A DNA stretch of 64,000 nt from positions 1,153,602 to 1,217,601 of the forward strand of contig BEIF01000001.1 in NCBI GenBank assembly GCA_002898215.1, in the 5' to 3' direction. Within the stretch, counting starts at the first letter, position 1; each line of letters starts with the position of its first letter. The notes beneath the pieces were generated by a model. That model was not told the origin of the DNA, searched no databases, and saw only the letters and a program-made list of their open reading frames with translations. Shown in pieces: positions 1 through 64,000 of the stretch. The DNA is from a bacterium HR29. GTDB lineage: Bacteria > Chloroflexota > Dehalococcoidia > Tepidiformales > Tepidiformaceae. Both the position numbers and the translations under genes were made by a program.

Positions 1-214
1 GGCCATCCTGCTCGACCAGCGGCGTCTGATGCCCTGTTCCGTCTACCACCAGGGCGAATACGGCATCCACGACGTCTTTTCGGGCACCATCTGCCAGCTC
101 GGCGAGGGCGGCGTCCAGCGGACGTTCGAACTGCCGCTGACCGACGAGGAGCGAGAGAAGGTCATCGCCGCGGCGAACGCGACGAAGGAGCTGCTCAAGC
201 TCCTAGCCGAGTGA
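1..214 (+). CDS. mdh: Malate dehydrogenase, C-terminal part (5' end outside window)
   Basis: The reading frame is open from base 2 and ends at the TAG/TGA before base 215, leaving about 70 C-terminal residues. They match the end of LDH-like malate dehydrogenases: a CSVY...GEYGI strand pair, the ICQLGEGGVQR turn and a final helix with LTDEEREKV. Family knowledge: the enzyme interconverts malate and oxaloacetate with NAD in the TCA cycle. The substrate-specificity loop and catalytic His lie upstream of the window, so lactate dehydrogenase cannot be fully excluded. It converges on argH, whose stop overlaps this gene's end by 12 bases. Confidence 0.8.
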   Translation, partial: AILLDQRRLMPCSVYHQGEYGIHDVFSGTICQLGEGGVQRTFELPLTDEEREKVIAAANATKELLKLLAE

Positions 215-1585
215 CGGCGGAGCGACCTCGGCGCGAATCGCAGCCACCGCCTCGCGGACGCGGCGCGGGGCCGTTCCTCCGGGAAGGTCCCGCGCCGCGA
301 GGGCCGCGTCGACGGTGATGCCGAGGACATCGGCCTCGAAGAGTTCGCTTTCGGCGCGGTAGGCCTCGAGCGGCAGATCGGCGAGGTCGCATCCGCGACG
401 CTCCGCCTCCCGGACGAGGCGTCCGACGATTTCGTGAGCCTGCCGGAAGGGCACCCCTTTGCGGACGAGGTAATCGGCGACATCGGTCGCCAGGACGAAG
501 CCGGAGCCGGCCGCCTGGCGCATCCGGTCGAGGTCGAACCGCAGCTCCGGGAGCATCGCCGCGAAGATGTCGAGCGTGGCCAGCAGCGTCGCAGCGGCGG
601 CCTTGGCGGCGCGCTTGTCCTCTTGGAGGTCCCGGTTGTAGGCGAGCGGCAGGGCCTTCACGACCATGAGGAGGTTCACCAGCTCCCCCACGACACGCCC
701 GCTCCGGGCTCGCGCCAGCTCGGCAACGTCCGGGTTCCGCTTCTGGGGCATCATGCTCGACCCGGTGGAGAACGCGTCGGGTAAGTGCACGAACCCGAAC
801 TCGACCGTGGACCAGAGCACGACCTCCTCGGCGAGCCGCGACAGGTGGAGCTGGGCGATGGCGCAAGCAGCCAGGAATTCGAGGAAGACATCCCGGTCCC
901 CGACCGCGTCGAGGCTGTTGCGGCTCACCGCCGAGAACCCGAGCTCGCGGGCGACGAACTCCCGGTCGAGCGGGTAGGGGCTCCCGGCGAGCGCCCCCGA
1001 GCCCAGCGGCATCACATCGATCCGGCGGCGGGCATCGAGGAACCGTGCGCGGTCGCGAAGGAGCATCTCGGCGTAGGCCACCAGGTGATGGCCCAGGGTC
1101 ACCGGCTGCGCCCGCTGGAGGTGGGTGTAGCCCGGCATGGGGTCGGCGGCATGGCGCTCGGCCAACTCCGCGAGGACGAGGATGAGCCGCTCGATGGCCC
1201 GGACGATGGCATCGGTGCGGTCACGAAGGAGGAGGCGATTGAGCAGCGCCACCTGGTCGTTGCGGGAGCGTGCGGTGTGCAGCTTGCCCGCCACCGGGCC
1301 GATCTTCTCGCGGAGGAGGACCTCCACGTGGGTGTGGATGTCCTCCAGCTCAGGACGCCACGTCACCCGGCCCGCCCGGAAGTCCTCGAGAACCGCCTCG
1401 AGGCCGGCCACAATCCGGTCCGCTTCCTCCTGGGGAATGATGCCCTGCTTTCCGAGCATGCGGGCATGGGCGATGGAGCCCGCGATATCGAACTCGTACA
1501 GGTCGGCGTCATCGCCGGCGGTGTACTCCTGCACGAGCGGGTCCATCTCGCCTTCGAATCGGCCGCCCCAAGTCCGCTGCGCCAT
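203..1585 (-). CDS. argH: Argininosuccinate lyase
   Basis: Cleaves argininosuccinate to arginine and fumarate, the last step of arginine synthesis. The protein (about 460 aa, normal length) begins MAQRTWGGRFEGEMDP, the usual ArgH start. It carries the fumarase/aspartase superfamily signature GSSMMPQKRNPD with its catalytic serine loop, and HTARSRNDQ in the N-terminal half. I chose the ATG at 1585 because ArgH proteins start just before WGGRF; in-frame ATGs at 1594 and 1621 would add 3 or 12 non-conserved residues. No clear Shine-Dalgarno site is visible. The gene is divergent from glgP and overlaps the end of mdh. Confidence 0.95.
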   Translation of the reverse strand: MAQRTWGGRFEGEMDPLVQEYTAGDDADLYEFDIAGSIAHARMLGKQGIIPQEEADRIVAGLEAVLEDFRAGRVTWRPELEDIHTHVEVLLREKIGPVAGKLHTARSRNDQVALLNRLLLRDRTDAIVRAIERLILVLAELAERHAADPMPGYTHLQRAQPVTLGHHLVAYAEMLLRDRARFLDARRRIDVMPLGSGALAGSPYPLDREFVARELGFSAVSRNSLDAVGDRDVFLEFLAACAIAQLHLSRLAEEVVLWSTVEFGFVHLPDAFSTGSSMMPQKRNPDVAELARARSGRVVGELVNLLMVVKALPLAYNRDLQEDKRAAKAAAATLLATLDIFAAMLPELRFDLDRMRQAAGSGFVLATDVADYLVRKGVPFRQAHEIVGRLVREAERRGCDLADLPLEAYRAESELFEADVLGITVDAALAARDLPGGTAPRRVREAVAAIRAEVAPPSLG

Positions 1586-1651
1586 GGAGCCCATGGTGGC
1601 ATGGGCCGCGCACGCGAACAATCCACGAACGATGCTAGCGGCGACGCTCGG

Positions 1652-1657
1652 TACAAT
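1652..1657 (+). promoter_or_regulatory. -10 box TACAAT of a probable leaderless glgP transcript
   Basis: TACAAT lies 6 nt before the glgP ATG, so transcription would start at or next to the start codon. There is no Shine-Dalgarno site and no good -35 hexamer. The same layout recurs at many genes in this window. Confidence 0.55.
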
Positions 1658-1663
1658 CGCCCC

Positions 1664-4213
1664 ATGCGCCTGCGAGCCCCGAGGACGCTATTCGTCGAGC
1701 GCCGACTACCCCCCGAGCTTGCACCGTTGGCAGACCTCGCCCGCGACCTGTGGTGGTCGTGGCACCCGGAAGCGCGCGAGCTCTTCGAGCGTCTCGACCC
1801 GGCCCTCTGGGAGGCGACGGGCCACAACCCCTACCGCCTCCTCCAGGTCGTGGGCGAGGAGCGGCTCCGAGCGGCCGCCGCCGACGTGGGCTACGTGGCT
1901 CAGCTCCAGGCGGCAGCAAGGGCGCACGCGAGCCAACTCGACGCTCCCGCAGCCGACGCCCTCCCGGGCCGCCAGCCCTACGAGGTGGTGGCGTACTTCT
2001 CCATGGAGTACGGCCTGGTCGAGTGCTTGCCCTCGTACTCGGGGGGCCTCGGCGTGCTCGCGGGCGACCACCTGAAATCCGCCAACGACCTTCGCCTGCC
2101 GCTCGTCGGCGTGGGGCTGCTCTACCGAGCCGGGTACTTCGGACAGCGGCTCGGCCCCGACGGCTCGCAATACGAACTCGACGAGCCCGTCGACGTGGCC
2201 CACCACCCAATCGAACGGGTGCGGGACCCGGAGGGCCGCGAAGTGACCGTCCACGTGCCGGTCGAGGACCGGGAGGTCGCGGTGAATGTCTGGAGGCTCC
2301 GCGTGGGTCGGGTGCCGCTTCTCCTCCTCAACACGGATCACCCGGAGAACGACCCCCGTGACCGGCGCATTTGCGACCGGTTGTACGACGCCGACCTTGA
2401 TACCCGTATCAGGCAGGAGATCGTCCTCGGCATCGGCGGCGTGCGGGCCCTGCGCGCCTTGGGGATGGAGCCTGCAGTCTGCCACATGAACGAAGGCCAT
2501 TCGGCGCTGCTGGCGTTGGAGCGCGCCCGGGGCCTGATGGAGCGGCACGGCCTCTCCTTTGCGGAGGCGTGGTGGGCCGTGTGGAACACGAGCGTGTTCA
2601 CCACCCACACCGCCGTGGCTGCCGGCATCGACCTCTTCCCTCCAGACCTTGTGTTGCGCCACCTCGGGGGCTACTTCGCTGCGCTCGGGGCCGATCCCCA
2701 GGCGGTTCTCGGCCTTGGCCGCACCCGCCGCGAGGACCACGGGGAACCGTTCTCCATGGCCTTATTGGGGCTTCGGGCTTCGGCCTTCGCGAACGGGGTG
2801 TCGCGCATCCACGGCGCCGTATCCCGCGACCTGTGGAGCCAGGCGTGGCCGAACGTCCCGGTCGACCACATCCCGATCGGCTCCATCACGAACGGCGTGC
2901 ACCTGGCGACGTGGGTCGGCCCCGAGATGGGCGCCCTCTACGACCGCCTCACGGGCGGGCGGTGGCGCACCGACCCGGCCGACCCGGCAGTGTGGGAGCC
3001 GCTGCTCGCCGCCGACGACGAGGAGTTGTGGCACGCCCACCTCCACCAGCGGCGACGACTGCTCGACGAGATCGAGCGGCGGATGCGGGAAGAGGCCGTG
3101 GGGCGGGGAGAACTGGCCGGCGCCGCCGGGCGGGCCACCATCGACCCGGGAGCCCTCATCATCGGATTCGCACGCCGGTTCGCGGGCTACAAACGGGCAA
3201 CGCTCCTCTTCCGCGACCCCGACCGCCTGGCGCGAATCGTGGGCGACCCCGAGCGACCCGTGGTCGTCGTGTTCGCGGGGAAGGCCCACCCGCGCGACGA
3301 GCCCGCGAAGCAACTCATCCGCGAAGTGGTTGCCATGAGTCAGCGGCCCGAATTTCGCGGGCGTATCGTCATGCTCGAACGGTACAACCTCCACCTCGCG
3401 CGTCTGCTCGTGCAGGGGTGCGACCTCTGGCTGAACAACCCCCTTCGCCCGCTGGAGGCGAGCGGCACGAGCGGCATGAAGGCGGCGGCAAACGGCGTGC
3501 TGAACGCCAGCGTGCCCGACGGCTGGTGGCCGGAGGCGTACCAGCCCGGAATCGGGTGGCGGATCGGCCCCGACGACCCCCTCGAGCCCGAGCAGCAGGA
3601 CGCCTTCGACGCGGAGGCGGTCTACACCCTCCTCGAGGAGGAGATCGTCCCCGCCTACTTCGAACGGTCGCGAGAAGGCGTCCCCCTGCAGTGGACTGCG
3701 ATGATGAAGCGGGCCATAGTCGCCATCGCGCCGCACTTCAACACGGACCGGATGGTGGCGGAGTATCTGCGGCGGGCATACGCTCCGGCGTTCGAGCGTT
3801 GGCGGAGGTTCGCGAACGACGGCTTCCAATTCGCGCGGGAGCTCCGCCGCTGGGAGGAGCAGGTGCGCGCAGCCTGGGGCGACGTGAAGGTGCTCTCCGT
3901 CGAGCACGAGCTGACGGAGGACGGTGCCGGCCCCGGCATCCGCATCGCCGCCGAAATCTTCCTCGGCAAGCTGCCCGCGACCGACGTGCGTGTCGACGCG
4001 ATGGGCGGCCCAGCCGAACCCGATGGCACGATCCCGCGGATCGCTTACGAGGTTCCGCTGGCGCGGGTCGGTGGTACACCCGAAGGCGTTCACCGGTACG
4101 AAGGCGTGCTGGTGCCGCGCGAAGGCGGGCGACTGGCGTTGTCGCTCCGCGTGGTCCCGTTCCACCCAGCGGTGCCCGAGCCTTACGCCTGGGGCCTGGT
4201 GCTCTGGGCGTAG
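1664..4213 (+). CDS. glgP: Alpha-glucan phosphorylase (GT35)
   Basis: Releases glucose-1-phosphate from glycogen or maltodextrin with pyridoxal phosphate as cofactor. The 849-aa protein opens with the N-terminal domain typical of actinobacterial/Thermotoga-type phosphorylases (LARDLWWSWHPEA, then YFSMEYGL and YSGGLGVLAGDHLKSA). It has the PLP-lysine motif EASGTSGMKAAANG and the CHMNEGHSA segment. That length matches the short glgP subfamily rather than the animal/E. coli type. The ATG at 1664 fits the family N-terminus and follows a TACAAT box by 6 nt; a longer upstream open frame is antisense to argH and is not coding. No other glycogen genes are nearby. Confidence 0.93.
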   Translation: MRLRAPRTLFVERRLPPELAPLADLARDLWWSWHPEARELFERLDPALWEATGHNPYRLLQVVGEERLRAAAADVGYVAQLQAAARAHASQLDAPAADALPGRQPYEVVAYFSMEYGLVECLPSYSGGLGVLAGDHLKSANDLRLPLVGVGLLYRAGYFGQRLGPDGSQYELDEPVDVAHHPIERVRDPEGREVTVHVPVEDREVAVNVWRLRVGRVPLLLLNTDHPENDPRDRRICDRLYDADLDTRIRQEIVLGIGGVRALRALGMEPAVCHMNEGHSALLALERARGLMERHGLSFAEAWWAVWNTSVFTTHTAVAAGIDLFPPDLVLRHLGGYFAALGADPQAVLGLGRTRREDHGEPFSMALLGLRASAFANGVSRIHGAVSRDLWSQAWPNVPVDHIPIGSITNGVHLATWVGPEMGALYDRLTGGRWRTDPADPAVWEPLLAADDEELWHAHLHQRRRLLDEIERRMREEAVGRGELAGAAGRATIDPGALIIGFARRFAGYKRATLLFRDPDRLARIVGDPERPVVVVFAGKAHPRDEPAKQLIREVVAMSQRPEFRGRIVMLERYNLHLARLLVQGCDLWLNNPLRPLEASGTSGMKAAANGVLNASVPDGWWPEAYQPGIGWRIGPDDPLEPEQQDAFDAEAVYTLLEEEIVPAYFERSREGVPLQWTAMMKRAIVAIAPHFNTDRMVAEYLRRAYAPAFERWRRFANDGFQFARELRRWEEQVRAAWGDVKVLSVEHELTEDGAGPGIRIAAEIFLGKLPATDVRVDAMGGPAEPDGTIPRIAYEVPLARVGGTPEGVHRYEGVLVPREGGRLALSLRVVPFHPAVPEPYAWGLVLWA

Positions 4214-4233
4214 CAGGGGAACGCCAGCGAGAG

Positions 4234-4239
4234 TATCCT
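4234..4239 (+). promoter_or_regulatory. -10 box TATCCT upstream of the oxidoreductase
   Basis: TATCCT ends 9 nt before the ATG at 4249. With a normal 6-8 nt discriminator the 5' leader would be only 1-3 nt. No ribosome binding site is present. Confidence 0.45.
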
Positions 4240-4248
4240 TCCGCCGCG

Positions 4249-5241
4249 ATGGATCGGAAGCGGCTCCTGGTGGTCGGTGCGGGAGCCATGGGCTCCATGT
4301 ACAGCCAGCTGGTGGCCGCGGGCCGCGTGCCCGAGGCGGAACTCGCGGGCATCGTCGACACCGACGGCGCCCGAGCCCTGGAGCTCGCGTCGACCCTCGG
4401 CTGTCCGGCGTTCGGTGACATCGAGGCGGCAGTCCGCCAGGCTCGGCCCGACGCAGCGTACGTCGCCACCCCGGACCACCTCCACCGGCAGCCGGTGGAG
4501 GCCTTGGCTGCCGCCGGCATCGCCATCCTCGTGGAAAAACCGCTCGCCACGACCGTCGAGGACGCGCGCGCCATGACCGAGGCGGTCGAGCGGGCCGGCG
4601 TGCACGCGGAGGTGAACTACGGTCTCCGCTGGCATCCGGCCTTCCAGGAGGCGCGGCGCGCCATCGAATCGGGCGAGGTCGGGGAGGTGCGGACGCTCTC
4701 CGCACGGATGAACGCCCCCATCACCCTGCCTCGGGACCGGCTCCGCTGGAGCGGCCGCACGAGCCCTGCATGGTACCTCATGTCCCATCTGCTCGATTTG
4801 ACGTTCTGGCTGGTCGGCCGGCATGCCGAGAGCGTGTACGCGTCGGGCAGCCGCGGCACGCTCGCGGCCGGCGGCCTGGGAACGCTCGATTCGGTGCGGG
4901 CCATCGTGCGGTATCGCGGGGGTATCGACGCCGGCTTCGAGTCGGTGTGGATTCTCCCCGCGAGCTGGCCGACCGCCGCAGAGACATCCCTCCGCGTGGT
5001 GGGAAGCGAGGGCGTCCTCGAGGCGGACGCGAGCCACCAGGGGGTGCTCATCGCCGGCCAGCACCTCCGACAGCCGGCGAGCACAGCCTGGTACGCTGCC
5101 CGCCTCTCCGCGTTCCTCCGAAGCATCGACGGGCTTGGCCAGACGCGCGTCACCTTCCACGATGGGCTGGAGACGACCCGCATCCTCGCCGCCCTCGACC
5201 GCAGCCTGCAGAGCGGGCGCGCCGAGCGGGTCGAACCTTAG
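4249..5241 (+). CDS. Gfo/Idh/MocA-family NAD(P)-dependent oxidoreductase
   Basis: A 330-aa protein with an N-terminal Rossmann domain (VVGAGAMGSMYSQL, residues about 6-20), then the family motif EKPLA (NAD-binding and catalytic lysine) near residue 95 and the C-terminal alpha/beta dehydrogenase domain starting around NYGLRWHPAF. Family members oxidise sugars, inositols or related polyols, or reduce biliverdin and similar compounds; the substrate cannot be read from sequence. It sits 35 nt after glgP but has its own promoter-like box, and is followed 13 nt later by the MazG fusion, so the two may be cotranscribed. Confidence 0.85.
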   Translation: MDRKRLLVVGAGAMGSMYSQLVAAGRVPEAELAGIVDTDGARALELASTLGCPAFGDIEAAVRQARPDAAYVATPDHLHRQPVEALAAAGIAILVEKPLATTVEDARAMTEAVERAGVHAEVNYGLRWHPAFQEARRAIESGEVGEVRTLSARMNAPITLPRDRLRWSGRTSPAWYLMSHLLDLTFWLVGRHAESVYASGSRGTLAAGGLGTLDSVRAIVRYRGGIDAGFESVWILPASWPTAAETSLRVVGSEGVLEADASHQGVLIAGQHLRQPASTAWYAARLSAFLRSIDGLGQTRVTFHDGLETTRILAALDRSLQSGRAERVEP

Positions 5242-5254
5242 GGTGCTGGGCGGT

Positions 5255-6670
5255 ATGACGCTGTACATCGTCGGGCTCGGGCCAGGGGACGCGCGCTACC
5301 TGACCGCCGAGGCGCGCGAGCTGCTCGAAAGCGGGCGGCCGGTGCTGCTCCGGACGAGACACCATCCGGCCGTCCACACGCTCGACCCGGAAGGCCGCTG
5401 GCCTTCGTGCGACGACCTGTACTCGGGCGGCGACTCCTTCGAAGCGGTGTACGCGGCCATCGCCGACCGCGTCCGCTCGCTCGCCGCAGCGGGCGACCTG
5501 GTGTACGCCGTGCCGGGTCACCCCCTCGTGGCCGAGCGGACCGTGCGCGAGTTGCTCGCGGACCCGGGCGGGGCCGACCTTCGCGTCGTGCCCGGCCTTA
5601 GTTATGTAGACCTCGCCCTCGCTGTGCTCGGCATCGACGGCGAGAACCTGCAGGTATGCGACGCGCTCGCCCTCCGCATCGACGCGCAGCGGCCTGCGCT
5701 CATCGGCCAGGTGTACAGCCGGGAGGCAGCAGGAGACCTGAAGCTGGCCCTGTTGGAGATCTACCCTGCAGAGCATGACGTCACGCTCCTCTTTGACCTT
5801 GGTACCGAGCGACAGCGCGCGGAGCGGGTCAGGCTCGCTGACCTGGATCGCCGGCCGTACGGCCACCTGGTGTGCGTGTATGTCCCGCCACTTCCTCCGG
5901 AGGCCGACGTTCGTCGATTCGACGGGCTCTACGCCATCGTTTCGCGACTGCACGCACCCGACGGCTGCCCTTGGGACCGCGAGCAGACCCACGAGTCGCT
6001 GAAGCCACACCTCCTCGAGGAGACGTACGAGGTCCTCGACGCGATCGAGGCTGGCGACCCCGCCAAGCTCGCGGAGGAGCTCGGCGACCTCCTGCTGCAG
6101 GTGCTGATGCACGAAGCCGTCGCCCGCCGGCTCGGCGAGTTCGCAATGGGCGACGTCACCGAATCCATCGCCCGGAAGCTCATTCGCCGGCACCCCCACG
6201 TATTCGGCACTGCCACGGCACGCACGGCCGACGACGTTCGGCGCTCGTGGGAGGAGCTGAAACAGGCGGAACGGGGGGAGGAGAGCATCCTCGAAGGGGT
6301 ACCACGCTCCATGCCGGCTTTGGCGGCCTCACAGGTGATGCAGGGGAGGGCGCGCCGGCTCGGCTTCGATTGGCCCGACATCGATGGGCCGCTGGAGAAG
6401 CTCGCCGAGGAGATCCGTGAGTTCGCCAAGAGCGAGACACCCGACGAGCGGGAGGACGAGTTCGGCGACATCCTGTTCGTCTTGGCGAACGTAGCCCAGC
6501 GGCTGGGCATCGATGCGGAGGCAGCCCTCCGCCGAGCGAACGAGAAGTTCCGCCGCCGTTTCGCCAGGGTTGAGGCGTTGGCCAGAGAGCGGGGCCTCAA
6601 CCTCCGCGACCTCGACCTCGCCGGCCTGGACACCCTGTGGGAGGAGGCGAAGGCCGCCGAGCCCGGCTGA
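5255..6670 (+). CDS. mazG: Tetrapyrrole methylase-like / MazG nucleotide pyrophosphohydrolase fusion
   Basis: A 471-aa two-domain protein of the YabN type. Residues 1 to about 220 form a SAM-dependent tetrapyrrole-methylase-like domain (YIVGLGPGDARYLT at the start and YAVPGHPLVAERTV in the middle). Residues about 225-471 form a full MazG with two helical repeats: GCPWDREQTHESL, EETYEVLDAI and ELGDLLLQVLMH, then a second EIREF...EDEFGDILF block. MazG hydrolyses non-canonical or damaged NTPs and can lower ppGpp; the role of the methylase part in such fusions is unclear. The ATG at 5255 starts right at the methylase motif; the site before it (GGGCGG) is weak. Confidence 0.92.
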   Translation: MTLYIVGLGPGDARYLTAEARELLESGRPVLLRTRHHPAVHTLDPEGRWPSCDDLYSGGDSFEAVYAAIADRVRSLAAAGDLVYAVPGHPLVAERTVRELLADPGGADLRVVPGLSYVDLALAVLGIDGENLQVCDALALRIDAQRPALIGQVYSREAAGDLKLALLEIYPAEHDVTLLFDLGTERQRAERVRLADLDRRPYGHLVCVYVPPLPPEADVRRFDGLYAIVSRLHAPDGCPWDREQTHESLKPHLLEETYEVLDAIEAGDPAKLAEELGDLLLQVLMHEAVARRLGEFAMGDVTESIARKLIRRHPHVFGTATARTADDVRRSWEELKQAERGEESILEGVPRSMPALAASQVMQGRARRLGFDWPDIDGPLEKLAEEIREFAKSETPDEREDEFGDILFVLANVAQRLGIDAEAALRRANEKFRRRFARVEALARERGLNLRDLDLAGLDTLWEEAKAAEPG

Positions 6671-6675
6671 CGCGG

Positions 6676-6705
6676 TTGCCGGGCCTCACGCACTCCCGCT
6701 AGGCT
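6676..6705 (+). promoter_or_regulatory. Promoter of the thioredoxin-like gene
   Basis: A -35 TTGCCG (6676-6681), an 18-bp spacer and a -10 TAGGCT (6700-6705) precede a leader of about 30 nt carrying a strong AAGGAGGAGG site (6725-6734). This is a conventional leadered promoter, unlike many of its neighbours. Confidence 0.55.
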
Positions 6706-6741
6706 ACGTTTCGCATCGAAACCCAAGGAGGAGGCGGCGGC

Positions 6742-7380
6742 ATGTCGCAAGCGAAGCAGTCGGTGGTGACGTGGGAGCGCTTCCGGTCGGGGAAAACCTT
6801 CTGGGAGTACCTCGACTCCGGGATCCGGAACCGGGAGCTGTTCCTCGAGAACTACGAGAAGACCGTGCTGAGCGAGGAGCAGCGGACGGCGTTGCAGGAG
6901 CTCGCCTCGAGGCCCAACGGGCCGCACCACATCATGGTCATCGGGGAGGATTGGTGTCCCGATGTGTACCGCGGAACCGGCGTCGCGCAGCGGATGGCCG
7001 AGGCCATCGGGGCGGAACTGCGTTTCTTCGAGCGCGACAAGAACAAGGACATCATGCAGGAGTACCTGAACCAGGGGCAGTTCGAGTCCATCCCCGTGTT
7101 CGTGTTCTACGACAAGGACCACCGGGAGATCTGCCACTTCATCGAGCGGCCGCAGATCGCCAACGAGCAGCTGCACGAGGTCCAGAAGGTTTTGGGGCCG
7201 ACATCGCCCGAAGCCCTGGCCGCCGAGCTGGGACGCGAGCCGACGGAGGAGGAGATCCGGGAGGCGAGGGCGAAGGCGCGCGAGCGGTACCTCGAATGGC
7301 AGCGCACGAGCCCAATCTGGGCGCACTGGCGCGTCGCGACGGTCGACGAGTGTATCGCGCTGCTGCGGGCGCATCTGTAG
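6742..7380 (+). CDS. Thioredoxin-fold family protein with a single active-site cysteine
   Basis: A 212-aa cytoplasmic protein with a thioredoxin-like core: the active-site segment GEDWCPDVYR follows the first strand (near residue 72), and cis-proline SIPVFVFYD follows later. It resembles the thioredoxin-like family whose active site reads EDWCGD, where the second cysteine of CXXC is absent, so classic dithiol exchange is not expected. The C-terminal 60 residues are charged and helical. The start is fixed by an AAGGAGGAGG site 7 nt upstream. Function is unknown; a monothiol or scaffold role is possible. It stands alone between MazG and two small membrane proteins. Confidence 0.75.
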   Translation: MSQAKQSVVTWERFRSGKTFWEYLDSGIRNRELFLENYEKTVLSEEQRTALQELASRPNGPHHIMVIGEDWCPDVYRGTGVAQRMAEAIGAELRFFERDKNKDIMQEYLNQGQFESIPVFVFYDKDHREICHFIERPQIANEQLHEVQKVLGPTSPEALAAELGREPTEEEIREARAKARERYLEWQRTSPIWAHWRVATVDECIALLRAHL

Positions 7381-7431
7381 CCTCTCGGCCTTCGAACCCA
7401 CGACGGCGGGAGCGAAACGGCGCTTCCGCCG

Positions 7432-7437
7432 TATGCT
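7432..7437 (+). promoter_or_regulatory. -10 box TATGCT of a probable leaderless transcript
   Basis: TATGCT lies 8 nt before the ATG at 7446, with no ribosome binding site between. Confidence 0.5.
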
Positions 7438-7445
7438 TTTCGCCC

Positions 7446-7808
7446 ATGGAGCCTCCGATGCGAAGCCGCCGCTGGCTCCGACGGGCCCTCACGACATCGG
7501 CGCTACTGGTGCTGATCTTCGCCGCCTACGCTGCGGCCATGCAGGCGACGCTGCCCGACGAAGGCGCGCCGCCGCTCCCGCGGGAGGAGCGCGACCGGCT
7601 CCACGCCGCCATCCACGCCGGCGCGCTGCTGCTCGCGTTCCTCGGCGGATGGGCGCTCGGCTGGGCCGAGGAGCGGAACGGGTTCGCCTACGCGGTCACG
7701 GTCACGGTGACGCTGGCCTTCCTCATGGCCTTCGCCCTCATCGCCTCGCGCGAGCTTGCCTGCTCCCCGGCAGGCGTGGTGGTCCTGCGCGAATGGACCT
7801 GCCGGTGA
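7446..7808 (+). CDS. Small membrane protein, unknown function
   Basis: A 120-aa protein I do not recognise. It has a basic N-terminus (RSRRWLRRA), a hydrophobic segment at about residues 15-35, a short charged loop (PREERDRLH) and two more hydrophobic stretches at about 52-64 and 75-97, so probably three membrane spans with a short Cys-containing tail (CSPAG...WTCR). The ATG at 7446 follows a TATGCT box; an ATG four codons later is also possible. It is followed 33 nt later by another small membrane protein and may be cotranscribed with it. Confidence 0.6.
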   Translation: MEPPMRSRRWLRRALTTSALLVLIFAAYAAAMQATLPDEGAPPLPREERDRLHAAIHAGALLLAFLGGWALGWAEERNGFAYAVTVTVTLAFLMAFALIASRELACSPAGVVVLREWTCR

Positions 7809-7841
7809 GGTCGTAGACCGGAAGCTCCGGTGGGGGGCACC

Positions 7842-8093
7842 ATGATGGCGATGAAGCTTCCCGTGACGCCGTGGGTTCTCGCGGGGCGCATCCTCGCGAT
7901 CTTGGGGATGGGGTTCACCGCCGCGGTAGCGATCCTCTTCTACGTCGGCGGCTTCTGGGCGTGGGGGCTCGCCGCAACGGCTGCCTTCGTGCCCTTCTTC
8001 CTCCTCATCGTCCTCGTCGAGCGGTACTCAGTCCGCCACGGGCTCATCGGACCGCCCGACCCGGCCGCCGAAGCCGACGACGAGGGGGAGTGA
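7842..8093 (+). CDS. Small membrane protein, unknown function
   Basis: An 83-aa protein with two hydrophobic helices (about residues 13-35 and 38-60) and an acidic C-terminus (AAEADDEGE). I do not recognise the family. The ATG at 7842 has a GGTGGGGGG site 4-10 nt upstream; a GTG four codons earlier is an alternative. It follows another small membrane protein in the same direction and converges on the cyclophilin gene. Confidence 0.6.
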   Translation: MMAMKLPVTPWVLAGRILAILGMGFTAAVAILFYVGGFWAWGLAATAAFVPFFLLIVLVERYSVRHGLIGPPDPAAEADDEGE

Positions 8094-8115
8094 CCCTCGG
8101 GCCGATTCCGAGGGC

Positions 8116-8988
8116 TCACGGAGTCGCTGTCGACGTTGCCGCAGCTTCCGGCGTGGCAGTGGCCGCCTTCGGGAACTGCTGAATCTCTACCCGCTCGATG
8201 AGGTCGCCCTGAGCGATCCGGCCGACGACGTCCATCCCCTCGATCACCTTGCCGAAGGGGTAGAAGAGCGTCTGCGCGCCGCTGTCGAAGTCCAGCGCCG
8301 GGTTGTCCTTCAGGTTGATGAAGAACTGGCTGCCGAAGCGGCGCTCACCCTGTCGCTTCGCCATCGAGACCATGCCGCGCGTGTTGCGAAGCTCGTTCGG
8401 CTCGTCGTCCACGGTGTAGCCCGGACCGTCGGCCACGCCCGGGGGCGGAGCGTCAGGCCGGTTCGGGTCGAGCCCGCCGCGGCTGCGTGGGTCTCCCGCT
8501 TGGACGACGAAGTTCGGCACGACCCGATGGAACGTGAGCTGGTCGTAGAACCCCTTCTGGGCGAGGAACACGAAGCTGTTGACGGTGTTCGGGGCGATGT
8601 CCTCGAAGAGGTCGATGACGATGTCGCCCTTGGCAGTGTGGATAACGGCCCGGTAATCGTACGCGTTGGCGTCGATGACCTGCTCGGGCGCCGAGAAGGC
8701 GAAGGGATTCGGAGTGGCCGTCGGGGTGGGGCTTGCCTGGGCCGTCTCGCCGGGCGTGGGGGTTCCGGCGGGGCTGGGGGAGCCCTGGCGGGTAGCGAGG
8801 AGCGCGGCGAGCAGGACGCCGCCGATCATGATGACGGCGCCCATGGCGTAGAAGAGCGTGCTTTGGGTAAGCAGGTTCATGGGGAAGCCGGGCTTGTAGC
8901 TCGCCGAAGGGGCCGCCGCGCGGGAGGACTTCCGCTGACTAGGCCGCTGCCCCAAGTGGTGGAGTTCGCGTCGTCGGCGCTTCGCCAC
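8116..8988 (-). CDS. Membrane-anchored cyclophilin-type peptidyl-prolyl isomerase
   Basis: A 290-aa protein. A basic, cytoplasmic N-terminal 40 residues is followed by one hydrophobic anchor (about 42-66), a Ser/Thr/Pro/Gly-rich linker, and a cyclophilin domain (about 110-270). That domain shows AKGDIVIDLFED, FHRVVPNFVVQAGDP and GSQFFINLKD, including the catalytic FHR..PNF..Q pattern. A short Ala/Thr/Pro tail ends the protein. It probably assists folding of exported proteins outside the membrane. Translation starts at GTG (8988) with a GAGGT site 7 nt before. It lies 77 nt after murE on the same strand. Confidence 0.9.
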   Translation of the reverse strand: MAKRRRRELHHLGQRPSQRKSSRAAAPSASYKPGFPMNLLTQSTLFYAMGAVIMIGGVLLAALLATRQGSPSPAGTPTPGETAQASPTPTATPNPFAFSAPEQVIDANAYDYRAVIHTAKGDIVIDLFEDIAPNTVNSFVFLAQKGFYDQLTFHRVVPNFVVQAGDPRSRGGLDPNRPDAPPPGVADGPGYTVDDEPNELRNTRGMVSMAKRQGERRFGSQFFINLKDNPALDFDSGAQTLFYPFGKVIEGMDVVGRIAQGDLIERVEIQQFPKAATATPEAAATSTATP

Positions 8989-9065
8989 AGGTACCTCGCT
9001 GTCGATGGCTCTTCGGGTTCGGCGGCTTCCCGGCCGCCACGTGGGGCAGTATAGGGGGCCGGGGG

Positions 9066-10622
9066 TTAGGGGCTACCGACCGCCCGCGGGCCGGTAAAGC
9101 CCAGAGCGCGGAGCTCTTCCCGAGCGACCTGGCGATCGTCCCAAGGGCGCTCCTCGTCCCCGTAAATCATCGACTGCTCGTGCCCCTTGCCGGCGATGAC
9201 GACGATGTCGCCGGGCCGCGCGCGTTGGAGAGCGGCGCGAATCGCCTCCCGCCGGTCTTCGATTTCCAGGAAGTCGATGTTCCGACGGCGGCCGGCCCGT
9301 TCGGCATGGCTTCCGATCTCCCGGACGATGGCGCTCGGGTCCTCGCGGCGGGGATCCTCGCTGGTGAAGACGGCGAAGTCCGCCCCTTCGGCTGCGGCAC
9401 GACCCACCCCGAACCTGCGTCCAGGGTCGCGCTCGCCGGCGGCACCGACGACGATGATCAGACGGCCGCGGCACACCGAACGGAGCACTTCGAGCACCTT
9501 CCGTACCGCTTCGCCCGTGTGGGCGTAGTCGACGATGACCTCGAACGGCTGCCCCTCGTCGATCCGCTCCATGCGGCCGGGCACGCCCGGACAGGACGCG
9601 AGGCCGCGGGCCACCGTCGCCAAGTCGAGGCCGAAGGCGAGCGCCGCGGAGGCGGCGGCCAGGGCGTTGGCGACATTGAAGAGGGCGGGCAGCCGTATCG
9701 ATGTCTCGGCTGTTCCGAAGGGCGTCACCAGGCGGAAGTCCGAGCCGTCGGGGCGAAGGACCACGTTGCGGGCAAGCACGTCCGCCTCGCGCGCCTCGAG
9801 CCCGTACCGGACCGGTCGCGCGGTGGTAAGGGACAGCACGTAGTTCGCGCTCGGGTCGTCGGCATTGACGACAGCGAACCGCTCCCGCCCCTTGGAGGGG
9901 TGGCGGTCGAGAGCGCGGAAGAGGAGGCCCTTCGCCTCCCGGTAGGCTTCGAATGTGCCGTGGAAATCGAGGTGGTCGCTCGTGATGTTGGTGAGCACGG
10001 CGATGTCGTACACCACGTGGTCGAGCCGGTGGAGCGCGAGGCCGTGGCTCGTGGACTCGACGATCGCGACGTCACAGCCGGCGTCGACCATCTCGCGGAG
10101 GAGGCGCTGGACCGCGGGCGCTTCCGGCGTCGTCATCCGCTGGACCGAGGAGCCCGTCCGGCCGGCGATGGAGACGTCCACCGTCCCCAGGCGGCCCGTC
10201 TTCAGCCCAGCCGACTCGAACACGGCGGCGAGGAGGTGTGCCGTTGTCGTCTTGCCGTCGGTTCCGGTTACGCCGACGACCGGGATCGCCCGGCTGGGGT
10301 GCCCGTAGAACCAGGCTGCCGCTGCCGAGAGCGCCGCCCTCGTGTTCTCGACGGCCGCCACCGCTACCCGGGGCGGAAGGGATTCGGCCAAGGCAACGCG
10401 GCTCCGCTCGATGAGCACCGCCGAAGCGCCAGCGGCGACGGCATCGGCGAGGAAGGAGTGGCCGTCGACGCGGAAGCCGGGGATCGCGACGAACAGGACG
10501 CCAGGTGTCACCCGGCGGGAGTCGTGTTCGACACCGGTAATCGGGACGTCGCGGTCGCCACGGACCAGGAGTGCTCCCGGTAGCTCGGCGAGGAGCGACG
10601 CGAGCCGCTTGGGGGCCGACAT
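9066..10622 (-). CDS. murE: UDP-N-acetylmuramoyl-tripeptide synthetase (MurE)
   Basis: Adds the third amino acid to the peptidoglycan stem peptide, using ATP. The protein is about 518 aa with three Mur domains: N-terminal UDP-binding, central ATPase with GVTGTDGKTTTAHLL, and C-terminal domain with AGKGHEQSM. The residue-3 specificity loop reads TSEDPRREDP; E. coli meso-diaminopimelate enzymes have DNPR here, so the retained Arg fits a diamino acid such as mDAP, but ornithine or lysine cannot be excluded. The start MSAPKR at 10622 follows TAGCAT by 10 nt on this strand; two ATGs further upstream are possible. It is last in the run that begins with hisZ. Confidence 0.93.
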   Translation of the reverse strand: MSAPKRLASLLAELPGALLVRGDRDVPITGVEHDSRRVTPGVLFVAIPGFRVDGHSFLADAVAAGASAVLIERSRVALAESLPPRVAVAAVENTRAALSAAAAWFYGHPSRAIPVVGVTGTDGKTTTAHLLAAVFESAGLKTGRLGTVDVSIAGRTGSSVQRMTTPEAPAVQRLLREMVDAGCDVAIVESTSHGLALHRLDHVVYDIAVLTNITSDHLDFHGTFEAYREAKGLLFRALDRHPSKGRERFAVVNADDPSANYVLSLTTARPVRYGLEAREADVLARNVVLRPDGSDFRLVTPFGTAETSIRLPALFNVANALAAASAALAFGLDLATVARGLASCPGVPGRMERIDEGQPFEVIVDYAHTGEAVRKVLEVLRSVCRGRLIIVVGAAGERDPGRRFGVGRAAAEGADFAVFTSEDPRREDPSAIVREIGSHAERAGRRRNIDFLEIEDRREAIRAALQRARPGDIVVIAGKGHEQSMIYGDEERPWDDRQVAREELRALGFTGPRAVGSP

Positions 10623-10635
10623 GGCGGTTTCCATG

Positions 10636-10998
10636 CTACCCGGGGCCGCCACCGGAAGGTAGCGCCGGCAGCGCCGCCCGTAGCACGTCGAAGAGCTCCT
10701 CCGCGAGCCGCTCGCGCCGAACGGTCCACGCTGCCATCGCCGACCACCGGGAGAAGGCTGCGGGAGCTCGGCCGGGGATGCAGACGATCATCGACGCGAA
10801 ATCCCCTTCCGGCGGCGTGCCAGCCCAGGTGGCGGCATCCACGATGACGATGTCTCCCGGCAGCGAACCGCTCCCCGCGGGAACGGCGGAAAGGCCTAGG
10901 ATTCCGGCAACGTCGCTCGCCGCCGCGAGGAACAGGGCGTCCGCCGTGGCAACGACGACACGGCGCCGAACGCCGTCATCGGGGTTCACGGGAACCAT
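10636..10998 (-). CDS. Hypothetical protein, receiver-like fold suspected
   Basis: A 120-aa protein I do not recognise. It shows alternating strand/helix signals: RRVVVAT (first strand), a helix, GDIVIVDAAT (central strand ending in Asp, as in a CheY-like fold), SMIVCIPG and a final amphipathic helix. It lacks the clear Lys and Thr/Ser of an active receiver, so any relation to response regulators is only a guess. The ATG at 10998 lies inside the end of the upstream NUDIX gene (23-nt overlap), indicating translational coupling; murE follows 13 nt downstream. Confidence 0.55.
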   Translation of the reverse strand: MVPVNPDDGVRRRVVVATADALFLAAASDVAGILGLSAVPAGSGSLPGDIVIVDAATWAGTPPEGDFASMIVCIPGRAPAAFSRWSAMAAWTVRRERLAEELFDVLRAALPALPSGGGPG

Positions 10999-11569
10999 CC
11001 AATTCCGGAATGGCCAGGCAGACGTCCAGCAGGTTGGCCACGATCCGCGCTGTCGCGCCCCAGATGAGGTCCGGCCCAACGCGGTACGAGGGGAGGATGA
11101 CCTGGCGGCCTCCGTACGTCCGGATATCGGGGACGAAGGAGCGGGGGTCCCGGAGCGTGGCGAAGGGAACCTCGAGGAGGTAGGCGACTTCGTCGGCACT
11201 GAAGCGCCACGGGTACGGATACGTGCGCAGCCAGCCGACGAACGGCGTCACCCGAAAGCCGCTGATGGTGATGAGGTCGTCGAGTTGGCCGAGCAGCTCG
11301 ACGTCCTCGGGCGCGACCCCGATCTCCTCGTGCGTCTCCCGGAGCGCAGTCCACAGAGGGTGCTCGTCGCCCGGGTCCATGGCGCCCCCCGGGAAGCTCA
11401 CCTGGCCCTTGTGATGGAGGACCCGCTCGGAGCGCCGCTGGAAGACGAGGTGGGGCTCGCCGGCACAGTCGTAGAACAGCGCCAGGACCGCGGCGCGGGC
11501 GAGGTTCGGCTCGTCGTCGATGGCGGACGGCGAGTACCGTTCGAGCGCGGCGCGAAGGGCATCCTTCAT
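10976..11569 (-). CDS. NUDIX hydrolase, CoA pyrophosphatase-like
   Basis: A 197-aa protein with a Nudix box around GGAMDPGD...ALRETHEEIG. The preceding segment VFQRRSERVLHHKGQVSFPGG is characteristic of the NudL/YeaB group that hydrolyses coenzyme A and derivatives to phosphopantetheine and 3',5'-ADP. Specificity is inferred from that signature only. Its ATG overlaps the stop of the upstream 147-aa gene (ATGA), and its end overlaps the next gene by 23 nt. Confidence 0.85.
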   Translation of the reverse strand: MKDALRAALERYSPSAIDDEPNLARAAVLALFYDCAGEPHLVFQRRSERVLHHKGQVSFPGGAMDPGDEHPLWTALRETHEEIGVAPEDVELLGQLDDLITISGFRVTPFVGWLRTYPYPWRFSADEVAYLLEVPFATLRDPRSFVPDIRTYGGRQVILPSYRVGPDLIWGATARIVANLLDVCLAIPELDGSREPR

Positions 11570-12009
11570 AACGGCCTCGCGACCAAGCGGCGGCGCCTGG
11601 TCGATTCCTTCAGCTCCTCCCAGATTGCCTCGTTCACCGCGGCGATGCGAGGGTCATCCTGTCCTTCGCACCAGGCGTGGAGCTCGATGAGCAGGCGGCG
11701 GAGCTCGTCGTTCGTCGCTTGCAGCCGGGAGACGCGGAGGTCGGAGTCCTCGCCGGCTGCGGCCGTCCGCAGCCTTGCGGCCAACTCCGGAGGGGCGAGG
11801 TCGGCCGCAGCCGCAAAGAGCGCCCGGAGGGCGGCGTTCTCCTCTGCGAGGCGGGCCGCGGCGCGGTCCCACTCCTCCGCAAGCATGGCTGCGATGGTGG
11901 CAGCCAACCCGGCGGTTTGCTGTGCGAACGGGTCGGAGAGCTGCGACGCAAGGTCGAGCACGAGCGCTTGGGCGATTCGCTGGAGCGCGATGGGCGGGTC
12001 AGGCCTCAC
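11566..12009 (-). CDS. Helical protein of unknown function next to a phosphotransferase
   Basis: A 147-aa all-helical protein, Ala/Leu/Glu-rich, with a possible coiled segment about residues 40-75 (AEEWDRAAARLAEENAALRAL). The GTG start at 12009 overlaps the upstream stop codon as GTGA, and its own stop overlaps the NUDIX start as ATGA, so it is tightly coupled in the operon. Small helical proteins commonly sit beside this type of aminoglycoside-phosphotransferase-like enzyme, which hints at a partner role, but I cannot name the family with confidence. Confidence 0.65.
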   Translation of the reverse strand: MRPDPPIALQRIAQALVLDLASQLSDPFAQQTAGLAATIAAMLAEEWDRAAARLAEENAALRALFAAAADLAPPELAARLRTAAAGEDSDLRVSRLQATNDELRRLLIELHAWCEGQDDPRIAAVNEAIWEELKESTRRRRLVARPL

Positions 12010-13049
12010 GGCGCCCTCCCGAGGGAACGGAGGAGCACTTCGTCCTGGAAGTTGGTGAGCCAGTAGGCGGTCATCGCGTGGATGAGCTCCGTGCTCCGGC
12101 CCTCCTGGAAGCTGCGCGCGCCGGTGAGCCAGATGGCCTGCGCCTTCACGCTCGAGAAGACGTCCCACCAATGGAGGGCGGAGCGGTCGACCCGGGTACC
12201 GGCGGCCGCCTCGTACACGGCGATGGCCTCCTCGGCGGCGACGACGCCGCCCTTCAAGCCGTTCCGTCCCCACTCCCAGTTTTCGAGGAACGACCACGCC
12301 AGGTCCTCGAGCGGGTCGCCCAGGTGGGCCATCTCCCAATCGAGCACACCGTGGATTTCTCCATCGGGGGAGAAGAGGAGGTTCCCCACGCGGTAGTCCC
12401 CATGCACCACCGTGACCCGGGCCGGGGGAGGTGGGGGATTCGCCCGAAGCCAGCGAATCGCGGCCCGGACCACCGGCTGTGGGGAGAGCTCCTGCTCGTC
12501 GATGACGCGCTCCCAGTGCTCCAGCTCTCGGCGCCAGCACTCTTCGGGCGCCGGCGGCTCGACGACGCCCTCGATGGGCGTACCGCGCCAATCGAAGGCA
12601 TGGATGGCGGCGAGGATTTCGTACATGCGCCGGGCAAGACGCGGACGGGCGGGTTCGAAGGAGGGGTCGAGCACGCGCCGTGGGCTGGCCTCGCAGCCTT
12701 CGATGCGCTCCATCACGAAGAAGGGGCTGCCGAGGTGGGCGGGGTCCCGTTCGAGCCAGAGGGCCCTCGGGACGGGCACGTTGCTCCCGGCGAAGGCCCG
12801 GTAGAAGGCGAACTCCAGCTCCCGGTCGCTATCGAGCAGGCTCGCCGGGGGATCACGGCGAATGACGAAGCTTCGCCTCCGGCCTGGCTGGCCCGGGAGC
12901 TCCGCATCGGCGATCCAGGTCTCCCGGGAAGCGCCGCCGGGGACGCGCCAGAGGGTGACGAGGCGCAGGCCTGGCGCCTCCAGGCGCGCCGAGAGATACG
13001 CTTCCAGCTTGGGGCGCAACGCCCCGGCACTCTGGCTCCCCGCAGACAT
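12006..13049 (-). CDS. Aminoglycoside phosphotransferase-like kinase family protein
   Basis: A 347-aa protein with the APH/choline-kinase fold: a glycine-rich N-lobe segment PGGASRETW, lysine-equivalent strand FVIRRDPP, the catalytic loop VVHGDYRVGNLLF (Asp as base, Asn metal ligand) and the DFG-equivalent GVLDWEMAHLGDP. These motifs are closest to the subgroup linked to acyl-CoA dehydrogenases (ACAD10-like), which phosphorylates hydroxyacyl substrates, rather than to resistance enzymes; that is an inference. It lies 15 nt after hisB in the same operon, an unexpected place. Confidence 0.8.
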   Translation of the reverse strand: MSAGSQSAGALRPKLEAYLSARLEAPGLRLVTLWRVPGGASRETWIADAELPGQPGRRRSFVIRRDPPASLLDSDRELEFAFYRAFAGSNVPVPRALWLERDPAHLGSPFFVMERIEGCEASPRRVLDPSFEPARPRLARRMYEILAAIHAFDWRGTPIEGVVEPPAPEECWRRELEHWERVIDEQELSPQPVVRAAIRWLRANPPPPPARVTVVHGDYRVGNLLFSPDGEIHGVLDWEMAHLGDPLEDLAWSFLENWEWGRNGLKGGVVAAEEAIAVYEAAAGTRVDRSALHWWDVFSSVKAQAIWLTGARSFQEGRSTELIHAMTAYWLTNFQDEVLLRSLGRAP

Positions 13050-13064
13050 CGACGCGGGGCTAGG

Positions 13065-13658
13065 CTACAGGATTCCCTTCGTGCTGGGAACGTCGCCTTT
13101 ACGGCGAGGGTCGACCCGCACTGCCTGGTCGAGGGCACGGGCGAAGGCTTTGAAGCAGGCCTCGATCTTGTGGTGGTCGTTCACCCCGGCCAGGGTGCGG
13201 ATGTGCACGTTGGCGCGGGCCGCTGCGGCGAAGGACTCGAAGAAGTGGGCGAACAGGTCGGGCGGCAGTCCCCCCACTTCGGCGCCGTACAGGCGGAGGT
13301 CGAGGACGGCGTACGGCCGCCCGGAGAGGTCGACGGCGGCGAAGGCGAGCGCTTCATCGAGGGGCATCACGGCCGAGCCTGCGCGGACAATGCCCGCCTT
13401 GTCGCCCAAGGCTTGGGCGAAGGCTTGGCCGAGGAGGATCCCGCAGTCCTCGACGGTGTGGTGGGCGTCGACGTGAAGGTCGCCCTGAGCCCTGAGCGCC
13501 AGATCGAAAACGCCGTGCTTGGCGAGGTGGGAAAGCATGTGGTCGAAGAAGCCGATGCCCGTGGACACGTCGGCCTGACCGCTCCCGTCGAGGTTGATGG
13601 TGACCTCGATGGAGGTCTCGGCGGTGGAGCGCGTCAGGCTGGCGATACGGGGAGTCAC
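13065..13658 (-). CDS. hisB: Imidazoleglycerol-phosphate dehydratase
   Basis: Sixth step of histidine synthesis: dehydrates imidazoleglycerol phosphate to imidazole-acetol phosphate, using manganese. The 197-aa monofunctional form has both duplicated metal-binding motifs: FFDHMLSHLAKHG and DAHHTVEDCGI in the first half, and DHHKIEACFKAFARAL in the second. The GTG start overlaps the hisC stop as GTGA, so translation is coupled. No phosphatase domain is fused, so histidinol-phosphatase must be encoded elsewhere. Confidence 0.97.
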   Translation of the reverse strand: MTPRIASLTRSTAETSIEVTINLDGSGQADVSTGIGFFDHMLSHLAKHGVFDLALRAQGDLHVDAHHTVEDCGILLGQAFAQALGDKAGIVRAGSAVMPLDEALAFAAVDLSGRPYAVLDLRLYGAEVGGLPPDLFAHFFESFAAAARANVHIRTLAGVNDHHKIEACFKAFARALDQAVRVDPRRKGDVPSTKGIL

Positions 13659-14734
13659 TCCTCTTCCACCTCGCGGAGGGCTGCCAGCAAGCGGTCCGTG
13701 TCCCGCGGCCGGCCAGCGCTGATGCGGATGTAGTTTCGCAGTTCGGGTCGGTCGTAGTACCGAACCAGCACGCCGCGACGGCGCAGGGCGTCGGCCACGT
13801 GCCGGGCGGAACGTCCTTCGACGCCGCAGAGGACGAAATTGGCCGCGGAGTGGTGCGGACGCAGCCAGGGGAAGCGCGCGAGCTCGGCTTCCAACCGCTC
13901 CCGTTCGCGCACGATGGCCCGAACGGTGTCCATGAGCTCATCGCGGTGGGCCAGGGCGGCGAGGGCGGCAGCCTCGGCAGCGACGCTGACGTTGTAGGGC
14001 TGCTTGATGGCCATCATCCGGCGGGCGACTTCCTCGTTCGCCACCCCGTAGCCGATGCGGAGTCCCGCCAGGCCCGCCCACTTGCTGAAGGTTCGCACCA
14101 CCACCAGGTTGGGATGCTCGGCGATGAGCGGAACGAAGGTGGTGCCGGCGAATTCCGCGTACGCTTCGTCCACGACGACGAGGGCGTCGAGGGCGCAGAG
14201 GCGCTCGATCTCCTCGACGCTCGCCAGGTTGCCGGTTGGGTTGTTGGGGGAGGCGAGGAAGACCAACGTCGCCCCTTGGCGGACCGCCGAAGCGATGCCT
14301 GCGAGGTCCAGCTCCCAGCCGTCGAGGCGGGGGACCTCGACGACCCGGGCGCGGTTGACGCGGGCGAGGAAGCTGTACATCCCGAAGGTGGGCGGCGCGG
14401 TGACCACCGCATCCGGCCACACGAGGCGGATGACGATGTCGAGGATGTCATCCGCCCCCGCCCCAGCCACGATCTGGTCGGGACGGACGCTCAACCACTC
14501 GGCCAGCGCTTCCCGCAGGGCGGAGTGATACGGGTCGGGGTAGATGTGGAAGGAAGCACGGGCAGCCGCCTCGCGCACCGCTGGATGGGGCCCGTAGAGG
14601 TTCTCGTTCGCGTCCAGCTTCACGATCTCGTCCGGGGCCAGGCCGAGCTCGCGAGCGAGCACCTCGATCGGCTTGACGGGCGCGTACTCTTCCAGGTCGG
14701 CGAAATCGGCCCGGACGAGCGTTCGTACGTCCAT
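13655..14734 (-). CDS. hisC: Histidinol-phosphate aminotransferase
   Basis: Transfers an amino group to imidazole-acetol phosphate with pyridoxal phosphate. The 359-aa fold-type I protein shows KLDANENLYGP near residue 40, the substrate/PLP segment FLASPNNPTGN, DEAYAEFAG and the PLP lysine region RTFSKWAGLAGLRIGYG. It starts 6 nt after the hisD stop and ends overlapping hisB. Confidence 0.97.
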   Translation of the reverse strand: MDVRTLVRADFADLEEYAPVKPIEVLARELGLAPDEIVKLDANENLYGPHPAVREAAARASFHIYPDPYHSALREALAEWLSVRPDQIVAGAGADDILDIVIRLVWPDAVVTAPPTFGMYSFLARVNRARVVEVPRLDGWELDLAGIASAVRQGATLVFLASPNNPTGNLASVEEIERLCALDALVVVDEAYAEFAGTTFVPLIAEHPNLVVVRTFSKWAGLAGLRIGYGVANEEVARRMMAIKQPYNVSVAAEAAALAALAHRDELMDTVRAIVRERERLEAELARFPWLRPHHSAANFVLCGVEGRSARHVADALRRRGVLVRYYDRPELRNYIRISAGRPRDTDRLLAALREVEEE

Positions 14735-14740
14735 TCCTCG

Positions 14741-16066
14741 CTACCGTCCCTCGAGGCGGCGTTCGACGGCGCGGGCGTGGCCGGTGAGGCCTTCGGCCCG
14801 GGCGATGATGGCGGCGGCGCGGGCCAACTCCTCGGTGGCCTCGGAGGGCAGGTTCACCACCGCGATGGTCTTAAGGAAGTCGTTCACGCTGAGGGGCGAG
14901 CTCCAGCGTGCGCTCCCGCCTGTCGGCATGGTGTGGCTGGGGCCGGCGGTATAGTCGCCGATCGCCTCGGGGGAGCCTTCGCCCAGGAAGAGCCCGCCGG
15001 CGTTGCGGACCTTCGAGGCGTACGCCATCGGCTCCTCAACGAGAAGGCAGAGGTGTTCAGGCGCGTACTCGTTGGCGAGCTCGATGGCGTGGTCGATGTC
15101 GTTGACGAGGATGCACCCGCCGCGGTTCTCGAGCGCCTGACGGGCGATCTTCGCTCGCTCCATCGTGGCGAGCTGGCGTTCGACGTGCCGGGCCACCTGC
15201 TCGGCGAGCCAGTGCGAGGGCGTCAGCAGGATCGGGCTGGCGAGCGGGTCGTGTTCGGCCTGGGCGAGCAGGTCAGCCGCGACGAGCTCGGGGTCGGCGC
15301 TCTCGTCGGCGATGATGACGGTCTCGGTCGGGCCGTAGATGGAGTCCACCCCCACGTCGCCAAAGACGAGGCGCTTCGCGATGGCGACGAAGAGGCCGCC
15401 CGGGCCACACACCTTGTCCACGCGGGGGATCGTCTCCGTGCCGTACGCGAAGGCCGCGATGCCCTGCGCCCCGCCGGCTTTGAAGACGGCATCGACCCCG
15501 GCGATGTCGGCGGCCACCAGCTTCACCGGCGGCACGCTGCCATCGGGCAAGACGGGGCTGGTGAGGTACACCTCGTCGACGCCGGCGACGCGCGCGGGGA
15601 TCGCGCACATCAGCACCGTGCTGGGCAGCGGCGCCTTCGTGCCGGGCACGTAGATGCCGACGCGCTGGAGCGGCCGCGTCAGTTGGCCAAGCCCGTTCTG
15701 GCTGAAATCGAAGAAGGAGCCTCGGAGCTGCAGCTCGTGGTACTGCCGAATGCGACCGGCGGCGAAACGGAGCGCCTCGACAACTTCGGGGTCGACCGCG
15801 TCGTAGGCGGCCCGCACCTCCTCGGGGGTCACCCGGAGCGCCTCGGTGCGGGCGTTGTCGAACTTCAGGTTGTAGTACCGGACAGCGTTGTCGCCATCCT
15901 CGCGAACGTCGCGGATGACCCGGCGGACGACCTCCTCGGGCGGGAGCTCCTGGCCGAAGGTTCGGAAGGTCGTCTCGCGGATGTCCATGGGGAGCTCGTC
16001 GAGCTCGAGGGGACGACGCGCGAGGATGGTGCGGCGGCCTTCTTCGGCATTCCGGATTATGCGCAT
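14741..16066 (-). CDS. hisD: Histidinol dehydrogenase
   Basis: Catalyses the last two steps of histidine synthesis (histidinol to histidine, NAD and zinc dependent). The 441-aa protein has the signature region DFLKTIAVV near the C-terminus, GPSHTMPTGGSARW (catalytic His), and the conserved GPTETVIIADESADPELVAADLLAQAEHD block. The ATG at 16066 overlaps the upstream phospholipase-like gene by 10 nt. Confidence 0.97.
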   Translation of the reverse strand: MRIIRNAEEGRRTILARRPLELDELPMDIRETTFRTFGQELPPEEVVRRVIRDVREDGDNAVRYYNLKFDNARTEALRVTPEEVRAAYDAVDPEVVEALRFAAGRIRQYHELQLRGSFFDFSQNGLGQLTRPLQRVGIYVPGTKAPLPSTVLMCAIPARVAGVDEVYLTSPVLPDGSVPPVKLVAADIAGVDAVFKAGGAQGIAAFAYGTETIPRVDKVCGPGGLFVAIAKRLVFGDVGVDSIYGPTETVIIADESADPELVAADLLAQAEHDPLASPILLTPSHWLAEQVARHVERQLATMERAKIARQALENRGGCILVNDIDHAIELANEYAPEHLCLLVEEPMAYASKVRNAGGLFLGEGSPEAIGDYTAGPSHTMPTGGSARWSSPLSVNDFLKTIAVVNLPSEATEELARAAAIIARAEGLTGHARAVERRLEGR

Positions 16067-16812
16067 CCGAGATACCTCGCCAACACGGACCGCGCCGCCT
16101 CCGTCGACCGTTCGAGGTAGCCGCGGATCCGTTCGTCGGTAACGTACGCCATTGTCTCATCGAGGAGCTCGGGGAGCGAATCGAGGAAGCGCGTCAGCTC
16201 CGGCGACTCTCCGATGCCGGCCCGGCGAAGATGGTTGGCGACCATGGCTCGCATCCGGTCCCAGTCCATCTCCCTGGCGGCGACGTCGGCAGCGATCTGG
16301 CGCCACCGTTCGAGGGTCTCCTTTTCGATGAACCCAACCTCGATGTTCTCCACGGTGCAAGCCAGGGCGGCGCAGATGGCTTTCCGGACCTCTGGCTCGC
16401 CGTAGTCGCGCTCCAGGCCGAACTGGAGCAAGCGGTCCATCAGGTTCGCACGCACCGTTCCACCCAGGTGCTCGTGGCGGGCGAACAGCCGGCGGTACAC
16501 CGTCGTGATGTACTGCTCGTCGAAGACGAGATGGGTCAGGTAACCGCCGACGAAGGCACGGGTGACGGGATTGAGCGCGCCGGGGTCGGCCAGATGGGGA
16601 TGCGCTGCGAAGAACCCCGAGACGGAGTCCTGGTGGTCGGGGCCGGCGAGGTCGAAGAAGTGCGTGGTCTGCCTGTCCTGGCGGGTGAGGATGCGGATAT
16701 CGGGGGCGGTGGCGCCCAGTAGGTACGCCCCCTCCGCGCCGGCGAGGTCCGGGTGCCCGAGGGCGCTGGCGATGGTCCGGGCGAGGACCATGTGGAGCGT
16801 GATCGGAGGCAT
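16057..16812 (-). CDS. Zinc-dependent phospholipase C-like protein inside the his operon
   Basis: A 251-aa protein with an N-terminal half resembling the zinc-dependent phospholipase C family: LHMVLARTIASALGHPDL, then YLLGATAPDIRILTRQDRQTTHFFD and a YLTHLVFDEQYI segment that supply the His/Asp metal ligands. No signal peptide is visible, so it is probably cytoplasmic and may act as a metal-dependent hydrolase on something other than lipid. Its ATG overlaps the hisG stop by one base and its end overlaps hisD by 10 nt, so it is made with the histidine enzymes. A link to histidine synthesis is not established. Confidence 0.75.
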   Translation of the reverse strand: MPPITLHMVLARTIASALGHPDLAGAEGAYLLGATAPDIRILTRQDRQTTHFFDLAGPDHQDSVSGFFAAHPHLADPGALNPVTRAFVGGYLTHLVFDEQYITTVYRRLFARHEHLGGTVRANLMDRLLQFGLERDYGEPEVRKAICAALACTVENIEVGFIEKETLERWRQIAADVAAREMDWDRMRAMVANHLRRAGIGESPELTRFLDSLPELLDETMAYVTDERIRGYLERSTEAARSVLARYLGCA

Positions 16813-18218
16813 CAGGCACCTGCGGAGGCCGGAAGGCCGGCCCGGAGCTTCGCCACCAAATCGTCGAGGAGGTCGGTGCGGGAGGTAAGGGCCGGCTCGC
16901 GAACGATGAGGCAGTTCGTGGACTCGAGGAAGGGGTCGAGCATCTTGAGGCCGTTGGCGCGGATGCTGGTGCCGGTCTCGGACCCCTCGATGAGAATGTC
17001 GGCATCCTCCGGTACGAACCCCTCGCTGGCCCCGTTGATGGGCATGATGACCGCCGCGGGAAGGTGGAAGCGCCGGGCGAAGTCTTCCGCGAGCGCGGGG
17101 TACTCGCTCGCGATCCGAATCGGCCGCCCCAGTCCCCACCACACGGGCAAGGCATCGGCAGTCGTGTCGGCAGGGAACGCCTGGTCGACCACCGGCCCGA
17201 TCTTGTAGCGGCTTCTACCCAGGTCGACCGCCATCCGGACCGGCGACGAGGGGAAGCGGGAAAGATGGTCGCGCAGCCAGTCGACGCCCGTGACCGCGGC
17301 ATCGAAGGCGCCGCGAGCGACGAAGGCGGGCATATCCTGCGGCCGCACCACCTTGACCTCGAGCCCCTCGATGTCCGAGCGGGGACGCCTCACGAACGTC
17401 TTCTCGCCGTAGCCGTCGAACGAAAGGCCAGCCGCCAGGAGCGCTTCGAACGTGTGCCGCTGGGCGTGGCCGTCGGGCAGAGCCAGGCGGACGACGTCCG
17501 ACCGCCGGGTGCAGCGCGCCATCGGACGGAGAGGGAGCCCGACAGGGGCGACGAGTCCAGGGGGAGGCTCCCGAAGCTGGCCGCGAAGCGCGGCGAGAAG
17601 CGGCGACAGGTCTTTGGCGGCGAGCGCCCGGCGGTTCGCCACGAACACGAGCGGCGAGCGCGCCACCTCCGCAAGGGGCACGAGCCCGAGCCGCTCCACT
17701 TCGCCGGCGTTGGGCGCCGCGAGGAGGGCTAGATCGGCATCCTCCGGGGGGTAGGCTTCTGCCGACCCGTAGAGCGGGAAGAGGCGGTAGACGGGCCAGC
17801 GGAGGCGGACGGCGACGGCATCGGCCAGGTTGGGGAATTCGGAGACGAGCCGAAGGCCCGGTTGCGGCACGGGCAGTGTGCCTGGTTCGAGACCGGATGC
17901 TGGGGCCGCCGCAAGCCACACGCCGAGCGCAGGACCGGGAAGCGCGCCCAACAGGCGCAGGTCTTGGCGGGGGAAGCGGATGCTCTCTTCCAACACCCAC
18001 ACCGCCGAGCAGATACCCGCGTCGTAGTTGCCCAGGGCGATCTGAACCGGGATGTCGCGCTCGCGGAAGATGCGGACGGCGAGGCCATGGTCGGCGAAGT
18101 GGGCGCGGAGCAAGCGGCTGCTCGGGTCGTACCCATCCGTGGGGAGACCGGCCTCCCGAAGGATGGCGGCCACTGCCGAGCGAATGTCGCCGGTGGGAAG
18201 GGCGAGCTTGACCGTCAT
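16812..18218 (-). CDS. hisG: ATP phosphoribosyltransferase, tandem-duplicated HisG (degenerate + catalytic copies)
   Basis: First enzyme of histidine synthesis, joining ATP and PRPP. The protein is 468 aa, about twice the 210-aa short HisG. Residues 1-215 are a HisG-like copy (VKLALPTGDI at 3, YDAGICSAVWVLEE at 65, LVSEFPNLA at 124), but the PRPP loop is lost (LLAAPNAGEVERLGL at 165). Residues 241-462 are a full HisG (VVRLALPDG, FDAAVTGVDW, IRIASEYPALA) with the PRPP loop EGSETGTSIRANGL at 411-424. There is no stop or frameshift between copies. The ATG overlaps hisZ's stop as ATGA. No C-terminal ACT-like regulatory domain is present, so HisZ next door probably completes the enzyme. Confidence 0.88.
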   Translation of the reverse strand: MTVKLALPTGDIRSAVAAILREAGLPTDGYDPSSRLLRAHFADHGLAVRIFRERDIPVQIALGNYDAGICSAVWVLEESIRFPRQDLRLLGALPGPALGVWLAAAPASGLEPGTLPVPQPGLRLVSEFPNLADAVAVRLRWPVYRLFPLYGSAEAYPPEDADLALLAAPNAGEVERLGLVPLAEVARSPLVFVANRRALAAKDLSPLLAALRGQLREPPPGLVAPVGLPLRPMARCTRRSDVVRLALPDGHAQRHTFEALLAAGLSFDGYGEKTFVRRPRSDIEGLEVKVVRPQDMPAFVARGAFDAAVTGVDWLRDHLSRFPSSPVRMAVDLGRSRYKIGPVVDQAFPADTTADALPVWWGLGRPIRIASEYPALAEDFARRFHLPAAVIMPINGASEGFVPEDADILIEGSETGTSIRANGLKMLDPFLESTNCLIVREPALTSRTDLLDDLVAKLRAGLPASAGA

Positions 18219-19423
18219 TTCCCCTGCGCGAGGTGCGAGATGAGCTCTTCCAGCGACGAAACGGGCGCGGCCGTACCGCCTGTCAGAAGATGGGTCCCGG
18301 CAGCAGCCACCCGGACGACGACCGCCTGCCCTTCGACCGATGGCTCGAGCCTCGCAGCGAGCCCGGCTCGATGGATGCGACGGATGACGTCGAGCGCACG
18401 GGGCAGGTCGCCGGGCGATTCGGGCACGACCGCGGGCGGCGGGGGAGCCTCGGCTTCGGCGGCGAGGGCGGCAGCGAGCTCCGAGAGTTCGATGCCGAGG
18501 CCGCAGGCAGTGGCGCACCGCCCGAACGGCGGCCGGTAGCGGCCTCCCCGGCCCCACGCCGCGCCGTTCGCGGCGAACTCGAATACCGCTCCGTCGTAGT
18601 ACTCGAAATCGCACGGCATGCCGAGCGCGATGACCGTCCGGCGTCCCGACGCAGCGACGATGTCCGCCAACGTCCGCAGCTCCTCGAGAGCGGGGACAGC
18701 GGCGGGAAGCGTGCCACCGGCGAGGGAAGCGAGGTTCGCCAGAAAGCCGCTCCCCTCCCCTTCCTCGAGGGCAAGGGCGGTGAAGGAAGCCAGCTTTCCC
18801 CCGAGCTCGGGCGCCAGGGCCTGCAAACCCTCCTCGGCGACGCGGTCGGTGAGCTCCCGCTGGCGGGCGCTGTCGCCCGCGGCAGCGGCTTCTACCAGAG
18901 CCCGAGCAACGCCGACGTGGGCAAGGCGGACGGTGGGGGCGAAGCCGAGCGCCTCGAGCGTTTCGCAACCCACCGCCACGACTTCGACCTCGCCGAGGAG
19001 CGTTGGGGCACCGAGGTACTCCAAGCCGCCCTGCCAGAGCTCGCTCTCCTCGCCGTTATGGCTGTACCGGAAGCGGGCCTGCACGTAGCAGAGACGTGCC
19101 GGCAGGGGCAGGCCGGCCTCTTCCGCCGCTCGGACCACGGGAATGGTGGAATCGGGGCGAAGCACGACGCGTTCGCCGCTCCAGCCGTCCCAGTCGAGGA
19201 AGGTGTAGACGCGGGAGAGCATCTGCGGCGTCAACGTCCCGGCGAGGGTGAAGAGGCTATACCGCTCGATGGTGGGGGTGCGGACCTCGCGGTAGCCCCA
19301 ACGCGAAGCGGCCGCGCGGAACGCATCCTCGGCCCGGCGGAAGGCCGCCATCTCGCCGGGGAGAAGGTCACGCATGCCGCGGGAACGCGCGGAGAGGGGA
19401 GGAGCGGGCGCGGGTTCAGCCAT
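18215..19423 (-). CDS. hisZ: ATP phosphoribosyltransferase regulatory subunit HisZ
   Basis: A 402-aa histidyl-tRNA-synthetase paralogue that activates and confers feedback control on short HisG. It has the class II catalytic-core start GMRDLLPGEMAAFRRAEDAF, motif 2-like segment LCYVQARFRYS, and GMPCDFEYYDGAVFEFAA with GRGGRYRPPFG near residues 290-310. It lacks the HisRS anticodon-binding domain, and the adjacent hisG supports HisZ over HisRS. The ATG at 19423 was chosen over the longer upstream frame because it follows a TATCAT box by 12 nt and begins close to the family N-terminus. Confidence 0.88.
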   Translation of the reverse strand: MAEPAPAPPLSARSRGMRDLLPGEMAAFRRAEDAFRAAASRWGYREVRTPTIERYSLFTLAGTLTPQMLSRVYTFLDWDGWSGERVVLRPDSTIPVVRAAEEAGLPLPARLCYVQARFRYSHNGEESELWQGGLEYLGAPTLLGEVEVVAVGCETLEALGFAPTVRLAHVGVARALVEAAAAGDSARQRELTDRVAEEGLQALAPELGGKLASFTALALEEGEGSGFLANLASLAGGTLPAAVPALEELRTLADIVAASGRRTVIALGMPCDFEYYDGAVFEFAANGAAWGRGGRYRPPFGRCATACGLGIELSELAAALAAEAEAPPPPAVVPESPGDLPRALDVIRRIHRAGLAARLEPSVEGQAVVVRVAAAGTHLLTGGTAAPVSSLEELISHLAQGK

Positions 19424-19435
19424 GTCTTGCGAATC

Positions 19436-19441
19436 ATGATA
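19436..19441 (-). promoter_or_regulatory. -10 box TATCAT of the hisZ-led operon
   Basis: TATCAT on the minus strand ends 12 nt before the hisZ ATG, which would leave a leader of about 5 nt. It faces the nfeD promoter box at 19495-19500. No leader peptide rich in His codons and no attenuator hairpin is visible. Confidence 0.45.
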
Positions 19442-19494
19442 GGCGATGAGCGTCGTCGGTCGAACCGCAGAGCGAGCCGCCGTTGACGCCTCCG

Positions 19495-19500
19495 TATACT
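19495..19500 (+). promoter_or_regulatory. -10 box TATACT of nfeD
   Basis: TATACT lies 11 nt before the ATG at 19512, implying a leader of only a few nt. A TTGACG at 19483-19488 is too close to serve as its -35. Confidence 0.5.
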
Positions 19501-19511
19501 CGGTGGTGCCC

Positions 19512-20858
19512 ATGCGCCATCGGTATCGCCGACTCGTCGCAGCCGCTTCCCTCACCGTGGGGCTGCTCATGCTCCTCGTCTCGGCCTGCGGAGGGGAGCG
19601 GACGCCTTCGGGCGCGGTCCATGTCCTCGAACTGGATGGGACCATCGGCCCCATCGTCGACCAGTACATCGACCGGGGCATCAGCCGGGCAGAGGATTCG
19701 CAGGCGCGCCTGGTGGTGATCGTCATGGACACACCGGGCGGGCTGAGCAGCTCGATGGAGTCCATCGTGAAGCGAATCCTGCGAGCGAACGTGCCGGTGG
19801 CCGTGTTCGTGTATCCACCCGGGGGCCGGGCGGCGAGCGCCGGAACCTTCGTCACGATGGCGGCCCACATCGCGGCGATGGCACCGGGCACGCGCATCGG
19901 CGCAGCGAGCGCCGTCAACATCGACGGCTCCGACATCGAAGGGACGCTCGGCAAAAAGATCGAGAACGATGCGGCCGCGCTCATCCGCGCCTTGGCCGAG
20001 ATGCGGGGGCGGAACGCCGACTGGGCCGAATCGGCGGTTCGCGATGCGGCTTCGGCGAACGCCGACGAGGCCCTCCGCCTCGGTGTGATCGAGTACGAGG
20101 TGCCGGACCTGACCGCGTTGCTCCGGGCGATCGACGGCCGCCGGGTGGAGCTTCGGCCAGGAGTCACCTTCGAACTGGGGAACGTCTCCTCGGCGCCGCG
20201 GGTCGAAACGAAGATGACCGCCTGGGAACGGTTCCTCGAGTTCCTTGCCGACCCCACCCTCGCCTCGATCCTGATCAGTCTCGGCTTCCTCGGGCTCATC
20301 TTCGAATTGTCGAATCCGGGGCTCATCTTCCCCGGCGTGGCCGGCGCCATCGCGATGGTGCTCGGCTTCCTTGGGCTGGGTGCGCTCCCAGTGGAGACTG
20401 CCGGGCTGGCGCTGATTGCGTTGGCGCTCGTCTTCTTCGCGCTCGAGCTGTTCGTCCCCTCCGGCGGCATCCTCGGCGCGGGCGGGGTCGTGGCCCTCAT
20501 CCTGGGCGCCATCATCGCCTTCCGGGACACGCCGGCCGAACTTCAACCGAACCGCATCGTGCTGGGGATCCTCGCCTTCGTCGTGGTCGGGATGTTCGTG
20601 TCGATCGCCCTCGGACTGGCGCGGATGCGACGGATCCCGGCCGTCATCGGGCTAGAGGCGATGATCGGGAAATCGGCCATCGCCCGGACGCCGCTCACGC
20701 CGGAGGGGTTCGTCCTCGTCCAAGGGGAGCGGTGGCGGGCGCGGATGGCCGAGGGCCAGGCGCGAGAGGGCGAGCGAGTGCGTATCGTAGGCGCGGAAGG
20801 CTTCGAACTCGTTGTGCGAAAGGAGGACGCCGGTGACGGAACAACGCCCGAAGGATAG
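19512..20858 (+). CDS. nfeD: NfeD family protein (ClpP-class serine protease domain, lipoprotein-type signal)
   Basis: A 448-aa membrane protein. The N-terminus is a lipoprotein-type signal (hydrophobic stretch ending [11 protein letters not shown]; candidate lipid-modified Cys 26). Residues about 35-215 are a ClpP-like serine protease domain ([29 protein letters not shown] with the nucleophile-type Ser). Several transmembrane helices follow (about 250-380), then a soluble OB-fold NfeD domain. Long NfeD proteins act with stomatin/slipin partners, cleaving or scaffolding them; the slipin gene follows directly and overlaps by 26 nt, supporting the pairing. Confidence 0.9.
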
Positions 20859-21669
20859 CTACGGCATGCCCCCGCCCGAGTACGAGGTGGGCACCGGGAC
20901 GAAGATCATCCGGGCGCTGCTCATCGGGTTCAGTGCCCTCATGCTCATCCCGCTCCTCCCGTTCTCCATCCGGGTGGTGAACGAGTACGAGCGAGGCGTC
21001 ATCTTTCGCCTCGGACGGCTCATCGGGGCCAAAGGGCCGGGGCTGTTCATCCTGCTGCCCTTCGTCGACCGGATGGTGAAGGTCGACCTGCGGACGATTA
21101 CGCTGGACGTCCCCGCCCAGGAGGCCATCACCCGGGACAACGTGACGGTGAAGGTGAACGCTGTCGTCTACTTCCGGGTGGTGGAGCCGACGGCGGCCGT
21201 CGTGCGCATCATGGACCACATCCGCGCGACCTCGCAGATTTCGCAGACGACGCTCCGCTCCGTTCTGGGGCAATCCGAGCTCGACGAACTTTTGGGACAG
21301 CGGGAGCAGATCAACCAGCAGCTGCAGCGGATCATCGACGAGCAGACCGAGCCCTGGGGCGTGAAGGTGACCGCGGTCGAAATCAAAGACGTGGAGCTGC
21401 CGGCCTCGATGCAGCGAGCCATGGCGCGGCAGGCCGAGGCGGAGCGGGAGCGGCGGGCGAAGATCATCGCGGCGGACGGCGAGTATCAGGCGAGCGAGCG
21501 ACTGCGGGAGGCGGCTCTGGTGATGGCCCAGGAGCCGATCACCGTCCAGCTGCGGTTCCTGCAGACGCTCACCGAAGTGGCCGCCGAGAACAACAGCACC
21601 ATCGTCTTCCCCATCCCGGTCGACCTCATCGAGATGTTCTTGCGGGACAGGGGAGGCGGCGAGTCCTGA
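20833..21669 (+). CDS. Slipin / stomatin-like SPFH-domain membrane protein
   Basis: A 278-aa protein: a membrane hairpin at about residues 25-50, then an SPFH/Band 7 domain ([41 protein letters not shown]) and a charged C-terminal coiled coil ([19 protein letters not shown]). It scaffolds lipid microdomains and pairs with NfeD. The GTG at 20833 is inside the nfeD reading frame, preceded by AGGAGG at 20821-20826 (6 nt spacing); the ATG 11 codons later is an alternative. Its stop lies one base from the stop of convergent birA. Confidence 0.92.
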
Positions 21670-21670
21670 G

Positions 21671-22450
21671 TCAGGACGGGCGTACGGTCACCTCGGCCGC
21701 GCGAAGGGCCTCGCGGCGGCCGTCGGCGAGCTCCACCACGAGGGCGCCGTCAGCGTCAACGTCCGTCGCCCGCGCCGGATACGGCTCGCCGCTCGGCGGG
21801 TGCACGAGGATCTCGCGCCCCAAGAGCAGATTGCGGGCACGGTATTCGCGCGCGAGGCTCTGGGTCGGAGCCTCCAGCCAGGTTTCCAGCTCGTTGCAGA
21901 GGCGGGCGAGGAGCTCTTCCCGGGGAACGGGCCTCCCGGATGCGCGGCGAAGGCTCGTCGCGATGCCCCGCAGCTCCGGGTTCACCGTGGGGTCCCCGTT
22001 CACGTTGATGCCGATGCCGGGATAGGCGATGACCTCGCTGCCAGCGTACTCGGCGTCGATGAGCATCCCCGACGCCTTCTCGCCTCCAATCCAGATGTCG
22101 TTGGGCCACTTGATGCGAGCATCGGGGCAAAAGACCTCGCATGCCCGGCAGACGGCGAGCGGCACGGCCATGGGCAGGCGACGGTGCTGTTCGACGTCGA
22201 GACGGAGGACGAAGGTGGCGTAGATGTTCTCGCCACGAGGGCTGAAGAAGGACCGCCCCTTCCGCCCACGGCCGGAGGTCTGCTCCTCGGCGAGGACGAG
22301 GGTGCCGTGCGGGGCTCCCTCCGCCGCTTCGCGCCGGGCGATGTCCATCGTCGAGCCCACGACAACGCGGTAGACGAGGAAACGGCCGACAAGGCTGGTC
22401 GCGAGGTGGCCTTGGAAGGTGCGGGGGTCGAAGTCATACCGGGCGGGCAT
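21671..22450 (-). CDS. birA: Biotin--[acetyl-CoA-carboxylase] ligase
   Basis: Activates biotin with ATP and attaches it to a lysine of biotin-dependent carboxylases. The 259-aa monofunctional form lacks the N-terminal DNA-binding domain of E. coli BirA. It shows SGRGRKGRSFFS (biotinoyl-AMP loop), RIKWPNDIWIGGEKASGML and GIGINVNGD, then the C-terminal SH3-like domain. The ATG has GGAGG 6 nt upstream. A 10-bp hairpin lies 17 nt before the start codon, preceded by a 19-codon ORF on the same strand, an arrangement that could control it. Confidence 0.95.
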   Translation of the reverse strand: MPARYDFDPRTFQGHLATSLVGRFLVYRVVVGSTMDIARREAAEGAPHGTLVLAEEQTSGRGRKGRSFFSPRGENIYATFVLRLDVEQHRRLPMAVPLAVCRACEVFCPDARIKWPNDIWIGGEKASGMLIDAEYAGSEVIAYPGIGINVNGDPTVNPELRGIATSLRRASGRPVPREELLARLCNELETWLEAPTQSLAREYRARNLLLGREILVHPPSGEPYPARATDVDADGALVVELADGRREALRAAEVTVRPS

Positions 22451-22467
22451 CGCTGCCTCCGACGGAA

Positions 22468-22494
22468 GGGGGCCAGGCAGCGTACCTGGCCCCC
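22468..22494 (-). terminator. 10-bp hairpin between a 19-codon ORF and birA
   Basis: Arms GGGGGCCAGG (22468-22477) and CCTGGCCCCC (22485-22494) are a perfect inverted repeat with a 7-nt loop. There is no T-run beyond a TT. On the minus strand it follows the small ORF's stop by 24 nt and precedes the birA Shine-Dalgarno by about 10 nt, so it could end the small transcript or act as an attenuator. Confidence 0.6.
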
Positions 22495-22518
22495 TTGGCG
22501 TAGCCGACCTCGATGCTG

Positions 22519-22578
22519 TTAGGAGGAGGTCACCTCCTGCGCGTGGGTGCGGTCGCTACGACGGTAACTACTGTCCAT
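22519..22578 (-). CDS. 19-aa small ORF with perfect Shine-Dalgarno upstream of birA
   Basis: Encodes [19 protein letters not shown], ending in TAA. The start is preceded by AAGGAGGTGAT, an 11-nt exact complement of the 16S rRNA 3' tail (22583-22593 in part), at ideal spacing, and by a strong promoter with TTGACC, 17-bp spacer and TAGCGT. A hairpin follows. This gives promoter, ribosome site, short ORF and terminator-like hairpin in about 170 bp. It could be a genuine small protein or a leader peptide controlling birA. I do not recognise the peptide; it is hydrophilic with no membrane segment. Confidence 0.55.
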
Positions 22579-22604
22579 GCGCATCACCTCCTTCCCTGGC
22601 GCGC

Positions 22605-22633
22605 ACGCTACCAGAGGATGGGTACGGGGTCAA
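22605..22633 (-). promoter_or_regulatory. Promoter of the 19-aa ORF / birA
   Basis: On the minus strand: -35 TTGACC (22628-22633), 17-bp spacer, -10 TAGCGT (22605-22610). One of the best sigma-70-type promoters in the window. Confidence 0.65.
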
Positions 22634-22752
22634 TCGGGCGAGAAGGTTTCGCCAAGACGGAGCACGAGGCTATCCTGTTCGAAGATGCGAGTACGGCGGC
22701 GCCTGGCCCCTTTGGGGGTCAAATCTATGCGTCGCAGGGATGGAGGAGAGCT

Positions 22753-23625
22753 CTGGTTGCGCCAGTCAGCATGAAGCAGCTTCTGGAGGCGGGCGTCCAC
22801 TTCGGGCATCAGACCCGCCGGTGGAACCCGAAGATGCGGCCGTTCATCTTCACCGAGCGGAACGGCATTCACATCATCGACCTGCAGCAGACCGTCACCC
22901 GTCTCGAGGAGGCCATCAACTTCGTCCGTGACGTGGTGGCCTCCGGGGGTGAGGTGCTGATCGTGGGCACGAAGAAGCAGGCCCGCGACACCGTCGAGCA
23001 GGAGGCGAAGCGCGCCGGCTTACCGTACGTCAACAACCGCTGGCTCGGAGGGACCCTGACGAACTTCCGGACCATCCAGCAGCGGATCCGCTACCTGAAG
23101 GAACTCGAGGCGGCGATGGAGCGCGGCGACTTCGCCCGCCGACCGAAGCGGGAGCAGCTGAAGATCCAGGAGGAGATCGAGCGGCTGAACCGGTACTTCG
23201 GCGGGATCAAGAACATGGACCGTCTTCCCGCGGCCGTGTTCATCATCGACACGGTGAAGGAAGCGATCGCGGTACACGAGTGCGAGCGGCTCGGGATTCC
23301 GATCGTCGCGCTGGTCGATTCGAACTGCGACCCCGACCCGATCACCTACCCCATCCCGAGCAACGACGACGCCATCCGCGCCATCAAGCTCATCCTGGGG
23401 AAGATCGCGGACGCGGCCATCGAAGGACGGGCCATGCGGGAGTCGGGTGTCGGCCCGGGTGTGCAGGTGGAGGAGTTCGCCCGGCGCTCCGCCGAGGAGG
23501 CGCTGGTGACGGGGCATTATTCGGCTTCGCCCGATGAGCCCGAGCCGCGGGCCGCGGAGGCGGTCCGGGTGACCGTCGTCTCGGCCCGCGAACAGATGAC
23601 GGAAAGCAAGGACGAGGAGGAGTAA
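22753..23625 (+). CDS. rpsB: 30S ribosomal protein S2
   Basis: S2 binds the 16S rRNA near the platform and recruits S1. From [22 protein letters not shown] the match to S2 is clear, with the central [18 protein letters not shown] and [23 protein letters not shown] segments; the C-terminal 60 residues are an acidic extension. The start is odd: S2 normally begins five residues before this Met, and the GGAGGAG site (22742-22748) points to CTG at 22753 or the following GTT, not to the ATG at 22771, which is over 20 nt away. I give the CTG. It opens the operon rpsB-tsf-pyrH-frr-uppS-cdsA. Confidence 0.93.
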
Positions 23626-23629
23626 GCCG

Positions 23630-24902
<1,273 letters not shown>

Positions 24903-24931
24903 CCTTCGCTCCACGTCACGGGAGGCTGGCC

Positions 24932-25495
24932 ATGGAGGACCCGGACGAGATCCTTGTCGATGCCGATGAGCGGATGAACGGGGCCATCGAGGCCCTTCGC
25001 CGCGAGCTCGTGGGCGTGCGCACCGGCCGCGCGCACCCCAGCTTGGTCGAAGGCATCCACGTGGACTACTACGGTGCCCAGACACCCCTGAAGCAGCTCG
25101 CGACCATCTCCGCGCCCGAGCCCCGCCTCATCACGATCCAGGTCTGGGACCGGAATGCGGTGAAGGCGGTGGAGAAGGCGATTCAGACCTCCGACCTGGG
25201 CCTGAACCCATCCGTCGACGGGCAGACGATCCGGCTGCCGATCCCGCCGCTCTCGGAGCAGCGGCGGAAGGAGTTGGTAAAGCACGTGCACCACCGTGTC
25301 GAAGAGGCGCGCGTTGCCATTCGGAACGTCCGGCGACACGCCCACGACGAACTGCGGCGGCTCGAGCGGCAGGGCCTGATTTCCCAAGACGACCTGCGGC
25401 GGTACGAGGAGGAGCTGCAGAAGCTGACGGACCGCCACATCGAGATGGCGGAGGCGGAAGGGAAGAAGAAGGAGCATGAGCTTCTCGAGGTCTGA
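24932..25495 (+). CDS. frr: Ribosome recycling factor
   Basis: With EF-G, splits the ribosome after termination. The 187-aa protein has the usual two-domain layout: a helical stem (ADERMNGAIEALRRELVGVRTGRAHPSLVEGI), the beta domain (VDYYGAQTPLKQLATISAPEPR, VWDRN) and the return helices. The ATG at 24932 follows GGAGG by 6 nt. It overlaps the start of uppS by 20 nt. Confidence 0.97.
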   Translation: MEDPDEILVDADERMNGAIEALRRELVGVRTGRAHPSLVEGIHVDYYGAQTPLKQLATISAPEPRLITIQVWDRNAVKAVEKAIQTSDLGLNPSVDGQTIRLPIPPLSEQRRKELVKHVHHRVEEARVAIRNVRRHAHDELRRLERQGLISQDDLRRYEEELQKLTDRHIEMAEAEGKKKEHELLEV

Positions 25496-26291
25496 CGCGG
25501 CCGCCCGACGGGCTCCCTCCGCGGGAAAACCGGCCGCCCGCCTTGGCGACGTCATCTCGCCCATTACCGGCGGACGGGTGCCGCGGCACGTGGCCATCAT
25601 CATGGATGGGAACGGCCGCTGGGCCACCCAGCGCGGGCTCCCCCGTGCGGCCGGCCACCGGGCGGGAACGGAGAACATCCGCCGCATCATCGAGCGCTTC
25701 GCCGACCACGGGGTCGAGTACCTCACCCTGTACGCCTTCAGCACCGAGAACTGGAGCCGCCCCGAGCCCGAGGTTCGGGCGCTCATCCGATTGCTCAGCC
25801 GCTTCATCAAACGGGAGCTGGACCATTTTCGGCGGAACAACATCCGTCTCCGGCTCCTCGGCCACATCGAGACCCTTCCCGACTGGCTGCAGCGTCAGGT
25901 TCGGGAGGCGGTGGAGGCCACCGCCGAGAACACCGGCCTCAACCTGAACGTGTGCTTCAGCTACGGCGGGAGGGACGACATCGTAACGGCGGTCCGGCGG
26001 ATCGTGGAGGCCGGCCTCCGGCCGGAGGAAATTACGGAAGAGACGGTGGCGTCCTTCCTCTCGACAGCCGGCATCCCTGACCCGGACCTCATCATCCGTA
26101 CGGCGGGGGAGCAGCGCATCTCCAACTTCCTGCTTTGGGAATCCGCCTACGCCGAGCTGTACTTCACCGATACGTACTGGCCGGATTTCGGTCGGGAGGA
26201 CATCGACATCGCCCTGGCCGAGTACGGTCGACGGAAGCGTAAGTTCGGAGGACTCCTCGAGGAGGACCTCCGCGCACTCGGGTCGGCGTGA
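25476..26291 (+). CDS. uppS: Isoprenyl (undecaprenyl) diphosphate synthase
   Basis: Cis-prenyltransferase that condenses isopentenyl diphosphate to make the C55 carrier lipid for peptidoglycan. The 271-aa protein has HVAIIMDGNGRWA (catalytic Asp and pyrophosphate site), LTLYAFSTENWSRP and the C-terminal RTAGEQRISNFLLW...ELYFTDTYWPDF. The first 36 residues are not conserved; the ATG at 25476 sits inside frr just after AGGAG, and a GTG nearer the motif cannot be ruled out. Its stop overlaps cdsA's GTG. Confidence 0.96.
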   Translation: MSFSRSDAAARRAPSAGKPAARLGDVISPITGGRVPRHVAIIMDGNGRWATQRGLPRAAGHRAGTENIRRIIERFADHGVEYLTLYAFSTENWSRPEPEVRALIRLLSRFIKRELDHFRRNNIRLRLLGHIETLPDWLQRQVREAVEATAENTGLNLNVCFSYGGRDDIVTAVRRIVEAGLRPEEITEETVASFLSTAGIPDPDLIIRTAGEQRISNFLLWESAYAELYFTDTYWPDFGREDIDIALAEYGRRKRKFGGLLEEDLRALGSA

Positions 26292-27124
26292 CGGCTCCGG
26301 CAGCGCCGGCAGCCTCGTCGGGCGCGCTGGGCCGCCGGCTGGCGACGGCAGCGGTGGGGCTCCCCATCCTCTTGGCGGTGGTGTGGGTCGGTGGGTGGCC
26401 GTATGCGGTCGTTTGCGGCGTGGCAGCCGTGCTGGCTTCGGCGGAGTTCGTGCACGGATGGCTCTTCCCAATGCGCCCGGTGTACGAGGCCTTTCGGTTC
26501 CTCCCCGGGTTCGCCATCACCGGCGCGATGGTGGCGGGCAGCCGCGTGGGCTGGGAGTTCGTGGTGGCGGGACTCGTGCTGGCGGCGATGTTCGCGGCTG
26601 CCGGATTCGCGCCGACCCGAGCCTTCGGCCCGCAGAAACCGTACCGGGTGTTCGCCGCCTGCATCCTCTACATCGGACTCTTGGGGAGCACCTTCGTGCT
26701 CGTGCGGGAGGCAGAGCACGGCCGCTCGTGGGTCATCCTCGGCTTCCTCGCCACCTTCACCACGGACACAGGCGCCTACGCCATCGGCCGCCTCTTCGGC
26801 AGGCACAAGCTCGCGCCACGCATCAGCCCGAAGAAGACGTGGGAAGGAGCCGTCGGAGGCTACGCAGCGGGATTCGTTGCCGTCCTGGTGCTGAACGATT
26901 GGCTGAACACGAGCGTCACCTGGCGGACGGCGCTCCACCTCGCTGTGCCATTCCCCCTCGCTGCCATTGCCGGTGACCTGTTGGAGAGCTGGATGAAGCG
27001 GCGCATGGGCGTGAAGGACACCTCCCGCCTCCTGCCGGGACACGGCGGCTTCCTCGACCGCCTCGACTCGTTGATCCTCACCTTTCCGCTGCTCTACCTC
27101 TTCGTAGTGCTGCGCGCATCGTAG
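26288..27124 (+). CDS. cdsA: Phosphatidate cytidylyltransferase
   Basis: Makes CDP-diacylglycerol from phosphatidate and CTP at the membrane. The 278-aa polytopic protein (about 7-8 helices) carries the family signature near its C-terminus: ESWMKRRMGVKDTSRLLPGHGG followed by FLDRLDS, plus TDTGAYAIGRLFGRHK. The GTG start forms GTGA with the uppS stop. In many bacteria dxr follows; here an alpha/beta hydrolase with its own promoter does. Confidence 0.95.
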   Translation: MTAPAAPAASSGALGRRLATAAVGLPILLAVVWVGGWPYAVVCGVAAVLASAEFVHGWLFPMRPVYEAFRFLPGFAITGAMVAGSRVGWEFVVAGLVLAAMFAAAGFAPTRAFGPQKPYRVFAACILYIGLLGSTFVLVREAEHGRSWVILGFLATFTTDTGAYAIGRLFGRHKLAPRISPKKTWEGAVGGYAAGFVAVLVLNDWLNTSVTWRTALHLAVPFPLAAIAGDLLESWMKRRMGVKDTSRLLPGHGGFLDRLDSLILTFPLLYLFVVLRAS

Positions 27125-27139
27125 GCCCTGGGGCATGCC

Positions 27140-27145
27140 TACAAT
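27140..27145 (+). promoter_or_regulatory. -10 box TACAAT, leaderless start of the hydrolase gene
   Basis: TACAAT is followed by 7 nt and then ATG at 27153. It overlaps two earlier in-frame ATGs (27135 and 27144), which argues that 27153 is the true start. Confidence 0.55.
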
Positions 27146-27152
27146 GGCGGGG

Positions 27153-28004
27153 ATGGCCGGCGAGCTGCGCCACCGTTTCATCGAGACGAACGGCATCCGG
27201 ATGCACGTGGTGGAGTGCGGCGACGGGCAGCCCGTGCTCTTCCTGCACGGGTTCCCCGAGTTTTGGTACTCGTGGCGGCACCAGCTCGATTTCTTCGGCG
27301 GCTCCTACCACTGCATCGCCCCCGACCTGCGCGGGTACAACGAGACCGACGCTGTTCCACCGTACGACGTCGGAACCCTCGTGGCCGACGTGACCGGCCT
27401 CCTGGACGCCCTCGGCGTGGAACGGGCGCACGTGGTCGGCCACGACTGGGGAGGGGCGCTCGCCTGGGTCCTCGCCACGAAGGCGCCGGAACGCTTGCTG
27501 ACGCTGTCGGTGCTGAACTGCCCCCATCCTGCCCGCTTCCGACGCGGGCTGTGGCAGCACGGTCAGTGGCTGCGGAGCTGGTACATCGCCTTCTTCCAGC
27601 TCCCCTGGCTGCCGGAGCGGGTGCTGGCGATGGACCGGTATCGGCGGCTGGCACGGATGCTCATCCGGGACGTGCGCCCCGGCACCTTCACTCGGGAGGA
27701 CGTGAAAGCGTACCTGGAGGCCTGGCGGCGTCGCGGTCTCCGAGGGGGGATCGAGTGGTACCGGGCCGCAGCCCGGAAGGGGTTCGGGCTTCCCGAACCG
27801 CCGCCTCTCATCCAGGTCCCGACCCTGCTCATCTGGGGTGAAGACGACATCGCCCTCGGACGACACCTGGCGCTAGGGACGGAGGAGTACGTGAAGGACC
27901 TGACGGTTCGGTTCCTCCCGGGCGTCAGTCACTGGGTCCAGCAGGAAGCCCCCGCCGAGGTGAACGCCGCGCTCGCCGAGCATTTCCGGAGGGTCGAACG
28001 CTGA
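27153..28004 (+). CDS. Alpha/beta hydrolase, epoxide hydrolase/haloacetate dehalogenase-like
   Basis: A 283-aa soluble protein with the oxyanion motif FLHGFPEFWYSWRHQ, nucleophile elbow VVGHDWGGALAW (Asp nucleophile), and a late GVSHWVQQEAP carrying the catalytic His. An Asp nucleophile after GH with a tryptophan next is the pattern of epoxide hydrolases and haloacetate dehalogenases, not of esterases. A helical cap domain (about residues 130-210) is present. Substrate unknown. Its TGA overlaps the ATG of the next gene. Confidence 0.88.
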   Translation: MAGELRHRFIETNGIRMHVVECGDGQPVLFLHGFPEFWYSWRHQLDFFGGSYHCIAPDLRGYNETDAVPPYDVGTLVADVTGLLDALGVERAHVVGHDWGGALAWVLATKAPERLLTLSVLNCPHPARFRRGLWQHGQWLRSWYIAFFQLPWLPERVLAMDRYRRLARMLIRDVRPGTFTREDVKAYLEAWRRRGLRGGIEWYRAAARKGFGLPEPPPLIQVPTLLIWGEDDIALGRHLALGTEEYVKDLTVRFLPGVSHWVQQEAPAEVNAALAEHFRRVER

Positions 28005-28855
28005 TGTCGGACCACGAGGGCCACCTCCACCCTCCGCGGGCGCTCGACCTCTTCATCGAGGAGGGCGAAGAGACGCCGCTCCTTCTGCAGAGGCGGACCA
28101 TCGTCGCCATTGCCGCCGGATTCATGCTCCTGGTCGCGGCGTACGTGGTGACCTCGGAAGTGCTCGGGCTCTCCTACACCATCGACGCCGAGCCGTTTCG
28201 GGATTGGGTGGCGCAATGGGGCCCGTGGGGGCCGTTGGTGTACATCGCCGTTCTGGCGCTGTCGGTCCTGGTGGCGCCGGTCCCGAACGTGCCCATCTTC
28301 ATCGCTGCAGGGCTCGCCTGGGGGCCGGTCCTTGGCACCGTCTACTCCATGCTGGGGATGACGCTGGGGTCGGCGCTCGCATTCGGGGTGTCGCGGAAGC
28401 TCGGCCGCCGCCACGTGCGCCGGCTCATCGGAAGCAAGGCTGCCCAGCGTATCGACCGTCTCGCCGAGACGATGGGCGGGCAAGTCATCTTCTGGGCCCG
28501 CATGCTGCCGGTCGTGAACTTCGACCTCATCAGCTTCGTCGCGGGGCTCACCGCCATCAGCTTTCCGCGCTTCATCGTAGCGAGTTTTCTGGGCATGCTT
28601 GTCCCGACGGCCATCGCCGTGGTGGCGGGCGACAGCCTGGGCCGCGACATTCGCATCACGCTCGGGCTTGGCGCCTTCTGGGTGGCGGGGATCGTCACGA
28701 GCGCGCTGTACGTGTGGCATCGGCGCCGCCACCTCCGCGCAGCGATGCAGGTTCCCTCTGCAGGGAGCCCGGGAGGGAATTCGGGGGCGCGCCCCTCGGC
28801 AGGAGGGGAAAGCCCGGATGCCGCCGCCCCCAGCGCCTCGGCACGATCGCGGTGA
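28004..28855 (+). CDS. VTT-domain (TVP38/TMEM64/DedA-like) membrane protein
   Basis: A 283-aa protein with about five or six membrane segments. The hallmark VTT region includes APVPNVPIFIAAGLAWGPVLGTVYSMLG, then GSALAFGVSRKLGRRHVRR and the later FWARMLPVVNFDLISFVAGL, a re-entrant loop with conserved Arg and Pro. Relatives act as lipid scramblases or carrier-lipid flippases. The last 40 residues are a Gly/Ser/Ala-rich hydrophilic tail. The ATG overlaps the upstream stop (TGATG), so it is coupled to the hydrolase. Confidence 0.85.
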   Translation: MSDHEGHLHPPRALDLFIEEGEETPLLLQRRTIVAIAAGFMLLVAAYVVTSEVLGLSYTIDAEPFRDWVAQWGPWGPLVYIAVLALSVLVAPVPNVPIFIAAGLAWGPVLGTVYSMLGMTLGSALAFGVSRKLGRRHVRRLIGSKAAQRIDRLAETMGGQVIFWARMLPVVNFDLISFVAGLTAISFPRFIVASFLGMLVPTAIAVVAGDSLGRDIRITLGLGAFWVAGIVTSALYVWHRRRHLRAAMQVPSAGSPGGNSGARPSAGGESPDAAAPSASARSR

Positions 28856-28873
28856 CGCCGTCGACGAAGGAGC

Positions 28874-29410
28874 TTGGATCCATCCGTGGCAGGCAGTTCG
28901 ACCAGCAGCCTTCGGGTCGTGGCTTCGAGGCGGAAGGAGAAGCCGGCTTGCGCCCTTCCGGTGAGCCCAGCGTACGAGCGCTGGACGGTGGCAGAACGGC
29001 GCGCCCACCCAGCCCTCGCCCCGGCGCGGGCGCTGTCGTCGCGCCTCGCAACCGTGGCGGCCGCCGCCCCCTCGGCGCCCCTTTCGTTCGCCGCCGTGCG
29101 AGTCCTGGGGCCCTGCTCCACGGCCGATGAGTTGGCCGAAGCGCTCGAGCCGGTGGCAGAGGCGCTCGCCCGGACGCTGACGGCGTTCGATTTCGCGGGG
29201 ATGGTGGATGCCCGCACGGTAGGCGTCATCCTCCAAGGGCGCGGGGGGGTGTCCGCATCGCGGTTCGAACGCCGGCTGCGCGAAGAGCTCCGGGAGAGCA
29301 CCCGGGGGCTCCGTCCCTGGCGGTACGAGGTGAGCCTGGCCACCGGCGTGGGCTCCCAGGCCGACGTACTGGCGCTGGCAGCCTGCGACGCCCTCCCGGA
29401 CGCGGGCTAA
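28874..29410 (+). CDS. Hypothetical protein with a degenerate GGDEF-like C-terminus
   Basis: A 178-aa reading frame I cannot assign firmly. Its C-terminal 90 residues follow the pattern of a diguanylate cyclase: a helix (AEALARTLTAFDFAGMV), a strand-turn-strand where GGDEF should be (VDARTVGVILQG), a long helix and a final strand YEVSLATGVGS. The catalytic GGDEF is absent, so no cyclase activity is expected. The start is uncertain: TTG at 28874 is given; GTG at 28886 is as likely. It is GC-rich like its neighbours and could alternatively be a spurious frame. Confidence 0.4.
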   Translation: MDPSVAGSSTSSLRVVASRRKEKPACALPVSPAYERWTVAERRAHPALAPARALSSRLATVAAAAPSAPLSFAAVRVLGPCSTADELAEALEPVAEALARTLTAFDFAGMVDARTVGVILQGRGGVSASRFERRLREELRESTRGLRPWRYEVSLATGVGSQADVLALAACDALPDAG

Positions 29411-29898
29411 TCCTCGGCCATCGGGACGCGAAGGTCGGGTCCGGCGAGGTCGAGTACCACCGCCACCTCCTTGCAGTCGGTGAAGAAGGGGCAGCGGACG
29501 CACTCGTTCCAGACCTTCTGCGGAAACTCGAGGACGTTCGCCCGCCGGAAGCCGACTCGCTCGAAGAAGCCCGGGCGGAAGGTGAGGGCGAAGACGCGCG
29601 CCAGCCCGAATCGGCGCGCTTCCTCGACGCAGGCGTGCACCAACGCCGCACCCACGCCTTGCCCTTGGTGTGATTCGACCACGGCGAGGGAGCGGATCTC
29701 GGCGAGGTCGGGGCCCATGATGTGGAGCGCCACACAGCCCACCGGCTCACCCGCCACCCGCGCCACCTTGAAATCGCGGATGCACTCGTACACCTCCTGG
29801 AGCGGCCGGTGGAGCATGTCGCCCCGGTCGGCCCAGAAGGTCACGAGCCGGTGGATGAACGGTGCGTCGGAGAGGGCGGCGGGCTGAACGCAGATCAC
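29407..29898 (-). CDS. GNAT-family N-acetyltransferase, ArgA-like
   Basis: A 163-aa single-domain acetyltransferase with the acetyl-CoA motif VVESHQGQGVGAALVHACVEEARRFG and RPGFFERVGFRRA. The C-terminal KVWNECVRCPFFTDCKEVAVVLDL, with three cysteines, resembles the tail of the free-standing amino-acid N-acetyltransferases proposed as ArgA substitutes for making N-acetylglutamate. That function is inferred from the tail pattern. The GTG start overlaps the TGA of a 16-codon upstream ORF. argH lies far away in the window, so there is no arg cluster. Confidence 0.75.
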   Translation of the reverse strand: MICVQPAALSDAPFIHRLVTFWADRGDMLHRPLQEVYECIRDFKVARVAGEPVGCVALHIMGPDLAEIRSLAVVESHQGQGVGAALVHACVEEARRFGLARVFALTFRPGFFERVGFRRANVLEFPQKVWNECVRCPFFTDCKEVAVVLDLAGPDLRVPMAED

Positions 29899-29945
29899 GC
29901 CCCGCGGCCCCCGAGGGTGCAGCACCGCCGATGCTGCGGCATCAT
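29895..29945 (-). CDS. 16-aa upstream ORF coupled to the acetyltransferase
   Basis: Reads MMPQHRRCCTLGGRGA, stop TGA. It lies 6 nt after a TAGACT box on the minus strand, so it would be translated leaderlessly, and its stop overlaps the GTG start of the acetyltransferase (GTGA). Three Arg and two adjacent Cys codons are present. It may be a leader peptide or just chance; the exact overlap favours coupling. Confidence 0.35.
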   Translation of the reverse strand: MMPQHRRCCTLGGRGA

Positions 29946-29951
29946 GGGTGG

Positions 29952-29957
29952 AGTCTA
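29952..29957 (-). promoter_or_regulatory. -10 box TAGACT upstream of the acetyltransferase
   Basis: TAGACT on the minus strand, 6 nt before the upstream ORF's ATG at 29945. No matching -35 hexamer. Confidence 0.4.
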
Positions 29958-30007
29958 CCGCGGCGGCCGACTGGGAGCAGCCGCGGCGCACCAGGGAGGG
30001 GCCGACG

Positions 30008-30925
30008 ATGCGGGTCGTCGTTATCGGACAGGCAGCCTTTGGCGAGGCGGTCCTGAAGCGCCTGATCGAAGACGGCCACGAGGTCGCTGCCGTCAGCGCG
30101 CCGGCGCCCACCGGGGGCCGGGCCGACCCGCTCTGGGCAGCGGCCGAGAGCGCCGGCATCCCAGCCGTCGCCACCGAAGAGTTGCGGACACCGGAAGGCG
30201 TGGAGCGGTGGCGGAGCTTCGCGCCGGAACTGGCGGTGATGGCTTTCGTGACTGCTATCCTCCCCGAGGAGGTGTTCGCCATCCCGGCCAAGGGCACCAT
30301 TCAATATCACCCGAGCCTGCTCCCCAAGCACCGGGGCTCTTCCGCGATCAACTGGGCCATCATCTTCGGGGAGAACGTCACCGGCCTCACCATCTTCTGG
30401 CCCGACAAGGGCATCGACACCGGGCCGATCCTGCTGCAGGAAGCGGTGGAAATCGCACCCGATGACACCGTCGGCTCGCTCTACTTCCAGAAGCTCTTCC
30501 CCATGGGCGTGGACGCGGTCTCGCGGGCAGTGCGGATGGTGGAAGAGGGCACCGCTCCCCGGATTCCGCAGAATCACGCCGAAGCGACGTACGAGCCACC
30601 CTGCACCGAAGAGCACGGGCGCATCCTCTGGTTCGAACCGGCCGAACGGGTGTACGCGCGCATCCGGGGGTGCAACCCGCAGCCCGGCGCGTGGACCGAG
30701 TTCGAGGGAGCCCGGCTGCGCATCTTCGACTGCCGCCTTGAGCGCCGGCTGGAACCGGGCATGCCCGGCCGCGTGCTCGAAGTTGCCGAGGACGGCTTCA
30801 CCGTGCGGCTCAATGGCGGAGTCCTACGGGTGCTCCGCGTGCAGCCGCCGGAAGGCCCGAAGGTGAACGCGGGCGAATGGGCCCGTAGCGCCGGCCTTCG
30901 GGCCGGGTATCGGTTCCGGCCATAG
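30008..30925 (+). CDS. Formyltransferase-fold protein, 10-formyl-THF dehydrogenase N-domain type
   Basis: A 305-aa protein with a Rossmann formyltransferase domain (residues 1 to about 205) and a C-terminal Fmt-like beta domain. The active-site region IQYHPSLLPKHRGSSAINWAI followed by LTIFWPDKGIDTGPILLQ matches the hydrolase domain of 10-formyltetrahydrofolate dehydrogenase (YHPSLLPRHRG, IFWADDGLDTG) better than methionyl-tRNA formyltransferase, whose catalytic Asn is replaced by Gln here. It therefore probably removes or transfers formyl from 10-formyl-THF; the acceptor is unknown. GGAGG precedes the ATG by about 8 nt. Confidence 0.78.
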   Translation: MRVVVIGQAAFGEAVLKRLIEDGHEVAAVSAPAPTGGRADPLWAAAESAGIPAVATEELRTPEGVERWRSFAPELAVMAFVTAILPEEVFAIPAKGTIQYHPSLLPKHRGSSAINWAIIFGENVTGLTIFWPDKGIDTGPILLQEAVEIAPDDTVGSLYFQKLFPMGVDAVSRAVRMVEEGTAPRIPQNHAEATYEPPCTEEHGRILWFEPAERVYARIRGCNPQPGAWTEFEGARLRIFDCRLERRLEPGMPGRVLEVAEDGFTVRLNGGVLRVLRVQPPEGPKVNAGEWARSAGLRAGYRFRP

Positions 30926-30931
30926 GCCTCC

Positions 30932-31055
30932 CTATGGGGTCGGCGTCGGGGAGGGTGTCGGCGTAGGCGTTGGGGAGGGTGTACCCGTGGGAGTGCGGGT
31001 CGGGGTTGGCGTCACCGTGCCCGACGGAGGGGTCCTGGTGGGGGTCGGTGTGCCC
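30932..31055 (-). repeat. Thr/Pro-rich low-complexity tail of the penicillin-binding protein
   Basis: The 3' end encodes about 40 residues of alternating T-P/S-P dipeptides. On the plus strand it shows degenerate GGGGTNGGNGT-type repetition. This is a cell-wall or surface linker, common at the C-terminus of class A PBPs. Confidence 0.7.
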
Positions 31056-34009
31056 GACCGGGGGAGGACGTTGATGACCACCCGCACTTCGAGCGAGCCG
31101 CGATTCTTGGTTTCGGCCACGAGGCGGATGGTGTAGACGCCGGCCTCCAGTCCACTGACCTGGAAGCGAGCGAGGACGGCGTTGGTGACGTTCGCCGTGC
31201 CTTCGTTCAACTTCGTCCATTCGGTCGGGCTGGCCGAGCGGCCGTACTCGAGCCGCCAGCGCTCCAGGCCCGGGGCGTCGATGGTTCCGACGATGTCGGT
31301 GTCGCGTTCGATGGTGGCGCCGTTGGTGAGATTCAGGATCTGGACCGCAGCCTGGCCCGTGCTCTTCTCCGTCGGCGCGATGGGGATTCCCATCTTCTCG
31401 GCAAGCTCCCGAGCGGCTTCGGGCTTGTAGGCAGGGAGCTTCACGAACTTCCGCTTCTCGCGGAACTGTGCCGGCGTGGCCTCGCTCGCCAGAAGGCCGT
31501 TCCGCGTGTCGATCTCGACCTCCTCGCACTCCGGCTCGTAGGTGACGTCCGTCCGAACCCAGGCGAGCACCTTCTGGTCGCAGAGATCCTGGAAGTTGCC
31601 GCCTTCGCGCCGCAGGACGCGGTCGGTGGCAGGGGAGGTGACTTCGACGCGGCGGACGTTCGGCGGTTGGAGGTCGTCGAAACCGGCAGGCCGTTCGAAC
31701 ACACCCAGGTTCCGCAGGTAGGAGTGGTACCAGCCCATCCAGTTCTTGAACAGGCGCACGGTCGTGTTCGCGGCGGCGAAGCTGCGATCGTTGACGAGTT
31801 CGTTGTTCGCGTTCCCCACCCATACGGCGGTGCCGGCGTACCGCGTGTAGCCGGTCATCCAGGTCTCGAGGGTATCGCTGGCGCTGGCAGGGCCCTGCTG
31901 GGTCCCCGTCTTGACGCCGCCCGGAACGCGGGTGCCGTCGTCCATGAAGAAGTCGAGGCCGAGGTCGTTGTTGCTGCTGCCGCAGCCCCAGATGATGAAG
32001 CGGGCCGTGCAGTCGGACATGATGGTGTGGAGAAGCCAGACGCTCCCCGGGTCGACGACCTGTCGTCGCTCCGGCTCCCCCTGACGGAAGATGACGTTTC
32101 CGTCGACGTCGCGCACCTCGAGGATGACCACAGGGTCGAGTTCGCGTGTGCCGGGCAGGCGGATGTGTCCCCGCTGGAAGTCGAGGCGCTGCTTGAGGGC
32201 CTTCTCGTAGTCGGCCCCGGTATCGAGGGCGGTGCTGCGCAGCTCGGAGGGGTCGATGTAGTCGGCCAGATGGGGCACGCCGACCATCACGCCCATGTTC
32301 GCGATGACCGTGTCGACGTAGGCCATGTCGACGGCGCGGATGTTGGCCCCCCCGGTGGCGATCGAGGCACCGTAGGTGACGTCGGGGTGGGAGCGGAAGG
32401 TGGGGTCGAAGTGCTGCTCGAGCGTGGTGATCCCCATCCGCTTCGCCATGGCGATGACGTTGTCGACTCCCGCCTCCTGGGCCGCCCGGAAGGCGGGGAC
32501 GTTCTGAGAACCGCCAAGGGCCGCCCGAGCGCTGATGAGGCCCTCGCTCCCGCTATCGCGCCTCGGGTTCACGATCGTCGCACCATCGGCCGCCAGAGGG
32601 CTCGTATCCCAAAGGATGCTCATGGGATGCTTCACGGCGTACTCGAACCAGGCGAGGTAGACGACGGGCTTGAAGGAGGAGCCAGGCTGGTTGATCTCCA
32701 CGAGCTGGTCGATATCGCCGGCCACGCGAGGGTCGCTCGTGTTCCCGGGGTCGATGTTCGGCGCGTAAACGACGATCTGCCCGGTGGAAGGCTCGATGGT
32801 GACGATGGCAGCGTTGTGGCACTCGCAGCCCTGCTCAAGCCCGCGGGCAATGAACTCGCGGATCATGCGTTGCGCCTGCTCGGTGGCGTACCAATCGAGC
32901 GTGGTCGTGACCTTGTAGCCCGCGCTGTGGACGCTCTGCACACAGTTGGCAGCACCAGGGCGCATAGGGAGGATTCCCTTCTCGCACATCCGCACCAGCC
33001 GCGGCTCGACCTGGTTGTCGATGAAGGCTGCCGCTTTCATCTCGGTCGCCGCGGGGTAGACCCAGATCTCCTCTGCCTTGGCCGCCTCGGCCTGCTCACG
33101 GGTGATCCGTCGGTGCTCCACCATCAGGTCGAGCACGACCTCCTGGCGCGCCTTCGCTGCCCCACCGACCTTCGTCCGCCCGAGCTCGTCCGTGACGCAG
33201 TTCCCCGCGTCGTCGGTCACGCAGTTCAGGCGAGGGTGGTACAGCGTAGGAGCTTGGGGGATGCCCGCCAGGAGCGCAGCCTCGGCGAGCGTCAGGTCCT
33301 TCGCATCCTTGCGGAAATACCCCTGGGCGGCGGCCTGGACGCCGACATACTGCCCGCCGTACGAAATCTGGTTCAGGTACCACTGGAGGATCTGCTCTTT
33401 CGAGTAATCCCGCTCGAGCTCGATGGCGTAGGCGATCTCCCGGAGCTTCCGATCGAGCGTGCGCTCGGGGGCGATGCAGCGTTCGTCGCCTTCGCCCACT
33501 TGCGGACAGATGTAGACGTTCTTCACGAGCTGTTGGGTGATCGAGGAACCGCCGGAGCCGCTCCCGAACTCGCCGACCACATAGTTCTCCCAGGCCGCGC
33601 GCAGGAGCCCCCGGAAGTTGACGCCCGGATGCGTCCAGAAGCTGTTGTCCTCGGTCGAGACCGTGGCCTCGATCATCCACCGCGAGATTTCCGAGAGCGG
33701 CACGGGGGAGAGGAGCTGGGCATCGGGGTTGGAGAGGACGCCCAGCAGCACGCCGCGCTCCGGCCCGTTCCGGTCGTAGATCTCCGTGAACCCGAGGTTG
33801 GACTGGCGGAGCTTCGCCTCGATCGGAACGTAGTCTTCGATGTACGACTGGTACACGGCGAACACCACGCCGACACCCGCGGCCAACGCGAGTGACGCGA
33901 CCGTCCCGAGAGCGGCAGCGATGATGAGGAGCACCCGCAGGAGCCGCCCGTCGCGGCCGTTGCGGCGCTCGCGCAGCCTTCTCCGCACGATGATGGAGTT
34001 CGCCGTCAT
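30932..34009 (-). CDS. Class A penicillin-binding protein (bifunctional transglycosylase/transpeptidase)
   Basis: A 1025-aa membrane protein that polymerises and cross-links peptidoglycan. It has a cytoplasmic basic start, one membrane anchor (about 24-52), and a GT51 transglycosylase with catalytic Glu in VSTEDNSFWTHPGVN (E120) and GGSSITQQLVKN. The transpeptidase has SSFK (nucleophile about S444), SQN (501-503) and KTGTQ (700-704). After about residue 800 an extracellular beta-type region follows, and the last 40 residues are a Thr/Pro repeat tail. Several paired cysteines (CVTD...CVTD, GCECH) suggest disulfides. The ATG at 34009 follows AGGAA; it is longer than typical PBP1A. Confidence 0.93.
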   Translation of the reverse strand: MTANSIIVRRRLRERRNGRDGRLLRVLLIIAAALGTVASLALAAGVGVVFAVYQSYIEDYVPIEAKLRQSNLGFTEIYDRNGPERGVLLGVLSNPDAQLLSPVPLSEISRWMIEATVSTEDNSFWTHPGVNFRGLLRAAWENYVVGEFGSGSGGSSITQQLVKNVYICPQVGEGDERCIAPERTLDRKLREIAYAIELERDYSKEQILQWYLNQISYGGQYVGVQAAAQGYFRKDAKDLTLAEAALLAGIPQAPTLYHPRLNCVTDDAGNCVTDELGRTKVGGAAKARQEVVLDLMVEHRRITREQAEAAKAEEIWVYPAATEMKAAAFIDNQVEPRLVRMCEKGILPMRPGAANCVQSVHSAGYKVTTTLDWYATEQAQRMIREFIARGLEQGCECHNAAIVTIEPSTGQIVVYAPNIDPGNTSDPRVAGDIDQLVEINQPGSSFKPVVYLAWFEYAVKHPMSILWDTSPLAADGATIVNPRRDSGSEGLISARAALGGSQNVPAFRAAQEAGVDNVIAMAKRMGITTLEQHFDPTFRSHPDVTYGASIATGGANIRAVDMAYVDTVIANMGVMVGVPHLADYIDPSELRSTALDTGADYEKALKQRLDFQRGHIRLPGTRELDPVVILEVRDVDGNVIFRQGEPERRQVVDPGSVWLLHTIMSDCTARFIIWGCGSSNNDLGLDFFMDDGTRVPGGVKTGTQQGPASASDTLETWMTGYTRYAGTAVWVGNANNELVNDRSFAAANTTVRLFKNWMGWYHSYLRNLGVFERPAGFDDLQPPNVRRVEVTSPATDRVLRREGGNFQDLCDQKVLAWVRTDVTYEPECEEVEIDTRNGLLASEATPAQFREKRKFVKLPAYKPEAARELAEKMGIPIAPTEKSTGQAAVQILNLTNGATIERDTDIVGTIDAPGLERWRLEYGRSASPTEWTKLNEGTANVTNAVLARFQVSGLEAGVYTIRLVAETKNRGSLEVRVVINVLPRSGTPTPTRTPPSGTVTPTPTRTPTGTPSPTPTPTPSPTPTP

Positions 34010-34128
34010 CGCCGTTCCTTCCCGACCCCGCCCGCTGCCGGTCGCTCGATGCCGGCCTGCGCCCTCCCTGCCGAGGGTAGCAGGTGGGCTGGCGACGTTC
34101 GAATGCGACGGTAAACGGAGGGGCGTTG

Positions 34129-34134
34129 TAGGCT
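34129..34134 (+). promoter_or_regulatory. -10 box TAGGCT of leaderless gatC
   Basis: TAGGCT is followed by 7 nt and ATG at 34142; an in-frame ATG one nt after the box (34136) would lie inside or before the transcription start, so 34142 is preferred. Confidence 0.5.
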
Positions 34135-34141
34135 GATGGCC

Positions 34142-34429
34142 ATGGAGCTCACGGCCGACCAGGTTCTGCACATCGCGAAGCTGGCGCGGATCGCGCTCAC
34201 CCCCGAGGAGGTGGAGCGCTTCCGCAACCAACTTTCGAGCATCCTCGAGCACTTCGCCGTCCTCTCCGAAGTGCCGACCGAGGACGTCGAGCCCACGGCA
34301 TATCCGCTCCCTCTCGAGAACGTCATGCGGACGGACGAAGTTGCACCCTCCCTGCCACGGGAGGACGTGCTCGCGAACGCTCCGGAACAGGAAGACGGCA
34401 TGTTCCGCGTCCGGGCGGTGCTGGAATGA
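34142..34429 (+). CDS. gatC: Asp/Glu-tRNA(Asn/Gln) amidotransferase subunit C
   Basis: Small subunit that stabilises GatA in the amidotransferase converting mischarged Glu-tRNA(Gln) and Asp-tRNA(Asn). The 95-aa protein shows the family features: VLHIAKLARIALTPEEVERF at the start, then FRNQLSSILEHFAVLSEVPTEDVEPTAYPLPLENVMRTDE, and a C-terminal MFRVRAVLE. The ATG at 34142 is 7 nt from a TAGGCT box. It overlaps gatA as ATGA; gatB is not in this window. Confidence 0.95.
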   Translation: MELTADQVLHIAKLARIALTPEEVERFRNQLSSILEHFAVLSEVPTEDVEPTAYPLPLENVMRTDEVAPSLPREDVLANAPEQEDGMFRVRAVLE

Positions 34430-35904
34430 CGCACGAACTGTGGCGCCTCACAGCCCACGAAGCCCACGAGCTCCTGCGGCGGCGGGAGATCACCTGCGTG
34501 GAACTCACGGAGTCGGTGCTGCAGCGCATCGAGGAGGTCGAGCCGACCATCCACGCCTACATCACCGTCACAGCCGAATTGGCCCTCGAACAGGCCCGAG
34601 AGGCGGACGAACGGTACGCAGCCGGCACGGCCACGCCTCTCACGGGCATCCCCGTGGCCGTGAAGGACGTCATCGTGACGAAAGGCGTGCGGACCACGGC
34701 GGGCTCGCGCATGCTGGAGAACTTCATCCCACCATTCGACAGCCACGTCGCCGAACGCTTACGCCGCGCCGGAGCGGTCATGGTGGGGAAGGCGAACATG
34801 GACGAGTTCGCCATGGGCTCGAGCACCGAGCGGTCGGCCTTCGGTCCGACGCGCAACCCGTGGGCGCTGGACCGCGTGCCGGGCGGAAGCTCGGGAGGGT
34901 CGGCCGCCGCCGTCGCCGCCGGCGAGTGTCTCGTCGCCCTGGGCAGCGACACCGGCGGCAGCATCCGGCAGCCGGCGGCGCTGTGCGGCGTGGTGGGGCT
35001 CGACCCTACGTACGGACGGGTGAGCCGTTACGGGCTCATCGCTTTCGGAAGCTCGCTCGACCAGATCGGCCCCATCGGCCGGGACGTGGAGGACGTGGCC
35101 ACCATGCTCGACTGCATCGGCGGCCACGACCCTCGCGACTCGACCACGAACCCCGAGCCGATGCCCGACATGCGCCACTACCTGGGGCGTGACATCCGCG
35201 GGATGCGCATCGGCGTGCCCAAGGAGTACTTCGCGGAGGGCATCGAGCCAGGTGTGCGAGACGCCGTCGAGCGTGCCCTGCGCCGGTTCGAGGACCTGGG
35301 CTGCGAAGTCGAGGAGTGTTCGCTGCCGAGCACGAAGTACGCCCTGGCGGTTTACTACCTCATCGCCCCCAGCGAGGCCAGCGCCAACCTCGCCCGCTAC
35401 GACGGGGTGAAGTACGGCTTCAGCGACCGGAGCCACGGCTCCATGTGGGAGAACTTGGAACACACCCGCGCCAAGGGCTTCGGCGACGAAGTGAAGCGGC
35501 GGATCATGCTCGGAACGTACGCATTGAGTGCGGGATACTACGACGCCTACTACCTGAAGGCCCAGAAAGTGAGGACGGTCATTCACCAAGAGTTCGCCAG
35601 GGCCTTCGAGCGGTACGACGTCCTCGCCACGCCGACGTCTCCGGTAGTGGCGTTCCCGCTCGGGTCGCGGCTGGACGACCCCTACGCCATGTACCTGGCC
35701 GACGTGTGCACCTTGCCGGCGGCTGTGGCCGGGCTGCCGGCCATCAGCCTCCCGTGCGGAGAGAGCGAGGGCCTTCCCGTGGGGCTCCAGCTCATTGGCA
35801 ACTTCTTCGACGAGGGCCGCTTGCTCATGGTGGCTCACGCCTTCGAGCGCTCCTTCGGCTGGGCCAACCGGCTGCCGGAGATCCCCGGAGGGCGCACACC
35901 GTAG
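34426..35904 (+). CDS. gatA: Asp/Glu-tRNA(Asn/Gln) amidotransferase subunit A
   Basis: Glutamine amidase subunit of GatCAB that supplies ammonia to the GatB active site. The 492-aa protein has the amidase signature with the Ser-cisSer-Lys triad: GIPVAVKDVI (Lys about 78), PGGSSGGSAAAVAAGEC and DTGGSIRQPAALCGVVG. The C-terminal AVAGLPAISLPCG is typical. It is translationally coupled to gatC (ATGA). Confidence 0.97.
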   Translation: MTHELWRLTAHEAHELLRRREITCVELTESVLQRIEEVEPTIHAYITVTAELALEQAREADERYAAGTATPLTGIPVAVKDVIVTKGVRTTAGSRMLENFIPPFDSHVAERLRRAGAVMVGKANMDEFAMGSSTERSAFGPTRNPWALDRVPGGSSGGSAAAVAAGECLVALGSDTGGSIRQPAALCGVVGLDPTYGRVSRYGLIAFGSSLDQIGPIGRDVEDVATMLDCIGGHDPRDSTTNPEPMPDMRHYLGRDIRGMRIGVPKEYFAEGIEPGVRDAVERALRRFEDLGCEVEECSLPSTKYALAVYYLIAPSEASANLARYDGVKYGFSDRSHGSMWENLEHTRAKGFGDEVKRRIMLGTYALSAGYYDAYYLKAQKVRTVIHQEFARAFERYDVLATPTSPVVAFPLGSRLDDPYAMYLADVCTLPAAVAGLPAISLPCGESEGLPVGLQLIGNFFDEGRLLMVAHAFERSFGWANRLPEIPGGRTP

Positions 35905-36071
35905 GAGACCCCATCGATGGAGGTATCGGCGCTCCCTATTGACGGTAGCGGACGGCAGCGCAAGATCTTCCTTCGATGCAGGCCGCCGCTCCTATCGGGA
36001 CGCTCGCTGCCGCTGCCGCGGCTGCTCCCTCGTGCCGATGAGCTGGCGGCGAGGAACATAAAAGCTTCCGG

Positions 36072-36092
36072 GAGCCGCCAGCAAGGCGGCTC
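36072..36092 (+). terminator. Hairpin in the gatA-aminotransferase gap
   Basis: Arms GAGCCGCC and GGCGGCTC with a 5-nt AGCAA loop, followed by TTC but no T-run. It sits about 30 nt before the aminotransferase start in a 217-nt gap that has no other recognisable gene; it could end gatCA or lie in the leader of the next gene. Confidence 0.4.
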
Positions 36093-36121
36093 TTCGCATC
36101 TGGGGAAGGGGGCACGAAGCC

Positions 36122-37312
36122 ATGCACGGCCGCAACGGCGCCGGTGACCCAGCTCGCTTCGTTGCACGACGCCTGCAGGCCGTGCCGCCCAGCGGAATCC
36201 GGAAGTTCTTCGACCTCCTCAGCACCATCGAGGACGTCATATCCCTCGGCGTAGGCGAGCCGGATTACGTCACACCGGAGCCGATCCGGCGAGCCGCGGT
36301 CGAAAGCATCGAGCGGGGAGAAACGCACTACACCTCCAACTACGGGCTTCCTGAACTGCGGGAGCGGCTCGCCCAGCACCTCTACCGCCTCTACGGCATC
36401 CGTTACGACCCGGCGAGCGAAATCATCATCACCAGCGGCTCCAGTGAGGCGTTGGATATCACCCTGCGGGCGCTCCTCGACCCCGACGACGAAGTACTCT
36501 GTCCCGACCCAAGTTATGTCGCTTACATGCCCGTGACCGTGATGGCCGGCGGCAGCTTCCGCCCGGTACCGACGTACGTGGAGAACGACTTCCAGCTCGC
36601 GGCGAGCGACGTCGAGGCGGCGATCACCGAGCGGACCAAGGTGCTCCTCCTCGGTTACCCAGCGAACCCCACCGGCGCCACGATGGATCGCGAGGCTCTG
36701 ATGGCCATCGCCGAAGTAGCGGAACGCCACGACCTGGTGGTCGTGAGCGACGAGCTGTACGACCGCCTCACCTATGTGGGGCAGCACGTCTCCTTCCCTT
36801 CGCTGCCGGGGATGCGCGACCGAACGGTGTTGTTGGGGGGCTTCAGCAAAGCCTACGCGATGACCGGCTGGCGCCTCGGCTGGGTTGCGGCGCCGGCTCC
36901 CCTGGCCGAGGCGGTGATGAAGGTCCACCAGTACGTCATGATGTCCGCGCCGACCGCCGCTCAGTTCGCAGGCCTGGCAGCGCTGGAGGTGGGGGACGAT
37001 TTCGTCCAGGAGATGGTGGCGGAGTACGACCGCCGCCGCCGGCTGATGGTGGAGGGCTTCCGCGCGATCGGGCTTCCGACCTTCGAGCCGAGAGGCGCCT
37101 TCTACGCCTTCCCCGATATCCGCGTGACCGGGCTCACCAGCGAGGCGTTTGCGGAGCTCCTGCTCCGGGAGGAGCGGGTGGCGGTGGTGCCGGGCTCCGC
37201 CTTCGGAGCGCACGGGGAAGGTTTCGTGCGCGCCTGCTACGCGAGCGGGTACGAGCAGATCGAGCGCGCCCTGGAGCGAATCGGCCGTTTCGTCCAGCGG
37301 CACCGGCGCTGA
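36122..37312 (+). CDS. Pyridoxal-phosphate aminotransferase, class I/II (aspartate aminotransferase-like)
   Basis: A 396-aa fold-type I aminotransferase. The N-terminal substrate region reads ISLGVGEPDYVTP and HYTSNYGLPELRERLA; the PLP pocket includes GYPANPTGATMD, VSDELYDRLTY and the Schiff-base lysine in GGFSKAYAMTGWRLGW. A late GAFYAFPDI segment precedes the C-terminal Arg-containing part. Subgroup is closest to AspC/PatA-type enzymes that act on aspartate or related amino acids; exact substrate is unresolved. The start (ATG 36122) follows GGGG-rich sequence but no canonical Shine-Dalgarno. Confidence 0.88.
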   Translation: MHGRNGAGDPARFVARRLQAVPPSGIRKFFDLLSTIEDVISLGVGEPDYVTPEPIRRAAVESIERGETHYTSNYGLPELRERLAQHLYRLYGIRYDPASEIIITSGSSEALDITLRALLDPDDEVLCPDPSYVAYMPVTVMAGGSFRPVPTYVENDFQLAASDVEAAITERTKVLLLGYPANPTGATMDREALMAIAEVAERHDLVVVSDELYDRLTYVGQHVSFPSLPGMRDRTVLLGGFSKAYAMTGWRLGWVAAPAPLAEAVMKVHQYVMMSAPTAAQFAGLAALEVGDDFVQEMVAEYDRRRRLMVEGFRAIGLPTFEPRGAFYAFPDIRVTGLTSEAFAELLLREERVAVVPGSAFGAHGEGFVRACYASGYEQIERALERIGRFVQRHRR

Positions 37313-37416
37313 GCGGGCCGCGAAGGGCTTCGCCACCGAACCGTCACCTCGCCGTCGCGCGTCCGACGCTCGGGAGTGTGGGGCCGACGCGCCGACACCA
37401 GCGGTAGGAGAGCAGC

Positions 37417-37992
37417 ATGCGCGTCCCGCCCGTACCGCCCGGAGCCACGCCAGAGCCGCGGCCAGTGCGGACGGGGGCGCCGCGCCCTCCAGACCCCCTG
37501 CCCGACGACGCGCCCTCGCCCAGCGATATGGTGGTGCTTTCGGAGGCGGCCTATCGGGCGCTGGCGAGGGCGCGCCTCGCGGGCGGACGACAAGCGCTGG
37601 ACGGTTCCTTCACCGTGCCCTCGCTCGAGAGCGACGTGCACGTCCAAGTGCGGCCGACAGCGGAGCCTGGGACGGTGTACGTTCGCGCGGCCATCGTGGA
37701 CCGCGGGAACCCCGCCCGACGAGTTCAATTGGAGGCCACGGTGCGGGAGTCGTGGCTGGAGCGCGTGCAGCGGGGCGCCGCCGGAGAGAAGGAACGGGCG
37801 CAGCGAACGGTGGAGGCGCTGGCTGAACTGGCCGGCATAGCCGGACAAAAAACCGTGCAGGTGAAGGCGGCGGAGCCACCCCGCATCGAGCCGCCGATTC
37901 GCGGGCCGGTGCCCCCCGTGACCGGCGCATGGCTTCCCGCCGAGTATCCGCCGGAGGCGCTCTTGCCGGCGCCGTTCGGAACCGCCGAGTAG
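37417..37992 (+). CDS. Hypothetical proline-rich protein
   Basis: A 191-aa protein I do not recognise. Both ends are proline-rich and probably disordered (residues 1-38 and 150-191). The middle holds a mixed alpha/beta region: MVVLSEAAYRALARARL, then VHVQVRPTAEPGTVYVRAAIVD and QLEATVRESWLERVQRG. No signal peptide, cysteines or known catalytic motif. The ATG follows TAGGAGA by about 6 nt. It stands alone between the aminotransferase and acyl-CoA dehydrogenase. Confidence 0.55.
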   Translation: MRVPPVPPGATPEPRPVRTGAPRPPDPLPDDAPSPSDMVVLSEAAYRALARARLAGGRQALDGSFTVPSLESDVHVQVRPTAEPGTVYVRAAIVDRGNPARRVQLEATVRESWLERVQRGAAGEKERAQRTVEALAELAGIAGQKTVQVKAAEPPRIEPPIRGPVPPVTGAWLPAEYPPEALLPAPFGTAE

Positions 37993-38030
37993 CCACCCGA
38001 CGGCCGTTCGCGTTGGGCGAAACCTTCTGG

Positions 38031-38036
38031 TAGAAT
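38031..38036 (+). promoter_or_regulatory. -10 box TAGAAT of the acyl-CoA dehydrogenase gene
   Basis: TAGAAT lies 9 nt before an in-frame ATG at 38046. If that ATG is used the enzyme has a 22-residue extension; otherwise the leader is about 65 nt. Confidence 0.45.
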
Positions 38037-38111
38037 CCGCCGCGCATGCATCAGCCACGGGCCGGCACGCCGCCGGGCGTGGACGCCGCAGAGAAGGAAA
38101 GGGTTCGCCAG

Positions 38112-39221
38112 ATGGATCTCGGACTCAGCGAAGAGCAGGAACTGCTGAAGAATTCGGCCCGCGAGTTCCTCGAGAAGGAGTGCCCGGAGGAGCATGTCCG
38201 GGCGATGGAGGAGGACGAGAAGGGGTACAGCCCCGAGCTGTGGAAGAAGATGGCCGAGCTCGGCTGGCAGGGGCTGATGATCCCCGAAGAGTACGGCGGG
38301 GCGGGCTTCTCGTTCCTCGACCTCTGCATCCTCGTTGAGGAGTTCGGGCGGGCGCTCGTGCCGGGACCGTTCATCCCCAACGCCGTCTGCGCTGCGGAGC
38401 TCATCCTCGCCGGGACCGACGCCCAAAAGCAGAAGTACCTTCCGAACATCGCGTCGGGGGCCGCGATCCACACGTACGCCATCACCGAGCCGAGCGGCCG
38501 ATGGGACCGCGAAGGCATCGAGATGAAGGCAACGCAGGCTGGCGACGAGTACATCCTGAACGGGACGAAGCTCTTCGTCCCCGATGCCCACGTCGCCGAC
38601 TACCTGCACGTCGTCGCCTGGAAGCCCGACGGCCGGCTGAGCACCTTCATCGTGCCGCGGGCTCAACCCAACATCTCGATCACGGTGCTGAAGACCATCG
38701 CCAGCGACAAACAGTGCGAGGTCGTCTTCAACGACGTGCGCGTGCCGGCGAGCGAAGTCATCGATATGGACGACGCCACGGCCCGCCGCCTGCGGAACAT
38801 GGCCACGTGCCTCGAGTGCGCCTACCTCGTCGGGCTGGCTCAGCGCGACTTCGAGATCTCGGTGAACTACGCCAAGGAGCGCGTCCAGTTCGGCCGGCCC
38901 ATCGGCTCCTTCCAGGCCATCCAGCACAAGTGCGCGGACATGGTCACGGACGTGGATGGCATGCGGTACATCATGTACAAGGCCGCCTGGGCGACGAGTG
39001 AGAACGAAGAGAGCCAGGACATGGACGTGGCCATGGCCAAGGCGTGGTGCAGCGATGCCAGCCGCCGCGTGGTGGCCCATGGGCAGCAGATCCACGGCGG
39101 CATCGGATTCACCAAGGACTACATCATCCAGCTCTACTTCCGCCGGCAGAAGCGCGCCGAGCTCTTCTGGGGCGATGGCGACTACCACCGCGAGCGCGTG
39201 GCGGAGATGCTGGGGATTTAG
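38112..39221 (+). CDS. Acyl-CoA dehydrogenase
   Basis: FAD enzyme that introduces the alpha-beta double bond into acyl-CoA. The 369-aa protein starts MDLGLSEEQELLKNSAREFLEKE, the family start, then LMIPEEYGGAGFSFLDL, YAITEPSGRW (FAD/substrate binding) and a C-terminal QQIHGGIGFTKDYIIQLYFRR. Substrate chain length is not readable. I chose ATG 38112 by homology and an AAGGAAAGGG site; ATG 38046, near the promoter, would add 22 non-conserved residues. No electron-transfer flavoprotein or thiolase genes are adjacent; the next divergent gene pair includes a MaoC-type hydratase. Confidence 0.88.
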   Translation: MDLGLSEEQELLKNSAREFLEKECPEEHVRAMEEDEKGYSPELWKKMAELGWQGLMIPEEYGGAGFSFLDLCILVEEFGRALVPGPFIPNAVCAAELILAGTDAQKQKYLPNIASGAAIHTYAITEPSGRWDREGIEMKATQAGDEYILNGTKLFVPDAHVADYLHVVAWKPDGRLSTFIVPRAQPNISITVLKTIASDKQCEVVFNDVRVPASEVIDMDDATARRLRNMATCLECAYLVGLAQRDFEISVNYAKERVQFGRPIGSFQAIQHKCADMVTDVDGMRYIMYKAAWATSENEESQDMDVAMAKAWCSDASRRVVAHGQQIHGGIGFTKDYIIQLYFRRQKRAELFWGDGDYHRERVAEMLGI

Positions 39222-39250
39222 CGGCCGGGCAACGAACGTCGCACGCGAGA

Positions 39251-39280
39251 CGAGGGCGGGGAGGCGCCTCCCCGCCCTCG
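39251..39280. terminator. Perfect 30-bp palindrome, bidirectional terminator
   Basis: The two 15-base arms (starting CGAGGGCGGGGAGGC) are exact reverse complements with no spacer. It lies between the convergent acyl-CoA dehydrogenase and FmdB genes and ends in CTCTCTTCCC on the plus strand. Confidence 0.75.
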
Positions 39281-39307
39281 CTCTCTTCCCAGCCGCCAGG
39301 CGGCGAG

Positions 39308-39598
39308 TCAGTGCACGTGGTCGTGCGTGTGCGAATGGGAATGGCCGTGGTCGTGGGTGTGCGAGTGGCCGTTCCCGTCCTCGTCGAAATCGAAGTCATC
39401 CTCTTCGCCGCGCTCCCAAGGAGGTGGCTTGTCCTCCTCGCCGGGCTCGGCGCGGCCGACCACCACGAACGTTCCCATGAGCTTCTGCGCCTGCTGCCCG
39501 CACGAAGGGCAGGGAAGGAACTGGAGAACATCCTTCATCGGCATCCGCTTCTCGAAGGTCGTGCCGCAGCCCGCGCAGCGGTACTCGTACAACGCCAT
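39308..39598 (-). CDS. FmdB-type zinc-ribbon protein with His-rich tail
   Basis: A 96-aa protein. Residues 1-45 are a standard FmdB zinc ribbon: YEYRCAGCGTTFEKR and LPCPSCGQQ, two CXXC knuckles. An acidic stretch (EEDDFDFDEDG) follows and the last 20 residues are about half histidine (HSHTHDHGHSHS), a metal-binding tail. FmdB relatives are putative regulators or ribosome-associated factors; the His tail would be a metal buffer or sensor. ATG at 39598 with a GAGG site upstream. Confidence 0.82.
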   Translation of the reverse strand: MALYEYRCAGCGTTFEKRMPMKDVLQFLPCPSCGQQAQKLMGTFVVVGRAEPGEEDKPPPWERGEEDDFDFDEDGNGHSHTHDHGHSHSHTHDHVH

Positions 39599-39619
39599 CG
39601 GCTCGCCTCCGTGCCGGAC

Positions 39620-40411
39620 TCAGGCCGGCGGTCTCAGTTCGTAGATAGCGGTATGGTCGACGCGGAGCAAGGGACGCTCCCCGGCGAAGAGGCCGACATC
39701 GAGGCGCACGAAACGGTGGCCCTTCCGCTCGAAAACCTCGAGTACGCGGGCACGGGTCTCGAACTCGGCACCCACCTCGGGAGCCCCGAATATCGAGAAG
39801 CCGCTCGAGACGTGCACCCACGGCCCGAGGCGGACGTTCGCCGAGAGCACCCAGTTGGCGTACCGGATGCCCAGCCCCGGGTGCTGAAGTTCCGCTGGGC
39901 TGGCGCCGAGGCCGACCTCGGCGAGGTACCGCCGCGCTTCCGCCGGGTCGAATCGCGCCCGAAGCGTCCCCAAGACGACACGTTCCCGGAAGGCTTCTTC
40001 CGAGGCAGCGGGGCGTTCGGCAGCCCCCGGCAGCGGGGCGGCCGGGAAGTCGGGGAGGCGGGGCGGAGCGCCATCGCCGAGGCCCGCCCAGCCGTCGGCC
40101 ACGGTCTGGCCCTCCGGGCCCAGCGCACTGAGCGCGAGGCGGCCATCTCCGTTCGGCTCCGCCCGAGCGGTGACCACATCGCCGTCGTAAACGGGCGAGG
40201 TCAACCGGACGAACCCTTCGCCACGCGAGAGAAACTCCGGCCCGAGAAGATGGAGCGCGGCCTCCATCAGGTAGGCGATGGTGGTGACGCCGGGCACGAG
40301 CCCGCCGCGGAAGCCGTAGCGGCGGGCGACGCTGTCTTCGTGGATGCGGTTTTCGCTGCTCTCAGCGGTGTTGCGGGCGACGAACTGCAGCTCTGCGGCG
40401 GGCCTCATCAC
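39620..40411 (-). CDS. MaoC-like hotdog-fold hydratase
   Basis: A 263-aa protein with the MaoC hydratase motif in its first part (RIHEDSVARRYGFRGGLVPGVTTIAYLM, the catalytic His/Asp region with overhanging segment) and a second, weaker hotdog half (HPGLGIRYANWVLSANVRLG...VFERKGHRFVRLDV). It probably hydrates or dehydrates an acyl-CoA. The upstream 80-aa zinc protein overlaps its start as ATGA. Confidence 0.78.
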   Translation of the reverse strand: MMRPAAELQFVARNTAESSENRIHEDSVARRYGFRGGLVPGVTTIAYLMEAALHLLGPEFLSRGEGFVRLTSPVYDGDVVTARAEPNGDGRLALSALGPEGQTVADGWAGLGDGAPPRLPDFPAAPLPGAAERPAASEEAFRERVVLGTLRARFDPAEARRYLAEVGLGASPAELQHPGLGIRYANWVLSANVRLGPWVHVSSGFSIFGAPEVGAEFETRARVLEVFERKGHRFVRLDVGLFAGERPLLRVDHTAIYELRPPA

Positions 40412-40650
40412 GCGTGCTCCCCAGCACCGGCGGGCGGGGCGGGCTCGTACGGGGTTCGCGGCCGGGCCACCTCACGGAACTCGGGGAACATGGTATCGAA
40501 CCGGCGCACGCTGACGGGGCGCCGGATGCCCTGGTGCTCGCACGCCGACCCTACGGAGCAGGACTGGCAGCAGAACAGCCGGCCCGCCATGCGGTATCCC
40601 CGGCCGGGAATGAGGACGTAGCAGCGGCTGCAGCGCGAAGCATCGTTCAT
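40408..40650 (-). CDS. Small Cys-rich zinc-binding protein
   Basis: An 80-aa protein with CSRCYVLIPGRGYRMAGRLF followed by CCQSC, a four-cysteine (CXXC...CXXC) zinc-ribbon-like module at residues about 7-29. The remainder is basic then proline-rich, ending in APPAGAGEHA. The family is not recognised. ATG 40650 follows AAGGA by 10 nt; it is coupled to the downstream MaoC gene. Confidence 0.6.
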   Translation of the reverse strand: MNDASRCSRCYVLIPGRGYRMAGRLFCCQSCSVGSACEHQGIRRPVSVRRFDTMFPEFREVARPRTPYEPAPPAGAGEHA

Positions 40651-40758
40651 GCGGGACAGGTCCTTCCGGGAGTCGTCGGTCGTGGTTATTGTGCCGCCCG
40701 AGCGCACGCGGGGAAACGGCCGGTGGCCGCCGAGAGCCGATTCGGGCATGCTAGGGGC

Positions 40759-41325
40759 GTGGTTCGCATCAATCGCGTCTACACGCGCACGGGCGACGAC
40801 GGCTCGACCGCGCTGGGCGGCGGTCAGCGCGTCCCGAAGGACAGCCTGCGTATCGAGGCGTACGGCACCGTCGACGAGCTGAACAGCGTGCTCGGCGTCG
40901 CCGTCGCGATGGGCCTTGCCGAGCCGCTCCGGGAGCCCATCTTTACCGTCCAACAGGTGCTGTTCAACTTGGGGTCGGACCTCTGCATCCTCGAGAGCGA
41001 CAAGGAGCGGCTTCCCGTTCCCCGCATCGAGCCGCGGCATGTCGAGCAGCTCGAGCGATGGATGGACGCCTGGAACGCGGAGCTCGAACCGCTCCGGAGC
41101 TTCATCCTTCCCGGGGGCGACCCTGCCGCGGCCCAGCTCCACGTAGCCCGCACGGTGTGTCGGCGGGCGGAACGGCGCGTTATCGCCCTTTCGCGGCAGG
41201 AAGCCATCGGACCGCACGTGATCCCCTACCTCAACCGGTTGGGCGATTTCCTCTTCGTGGCAGCGCGGTACCAGGCGAAGCTCTCCGGGAGAGGCGACGT
41301 TCTCTGGGATAGCCGCGCCTTCTGA
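40759..41325 (+). CDS. Cob(I)yrinic acid a,c-diamide adenosyltransferase (PduO type)
   Basis: Attaches the adenosyl group from ATP to cobalt to make coenzyme B12. The 188-aa protein shows the PduO-type fold: RVYTRTGDDGSTALGGGQRVPKDSLRIEAYGTVDELNS (ATP-binding start), then GSDLCILES and ARTVCRRAERRVIAL (ARxxxRRAER signature) and LNRLGDFLFVAAR. GTG start at 40759, 6 nt after a CATGCT box. No other cobalamin genes are in the window. Confidence 0.93.
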   Translation: MVRINRVYTRTGDDGSTALGGGQRVPKDSLRIEAYGTVDELNSVLGVAVAMGLAEPLREPIFTVQQVLFNLGSDLCILESDKERLPVPRIEPRHVEQLERWMDAWNAELEPLRSFILPGGDPAAAQLHVARTVCRRAERRVIALSRQEAIGPHVIPYLNRLGDFLFVAARYQAKLSGRGDVLWDSRAF

Positions 41326-41436
41326 ATCGCGTTCCATCGTCCCAAGGGCGCCGCGCGCCTATCATTGAGTGCGCCGGACCGGCTGCGGAGGCGACGGTCC
41401 GAGCCGCCGCCGCGGAGTGCAGTATGGGGGTCTGCA

Positions 41437-43293
41437 GTGGGGGTCGATGAGGCATTCGTTCGGGAGCTCGCCCAGCAGCTCCGCGTGGACGCCATCCGAA
41501 TCACGGCGCTCGCCGGGTCAGGGCACCCCACCTCCTCCCTCTCCGCGGCCGAGCTGATCGCCGTTCTTGCGGCGGGTCACCTCCGCTACGACTTCGAACG
41601 TCCCGACCACCCCCTCAACGACGAGCTCATCTTCTCGAAGGGCCACGCCTCGCCCCTGCTCTACGCCCTCTATCGGGCCGTCGGCGCCATCAGCGAGGAG
41701 GAGCTGCTCACGTACCGGCGTTTCGGCAGCCGGCTGGAAGGACACCCCACCCCGGTCTTGCCCTGGGTGAAGGTCGCGACCGGCTCGCTCGGGCAGGGGC
41801 TACCCATCGGCGTCGGCGTTGCCCTGGCGGCGAAGCGGCTCGACCGGCTGCCGTACCGAGTGTGGGTGTTGTGCGGCGACAGCGAGATGGCCGAGGGCTC
41901 GATGTGGGAGGCGGTCGAGCACGCGGCGCACTGGAGCCTCGACAACCTGGTGGCCATTGTCGATGTCAACCGGCTCGGGCAGGCCGGCGAGACGATGTAC
42001 GGCTGGAATACCCGAGCGTACGCGGAGCGCTTCCGCGCCTTCGGGTGGCACACGATCGAAATCGACGGCCACGATGTTCGCGCCATCGACGAGGCGTATC
42101 GGGAGGCAACCGCCATGCGCGGCCGGCCGACAGCTGTGATTGCCCGCACGGTGAAGGGCAAGGGCGTGCCGTGGGTCGAGGACCAGAACGGCGCCCACGG
42201 GAAGCCCATCGAGCGCTCCGAGGAGGCGATCGCCCTGCTGGGAGGGGTTCGCAACCTGACGGTACGGCCGCTGCGTCCGCCCGCGGCGGAGCCCCACCGC
42301 TTCCCTTCGGAGCCCCACCCGCTGCCCTCCTTCGCCGTGGGAGAGAAGGTGGCGACGCGCTTCGCCTACGGCAAAGCGCTCGCGGCGCTGGGGAGCCGCC
42401 GGGGCGATGTCGTGGCGCTGGATGCGGAGGTGAAGAACTCCACGTTCGCGGAGTTCTTCGAGCAGGCCCATCCGGAGCGGTTCTTCGAACTCCACATCGC
42501 CGAACAGCAGATGATCGCCGCGGCCGTCGGGATGCAGGCGCGAGGCTGGCGTCCGTTCGCCTCCTCCTTCGCCGCCTTCCTCACGCGGGCAGCGGATTTC
42601 GTCCGCATGGCGGCCGTCAGCCGCGCGAACCTCTGCCTCGTCGGCTCGCATGCGGGCGTCTCCATCGGACAGGACGGCCCCTCGCAGATGGGCCTCGAGG
42701 ACCTGGCGCTCTTCCGCGCCATCCACGGGAGCACGGTGCTCTACCCGTGCGACGCGAATCAGACCGTCGCCCTCGTGGAGGCGATGGCGAGCGTGCGAGG
42801 GATCGCCTACCTCCGCACCACGCGGGCGGCGACCTCCGTGCTGTACGAATCGGGGCGGGACTTCCCGATCGGCGGGAGCGTGACCTTGAATGCCTCGGCC
42901 GACGACGCCGTTACCATCGTCGCGGCGGGGATCACCCTGCACGAGGCGCTCGCCGCCGCCCAGCAACTCAGAGGGCGAGGAATCGCCGCTCGAGTGGTCG
43001 ATGCGTACTCCGTCAAGCCCATCGACGCCGGAGCGCTCGCCCATCATGCCGCTGCCACGGGCCGCCTCGTCATCGCCGAGGACCACTGGCCGGAAGGCGG
43101 CTTGGGCGAAGCCGTGCTCGCCGCCATCGCCGATGTGCGCCCGTTCCCTTCGGTACGCCACCTCGCGGTTCGCGGGATGCCCGGCTCCGGGACACCGGAG
43201 GAGCTGCTCGCCGCCGCAGGGATCGACGCTGCCGCCATCGTCCAGGCAGCCCTCGACCTCTGCGACGACGCCCACCAGCGCCCCCCGAAATGA
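41437..43293 (+). CDS. tkt: Transketolase (short, animal-TKT-like)
   Basis: Transfers two-carbon units between sugar phosphates using thiamine diphosphate. The 618-aa protein carries LAGSGHPTSSLSAAELIAVL, ELIFSKGHASPLLYALY, the ThDP/Mg motif CGDSEMAEGSMWEAVEHAAHWSLDNLVAIVDVN, and the second half with EQQMIAAAVGMQARG. Its features resemble the about-620-residue transketolase group containing animal TKT rather than the E. coli TktA type of about 660. The GTG at 41437 follows GGGGG; a TTG at 41365 would add 24 residues. Its TGA overlaps the nitroreductase ATG. Confidence 0.9.
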   Translation: MGVDEAFVRELAQQLRVDAIRITALAGSGHPTSSLSAAELIAVLAAGHLRYDFERPDHPLNDELIFSKGHASPLLYALYRAVGAISEEELLTYRRFGSRLEGHPTPVLPWVKVATGSLGQGLPIGVGVALAAKRLDRLPYRVWVLCGDSEMAEGSMWEAVEHAAHWSLDNLVAIVDVNRLGQAGETMYGWNTRAYAERFRAFGWHTIEIDGHDVRAIDEAYREATAMRGRPTAVIARTVKGKGVPWVEDQNGAHGKPIERSEEAIALLGGVRNLTVRPLRPPAAEPHRFPSEPHPLPSFAVGEKVATRFAYGKALAALGSRRGDVVALDAEVKNSTFAEFFEQAHPERFFELHIAEQQMIAAAVGMQARGWRPFASSFAAFLTRAADFVRMAAVSRANLCLVGSHAGVSIGQDGPSQMGLEDLALFRAIHGSTVLYPCDANQTVALVEAMASVRGIAYLRTTRAATSVLYESGRDFPIGGSVTLNASADDAVTIVAAGITLHEALAAAQQLRGRGIAARVVDAYSVKPIDAGALAHHAAATGRLVIAEDHWPEGGLGEAVLAAIADVRPFPSVRHLAVRGMPGSGTPEELLAAAGIDAAAIVQAALDLCDDAHQRPPK

Positions 43294-43952
43294 GGGAGCA
43301 GCCGGGCTTCTTCGAGGTCGTCTACACCACGCGCGCCCTGCGGCGCTTCCGGCCCGACCCCGTGCCCGACGAGGTGCTCTTCCAGCTCCTCGACGCTGCG
43401 ATACGTGCCCCTTCGGGCCAGAACGCGCAGGACTGGCGCTTCATCATCGTCCGGGACCGCACGGTGAAGGAGAGGATGCAGACGTGGGCCCTCCAGGCAT
43501 GGGAGCGGTACGCGCAGCGCTTTCCGGACATCGACTCGCTGCCGCGGACCCAGCGCCTCTCCCTCCGTGCCGTCGAGCATCTGGCCAGCCATTTCGCCGA
43601 GGTGCCGGTGGTCATCGTGGTCTGCGGCCTCCGGGGAAGACACACGACGCCCGGCGGGAGCATCTTCCCAGCAGTGCAGAACCTGCTCCTGGCGGCGCGG
43701 GCGTTGGGCCTCGGCGGCTCGATCTTCAACTTGGCGCTCGGCGACCGCGAGGCACTGCGTCAGCTCCTGGGAATACCCGATACGAACGAGATCTTCTGCG
43801 CTCTCCCGCTCGGCTACCCGAGCGACCGCCACGGTCCCGTACGGCGGAAGCCGGTGAAGAACGTCACCTTCCTCGAACGGTGGGGCCGACGCTGGCCGTT
43901 CGCCGAAGCGCAGCCCGACGAGGGTTGGCAGGGGCGCTGGCTGCAGCCGTAG
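43290..43952 (+). CDS. Nitroreductase-family flavoprotein
   Basis: A 220-aa FMN enzyme. It starts with VVYTTRALRRFRPDPVPDEVLF, the FMN-phosphate Arg cluster, then APSGQNAQDWRFIIV and a C-terminal LPLGYPSDRHGPVRRKPV. Such enzymes reduce nitro compounds, quinones or flavins with NAD(P)H; the substrate is unknown. ATGA overlap with the transketolase stop. Confidence 0.88.
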   Translation: MREQPGFFEVVYTTRALRRFRPDPVPDEVLFQLLDAAIRAPSGQNAQDWRFIIVRDRTVKERMQTWALQAWERYAQRFPDIDSLPRTQRLSLRAVEHLASHFAEVPVVIVVCGLRGRHTTPGGSIFPAVQNLLLAARALGLGGSIFNLALGDREALRQLLGIPDTNEIFCALPLGYPSDRHGPVRRKPVKNVTFLERWGRRWPFAEAQPDEGWQGRWLQP

Positions 43953-43956
43953 ACGG

Positions 43957-44748
43957 CTACGAGCGACGTAGGCAGCGCTGCACGAAGTGCGAGATCGCCG
44001 AGAAGTACGCTTCGGCGCCGACCCAGAGGATGTCGTTGTGCCCGGCGTTCGGAATGACGACGAAGTCCTTCTCGCGGCTAGGTAGCCGGTGGTACAGGTC
44101 GGCGGCCGCCTCGAGGGGGATGAGCTCGTCCCGCTCACCATGGATGAAGAGCACGGGCACGTTCACCGCCTCGATGCGCGCATCGTGGGCTCGGACGAGC
44201 TCCGCCAGCGGCCCCAGCGGCTCCCCGACGAACCGCCGGACGAGCCGGCCAAGGTTCGCGGCGCTGCTTTCGAGCACGAGCCCTGAAATCGCCTCGCCGT
44301 AGGTCGCGGCCAGCTCGAGGGCGGGGTAACCGCCGAGGCTGCGCCCGTACACGAAGCGCGGCCCCGGGGCGGCGAGCTCCTCGAGCCAGCGAAGCCAGGC
44401 CTGCCAGACAGCATGAGCGTCGGTGAAGAGGGAGGCGAAGGATGGCGTGCCGCTGCTCGCCCCGTAGCCACGGTAGTCGGCGACCGAGAGCGCGATTCCG
44501 AGTTGCGAGAAGGCCGTCGCCAATGCGTCGTAGTCGGCGATGACCTCACCGTTCCCGTGGAAGAGGAGCATGGCCGGACGGCCCGCACGGGCTTCGTAGA
44601 GGCGGACCGCGATGCGGGCACCGGGCACCTCCACGAAACGGTCGACGGCGCCCGGCGGGGGTGGGGACGTATCCGGTCGGGGGTAGAACAGCCAGTGGGC
44701 GACGCCCAGGTGGTCGACGAGGCCGTACGCTGGGAGGGTGCCGTCCAT
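43957..44748 (-). CDS. Alpha/beta hydrolase
   Basis: A 263-aa serine hydrolase with the oxyanion stretch LLFHGNGEVIADY, nucleophile elbow VYGRSLGGYPAL (Ser) and late GAGHND-type motif (NAGHND, His). Similar proteins are BEM46/FrsA-like hydrolases. The ATG at 44748 lies 9 nt after a TACGCT box on this strand and there is no ribosome site. Confidence 0.82.
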   Translation of the reverse strand: MDGTLPAYGLVDHLGVAHWLFYPRPDTSPPPPGAVDRFVEVPGARIAVRLYEARAGRPAMLLFHGNGEVIADYDALATAFSQLGIALSVADYRGYGASSGTPSFASLFTDAHAVWQAWLRWLEELAAPGPRFVYGRSLGGYPALELAATYGEAISGLVLESSAANLGRLVRRFVGEPLGPLAELVRAHDARIEAVNVPVLFIHGERDELIPLEAAADLYHRLPSREKDFVVIPNAGHNDILWVGAEAYFSAISHFVQRCLRRS

Positions 44749-44757
44749 CGCCCGTCG

Positions 44758-44763
44758 AGCGTA
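44758..44763 (-). promoter_or_regulatory. -10 box TACGCT of the alpha/beta hydrolase
   Basis: On the minus strand TACGCT ends 9 nt before the ATG at 44748. Confidence 0.4.
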
Positions 44764-44806
44764 CCATGGGCGGACGGCCGCGAGAGAATCCGCCAGGAGG
44801 TCGAGA

Positions 44807-45157
44807 GTGGAACGCCGAATCGAGGCCGTGGGCCGGTACGAACTCCTCCAGGACTACTCCGGAGCGCAGATGAGCATCCGCATCCTGCGGCTTCGGGGCG
44901 GCGAGGAGTCGGTTCAGCGGCACGTCCACAACCGTTCGGCGCAGGTGTACGTCGCCCTCGTGGGCCGCCTGCTCGTGGAACGCGACGGCGAAGAGACCAT
45001 CATCGAGCCGTACGAGACGGCGGAAGTCCCGCCCGGGACCGTCCACGGAGCCCGGCCCCTGGACGAGGAGGCCATCGTCGCGAACATCTCCGTTCCGCCG
45101 CTCGCTCCGGACGATCAGATCCCCGCCTCGCGACTGGAATCGGCGAACTGGGGCTGA
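44807..45157 (+). CDS. Cupin-domain protein
   Basis: A 116-aa single-cupin protein: strand-rich, with RHVHNRSAQVYVALVGRLLVERDGE (first cupin motif with His metal ligands) and AEVPPGTVHGARP (second motif). Metal binding is likely; the substrate is unknown. GTG start with AGGAGG at 44795-44800, 6 nt spacing. Its 3' end overlaps the end of the convergent EndoV-like gene by 43 nt. Confidence 0.78.
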   Translation: MERRIEAVGRYELLQDYSGAQMSIRILRLRGGEESVQRHVHNRSAQVYVALVGRLLVERDGEETIIEPYETAEVPPGTVHGARPLDEEAIVANISVPPLAPDDQIPASRLESANWG

Positions 45158-45840
45158 CCGGCGCGCTCGAAGGAAGCGCGCGCCTCTCGGGCCGCGCGCC
45201 GGGCAGCACGGAGCGGCTCCGGCGTCCGCGCCGAACGCGAGCAGCGCAGCACCACCTCGACAGCGGTCTCCGGCGCCGTCCGCCAGGCGGCGTGCACCGC
45301 GAGGGGGCGTGCGCCCGCGGCCGTCCGCAACCAGTAGCCCACGATTTCGCCTTCGAGGAACAGCGGGGAGCTCGCCCCACGCTCCGGCGGCGGCCAGCTG
45401 CCCGCCGCCAACAGCGGGCGATGCGTCACGCCCACGGTGGGCAGGTCGAGGACGGCGCCCAGATGGAGGGCGAGACCGGCGCGGCGAGGGTGGTCGCGGC
45501 CGGTCGCGTCGACGAGGAGCACGTCGAAGGGGAGGCGCAGCGCTCGCACCGCAGCTTCCAGCAGCGGTCCCTCACGCAGCGCCAGGAACCCAGGCTCGTA
45601 AGGCGCGGCAGCCCTCCCGGACACGAGGGCCGTGCCGAGGATGCGGCCGCGCTCCACATCGAACACGGCTGCCGCGGCCCAACCGCGCTCGAGCTGGCCC
45701 GGAACGCCCCGTTCGAAGCAGACGAAGACCCCGGCGGCCGCGAGGCGTCCGCCGGGCTGCCACGGCGCGGGGGCGAGAGACGCCAGGCGACGCTGCTCCG
45801 CTTCGAGGGCCTCAGCCGTCTCCGGCCAGGCGCCGCTCAT
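45115..45840 (-). CDS. Endonuclease V-like protein with two catalytic residues lost
   Basis: A 241-aa protein matching endonuclease V (nfi) across its length: PYEPGFLALREGP (wedge PYxPG and Glu 90), VLLVDATGRDHPRRAGLALHLGAVLDLPTVGV (Asp 111) and ETAVEVVLRCSR...PEPLRAARR. Two of the four active-site residues of E. coli Nfi differ: the Asp of AGADVGF is Phe 39 here (AGVFVCF) and the His of TGHR is Trp 186 (HAAWR). It is probably not a working nuclease but may still bind. The ATG at 45840 follows TGAGGAA, the TGA being the rtcB stop. Confidence 0.85.
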   Translation of the reverse strand: MSGAWPETAEALEAEQRRLASLAPAPWQPGGRLAAAGVFVCFERGVPGQLERGWAAAAVFDVERGRILGTALVSGRAAAPYEPGFLALREGPLLEAAVRALRLPFDVLLVDATGRDHPRRAGLALHLGAVLDLPTVGVTHRPLLAAGSWPPPERGASSPLFLEGEIVGYWLRTAAGARPLAVHAAWRTAPETAVEVVLRCSRSARTPEPLRAARRAAREARASFERAGQPQFADSSREAGI

Positions 45841-45852
45841 GGGCAACGTTCC

Positions 45853-47283
45853 TCAGCCTTTGACGCAGGCGACGGGCAGCAGGCGGGCGACGCGGTCGGC
45901 GAGGCGAGCCCCTTCCGTGGCGCGGGCCACCTCGTCGACGTCTTTGTAGGCACCGGGCGCCTCCTCGGCGACGCCCCGCATCCCTTTCGAGCGGACGTAG
46001 ATGCCGCGTGCCTCGAGCTCCTTGAGGAGCTTCCGGCCGTCCCACTGTTTCACAGCCTGGTTTCGGCTCAGGGTTCGTCCCGCTCCGTGGGACGCCGAGG
46101 AGAAGCTGCGCTGCTCGGCCTCGGCCGTGCCGACGAGGATGTGGGAGGCCGTCCCCATGCTCCCGCCGATGATGACCGGCTGGCCCACAGCCCGGTACCG
46201 CTCGGGAAGCTCGGGGTGCCCCGGACCGAACGAGCGCGTCGCCCCCTTCCGGTGGATCCACAGCCACCGGGTGCGGCCATCGACCTCGTGGCGCTCCAGC
46301 TTGCAGGTGTTGTGCGAAACGTCGTACAGGGTTTCGAGCCGCGCCGAAGGGAAGAGCCGAGCGAACGCTTGCCGAACGAGGTGCGTGATGATCTGCCGGT
46401 TGGCCAGCGCACAGTTGATGCCAGCCCGCATGGCACCGATGTACTGCTTCCCTTCCGCAGAATTCACCGGCGCACAGGCGAGTTCGCGGTCGGGCAGCAC
46501 GATCCCCAGCCGAGACGCTGCTTTGGCCAGGAGGACCAGATAGTCGGTGCCGATTTGGTGTCCCAGGCCACGTGACCCGCAGTGAATGGAGACGACGACC
46601 TGTCCCTCTCGCAGGCCGAACGCCTCGGCGGCGTCGCGTCGGTAGATGCGCTCGACGTACTGGACCTCGCAGTAGTGGTTGCCGGAGCCGAGCGTGCCCA
46701 TCTCGCCGCGTTGGCGCTTCTTCGCTGTCTCCGACACGTTTTCGGGCACGGCGCCGGCCATGCAGCCATGCTCCTCCACGTACTCCAAGTCCTCGGGCAC
46801 GCCGAAGCCCCGTTCCAGCGCCCAGCGAGCCCCGCCCGCGAGGACCTCGTCGAGTTCCCGCGGCGAAAGCTTCAGGTTGCCCTCCTCGCCTACGCCGGCC
46901 GGCACGTACTCGAAGAGAAGGTCGGCCAGCTCCCGCGCGCGCGGCCGGACGTCCTCGATAGTGAGGTCCGTGCGCAGGCACCGCACGCCACAGGAGATGT
47001 CGAACCCGACGCCGCCGGCAGAGATGATCCCCCCTTCGTCGGGGTCGAAGGCGGCGACGCCGCCGATGGGGAATCCGTACCCCCAATGGGCATCAGGCAT
47101 CGCCATCGAAGCGGCGACGATCCCCGGCAGCTTGGCGACGTTGGTCGCCTGTTCGGCGACCTTGTCGTCCATCTCCTCGATGAGCTTGCGTGTCCCGAAG
47201 AGGATGACCGGCACCCGCTGACCGCCGCGAGGCGGGATCTGCCAGCGAAAGTCGTCGATGCGGACGAGTGAGGTGAGCTGCAT
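45853..47283 (-). CDS. rtcB: RNA ligase RtcB
   Basis: Joins RNA 3'-phosphate or 2',3'-cyclic phosphate ends to 5'-OH ends through a guanylylated histidine, with Mn and GTP. The 476-aa protein has MPDAHWGYGFPIGG, FDISCGVRC (metal Cys), GNHYCEVQYV, VSIHCGSRGLGHQIG, and SASHGAGRTLSRNQA around the guanylylated His. It may repair cleaved tRNA or rRNA. It follows archease by 9 nt and precedes the EndoV-like gene by 12 nt. Confidence 0.97.
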   Translation of the reverse strand: MQLTSLVRIDDFRWQIPPRGGQRVPVILFGTRKLIEEMDDKVAEQATNVAKLPGIVAASMAMPDAHWGYGFPIGGVAAFDPDEGGIISAGGVGFDISCGVRCLRTDLTIEDVRPRARELADLLFEYVPAGVGEEGNLKLSPRELDEVLAGGARWALERGFGVPEDLEYVEEHGCMAGAVPENVSETAKKRQRGEMGTLGSGNHYCEVQYVERIYRRDAAEAFGLREGQVVVSIHCGSRGLGHQIGTDYLVLLAKAASRLGIVLPDRELACAPVNSAEGKQYIGAMRAGINCALANRQIITHLVRQAFARLFPSARLETLYDVSHNTCKLERHEVDGRTRWLWIHRKGATRSFGPGHPELPERYRAVGQPVIIGGSMGTASHILVGTAEAEQRSFSSASHGAGRTLSRNQAVKQWDGRKLLKELEARGIYVRSKGMRGVAEEAPGAYKDVDEVARATEGARLADRVARLLPVACVKG

Positions 47284-47292
47284 GCCACCCTC

Positions 47293-47724
47293 CTACACGT
47301 CGACCACGCAGCGCGCTTCCCAGACGCCGTCGCGCTGGGTGACCGACAGAGCCGTGAGGGTCGCGCCTTTCACCTCCGTGCCTCGCTCGATCTCCGGCCG
47401 GAGCGGCGTTCCCCAGGCTCGGCCGATCCAGCGCGACCCGTCGCGGCGAATCTCGAACTCTGCCGGGACGACGCCTTCGATCCGGGACGCGGCCAGGAGC
47501 GCGTTCAGCCATTCCACGAGCGCGAACTCCGGATCGGGCTCGTCGAACTCCACCGTGAGTTCCCGTTCGGGAGTCACGCTGCGCAGGTCGTAGGGAATGT
47601 TGAACACAGCCCGAGCAGCGTTCGCGAACGCCTCCTCGATGGTGTGCCCGCGTCCCACGATGCCGATGTCCGCATCGTGGTCGAAGTATTCGAAGCCGCC
47701 CGCACGTTCGGTGCGGCTGCTCAT
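47293..47724 (-). CDS. Archease (RtcB cofactor)
   Basis: A 143-aa archease that helps guanylylation of RtcB. It shows YFDHDADIGIVGRGHTIEEAF (the metal-binding Asp/His start), EWLNALLAASRIEG and the C-terminal VTQRDGVWEARCVVDV. GGAGG 6 nt before ATG. It is 19 nt after the MarR stop with no terminator between, which places MarR, archease, rtcB and the EndoV-like gene in one transcription unit. Confidence 0.95.
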   Translation of the reverse strand: MSSRTERAGGFEYFDHDADIGIVGRGHTIEEAFANAARAVFNIPYDLRSVTPERELTVEFDEPDPEFALVEWLNALLAASRIEGVVPAEFEIRRDGSRWIGRAWGTPLRPEIERGTEVKGATLTALSVTQRDGVWEARCVVDV

Positions 47725-47743
47725 CGTCGGCCTCCGCCGGAGG

Positions 47744-48340
47744 TTAGACGCCGGCCAGCGCGGGCTCGTGCTCGGGGCAGTTCAGGCGGCTCTGCTCGTC
47801 GGGCAGCTCCCGGTCGATGAGGGCGCAATGGTGGCGGCCGGGCCCATGGGCATTCGGGCGGAAGTGGGCGCATCCGGCACACGGCGCCGCCACCACGATG
47901 AGGCCCGCGTCCACCATGGCCCGGACGAGCGCCTGCAGTCCGCGCTCGATGCAGGCACGTTCCTCCTCGCTCCGAGCGTCCACCACCTCGAGGAGAGCCT
48001 CTTCAGCGGCTCGAAGCCGCTCCGCGAGCTCGGCACCGGCTGGAGTCAGCGCCAGGACTGACTGGCGGCCATCCCAAGGGTGCGGGTGGCGCTCCACGAG
48101 GCCCCGCTCCACGAGCGGCTCGAGGATCCCCACCGCCGTGGCATGCCGCACGCCGAGGGTCTTCGCCAACCAACCCACCGTAGCCACATCGGGCCGGGTC
48201 GTCGCGATGAAGCGAAGGGTCTCGGCCTGCGCCGGCGTAAGCCCGAGCCCCTGGAGGCTCCAGCGCATCGCGCTCTCCACCGCACGGGCGAGGTGGAGGA
48301 GGACGGAAAGGATGTCGGGGCGGACAGAGTCTTCGGGCAT
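47744..48340 (-). CDS. MarR-family regulator with C-terminal four-Cys cluster
   Basis: A 198-aa transcriptional regulator. Residues about 10-130 are a MarR winged helix (LHLARAVESAMRWSLQGLGLTPAQAETL; wing HPWDGRQSVLALT). A tail holds C154-X2-C157, HHC172 and C188P, besides C130, a pattern suited to zinc or an iron-sulfur cluster. Similar Cys-tailed MarR proteins occur elsewhere, but I know of no characterised ligand. It heads the operon for archease, rtcB and EndoV-like and faces protoglobin. A 17-bp palindrome sits between. ATG 48340 with GGAGGTG upstream. Confidence 0.8.
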   Translation of the reverse strand: MPEDSVRPDILSVLLHLARAVESAMRWSLQGLGLTPAQAETLRFIATTRPDVATVGWLAKTLGVRHATAVGILEPLVERGLVERHPHPWDGRQSVLALTPAGAELAERLRAAEEALLEVVDARSEEERACIERGLQALVRAMVDAGLIVVAAPCAGCAHFRPNAHGPGRHHCALIDRELPDEQSRLNCPEHEPALAGV

Positions 48341-48378
48341 GGAACACACCTCCGCGAGGCGCCGGCGCGCTGCTTCCG

Positions 48379-48407
48379 TTGACAGTCTACGCCGACGCGG
48401 GTATCCT
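48379..48407 (+). promoter_or_regulatory. Strong promoter of the protoglobin gene
   Basis: -35 TTGACA (48379-48384), 17-bp spacer, -10 TATCCT (48402-48407). A minus-strand TAGACT (48384-48389) in the same region could be the -10 of marR. Confidence 0.7.
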
Positions 48408-48415
48408 CCGCACGA

Positions 48416-48432
48416 ACGTAGGACTCCTACGT
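48416..48432. promoter_or_regulatory. 17-bp inverted repeat, likely MarR operator
   Basis: ACGTAGGA-C-TCCTACGT is a perfect palindrome with 1-nt centre. It begins at the predicted transcription start of the protoglobin gene and lies just upstream of the -35 region for the divergent marR operon. Position, size and symmetry fit a MarR dimer site; binding is inferred. Confidence 0.6.
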
Positions 48433-48454
48433 ATCCTTCCTGAGGGCAGTCGCG

Positions 48455-49042
48455 ATGACACAGGCAACGATTCCCGGTTACCGGATGGGCGACCCGGCCC
48501 TTCCGCCGAGCGCGCTCGACGACGAGGCGTTCGCCAAGGTCTGCGCAGCTCTCCTCCTGAACGAGGAGGACCGTCAAGCCCTTCGCGAAGCGAAGGCGAT
48601 CGTGGAGCCGCACATCGAGGAGCTCTTGGACGTCTGGTACGGCTTCGTCGGCAGCCACGACTTCCTCCTCCAGTACTTCTCCACGCCGGAGGGTCCGAAT
48701 CAGGAGTACCTGACGCGGGTGCGCGCCCGCTTCGGCCAATGGGTCCGCGACACGCTGTCGGCCGATTTCGGGCCCGCCTGGCGTGCCTACCAGGCGGAGG
48801 TGGGTCGCCGGCACGCCGCCTCGAAGAACCAGACCGACGGGGTCCGAGGCGCGCCGGAGGTGGTGCACTTCCGGTACATGGTGGCGCTCGTCTATCCCAT
48901 CTATGCGACGATTCGGCCGTTCCTGGCCCGGGGTGCGCGCGACAACGAGCACTTGGAGCGGATGCACCAGGCCTGGCTGAAGGCCGTGCTCCTCAACCTC
49001 TGCCTCTGGAGTGAGGCGTACGTGAAGGACGGTTGGTTCTGA
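48455..49042 (+). CDS. Protoglobin
   Basis: A 195-aa single-domain haem protein closely resembling archaeal protoglobin. It reads IPGYRMGD, ILDTWYGFVGSH-like LDVWYGFVGSHDFLLQYF, then VGRRHAASKNQTDG with His120 in the place of the proximal haem ligand, RYMVALVYPIYATIRPFLARG, and a C-terminal LWSEAYVKDGWF. Such proteins bind O2, CO and NO. There is no fused signalling domain, so it would store, sense or detoxify gas. GAGGG before the ATG; strong promoter with an overlapping operator-like palindrome. Confidence 0.92.
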   Translation: MTQATIPGYRMGDPALPPSALDDEAFAKVCAALLLNEEDRQALREAKAIVEPHIEELLDVWYGFVGSHDFLLQYFSTPEGPNQEYLTRVRARFGQWVRDTLSADFGPAWRAYQAEVGRRHAASKNQTDGVRGAPEVVHFRYMVALVYPIYATIRPFLARGARDNEHLERMHQAWLKAVLLNLCLWSEAYVKDGWF

Positions 49043-49062
49043 GCGGTACGGCGGGTGCTCGC

Positions 49063-51453
49063 CTAAGCCCGAGCAGGAACCTCGGGCAAGGCGAGTGCCC
49101 GCCGCAACACCTCGTCGATGGTGTCGACGTAGACGAACGTCATCTCCTGGCGCAAGTGTTCGGGGACATCCTCCAGTACGTCGCGCTCGTTCAGCCGCGG
49201 CAGGATGACCGTCCGGATCCCTGCGCGGTGGGCCGCGAGGACCTTCTCCTTGATGCCACCTACGGGCAGCACCTTCCCCCGAAGCGTGATTTCGCCGGTC
49301 ATCGCAATTCCCGGCTCCACCGGTTTCCCGAGGGCTAGGGAGGCGAGGGCCGTCACCATCGTGACGCCGGCAGAGGGGCCGTCCTTCGGGATGGCGCCCG
49401 CCGGAACGTGGATGTGCACCGCCTTCCCTTCGAACACCGAGGGATCGATGCCGAGGCGGGCGCCATCGGACCGCAGGTAGGAGAGCGCCGCCTGAGCCGA
49501 CTCGCGCATCACGTCGCCGAGCTGGCCGGTGAGGATGAGGCGCTCCTGTTTGGAGGGCATCATCGTCGCTTCGACGAACAGCACGTCACCGCCCACTGGC
49601 GTCCAGGCCAGCCCGGTAGCCACCCCCGGGCGGTCGACCCGCTCGGCCGTTTCATCGCGGAACCGGGGCCGCCCTAGATACGTCTCGACCAACGCCGGTG
49701 AGATCTCCCCCGGGGCGGCACCCCGTTCGGCGAGCTCGCGAGCCGCCTTCCGGCAGAGGGCGGCGATCTGGCGGGAGAGGTTCCGGACCCCGGCCTCGCG
49801 GGTGTAGCCGCGGATGACGAAGCGGATCGCCTCGTCGGTGATCGTCACCTCCTCCGGTGAGAGGCCGTGCGCCCGGAGCTGCTCGGGTACGAGGTGGCGC
49901 CGGGCGATCTCCACCTTCTCCTCCTCGGTGTAGCCGGCGATGGTGATGACCTCCATCCGGTCGAGGAGCGGCGGCGGGATGGTTTCCGTGGTGTTGGCTG
50001 TGGCGATGAACAGCACCTGGGAGAGGTCGAAGGGAACGCCGAGGTAGTTGTCCACGAACGCGTGGTTCTGAGCGGGGTCCAGGACTTCGAGGAGGGCGGA
50101 GGACGGGTCGCCCCGCCAGTCGGCTCCCACCTTATCGATCTCGTCGAGCATGAAGACCGGGTCGCGGGTCTCCGCCCGTCGGATTCCCTGGATGATGCGG
50201 CCAGGAAGGGCGCCGATGTAGGTGCGGCGGTGCCCTCGGATTTCGGCCTCGTCGTGGACGCCGCCGAGGCTGACGCGGACGAACTTCCGCCCGAGGGCGC
50301 GGGCGATCGACTGGCCGAGGCTCGTCTTCCCCACGCCCGGAGGCCCGACGAAGCAGAGGATCGGCTCGTGCGCGGCGTCGGGGCCTTCCTCGGCGCCGAG
50401 GCGCTCCCGACGGAGCTTCCTTACGGCGAGGTACTCGAGGATGCGCTCCTTCACCTTTTCAAGGTCATAGTGGTCGGCGTCGAGGATCTCGCGCGCCTTG
50501 GCCACATCGATTTCCCCGCCGGAGACGCGGTTCCAGGGGAGGCTCACCATCCAATCGAGATAGGTGCGGATCATGCCGTACTCGGGCGAGCCGGGCGCCA
50601 TGGAGGCGAGGCGGTTCAGCTCGCGCTCGGCCTCCTTCCGCGCCTCCTCGGGCAATCCCGCCTCGTCGAGCTTCTTCCGGAGCTCTTCGACTTCGGCGGC
50701 GGTACCGTCCTCACCGAGCTCCTTCTGGATGGAGCGGAGCTGCTCCCGGAGGATGGCCTCTTGCTGCGCGCGGGTGAGCCGGGCTTGCGTTTCGGCGGCG
50801 ATCTTCCGACCGAGCTCGCGCACGGCGATCTCGTGCTGCATGGCATCGAGGAGCCGCCGCATGCGAACGTCGAGGGGCGCTTCGAGCGCCTCCTGCCGAA
50901 GGCGGGAGTCCATCGGCACGGTGGTGGCGATGAAGGCGGCCACGTGCCTAGGCTCGGTGAGCGCCTCCACGGCGACAGCGGCCTCGTCAGGGATCTCATC
51001 CGAAAGGGAGACCAGCTGCTTGAAGACGTCGATGAGCGCCCGGCGGAGCGCCTCGATGTCGACCGTGCTGGCGACTTCGTCGGGGTACGGTTCGATGCGG
51101 GCCTTGAGGTACGGCTCGCGTTGGACGTACTCGACCACCCGGACGCGCTCCAGCCCCTGCACCAACGTGCGGAGCGTGCCATCGGGAGCCCGGAAGAGCT
51201 GGGTGATCTGTCCGACCGTCCCGACGGTGTAGAGGTCCTCGGGCTGGGCCGGGTGCTCCGTCTCGGTCCGCTGGGTGACCAGCACCAGGAGCCGATCGCC
51301 GCGCATCACATCGTCGACGAGCCGAACGGAGCGCTCCTGCCCGATGACGATGGGGACGACGGCGAAGGGGAAGACCGTCGTGTTCCGTAGCGGGAGCACC
51401 GGGAGTACGTCGGGGATGTGGGGCCCGTGGGTGGATGGCTCGTGCAGCGTCAT
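49063..51453 (-). CDS. lon: ATP-dependent protease Lon
   Basis: Cytoplasmic AAA+ serine protease for misfolded and regulatory proteins. The 796-aa protein has the N-terminal LON substrate domain ([19 protein letters not shown]), AAA+ module with Walker [16 protein letters not shown] and sensor elements, and the protease domain with the Ser-Lys dyad [14 protein letters not shown]. Full length. The ATG overlaps the end of the hsp20 gene (ATGA), so heat-shock chaperone and protease are made together. Confidence 0.97.
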
Positions 51454-51845
51454 CGGGCCCCTCCCACCTTCGGCAGCTCGATGCGCAGCATCCCGCGCTC
51501 CAGGTGGGCGGTGACGCGCTCGGCGACGACGGCCGAGGCGAAGCCGACCTCGAGCCGGAAGGGCCCGTAGCGGATGCCGGCCACGTGGTAGACGCCGTCG
51601 GCTTCCTGCCGAGGAGGACGACGCGCGCCCTGGACGACGAGAGCGTTGGGGTAGAGGAGGAGCTCGACCTCGTCTTCGGTGACGCCCGCCAGGTCGACGA
51701 TGACCGTGTACGCCTCGCGGGTTTCGAAGACGTCGGCGTCAGGGCGCCAGGCGTGGGTCGGGGGAACCGAAGGCCGAGCGAACGTTTCCCAGGGCGGCAG
51801 CGACGTCGTCACCGTGTAGGTGTAGGTGAGCCGGCGATAGCGCAT
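51450..51845 (-). CDS. Hsp20/alpha-crystallin family small heat-shock protein
   Basis: A 131-aa chaperone with an alpha-crystallin domain (DADVFETREAYTVIVDLAGVTEDEVELLLYPNALVVQG, and a C-terminal RGMLRIELPKVG consistent with the conserved I/V-x-I/V region). ATG 51845 follows AGGAGG at 5 nt; a longer upstream frame is unlikely. A TACACT box (51876-51881, minus) could be the promoter; no CIRCE or HspR site is visible. It leads the lon operon. Confidence 0.85.
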   Translation of the reverse strand: MRYRRLTYTYTVTTSLPPWETFARPSVPPTHAWRPDADVFETREAYTVIVDLAGVTEDEVELLLYPNALVVQGARRPPRQEADGVYHVAGIRYGPFRLEVGFASAVVAERVTAHLERGMLRIELPKVGGAR

Positions 51846-51900
51846 GGGGTCCTCCTGGCTCCATCTTCCCACGGGAGTGTAGTGCGAGGCGAACGGAAGC

Positions 51901-51926
51901 GGGCCCGGGCAGGTTCGCCCGGGCCC
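51901..51926 (-). terminator. Hairpin downstream of glnA
   Basis: Perfect 10-bp stem GGGCCCGGGC / GCCCGGGCCC with a 6-nt loop, about 24 nt after the glnA stop on its strand and upstream of the hsp20 promoter. Not followed by a T-run. Confidence 0.6.
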
Positions 51927-51949
51927 ACCTTCCCGCAGGGCACAGGGGA

Positions 51950-53365
51950 CTAGGCGTCGAAGTACAGGTGGAACTCGTACGGGTGCGGGCGAAGGTTCAC
52001 CTTCGGGATTTCGGCCCGCTTGTACTCGAGCCAGGTCTCGATGACGTCCGGTGTGAAGACGTCGCCGCGGAGGAGGAACTCGTGGTCACGCTCCAGGGCG
52101 TCGAGCGCCTCGGAGAGGGAGCCGGGCACCGTGCGGATCTTGGCGAGCTCCTCGGGCGAGAGCTCGTAGGTGTTCTTGTCGAGCGGCGGGCCGGGGTCGA
52201 TCTGGTTGATGATCCCATCGATGCCCGCCATGAGCATGGCCGCGAAGGCGAGGTACGGGTTGCAGCTAGGATCGGGCGGCCGGAATTCGATCCGCTTGTG
52301 CGACGGGTGGTCGGTGTAGAGCGGGATGCGGCAGGCCGCGGAACGGTTGCGGGCGGAGTAGACCAGGTTCACGGGCGCCTCGTAGCCGGGCACCAGGCGC
52401 TTGTAGCTGTTCGTGGTGGGGGCAGCGAAGGCGAGGATAGCCGGGGCGTGCTTCAGGAGGCCGCCGATGTACCAGAGGGCAGTCTGGCTGAGCCCGGCGT
52501 AGCCGTTCTTGTCGTACATCAGCGTCTCGCCGCCCTTGAAGAGCGACTGGTGGGTGTGCATGCCGGAGCCGTTGTCGCCGAACAGGGGCTTCGGCATGAA
52601 GGTCGCCACCTTGCCGGCCGCGCGGGCGACGTTCTTGACGATGTACTTGTACATCATCACCCGGTCGGCCGTTTGCACGAGCGTGCCGTAGCGGAAGTCG
52701 ATCTCTCCCTGGCCGGCGGTCGCCACCTCGTGGTGCTGCTTCTCCACCGGGATCCCGACCTCCGCCATCTTGAGGATCATCTGGCTGCGGAGGTCCTGGT
52801 AGGAGTCATGGGGTGGGACGGGAAAGTATCCTTCCTTGAACCGAGGCTTGTAGCCAAGGTTCGGCTTCTCGTCCCGACCGGTGTTCCACTCCCCCTCGAT
52901 GGAGTCGACGAAGTAGAAGCTCGCGTTCTCCGTCGAGTCGAATCGAATATCGTCGAAGATGAAGAATTCAAGCTCAGGACCCCAGTAGCTTACGTCCGCG
53001 ATGCCGCTCTTCCGCAAGTAGTCCTCAGCCTTTTTGGCGATAAACCGCGGGTCGCGCGTGTACGGCTCCTTGGTGATGGGATCGTAAATATCGCAGATCA
53101 TCGAGAGGGTTGGGATCTGGCATACCGGATCCAAAACAGCCGTCTCCGGATCCGGGAATAGGTTCATGTCACTCTCTTGGATCTTCTGGAACCCACGGAT
53201 GCTAGAGCCGTCGAATCCGATCCCGTCCTCCCAGATTCCCCGGTCGAGTTCTTCGACCGGGATCGAGAAGTGCTGCCAAAGACCCGGGAGGTCGTTGAAC
53301 TTCAAGTCAACAACCTTGATACCATGCTTGGCGATGAGCTCACGGACGTTTTCGGGTGTCGGCAT
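51950..53365 (-). CDS. glnA: Glutamine synthetase, type I
   Basis: Makes glutamine from glutamate, ammonia and ATP. The 471-aa protein has [15 protein letters not shown], the [19 protein letters not shown] glutamate-binding region, EFFIFDD, and [19 protein letters not shown] and an [10 protein letters not shown] segment in which a Tyr fits the E. coli adenylylation position. The length and Tyr place it in the GSI-beta type. ATG with AGGAGG upstream; upstream region contains a TATCAT box and a palindrome. Confidence 0.97.
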
Positions 53366-53408
53366 TCGGTTCCTCCTGCATGCGGCGGGCTCCGCGCCCT
53401 CTGACCGG

Positions 53409-53437
53409 ATGATATCGGTGACTTGACCGGTCCGTAA
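53409..53437 (-). promoter_or_regulatory. glnA promoter candidate
   Basis: On the minus strand TTACGG (53432-53437), 17-bp spacer, TATCAT (53409-53414), giving a leader of about 37 nt before the glnA ATG. Direct repeats of ACCGG flank the box. Confidence 0.45.
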
Positions 53438-53463
53438 GGCAAAACACCCCGCAGTTGTATGAA

Positions 53464-53478
53464 GCTTGTGTTACAAGC
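53464..53478. promoter_or_regulatory. Inverted repeat upstream of glnA
   Basis: GCTTGT-GTT-ACAAGC, perfect 6-bp arms. It lies about 26 bp upstream of the proposed -35 of glnA. A TGT...ACA core is seen in several nitrogen- or CRP-type operators, but no regulator can be assigned. Confidence 0.35.
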
Positions 53479-53535
53479 GCACTCTTCGTCGGGTGCGGGC
53501 GAAGGTGCAGGCTGCCGATGCTGTTCCGGGGAAGC

Positions 53536-53541
53536 TAGCAT
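53536..53541 (+). promoter_or_regulatory. -10 box TAGCAT, leaderless small gene
   Basis: TAGCAT is 6 nt before the ATG at 53548. Confidence 0.45.
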
Positions 53542-53547
53542 CGTCCC

Positions 53548-53811
53548 ATGGACCCGGACCGGCGCCGCTCAGCACCGCAGCCACGGGTCTCGATCGTGCC
53601 CGAGACCCAGGGGTTCGCCATCTACGTCGACAAGGAGCTCGTGCTCGCGGTCCCCGACGAGCTGGATGCTCACCACTGGGCGAAACACGTTGTGGAGTGT
53701 GTCAACGCCGGCGAAACTCGGGCGGCCGTGATTCGCCAACAGCTTCCGCGCGTGTGCGAAGCCGCGCGCCGGCACAACCTCCACACCGGGTACTACCCCT
53801 CGGAGCCGTAG
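53548..53811 (+). CDS. Hypothetical protein
   Basis: An 87-aa protein not recognised. A central segment (GFAIYVDKELVLAVPDELDAHHWAKHVVECVNAGE) suggests beta strands followed by an amphipathic helix. A second helix ends the protein (RRHNLHTGYYPSEP). Two Cys residues are present. It starts behind a TAGCAT box without a ribosome site, and its 3' end overlaps the convergent cupin gene by 19 nt. Confidence 0.55.
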   Translation: MDPDRRRSAPQPRVSIVPETQGFAIYVDKELVLAVPDELDAHHWAKHVVECVNAGETRAAVIRQQLPRVCEAARRHNLHTGYYPSEP

Positions 53812-54125
53812 CGCCACCCTTCGACGCAGCGGACGCCGCGCGGCCCCACGACGGCGGAGTGGCGCGTGCCCCGCGGAAGGTCCATCCGGTCACCCGGCCG
53901 GATCTCCAGCTTCAGATTGCCGGGCTCCACCACGAACGTGATGGAGCCCTCCGCGCAGAAGAGCACCTTGTGGTACGGGTGCTCGTGGGGAGCGTAGACG
54001 TCGCCAGGGCCGTTCGCCCACCAGTGCGGCTCGAGGCCCTCGCATCGCAGGACGGCCTCGAGCTCCTCGGGCGAAGGGGGAGCGCTACCGGCCCAGGGCG
54101 TCACTTGCACCCGGCGTTCGGTCAT
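53793..54125 (-). CDS. Cupin-domain protein
   Basis: A 110-aa single-domain cupin: YAPHEHPYHKVLFCAEGSITFVVE (metal His/Glu motif) and MDLPRGTRHSAVVGP (second motif). It may bind a divalent metal; substrate unknown. The first 35 residues are a separate segment around PPSPEELEAVLRCEG. The plsY-like gene lies 35 nt upstream on the same strand. Confidence 0.75.
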   Translation of the reverse strand: MTERRVQVTPWAGSAPPSPEELEAVLRCEGLEPHWWANGPGDVYAPHEHPYHKVLFCAEGSITFVVEPGNLKLEIRPGDRMDLPRGTRHSAVVGPRGVRCVEGWRYGSEG

Positions 54126-54160
54126 CGAGCGGTAGTGTGCCGTGCCCTCCGGCGCCCTCG

Positions 54161-54742
54161 TCAACGGAGGCGAGCCTGCTCTTCCGCTGGGCGGGCGTGG
54201 AGGCGGTCCCAGGCATCCTTCAGTCCCACGCCCACGAAGAGGGCCACGATGAACACGGCCTCGCTGACCGGTTCGCCCAAGGCCACGGCGGCGAAGGGGA
54301 TCACCGGCATGACGGCCGCGAGCACGAGGACCGTTCGCCGCGTGAGCGCCACGAGAACGATGGCCACGGGCAGCAGCACCGACATGAGCCATGGGAAGAG
54401 ACCCGTCGCCACGCCGAGGGCGGCCGCTGCCCCGCGGCCCCCATCGAAGCGGAGCCAGACCGGCCACACGTGGCCGACGATGGCCGCCGTGCCGCCGAGC
54501 ATCGCGCCTTCGGACCCGGCGATGCGGAGACCGAGGAGGGTGGCGAGCAGCCCCTTGGAGACGTCGAGGACGATGGCGGAGAACCCGGGGACGAACCCGG
54601 CCACGGCCATGAGGTTGCCGCCGCCCACGTTCCGGTCGCCGACGCGGCGGAGGTCGATCCCGTACCCGAACCGGCCGATGAGCCAAGCGAACGGCACGCT
54701 TCCGACGAAGTACGCCGCCACCGCAAGCAGGAGGACCTCCAC
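54161..54742 (-). CDS. Divergent PlsY-like glycerol-3-phosphate acyltransferase
   Basis: A 193-aa membrane protein with about five hydrophobic segments. It keeps the PlsY layout: GSVPFAWLIGRFGYGIDLRR at the start, and GHVWPVWLRFDGGRGAAAALG. The conserved motifs are altered: the usual GSGNxGATN is GDRNVGGGN, GGKG is GGRG, and the C-terminal HREN motif is absent. It may be a PlsY variant with changed substrate or lowered activity. ATG at 54742. Confidence 0.7.
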   Translation of the reverse strand: MEVLLLAVAAYFVGSVPFAWLIGRFGYGIDLRRVGDRNVGGGNLMAVAGFVPGFSAIVLDVSKGLLATLLGLRIAGSEGAMLGGTAAIVGHVWPVWLRFDGGRGAAAALGVATGLFPWLMSVLLPVAIVLVALTRRTVLVLAAVMPVIPFAAVALGEPVSEAVFIVALFVGVGLKDAWDRLHARPAEEQARLR

Positions 54743-54796
54743 GCACGCCTCCCGATGTCCGGAAATCCGCTGGCGAGCCTTCCGCCGCGTTCCCTT

Positions 54797-55555
54797 CTAC
54801 ACCCGTTCGACGATGGCAGGCAACACCTCGCCGATGCGTTCGTGCAGGACGGCGTGGGCGTAGTCGTCGTAGGGCGTCGGCTCGCCGTTGATGATGACCA
54901 GCCGAGCGCCGTTTTCGAGCGCGGTGCCCGGGAGGTAGGCGGCGGGGTACACCACCAGCGAGGTGCCGATGGCGAGGAAGAGGTCGCACCGCTGCGCCGC
55001 GCGGTAGCACCGCTCGAGGACTTCGGGTACCAGGTTCTGCCCGAACGAAATCGTCGCCGATTTGAGGATGCCACCACAGCGCCGGCAGGAAGGGTCCTCC
55101 TCGCCATTGCGGACCCGCTCCAGCACCTCCTCGATCGGACCACCGTCCCCGCACTGGAGGCAGACGTAACGGTGGACCGTGCCGTGGATCTCGACGACCC
55201 GCTCCGGCGACGACCCAGCTTTCTGGTGGAGGCCGTCGACGTTCTGCGTGATGAGCGTGTCGAGCTTCCCCTTCCGTTCCAGTTCGACGAGGGCGTAGTG
55301 GCCGGCGTTCGGCTCGGCGCGCCAAATCGGGCTCTCCAGTCGGTTCCTCCACGCCTGGACCCGGGCCTCACGACTCGAGAGGTAATGGTCGATGGTGGCG
55401 AGACGCTCGGCGCCCGGGTTACGCGTCCACACCCCTTGGGGGCCGCGGAAATCCGGGATGCCCGATTCGGTGGAGATGCCCGCACCCGTCAGGACGACGA
55501 CGCACTGCGCGCCCCGAATCCAATCGGCAACTTGGCGGACGAGCTCCTCGCTCAC
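54797..55555 (-). CDS. Sir2-family NAD-dependent protein deacylase
   Basis: Removes acyl groups from lysines, using NAD. The 252-aa protein has GAGISTESGIPDFRGPQGVW, the catalytic TQNVDGLHQKAGS and HGTVHRYVCL, a four-Cys zinc site (CLQC...CRRC) and ATISFGQNL. All core residues are present. GTG start at 55555, 7 nt after a TACCCT box. It may act on acetyl-CoA synthetase-type targets; not shown here. Confidence 0.93.
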   Translation of the reverse strand: MSEELVRQVADWIRGAQCVVVLTGAGISTESGIPDFRGPQGVWTRNPGAERLATIDHYLSSREARVQAWRNRLESPIWRAEPNAGHYALVELERKGKLDTLITQNVDGLHQKAGSSPERVVEIHGTVHRYVCLQCGDGGPIEEVLERVRNGEEDPSCRRCGGILKSATISFGQNLVPEVLERCYRAAQRCDLFLAIGTSLVVYPAAYLPGTALENGARLVIINGEPTPYDDYAHAVLHERIGEVLPAIVERV

Positions 55556-55562
55556 GCCGCTT

Positions 55563-55568
55563 AGGGTA
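55563..55568 (-). promoter_or_regulatory. -10 box TACCCT of the leaderless sirtuin gene
   Basis: On the minus strand TACCCT is followed by 7 nt and GTG at 55555. Confidence 0.5.
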
Positions 55569-55643
55569 GCGGAGCTGCCGGCGTGCCTGCACGGTGCGGA
55601 AGGCCCCTTCCGCAGGATAGCCTTGCGGGGCGAGGATCGAGCG

Positions 55644-56417
55644 ATGACCGTGTTCGTGGGAACGTCGGGTTGGGTGTACCGAAGTTGGCGCGGGCGGTTC
55701 TACCCGGCCGACGCGCACCAGGGTCGCTGGTTGGAGCTGTACTCCCGCGCCTTCGCGACGACCGAAATCAACGCCACGTTCTACCGTTTGCCGGAGCGGA
55801 AGATGGTGGAGGGCTGGGCGAAGCGCACCCCAGCCGACTTCGTCTTCGCCGTGAAGATGAGCCGCCTCGTCACGCACGTGCGTCGACTGGTCGATGCCGG
55901 CCAGGCGGTCGAGACCTTCCTCACGACGATGCAGCCGCTGGGGGCGAAGCTCGGCCCCATCCTCGTGCAGCTTCCCCCGAGCCTGGAAGCCGACCCTTCC
56001 CGGCTGGACGAGGTGCTCCGGACGTTCCCGGCGGGTCGGCGGGTGGCCTGCGAATTCCGGCATCCCTCCTGGTTCGACCCGGCGGTGTACCGAGTGCTCG
56101 AACGGCACGATGCCGCCCTCTGCCTCGCCGACCGGGACGGCGAGCCAGCGGCCCCGTTGGAGCGGACAGCGAGCTGGGGATACATCCGCTTCCACGCCGG
56201 CCGAGGCGAGCCGTATCCGGCCTACGCCCCAGGGGAGCTGGAGGTCTGGGCCGACGAACTGGTACGGCTGTTCGGCGAGGCGGACGTGTACGCCTACTTC
56301 AACAACGACCCGTACGCCTGTGCTCCCCGGGACGCTGCCGTCCTGGCCCAGGCGCTCCGCGTCCGTGGGGTGGCGGTGACGCGCGCGCCCGACCCGCGGT
56401 CGATTGCGGCGGGATGA
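55644..56417 (+). CDS. DUF72 (YecE-like) family protein
   Basis: A 257-aa TIM-barrel-like protein typical of the DUF72 family: VGTSGWVYRSWRGRFYP at the start, ATTEINATFYRLP, FVFAVKMSRLVTHVRRL, then EFRHPSWFD and YAYFNNDPYACAPRDA near the end. Function unknown. ATG at 55644 follows a GAGG site; a TAGCCT box (55618-55623) is upstream. Confidence 0.92.
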   Translation: MTVFVGTSGWVYRSWRGRFYPADAHQGRWLELYSRAFATTEINATFYRLPERKMVEGWAKRTPADFVFAVKMSRLVTHVRRLVDAGQAVETFLTTMQPLGAKLGPILVQLPPSLEADPSRLDEVLRTFPAGRRVACEFRHPSWFDPAVYRVLERHDAALCLADRDGEPAAPLERTASWGYIRFHAGRGEPYPAYAPGELEVWADELVRLFGEADVYAYFNNDPYACAPRDAAVLAQALRVRGVAVTRAPDPRSIAAG

Positions 56418-56439
56418 GGGGTCCGCGGCCAGGCGCCTG

Positions 56440-56468
56440 TTGCACCCTGGGGGCCGGGACGAGACAAT
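56440..56468 (+). promoter_or_regulatory. Promoter of the polyamine operon
   Basis: -35 TTGCAC (56440-56445), 17-bp spacer, -10 GACAAT (56463-56468), then a leader of about 67 nt to the ATG at 56542. Confidence 0.5.
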
Positions 56469-56541
56469 ATCGCGTTGGTGCCCGGCGGCGTGCCACGCAC
56501 CGTTTCTCTGCATTCCCGACGAACACGAAGGGCGCGGTTGG

Positions 56542-57042
56542 ATGTACGCATTGCCGAATCTCGTCATCCTCGTCAACGGCGCGGCGGAGGGAGAGACCGA
56601 ACTGACAGCCTTCGACAACGCTCTGCGGAAGGCGGGCATCGGCGACCTGAACCTCATCCGCGTGTCCTCCATCGTGCCCCCGGGGGCACGCGTCTCGCCC
56701 ATGCCGAAGATCCCCCGCGGGAGCCTCACCCCGGCCGCCTACGCCAAGGCGGTTTCTTCGTGTCCTGGGCAGCGGATCGCCGCCTGCGTCGGCGCGGGCA
56801 TCACCCCCGAGGGTGGCGTGCTGATGGAGGCGAGCGGCGCCTGCTCGGCCGCCGAGCTCGAGGAGCGCGTCCGCCGCATGGTGGAGGAAGCGATGCACGC
56901 GCGGGGCTTCCTCGAGTACGATTTGCATCTCGCCTCTGCGGAACACGTCGTCGAGCGTGTCGGCTCGGCAGTTGCCGCTGCCGTGCTCTGGCACGACGGC
57001 GCGACCGACGAACGAGACGTTTCGAAAGGAGGTGGGAAATGA
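56542..57042 (+). CDS. Pyruvoyl-dependent arginine decarboxylase
   Basis: Converts arginine to agmatine. The 166-aa proenzyme self-cleaves at the Ser-Ser of RVSSIVPPGARVSP, turning the second Ser into a pyruvoyl cofactor. It also has CVGAGITPEGGVLMEASGACS, consistent with the archaeal PvlArgDC family. It opens the operon with speD, speE and speB. Its TGA overlaps the speD ATG. Confidence 0.93.
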   Translation: MYALPNLVILVNGAAEGETELTAFDNALRKAGIGDLNLIRVSSIVPPGARVSPMPKIPRGSLTPAAYAKAVSSCPGQRIAACVGAGITPEGGVLMEASGACSAAELEERVRRMVEEAMHARGFLEYDLHLASAEHVVERVGSAVAAAVLWHDGATDERDVSKGGGK

Positions 57043-57383
57043 ACGCGCTGGGGCGCCACGCTCTCGTGGAGCTGTGGGATGCGAAAGGCCTCGACCGGGC
57101 CGAGCTCGGCGAGGAAGCCCTGGCCGAATGCGTGAAGGCAGTCGGTGCCACCCTACTCGACACCCGGTTCGTCCGGTTTCCGAACGGTGGCTACTCGGGC
57201 GTGTGCATTCTGGCCGAATCGCACGTCACCATCCACACCTGGCCGGAGCACGGCTACGCCGCGGTCGACATCTTCTCCTGCGGGCCGCGCATGGACATCG
57301 CCGCCGGGCTCGAGGTGCTGAAGAAGTACTTCGAGCCGGGGCACGTCCAGGTCGTCGAAGTGCGGCGCGGTATCGTCTCCTGA
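57039..57383 (+). CDS. speD: S-adenosylmethionine decarboxylase proenzyme (prokaryotic short type)
   Basis: Provides decarboxylated AdoMet as the aminopropyl donor. The 114-aa proenzyme has the cleavage segment ILAESHVTIHTWPEHGYAAVDIFSCG, where Ser becomes the pyruvoyl group. AAAGGAGGTGG is a strong ribosome site; ATGA overlap with the decarboxylase. Confidence 0.96.
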   Translation: MNALGRHALVELWDAKGLDRAELGEEALAECVKAVGATLLDTRFVRFPNGGYSGVCILAESHVTIHTWPEHGYAAVDIFSCGPRMDIAAGLEVLKKYFEPGHVQVVEVRRGIVS

Positions 57384-58271
57384 ATGGAAAGGACCGTCGG
57401 CTTCGGCGAGCCGGCCACCACCGGCTTCTGGTACCGGTACGAAGGGGAGCACCTTCACTCCGAACGGTCTCCCTATCAGCAGATCGACGTCTACGAAACC
57501 GCCTCCTTCGGGCGGGTGCTCGTCCTCGACGGCCTGCTCCAGACGACGGAGCGGGACGAGTTCTGCTACCACGAGATGCTCGTCCACGTGCCCTTGCTCA
57601 CCGTGGAGGCGCCCCGGCGCGTGCTCATCATCGGCGGGGGCGACGGCGGGAGCCTCCGCCATGCGCTCATGCACCCGTCGGTGGAGCGGGCGGTGATGTG
57701 CGAGATCGACGAGCGCGTCGTGGCCGCTTGCCGGCGCTGGCTCCCGTCCGTGAGCGCCGGCGCTTTCGACGACCCCCGTGCGGAACTCGTCTTCGACGAC
57801 GGCGTTGCCTTCGTCGCCAGGTCGGACGACCGGTGGGACGCGGTGATCGTGGACTCCTCCGACCCCGTCGGCCCGGGCGTCGGGCTCTTCCGCGCCCCGT
57901 TCTACCGGAGGGTACGCGAACACCTGGCCCCGGGCGGAGTGCTGGCAGTCCAGGCCTGCTCGCCGTTCTTCCAGCCGCGCGAGCTCCACGATGCCTACCG
58001 CAACCTTCGTGAGGCCTTTCCCGAAGTGAGGCTCTATCTCGGCGCCGTGCCCACCTACCCGGGCACCCTGTGGGCGTACGCCCTGGCTGGCGAATCGCTG
58101 ACCATCGACCCCGAAGCAGCCCGACGGCGCGCGGAGGAGCGGAAGCTGCAGACGCGGTACTGGTCGCCGGAGCTGCACGGCGCGGCCTTCGCCTTGCCGG
58201 CCTTCGTCCGGGCGATCCTCGAAGGGGAGTACCCGGCGTTCGCCGATGGAGCGAACGCGAACGCCGGCTGA
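57384..58271 (+). CDS. speE: Polyamine aminopropyltransferase (spermidine synthase)
   Basis: Transfers the aminopropyl group to putrescine or, in thermophiles of the Thermus type, to agmatine. The 295-aa protein has QQIDVYETASFGRVLVLDG, VLIIGGGDGGSLRH (dcAdoMet binding), VIVDSSDPVGPG and YPGTLWAYALAG. The acceptor cannot be told from sequence alone. It starts right after the speD stop and is followed by the agmatinase-like gene. Confidence 0.95.
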   Translation: MERTVGFGEPATTGFWYRYEGEHLHSERSPYQQIDVYETASFGRVLVLDGLLQTTERDEFCYHEMLVHVPLLTVEAPRRVLIIGGGDGGSLRHALMHPSVERAVMCEIDERVVAACRRWLPSVSAGAFDDPRAELVFDDGVAFVARSDDRWDAVIVDSSDPVGPGVGLFRAPFYRRVREHLAPGGVLAVQACSPFFQPRELHDAYRNLREAFPEVRLYLGAVPTYPGTLWAYALAGESLTIDPEAARRRAEERKLQTRYWSPELHGAAFALPAFVRAILEGEYPAFADGANANAG

Positions 58272-58274
58272 GGG

Positions 58275-59123
58275 ATGGCCACCCGGTTTCTGGCGGCCCG
58301 CACCCTCGAAGAGCTGCCGTCGCCGGCGATCGTCCTCCTCGGGGTACCGTGGGACGGCAGCGTCTCCTGGCGGCACGGGGCGGCACAGGGCCCTCGCGCC
58401 ATCCGCGACGCCTCGGAATCCATCGAGGAGTTCTCCCTTCGCCAACGCCGAAGCCTCCGCGACGTGCCCTTCGCCGACGCCGGCGATGTCCCCCTCCCGG
58501 AGGATGCCGCCGGCGTGGTCTCCGCCGTCGCCAACGCCGTCGAACGGTGGGCTCGGCAGGGGACGACCGTGGTCACCTTGGGAGGCGACCACAGCATTTC
58601 GATCGGAACCGCCCGCGGGCTTCACCGCGTGTACCCGGACCTCGCCCACGTCGTGTTCGACGCCCACTTCGATTTTCGACCCGAGTACGACGGCTCACCC
58701 TTCTCGCACGCTTGCGGCACGCGCCGGATGGCGGAGCTCGGCCCGACGGTCCTCCTTGGAGCGCGCAGCGCTGCCGAGGAGGAGTTCGCCGACGCCGAGC
58801 GGCTATCCTTGCCGTGGAGCAGCGGCCTCACGCTTCCCCCGAGCGGGGTGGAGCGCCTCCTGGGCCGCCCGCTCCACATCTCCCTCGACTGCGACGTCCT
58901 CGACCCTTCCGTCCTCCCGGGGACGGGCAACCCCGAACCCGGCGGGGCTGCGTTCCTCGACCTCCTCAAGGCGCTCGAGGCGTTCGTCCGCGAGTTCCAA
59001 GTCGTGGCGGTCGACGTGTGCGAGGCTGCGCCCCCCCTCGACCCGAGCGGGATGAGCGCCGTGACCGCCGCCTCGCTCGTGCGGGAGATCTTGCTTCTGC
59101 TGGGCGCGCGCGGCGTGGGCTAA
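58275..59123 (+). CDS. speB: Agmatinase/ureohydrolase family protein
   Basis: A 282-aa dinuclear manganese hydrolase releasing urea. Metal motifs are GGDHSISIGTARG, VVFDAHFDFRPEY and SLDCDVLDPSVLPGTGNPEPGG, all present. It would act on agmatine or on N1-aminopropylagmatine to give putrescine or spermidine. The ATG is 3 nt after the speE stop. It is the last gene of the operon. Confidence 0.9.
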   Translation: MATRFLAARTLEELPSPAIVLLGVPWDGSVSWRHGAAQGPRAIRDASESIEEFSLRQRRSLRDVPFADAGDVPLPEDAAGVVSAVANAVERWARQGTTVVTLGGDHSISIGTARGLHRVYPDLAHVVFDAHFDFRPEYDGSPFSHACGTRRMAELGPTVLLGARSAAEEEFADAERLSLPWSSGLTLPPSGVERLLGRPLHISLDCDVLDPSVLPGTGNPEPGGAAFLDLLKALEAFVREFQVVAVDVCEAAPPLDPSGMSAVTAASLVREILLLLGARGVG

Positions 59124-59129
59124 CGAACT

Positions 59130-59160
59130 GGGGGCCCGCGCTTTTCGCCGCGGGGCCCCC
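59130..59160. terminator. Terminator hairpin between speB and the chemoreceptor gene
   Basis: Stem of about 11 bp (GGGGGCCCGCG / CGCGGGGCCCCC with one bulged base) and an 8-nt CTTTTCGC loop, 6 nt after the speB stop. A second, smaller CGGGGA/TCCCCCG hairpin (59167-59184) follows and would serve the convergent gene. Confidence 0.65.
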
Positions 59161-59185
59161 TCGAAACGGGGAGCCGTTCCCCCGA

Positions 59186-61171
59186 TTACGCCGCCAGACG
59201 GAACTTCCCAGCCGCCTCGTTCAGCGCATCGGCGAGCGACTTCATCTGCGCAGCAGTCGCCGCCAGCTCCTGGGACTGCGCACTCAGCTCCTCGGTCGAC
59301 GCCGACACCTCTTCCGCCGAGGCCGACGTCTCCTCGGTCGTTGCCGCCACCTGGAGAATCGCCTCGTTCACCTTGCTCGTCGCCTGTGCCATCTCCGCGG
59401 AGCCCGACGCCACCTGCTGCGCCACCGCCGCCATCGAAGCCGCCGCCTGCACGATCGCGTCGGCACCCTTCGCCAGCTCCTCCACCTCCCGGGCAATGCC
59501 CTCCATGTCCGACGCCGCACCCGCCGCCTTCTCGATGATCGAAGCGAGGGCACGCTCCACCTCCGCCGTCACTTCCCGCCCGGCGTGGACGTCGCGAACG
59601 CCCTCGTTCATGACCGCCGCTGCCTCCTCCGTGCCGCGCTGCACCTTCGCGATGAGGTCCGCAATCTCCTTCGTGGCCGCCGAGGCACGCTCCGCCAAGG
59701 TGCGCACGTTCTCGGCCACCACCGCGAAGCCCCGCCCCTGCTCGCCCGCACGCGCCGCCTCGATGGCAGCATTCAGCGCCAGAAGGTTCGTCTGGGCCGC
59801 GATCTCGTCGATCGTCTCCACGATGGCGCCGATCTGCTGACCGAGCTCGCCGAGCTGGTGCACCGTCTCGGACGCCCGGCCCACAGCCTCGGCAATCGAC
59901 TCCATCGCCCCGACGGCTCGCCGCACCGACGTCCGCCCCGACTCCGCCGCAGTGCGGCTCGCGTTCGCCGATTCCGCCACCGATCGCGCCACCGCGGCCA
60001 CGGCCGCCACGCGCTCCCCAATGGCGACCGCGTTCTCCCGCGTCTGCGCCGCCGCCTCCGCACTCGTCTGCGCTCCCGCAGCCGCTTGCTGCGACCCCGC
60101 CGCCAGGCGCTCCACCTCGCGGGCCGACGTCTGGGCCAGCGAAGCAAGGCCGGTGGCCGACCGCGTCACTTCCGAAATGGCAGCCGCTATCTGCCCCGAC
60201 GCACCCGCCATCTGGTCGGAGGCCTCCCGGAGCTGCTGGGCGGCCGCCAAGATGGCGGCCGAGCGCTCCCGAACGGCGCCCACCAGCTCGCGCAGGCGGG
60301 CGACCATCGTCTGGAGCGCGTTCCCGAGAGCGTCGCGCTGGCCCCGGGGTTGCACAACAACGGTGAGGTCGCCGCGGGCGATCGCTTCGGCCGCCTGTGC
60401 CGACTCCTTCAGGTAAGCGACCATCTGACGGAAGGCGTCCCCGAGCTGCCCGAGCTCGTCCTTTCCCGAGAGGGTCACGTCGACGTCCACGTCGCCCTCG
60501 GCGATCCGGCGTGCGGCGTCCGTAGCCTGGCGGAGACCCCTCCCGATGTTCCGGGCGAGCCACCACCCGGCACCGAGACCGACCAGGCCGGCGAGCACGC
60601 CGACCGCAACGAGCATCGTCCTGCCGGAGCTTGCCGCGCTCTGTGCCGAGTCGAACCGTTCGCTCCTGAACTGTTCCGCCTGGTCGAGGAGGGCTTGGAT
60701 GTCCGCTTCGAACTGTGCCACAGCGGCGGTTCGATTGCGGTAGGCATCAAGAGCTTGGGAGAGTCGCCCGCCTTCGATGAGACCGAGAATCTTGTCTCGT
60801 TCTCCGTCAAGGGACTCGAGACGGCTCATGAGGCCGTCGACCCCCGCAGCGAGCTCCGCTGTCGGCGCGAGCTCCCGAGCCTCGCCGAGCAAGTCGCGAT
60901 ATTGCCTCATCGCTTCCCGCGCCGAGGCCGCAGCCTGAGACCGCTGCTCCGACGACCCATCGAGGAGTGCCGACCGCATTTGACTTCCGGAGGCGACCAT
61001 CCGCGCGTATGCGTTCTCAAGGGTGAGAGCAAAGTTGGCCTCTCGGTTCGCTTCTCGAAATTGGCCTAAGAGGACGTTGAACCGCCAGATTCCGATGGCC
61101 GAGACGACAGCGAGGGCGACCACCACTGCCACGGCAGCACCGACGAGCTTTGCTCGGATTGAAAGCGCCAC
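59186..61171 (-). CDS. Methyl-accepting chemotaxis protein
   Basis: A 661-aa chemoreceptor. It starts at GTG with AGGAGG 8 nt upstream. It has an N-terminal membrane helix (about 7-30), a helical periplasmic sensor region of about 150 residues, a second helix (about 185-205), HAMP ([24 protein letters not shown]), a second HAMP-like stretch and the signalling tip [39 protein letters not shown]. The sensor region is consistent with a four-helix bundle; ligand unknown. No other chemotaxis gene is in the window. Confidence 0.95.
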
Positions 61172-61362
61172 GTGCGAGTCCTCCTGGCAAGTTGGCTGCG
61201 CATTGCCGGGAACAGATTCGGATGCGCGCGTTCCGAAGCACCATCGGGAACTTTCCGGAGCGGGTGTCCCTCACTCGCTTATCTTCCCGACCGAGGACGA
61301 CACGATGCCGAGCCCCGGTGCGGGTTGCCGGGCGCCGGCGTGAGAGCCAGGATGAAGAGTGC

Positions 61363-61794
61363 ATGACCCGACCGCGCCCGGAGCGCTCCGCAGCTTCACA
61401 GCTCGCCGCCAGCGGCCGACGCCTCACGACCCCCCGCAAGGCAGTACTCGAAGCTCTCGGGCGGGCCGACGGACCCCTCACCATCGAGGAGATCTGGGAG
61501 GCGGTGCCCGACGTGGGCCGGGCCACGGTCTTCCGCACCGTGAAGCTCCTCCTCGAGCTCGGTCTCATCTGCCGCGTCGTCCTCGAGAACGGGAGCGTCC
61601 GGTACGTCCCCGCGACACCCGACCACCACCACCACTTCATCTGCAGCGGCTGTGGCGCGGTGGAGGAGTTCCAACACCCGCCTATCGACGAAGCCATCCG
61701 CACCCTCGCCGAATCGGCCGGCTTCGAACTCTCCGGCCACGCCGTCGAGCTGTACGGACGATGCCGACACTGCCGCGCAGCCACGCCAGATTGA
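61363..61794 (+). CDS. Fur-family metal-responsive repressor (Zur-like)
   Basis: A 143-aa Fur-family regulator: winged helix (GRRLTTPRKAVLEALG, GRATVFRTVKLLLELGLI), the metal-binding DHHHHFICSGCGAVEEFQ with one CXXC and a second knuckle RCRHC near the end. A zinc-uptake-type binding protein follows, favouring Zur. The ATG at 61363 was chosen by homology; the longer upstream frame is not conserved. No canonical ribosome site is visible. Confidence 0.88.
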   Translation: MTRPRPERSAASQLAASGRRLTTPRKAVLEALGRADGPLTIEEIWEAVPDVGRATVFRTVKLLLELGLICRVVLENGSVRYVPATPDHHHHFICSGCGAVEEFQHPPIDEAIRTLAESAGFELSGHAVELYGRCRHCRAATPD

Positions 61795-61818
61795 CACAGT
61801 ACTGAGACCTGGTATCAT
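61791..61818 (+). promoter_or_regulatory. Promoter of the zinc-binding lipoprotein gene
   Basis: -35 TTGACA (61791-61796, overlapping the fur stop), 16-bp spacer, -10 TATCAT (61813-61818). The spacer holds an 8-bp palindrome CAGTACTG. A Fur-family operator is plausible but no canonical Zur box is visible. Confidence 0.65.
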
Positions 61819-61855
61819 TTCGCCGCGGGCCCGCACATCCACCCGGAGGTGCGCC

Positions 61856-62764
61856 ATGCGCGTTCGATTCCTCGCCGCCGTCCTGACGGCGAGCGCCCTC
61901 GCCTTCGCGGCCTGCAGTGGGGGCGACGCTCCCGGAGAGAGGCTCGCCGTCGTCGTGAGCGAAGCGCCCGTAGCCGAATGGGTTGCGGCCGCCGGCGGGG
62001 AGGAGGTGAGCGTGCGTACGCTCGTCCCGCTCGGTGCCGACATCCACACCTTCACCCTCTCGCCGGACGACCTGCGTGCCGTAGGCGAGGCCGACCTCGT
62101 CGTGCTGGTGGGCGCAGGCCTCGAGGCTCCCTTCGAGGAGGCCGTGCGCCAGAGCGTACGCGGCCGGCTCCTCGTCCTCGCCGATGTCATCGAGTTCGAG
62201 CCGTTCCCGGACGCCGCCCATGGGGACGGCGACGGCCATCCCGACGAAGAGGGCCACGGACCCCTCGACCCTCACATCTGGCTCGACCCCGACCGCTCGG
62301 CGGCAGCGGCGCGAGCCATCGCCCAGGTCCTGGGCGAGCTCCGCCCCGAACGGCGCGAGCAGTTCGCAGCCAACGCGGAGGCGTACGCCGCGAAATTGGC
62401 CGAAGCCGATGTCGAGGTACGCTCCCTCCTCGCGAACCTGCCCGAAGAACGTCGGTACCTCGTCACGTTCCACGACGCCTACGGCTACTTCGCCCGACGG
62501 TACGGGCTGGAGATCCTCGGCTTCGTGGTGGAGAACCCCGACGAGGAGCCGAGCGCGGCGCAGGTCGCCGCCCTCATCGGCCGTATCCGCGAGCTCGGGG
62601 TGACCCGCATCTACCGCGAGCCTCAGTTCTCCGCCCGGGTCATCGACCAGATCGCACGGGAGACGGGCGCGGAAGTGCGCGAACTCCCTTCGCACCCGAC
62701 TCCGGAGCATCGGTCGCTCCCCGACCTTTGGCGGGCGATGGCACGGGCGATCGCCGGCGACTAG
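61856..62764 (+). CDS. Metal-binding lipoprotein (ZnuA-type ABC transporter substrate-binding protein)
   Basis: A 302-aa exported lipoprotein (signal MRVRFLAAVLTASALAFAAC, Cys about 20). It has two lobes joined by a long helix. A His/Asp/Gly-rich loop (DAAHGDGDGHPDEEGHG) and conserved HTFTLSP, DPHIWLDPDRS, VTFHDAYGYFARRYG supply the metal site of cluster-9 proteins for Zn or Mn. No cognate ATPase or permease gene follows in this window. ATG with CGGAGGTG upstream. Confidence 0.9.
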   Translation: MRVRFLAAVLTASALAFAACSGGDAPGERLAVVVSEAPVAEWVAAAGGEEVSVRTLVPLGADIHTFTLSPDDLRAVGEADLVVLVGAGLEAPFEEAVRQSVRGRLLVLADVIEFEPFPDAAHGDGDGHPDEEGHGPLDPHIWLDPDRSAAAARAIAQVLGELRPERREQFAANAEAYAAKLAEADVEVRSLLANLPEERRYLVTFHDAYGYFARRYGLEILGFVVENPDEEPSAAQVAALIGRIRELGVTRIYREPQFSARVIDQIARETGAEVRELPSHPTPEHRSLPDLWRAMARAIAGD

Positions 62765-62800
62765 CGCCTCCGGTGCCGGGCTGCTGGTACGATGAGCGCA

Positions 62801-62825
62801 GGCCCGCCTGCGCTGCAGGCGGGCC
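62801..62825 (+). terminator. Hairpin between the lipoprotein and mfd
   Basis: Perfect 10-bp stem GGCCCGCCTG / CAGGCGGGCC with a 5-nt CGCTG loop, ending one base before the first ATG of the mfd frame. A TACGAT box (62788-62793) lies upstream, so it may be an mRNA leader hairpin as well as a terminator. Confidence 0.5.
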
Positions 62826-62837
62826 ATGAGGCGTTCG

Positions 62838-64000
62838 ATGGCAGGACCGCTCTTCGGCATCGCGTCGCATCTCCTTGCCCACGCCGGCGAGCGACTGCGC
62901 GTCGAGCGGAGGCGAGCCTTCGGCGTGCCGGACGCCGCCCGGCCCATCGTCGCCGCTGCTCTGGCCGAGCTCGAAGACGGCCCCGTGCTCTGGGTCGTCC
63001 CCACACCGGCCGCCGCGCACGCCATGGAGGACGAGGTTGCCCTCTACGTGGAGCGCGTTCCCGTGGTGCGTCTGCCGGAGAGCGAGCGCCTCCCGTACGA
63101 GCTGTCGGGCGACGACCCCGCATCCGTCGAACGCCGCGACCGGGCGCTCGCCGTCCTCGGCGAAGGCCACCGCGCCATCGTCATCGCTTCGTGGGCGGCG
63201 CTCGCGGAGCACTGCCCCGGGCCGGAGACGCGGTCCGAACCGGTGCGAATCCGCGTCGGCCAGCGGTGCTCGCCGCCGGAGCTGGCACAGCGGCTCGAGG
63301 CAGCGGGCTATCGCATCGGTCCCCTGGCCGAGCGCCCCGGCGAAGCCGCCCGTCACGGCGGCGTGGTGGATGTCTTCCCCGTTGGCGGGGAGCGGCCCGT
63401 GCGCATCGAGTTCTTCGGCGATGAAGTCGAGAGCATCCGCGCCGTCGACCTTGCCACCCAGCGGAGCGTGGGGAGGCTGGAGGTGGCTGAATTTCCCCCC
63501 GCAGGCCTGGCGACGCGGTCCGTCCAGGAGGCGGCGCGCGAGCTGGCCAACCGCCTCGCCCAAGCCGGACCTGCAGCGGAGACAATCCTCCACGAGCTCG
63601 AGCTCATCGCCGAAGGCGGCCGAAGCCGCTATCCGGGCTTCTTCACCGCACTCCTTTCGCGTTCGACCGCTCTCGACTTCGTGCCCGATAGCGCCCTGGT
63701 CATCGTCGACGACGAGCGCGAAGGGTACGAGGCCCTGGCGCGGACCACGGAGTACTTCGCGCGCGTCCGGGAGGAGCGAGTCCGCCGAGGTCAGCTGCCT
63801 CCGGGACTGCCGGACCTCCTCGCTGGCGCCGAGGCCCTCCGGGAGCGACTGGCGGCCTTCGCCCGGCGGGCCGACTTGCTCCGCTTCGGTACGGAAGAGC
63901 TCGGCGTGGAGCGCCTTCCGGTCCGGCCCGCGCCCACCTTCGGGGGGCATGTGCAGCGCGCGGTCGCGGAGGCCGCCCGGCTGGCTCGGTCGGGAAGCCG
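62838..64000 (+). CDS. mfd: Transcription-repair coupling factor, N-terminal part (runs off window)
   Basis: Frees stalled RNA polymerase and recruits UvrA. Only the first about 390 residues are present and open to the end. They match the UvrB-homology region: HGGVVDVFPVGGERPVRIEFFGDEVESIR and TQRSV. The translocase motor lies outside. The start is taken at ATG 62838, behind TGAGGCG; ATG 62826, flush against the hairpin, is the alternative. Confidence 0.9.
   Translation, partial: MAGPLFGIASHLLAHAGERLRVERRRAFGVPDAARPIVAAALAELEDGPVLWVVPTPAAAHAMEDEVALYVERVPVVRLPESERLPYELSGDDPASVERRDRALAVLGEGHRAIVIASWAALAEHCPGPETRSEPVRIRVGQRCSPPELAQRLEAAGYRIGPLAERPGEAARHGGVVDVFPVGGERPVRIEFFGDEVESIRAVDLATQRSVGRLEVAEFPPAGLATRSVQEAARELANRLAQAGPAAETILHELELIAEGGRSRYPGFFTALLSRSTALDFVPDSALVIVDDEREGYEALARTTEYFARVREERVRRGQLPPGLPDLLAGAEALRERLAAFARRADLLRFGTEELGVERLPVRPAPTFGGHVQRAVAEAARLARSGS

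Follow-up and report, generated by a model that had tools for sequence, protein, structure and literature searches.

Upstream of birA on the minus strand of HR29, we identified a compact unit in which a promoter, a Shine–Dalgarno sequence complementary to the 16S tail (SD1), a short ORF carrying a second such sequence (SD2) ahead of its stop codon, and a hairpin follow one another, and this unit recurs throughout Chloroflexota. The HR29 copy lies within the 64,000-nucleotide stretch of DNA analysed here (the window; Table 1). We infer that the element is a small regulatory transcript (~130–200 nt) whose ORF would load and hold ribosomes rather than make a peptide, a reading to which we give about an even chance. 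The unit is more than a chance assembly, since it is conserved across the phylum and the 137-nt RNA of HR29 folds better than its shuffled counterparts (z −2.9).

Table 1 Features of the element and of birA in the HR29 window (positions count from the first letter of the window)
Feature	Position	Strand	Basis
Promoter TTGACC-17-TAGCGT, weak −10	22605..22633	-	Sequence; hexamers at the same place in relatives
−35 TTGACC; −10 TAGCGT; 17-nt spacer	22633-22628; 22610-22605	-	Sequence
SD1 AAGGAGGTGAT, 11-nt 16S-tail complement	22583..22593	-	Core invariant in relatives
19-codon ORF, ATG 22578, TAA stop 22521-22519	22519..22578	-	Frame kept in relatives
SD2 GGAGGTGA, 8 nt upstream of the stop codon, not followed by a start codon	22530..22537	-	SD2 present in 76/77 representatives
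Anti-SD CCTCCTCC	22522..22529	-	SD1 partner in the predicted fold; SD2 partner possible
Possible long-range helix, 5′ arm CGTAGCGACC	22551..22560	-	Sequence; set-wide complementarity of ORF to post-stop stretch
Possible long-range helix, 3′ arm GGTCGGCTACG	22499..22509	-	Sequence; GCTACG kept in most family members
Perfect 10-bp hairpin GGGGGCCAGG-TACGCTG-CCTGGCCCCC	22468..22494	-	Stem arms 22494-22485 / 22477-22468; terminator counterpart
birA, biotin protein ligase, ATG 22450	21671..22450	-	Pfam BPL_LplA_LipB and BPL_C domains

The promoter, the 11-nt anti-16S site, the 19-codon ORF, the 10-bp hairpin and birA were all found on the minus strand where a preliminary description of this DNA had placed them. 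Its promoter claim holds for the hexamers and their spacer, but the −10 is weak and a strict consensus scan called no promoter. Likewise, the stem of the hairpin that it described as terminator-like is perfect, but TTCCGTC follows without a T-run, and a strict scan called no terminator. Relatives carry CCCTTTT(T) at that place, and the HR29 hairpin appears to be a degenerate form of the T-run terminators present elsewhere. Two features of the window had been missed, namely SD2 near the end of the ORF and a CCTCC able to pair with either SD1 or SD2.

Because the 16S gene was not found in the HR29 assembly, the 16S tail was read from relatives. The 11-nt match reported earlier is exact against this tail: SD1 is fully complementary to it (GGATCACCTCCTTTCTA), and the 11-nt sequence occurs 6 times in the 2.34-Mb genome, compared with 1 occurrence of a reversed-pattern control. 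As a constant feature of the element, SD1 pairs with the 16S tail at approximately −17.5 kcal/mol. The possibility that the element is a 16S fragment was rejected, as no resemblance to the 16S end was seen outside the SD.

We fetched birA relatives from 38 genomes of the family to which HR29 belongs. In all family loci with both genes, the divergent rpsB–birA intergenic region holds the unit upstream of birA, and family loci without rpsB also carry it before birA. The sequence AAGGAGGTG(A/G)TGCGCATGGA is invariant among these loci except at one position, the ORF frame is kept, and internal length differences are whole codons. The preliminary description had named missing conservation of the codons or hairpin in relatives among the grounds for refuting its proposal; the ORF and hairpin proved to be conserved as architecture. 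All conserved parts lie on the birA strand, and a leader of rpsB on the opposite strand was rejected as an explanation.

A pattern scan of the class was combined with a sequence-only covariance model, R1, built from 28 members. Matches to R1 or the pattern came from 153/393 genomes of the class and, in a phylum-level sample of 400 genomes, from 149, the weak matches among them including false positives. Reading over a hundred loci yielded 115 distinct elements from ~40 Chloroflexota families. All combine a TTGACG-like hexamer and a near-perfect SD with a normally spaced start codon, and the ORF stops after 13–29 codons; with locus L140 manually excluded from the representatives as a spurious match, 114 elements remained. 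In 93/114, a GC-rich hairpin of at least 9 pairs was present and the 8 bases after it contained at least 3 T. The element is nearly always found in one copy per genome. One genome (G181) carries it twice (L212, C1:222500-225500; L213, C1:1523500-1526500). As the two copies do not differ over the stretch shown, they suggest a segmental duplication, perhaps with birA included. R1 gave no match in many of the families of the class, including f14, which may reflect loss or divergence.

As a control, R1 matched 17/299 genomes in the phylum of locus L094, which is titled Bacillota, and the matches that could be read there were either ordinary genes or short ORFs lacking a start-spaced SD2. The SD1–ORF–SD2 architecture is therefore not seen outside Chloroflexota in the genomes sampled. 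R1 false positives that we discarded were ordinary genes with a perfect SD, for example a response regulator (L273). Five loci of the L094 phylum (L288, L290, L299, L305 and L306) hold short ORFs that are hydrophobic (MEVFQALMLMVSFATLVVLILSFHKRK), have a perfect SD and resemble small membrane or holin-like toxin ORFs. Searches against Rfam 15 gave no gathering-score match for the HR29 window and one unrelated weak match (E up to 1) for eight loci, and no description of the element was found in limited literature searches of incomplete coverage. The element is thus a candidate conserved RNA family of Chloroflexota, apparently undescribed.

Conservation within the ORF is seen in SD2, at its end. 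SD2 was analysed in 77 representatives less than 75% identical to one another, picked by pairwise identity and not on a tree, so that p-values are overstated. Windows of 8 nt that end 8 nt upstream of the stop codon had a mean duplex energy of −9.8 kcal/mol, compared with −1.97 kcal/mol in codon-shuffled ORFs (z −37), and an SD2 of −6 kcal/mol or better was present in 76/77 representatives; no comparable pre-stop SD peak was seen in the long ORFs of the HR29 window. The best SD2 window ends 7–9 nt before the stop in 54/77, and the modal spacing is 7 nt both from SD1 to the start codon and from SD2 to the last sense codon. GAGG lies in frame 0 in 45/57 (p 2e-12, overstated for the sampling given above), as expected if the distance from SD2 to the stop is what is held. 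A C directly precedes the stop codon in 65/77, and peptides show GAG/GGG exchange at the SD2 site, which points to a nucleotide constraint. The SD2 effect is large enough that the non-tree sampling leaves the conclusion unchanged. To our knowledge, a start-spaced SD fixed before a stop codon without a start codon, in almost all members of a phylum-wide RNA family, is an arrangement that has not been described.

The programmed frameshift site of prfB (RF2) likewise places an internal SD-like sequence shortly before a stop codon, and this likeness would make SD2 a frameshift or reinitiation signal. We consider this highly improbable and rejected it, since the open stretches downstream of the stop do not exceed those of shuffled sequence in any frame and a start codon stands behind SD2 in only 3/77 representatives. 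Moreover, the spacing, which is that of a start site, and the last codons (TCC, GGC, CGC) are unlike those of the prfB site, and the element has no slippery codon and no longer product in another frame.

The preliminary description had also raised a highly expressed small protein, and the corresponding alternative, that a peptide of 13–29 residues is the product and that the RNA features secure its expression, draws on the frame being kept in all members and on the whole-codon length differences within the family. The pN/pS ratio ranges from 0.33 to about 1 depending on the group; at 0.33–0.6 in some groups it lies below that of the other two frames, which leaves room for a peptide role and counts against the ribosome-holding view, whereas in other groups it is near 1. 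Between families, however, the peptides diverge completely: they do not align, they vary twofold in length, and the only residues they share are dictated by SD2 and the start. What stays fixed are features that serve ribosome binding. The start codon follows SD1 at normal spacing and codons 2–5 are A/T-rich (GC 0.45, compared with 0.65 in the remaining ORF). We therefore regard a small-protein gene as unlikely, and the pattern argues for an RNA that may engage ribosomes independently of its peptide.

The two SDs are embedded in alternative pairings. Across the representatives, the SD1/start region shows complementarity to the remaining ORF (mean z −1.94 relative to dinucleotide shuffles, combined p 7e-28), and the ORF is complementary to the post-stop stretch (mean z −1.93, p 6e-24), both p-values overstating certainty because the representatives were chosen by pairwise identity and not on a tree. 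SD2 is locally paired in 72/77 representatives, and in 54/77 it pairs with a strand that also pairs with SD1. The helix sequences differ between families, as in GAGGUGaUGUGCAG/CUGCACCACCUC of f118 and GAGGUGAUGCGGA/UCCGCAGCACCUC of f17; f105 has a long SD hairpin and one f132 member a perfect 17-bp SD hairpin. In this member (L196, genome G572), ACATCACCTCCTTTCGT just after the stop is the reverse complement of the SD1 region over 17 nt without a mismatch. In HR29, the predicted fold has the anti-SD closing SD1 once it is transcribed, with an unpaired probability of ~0.2 for SD1, and the long-range helix of Table 1 is absent from the minimum-energy fold. The same fold leaves the HR29 SD2 partly in a loop, which, together with the lost T-run of the terminator, speaks against the ribosome-holding view.

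Gene order around the element bears on what it may control. birA is directly downstream in 22 families, 7 of them outside the class of HR29, and smpB in 4; f66 has the element between smpB and birA, in the order smpB, element, birA. Neither gene was detected directly behind the element in 15 families. Four families, f17, f105, f110 and f154, have a convergent frame as the longest one of coding-like composition downstream; the unit can therefore stand alone. ARAGORN found tmRNA genes separately near smpB in several loci, and the identification of the element as a tmRNA was rejected. In HR29, 18 nt separate the hairpin from birA, the strict scan called no other promoter and we saw no room for one. 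The HR29 birA product matched the ligase and C-terminal domains and gave no N-terminal helix-turn-helix match in Pfam; it is therefore unlikely to repress its own gene.

This arrangement, with the short ORF and its SD upstream of birA on the same strand in 22 families, that of HR29 among them, could be that of a purely cis-acting leader, a translation-dependent attenuator of birA (elsewhere of smpB) in which ribosome occupancy of the ORF is coupled to the terminator. The birA and smpB linkage, the short gap to birA in HR29 and the existence of alternative pairings agree with such a leader, yet the unit and its SD2 persist in the 15 families with neither gene, several of which have a convergent neighbour, and the ORF lacks a run of regulatory codons. 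We consider this alternative possible but doubtful. The earlier proposal of a leader tuning birA thus fits the gene order of the 22 families, HR29 included, but not the remaining ones: the element is not simply a birA leader, because smpB follows it in 4 families, neither gene in 15, and several neighbours are convergent. Where birA does follow, the element may plausibly regulate it.

The ribosome-holding reading would join these observations as follows. Without ribosomes, the anti-SD would close SD1. When open, SD1 would load ribosomes onto the short ORF, and a ribosome getting through would terminate with its 16S tail over SD2, leaving a post-termination ribosome anchored at the stop codon. 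Such a parked ribosome would cover SD2 and the anti-SD, keep SD1 open and alter how the RNA folds ahead of the terminator. The element could thereby act as a ribosome-locked switch that reports how ribosomes are supplied and recycled. In families where birA or smpB lies downstream and lacks its own promoter, read-through into the gene would be set by the switch; in the others, the RNA would act alone. Post-termination ribosomes are described as only weakly held and sliding (PMC7538156), which is why an SD before the stop could matter, and it is from this published weak hold together with the spacing of SD2 that we infer parking. As a tentative extension, which we hold to be less probable than the ribosome-holding reading itself, the element may be a free-standing, phylum-wide ribosome-parking RNA that acts in trans or senses ribosome supply or recycling for the cell as a whole, with birA and smpB as attached outputs. 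A purely stand-alone RNA would be expected next to birA in fewer families than the 22 observed, which counts against the ribosome-holding reading. If SD2 does hold ribosomes after termination, the RNA could sense termination and recycling and would offer a compact system for studying the post-termination ribosome.

Several known systems share parts of this architecture. RNA thermometers and hok-like toxin mRNAs are bistable mRNAs with a sequestered SD, and the element resembles them in that an internal anti-SD, for which alternative pairings exist, may close its SD1 and start region. It differs from them in its hydrophilic, non-conserved peptide, in the lack of an Rfam match and in an anti-SD that also meets a second SD. 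SR1 is a dual-function small RNA with a short ORF; the element, judged from its sequence, is likewise a stand-alone small transcript with a promoter, a short ORF and a terminator, but here the peptide is not conserved and the two 16S-complementary SDs are the conserved part. With transcription attenuators governed by an upstream ORF (the whiB7 leader; the antibiotic-sensing topAI-yjhQ uORF, PMC12121999), the element shares a short ORF with its own SD, in most members a hairpin terminator and, in many families, a downstream gene on the same strand. Unlike these attenuators, it also occurs without any downstream partner gene, has no conserved stalling codons and carries a fixed second SD before the stop.
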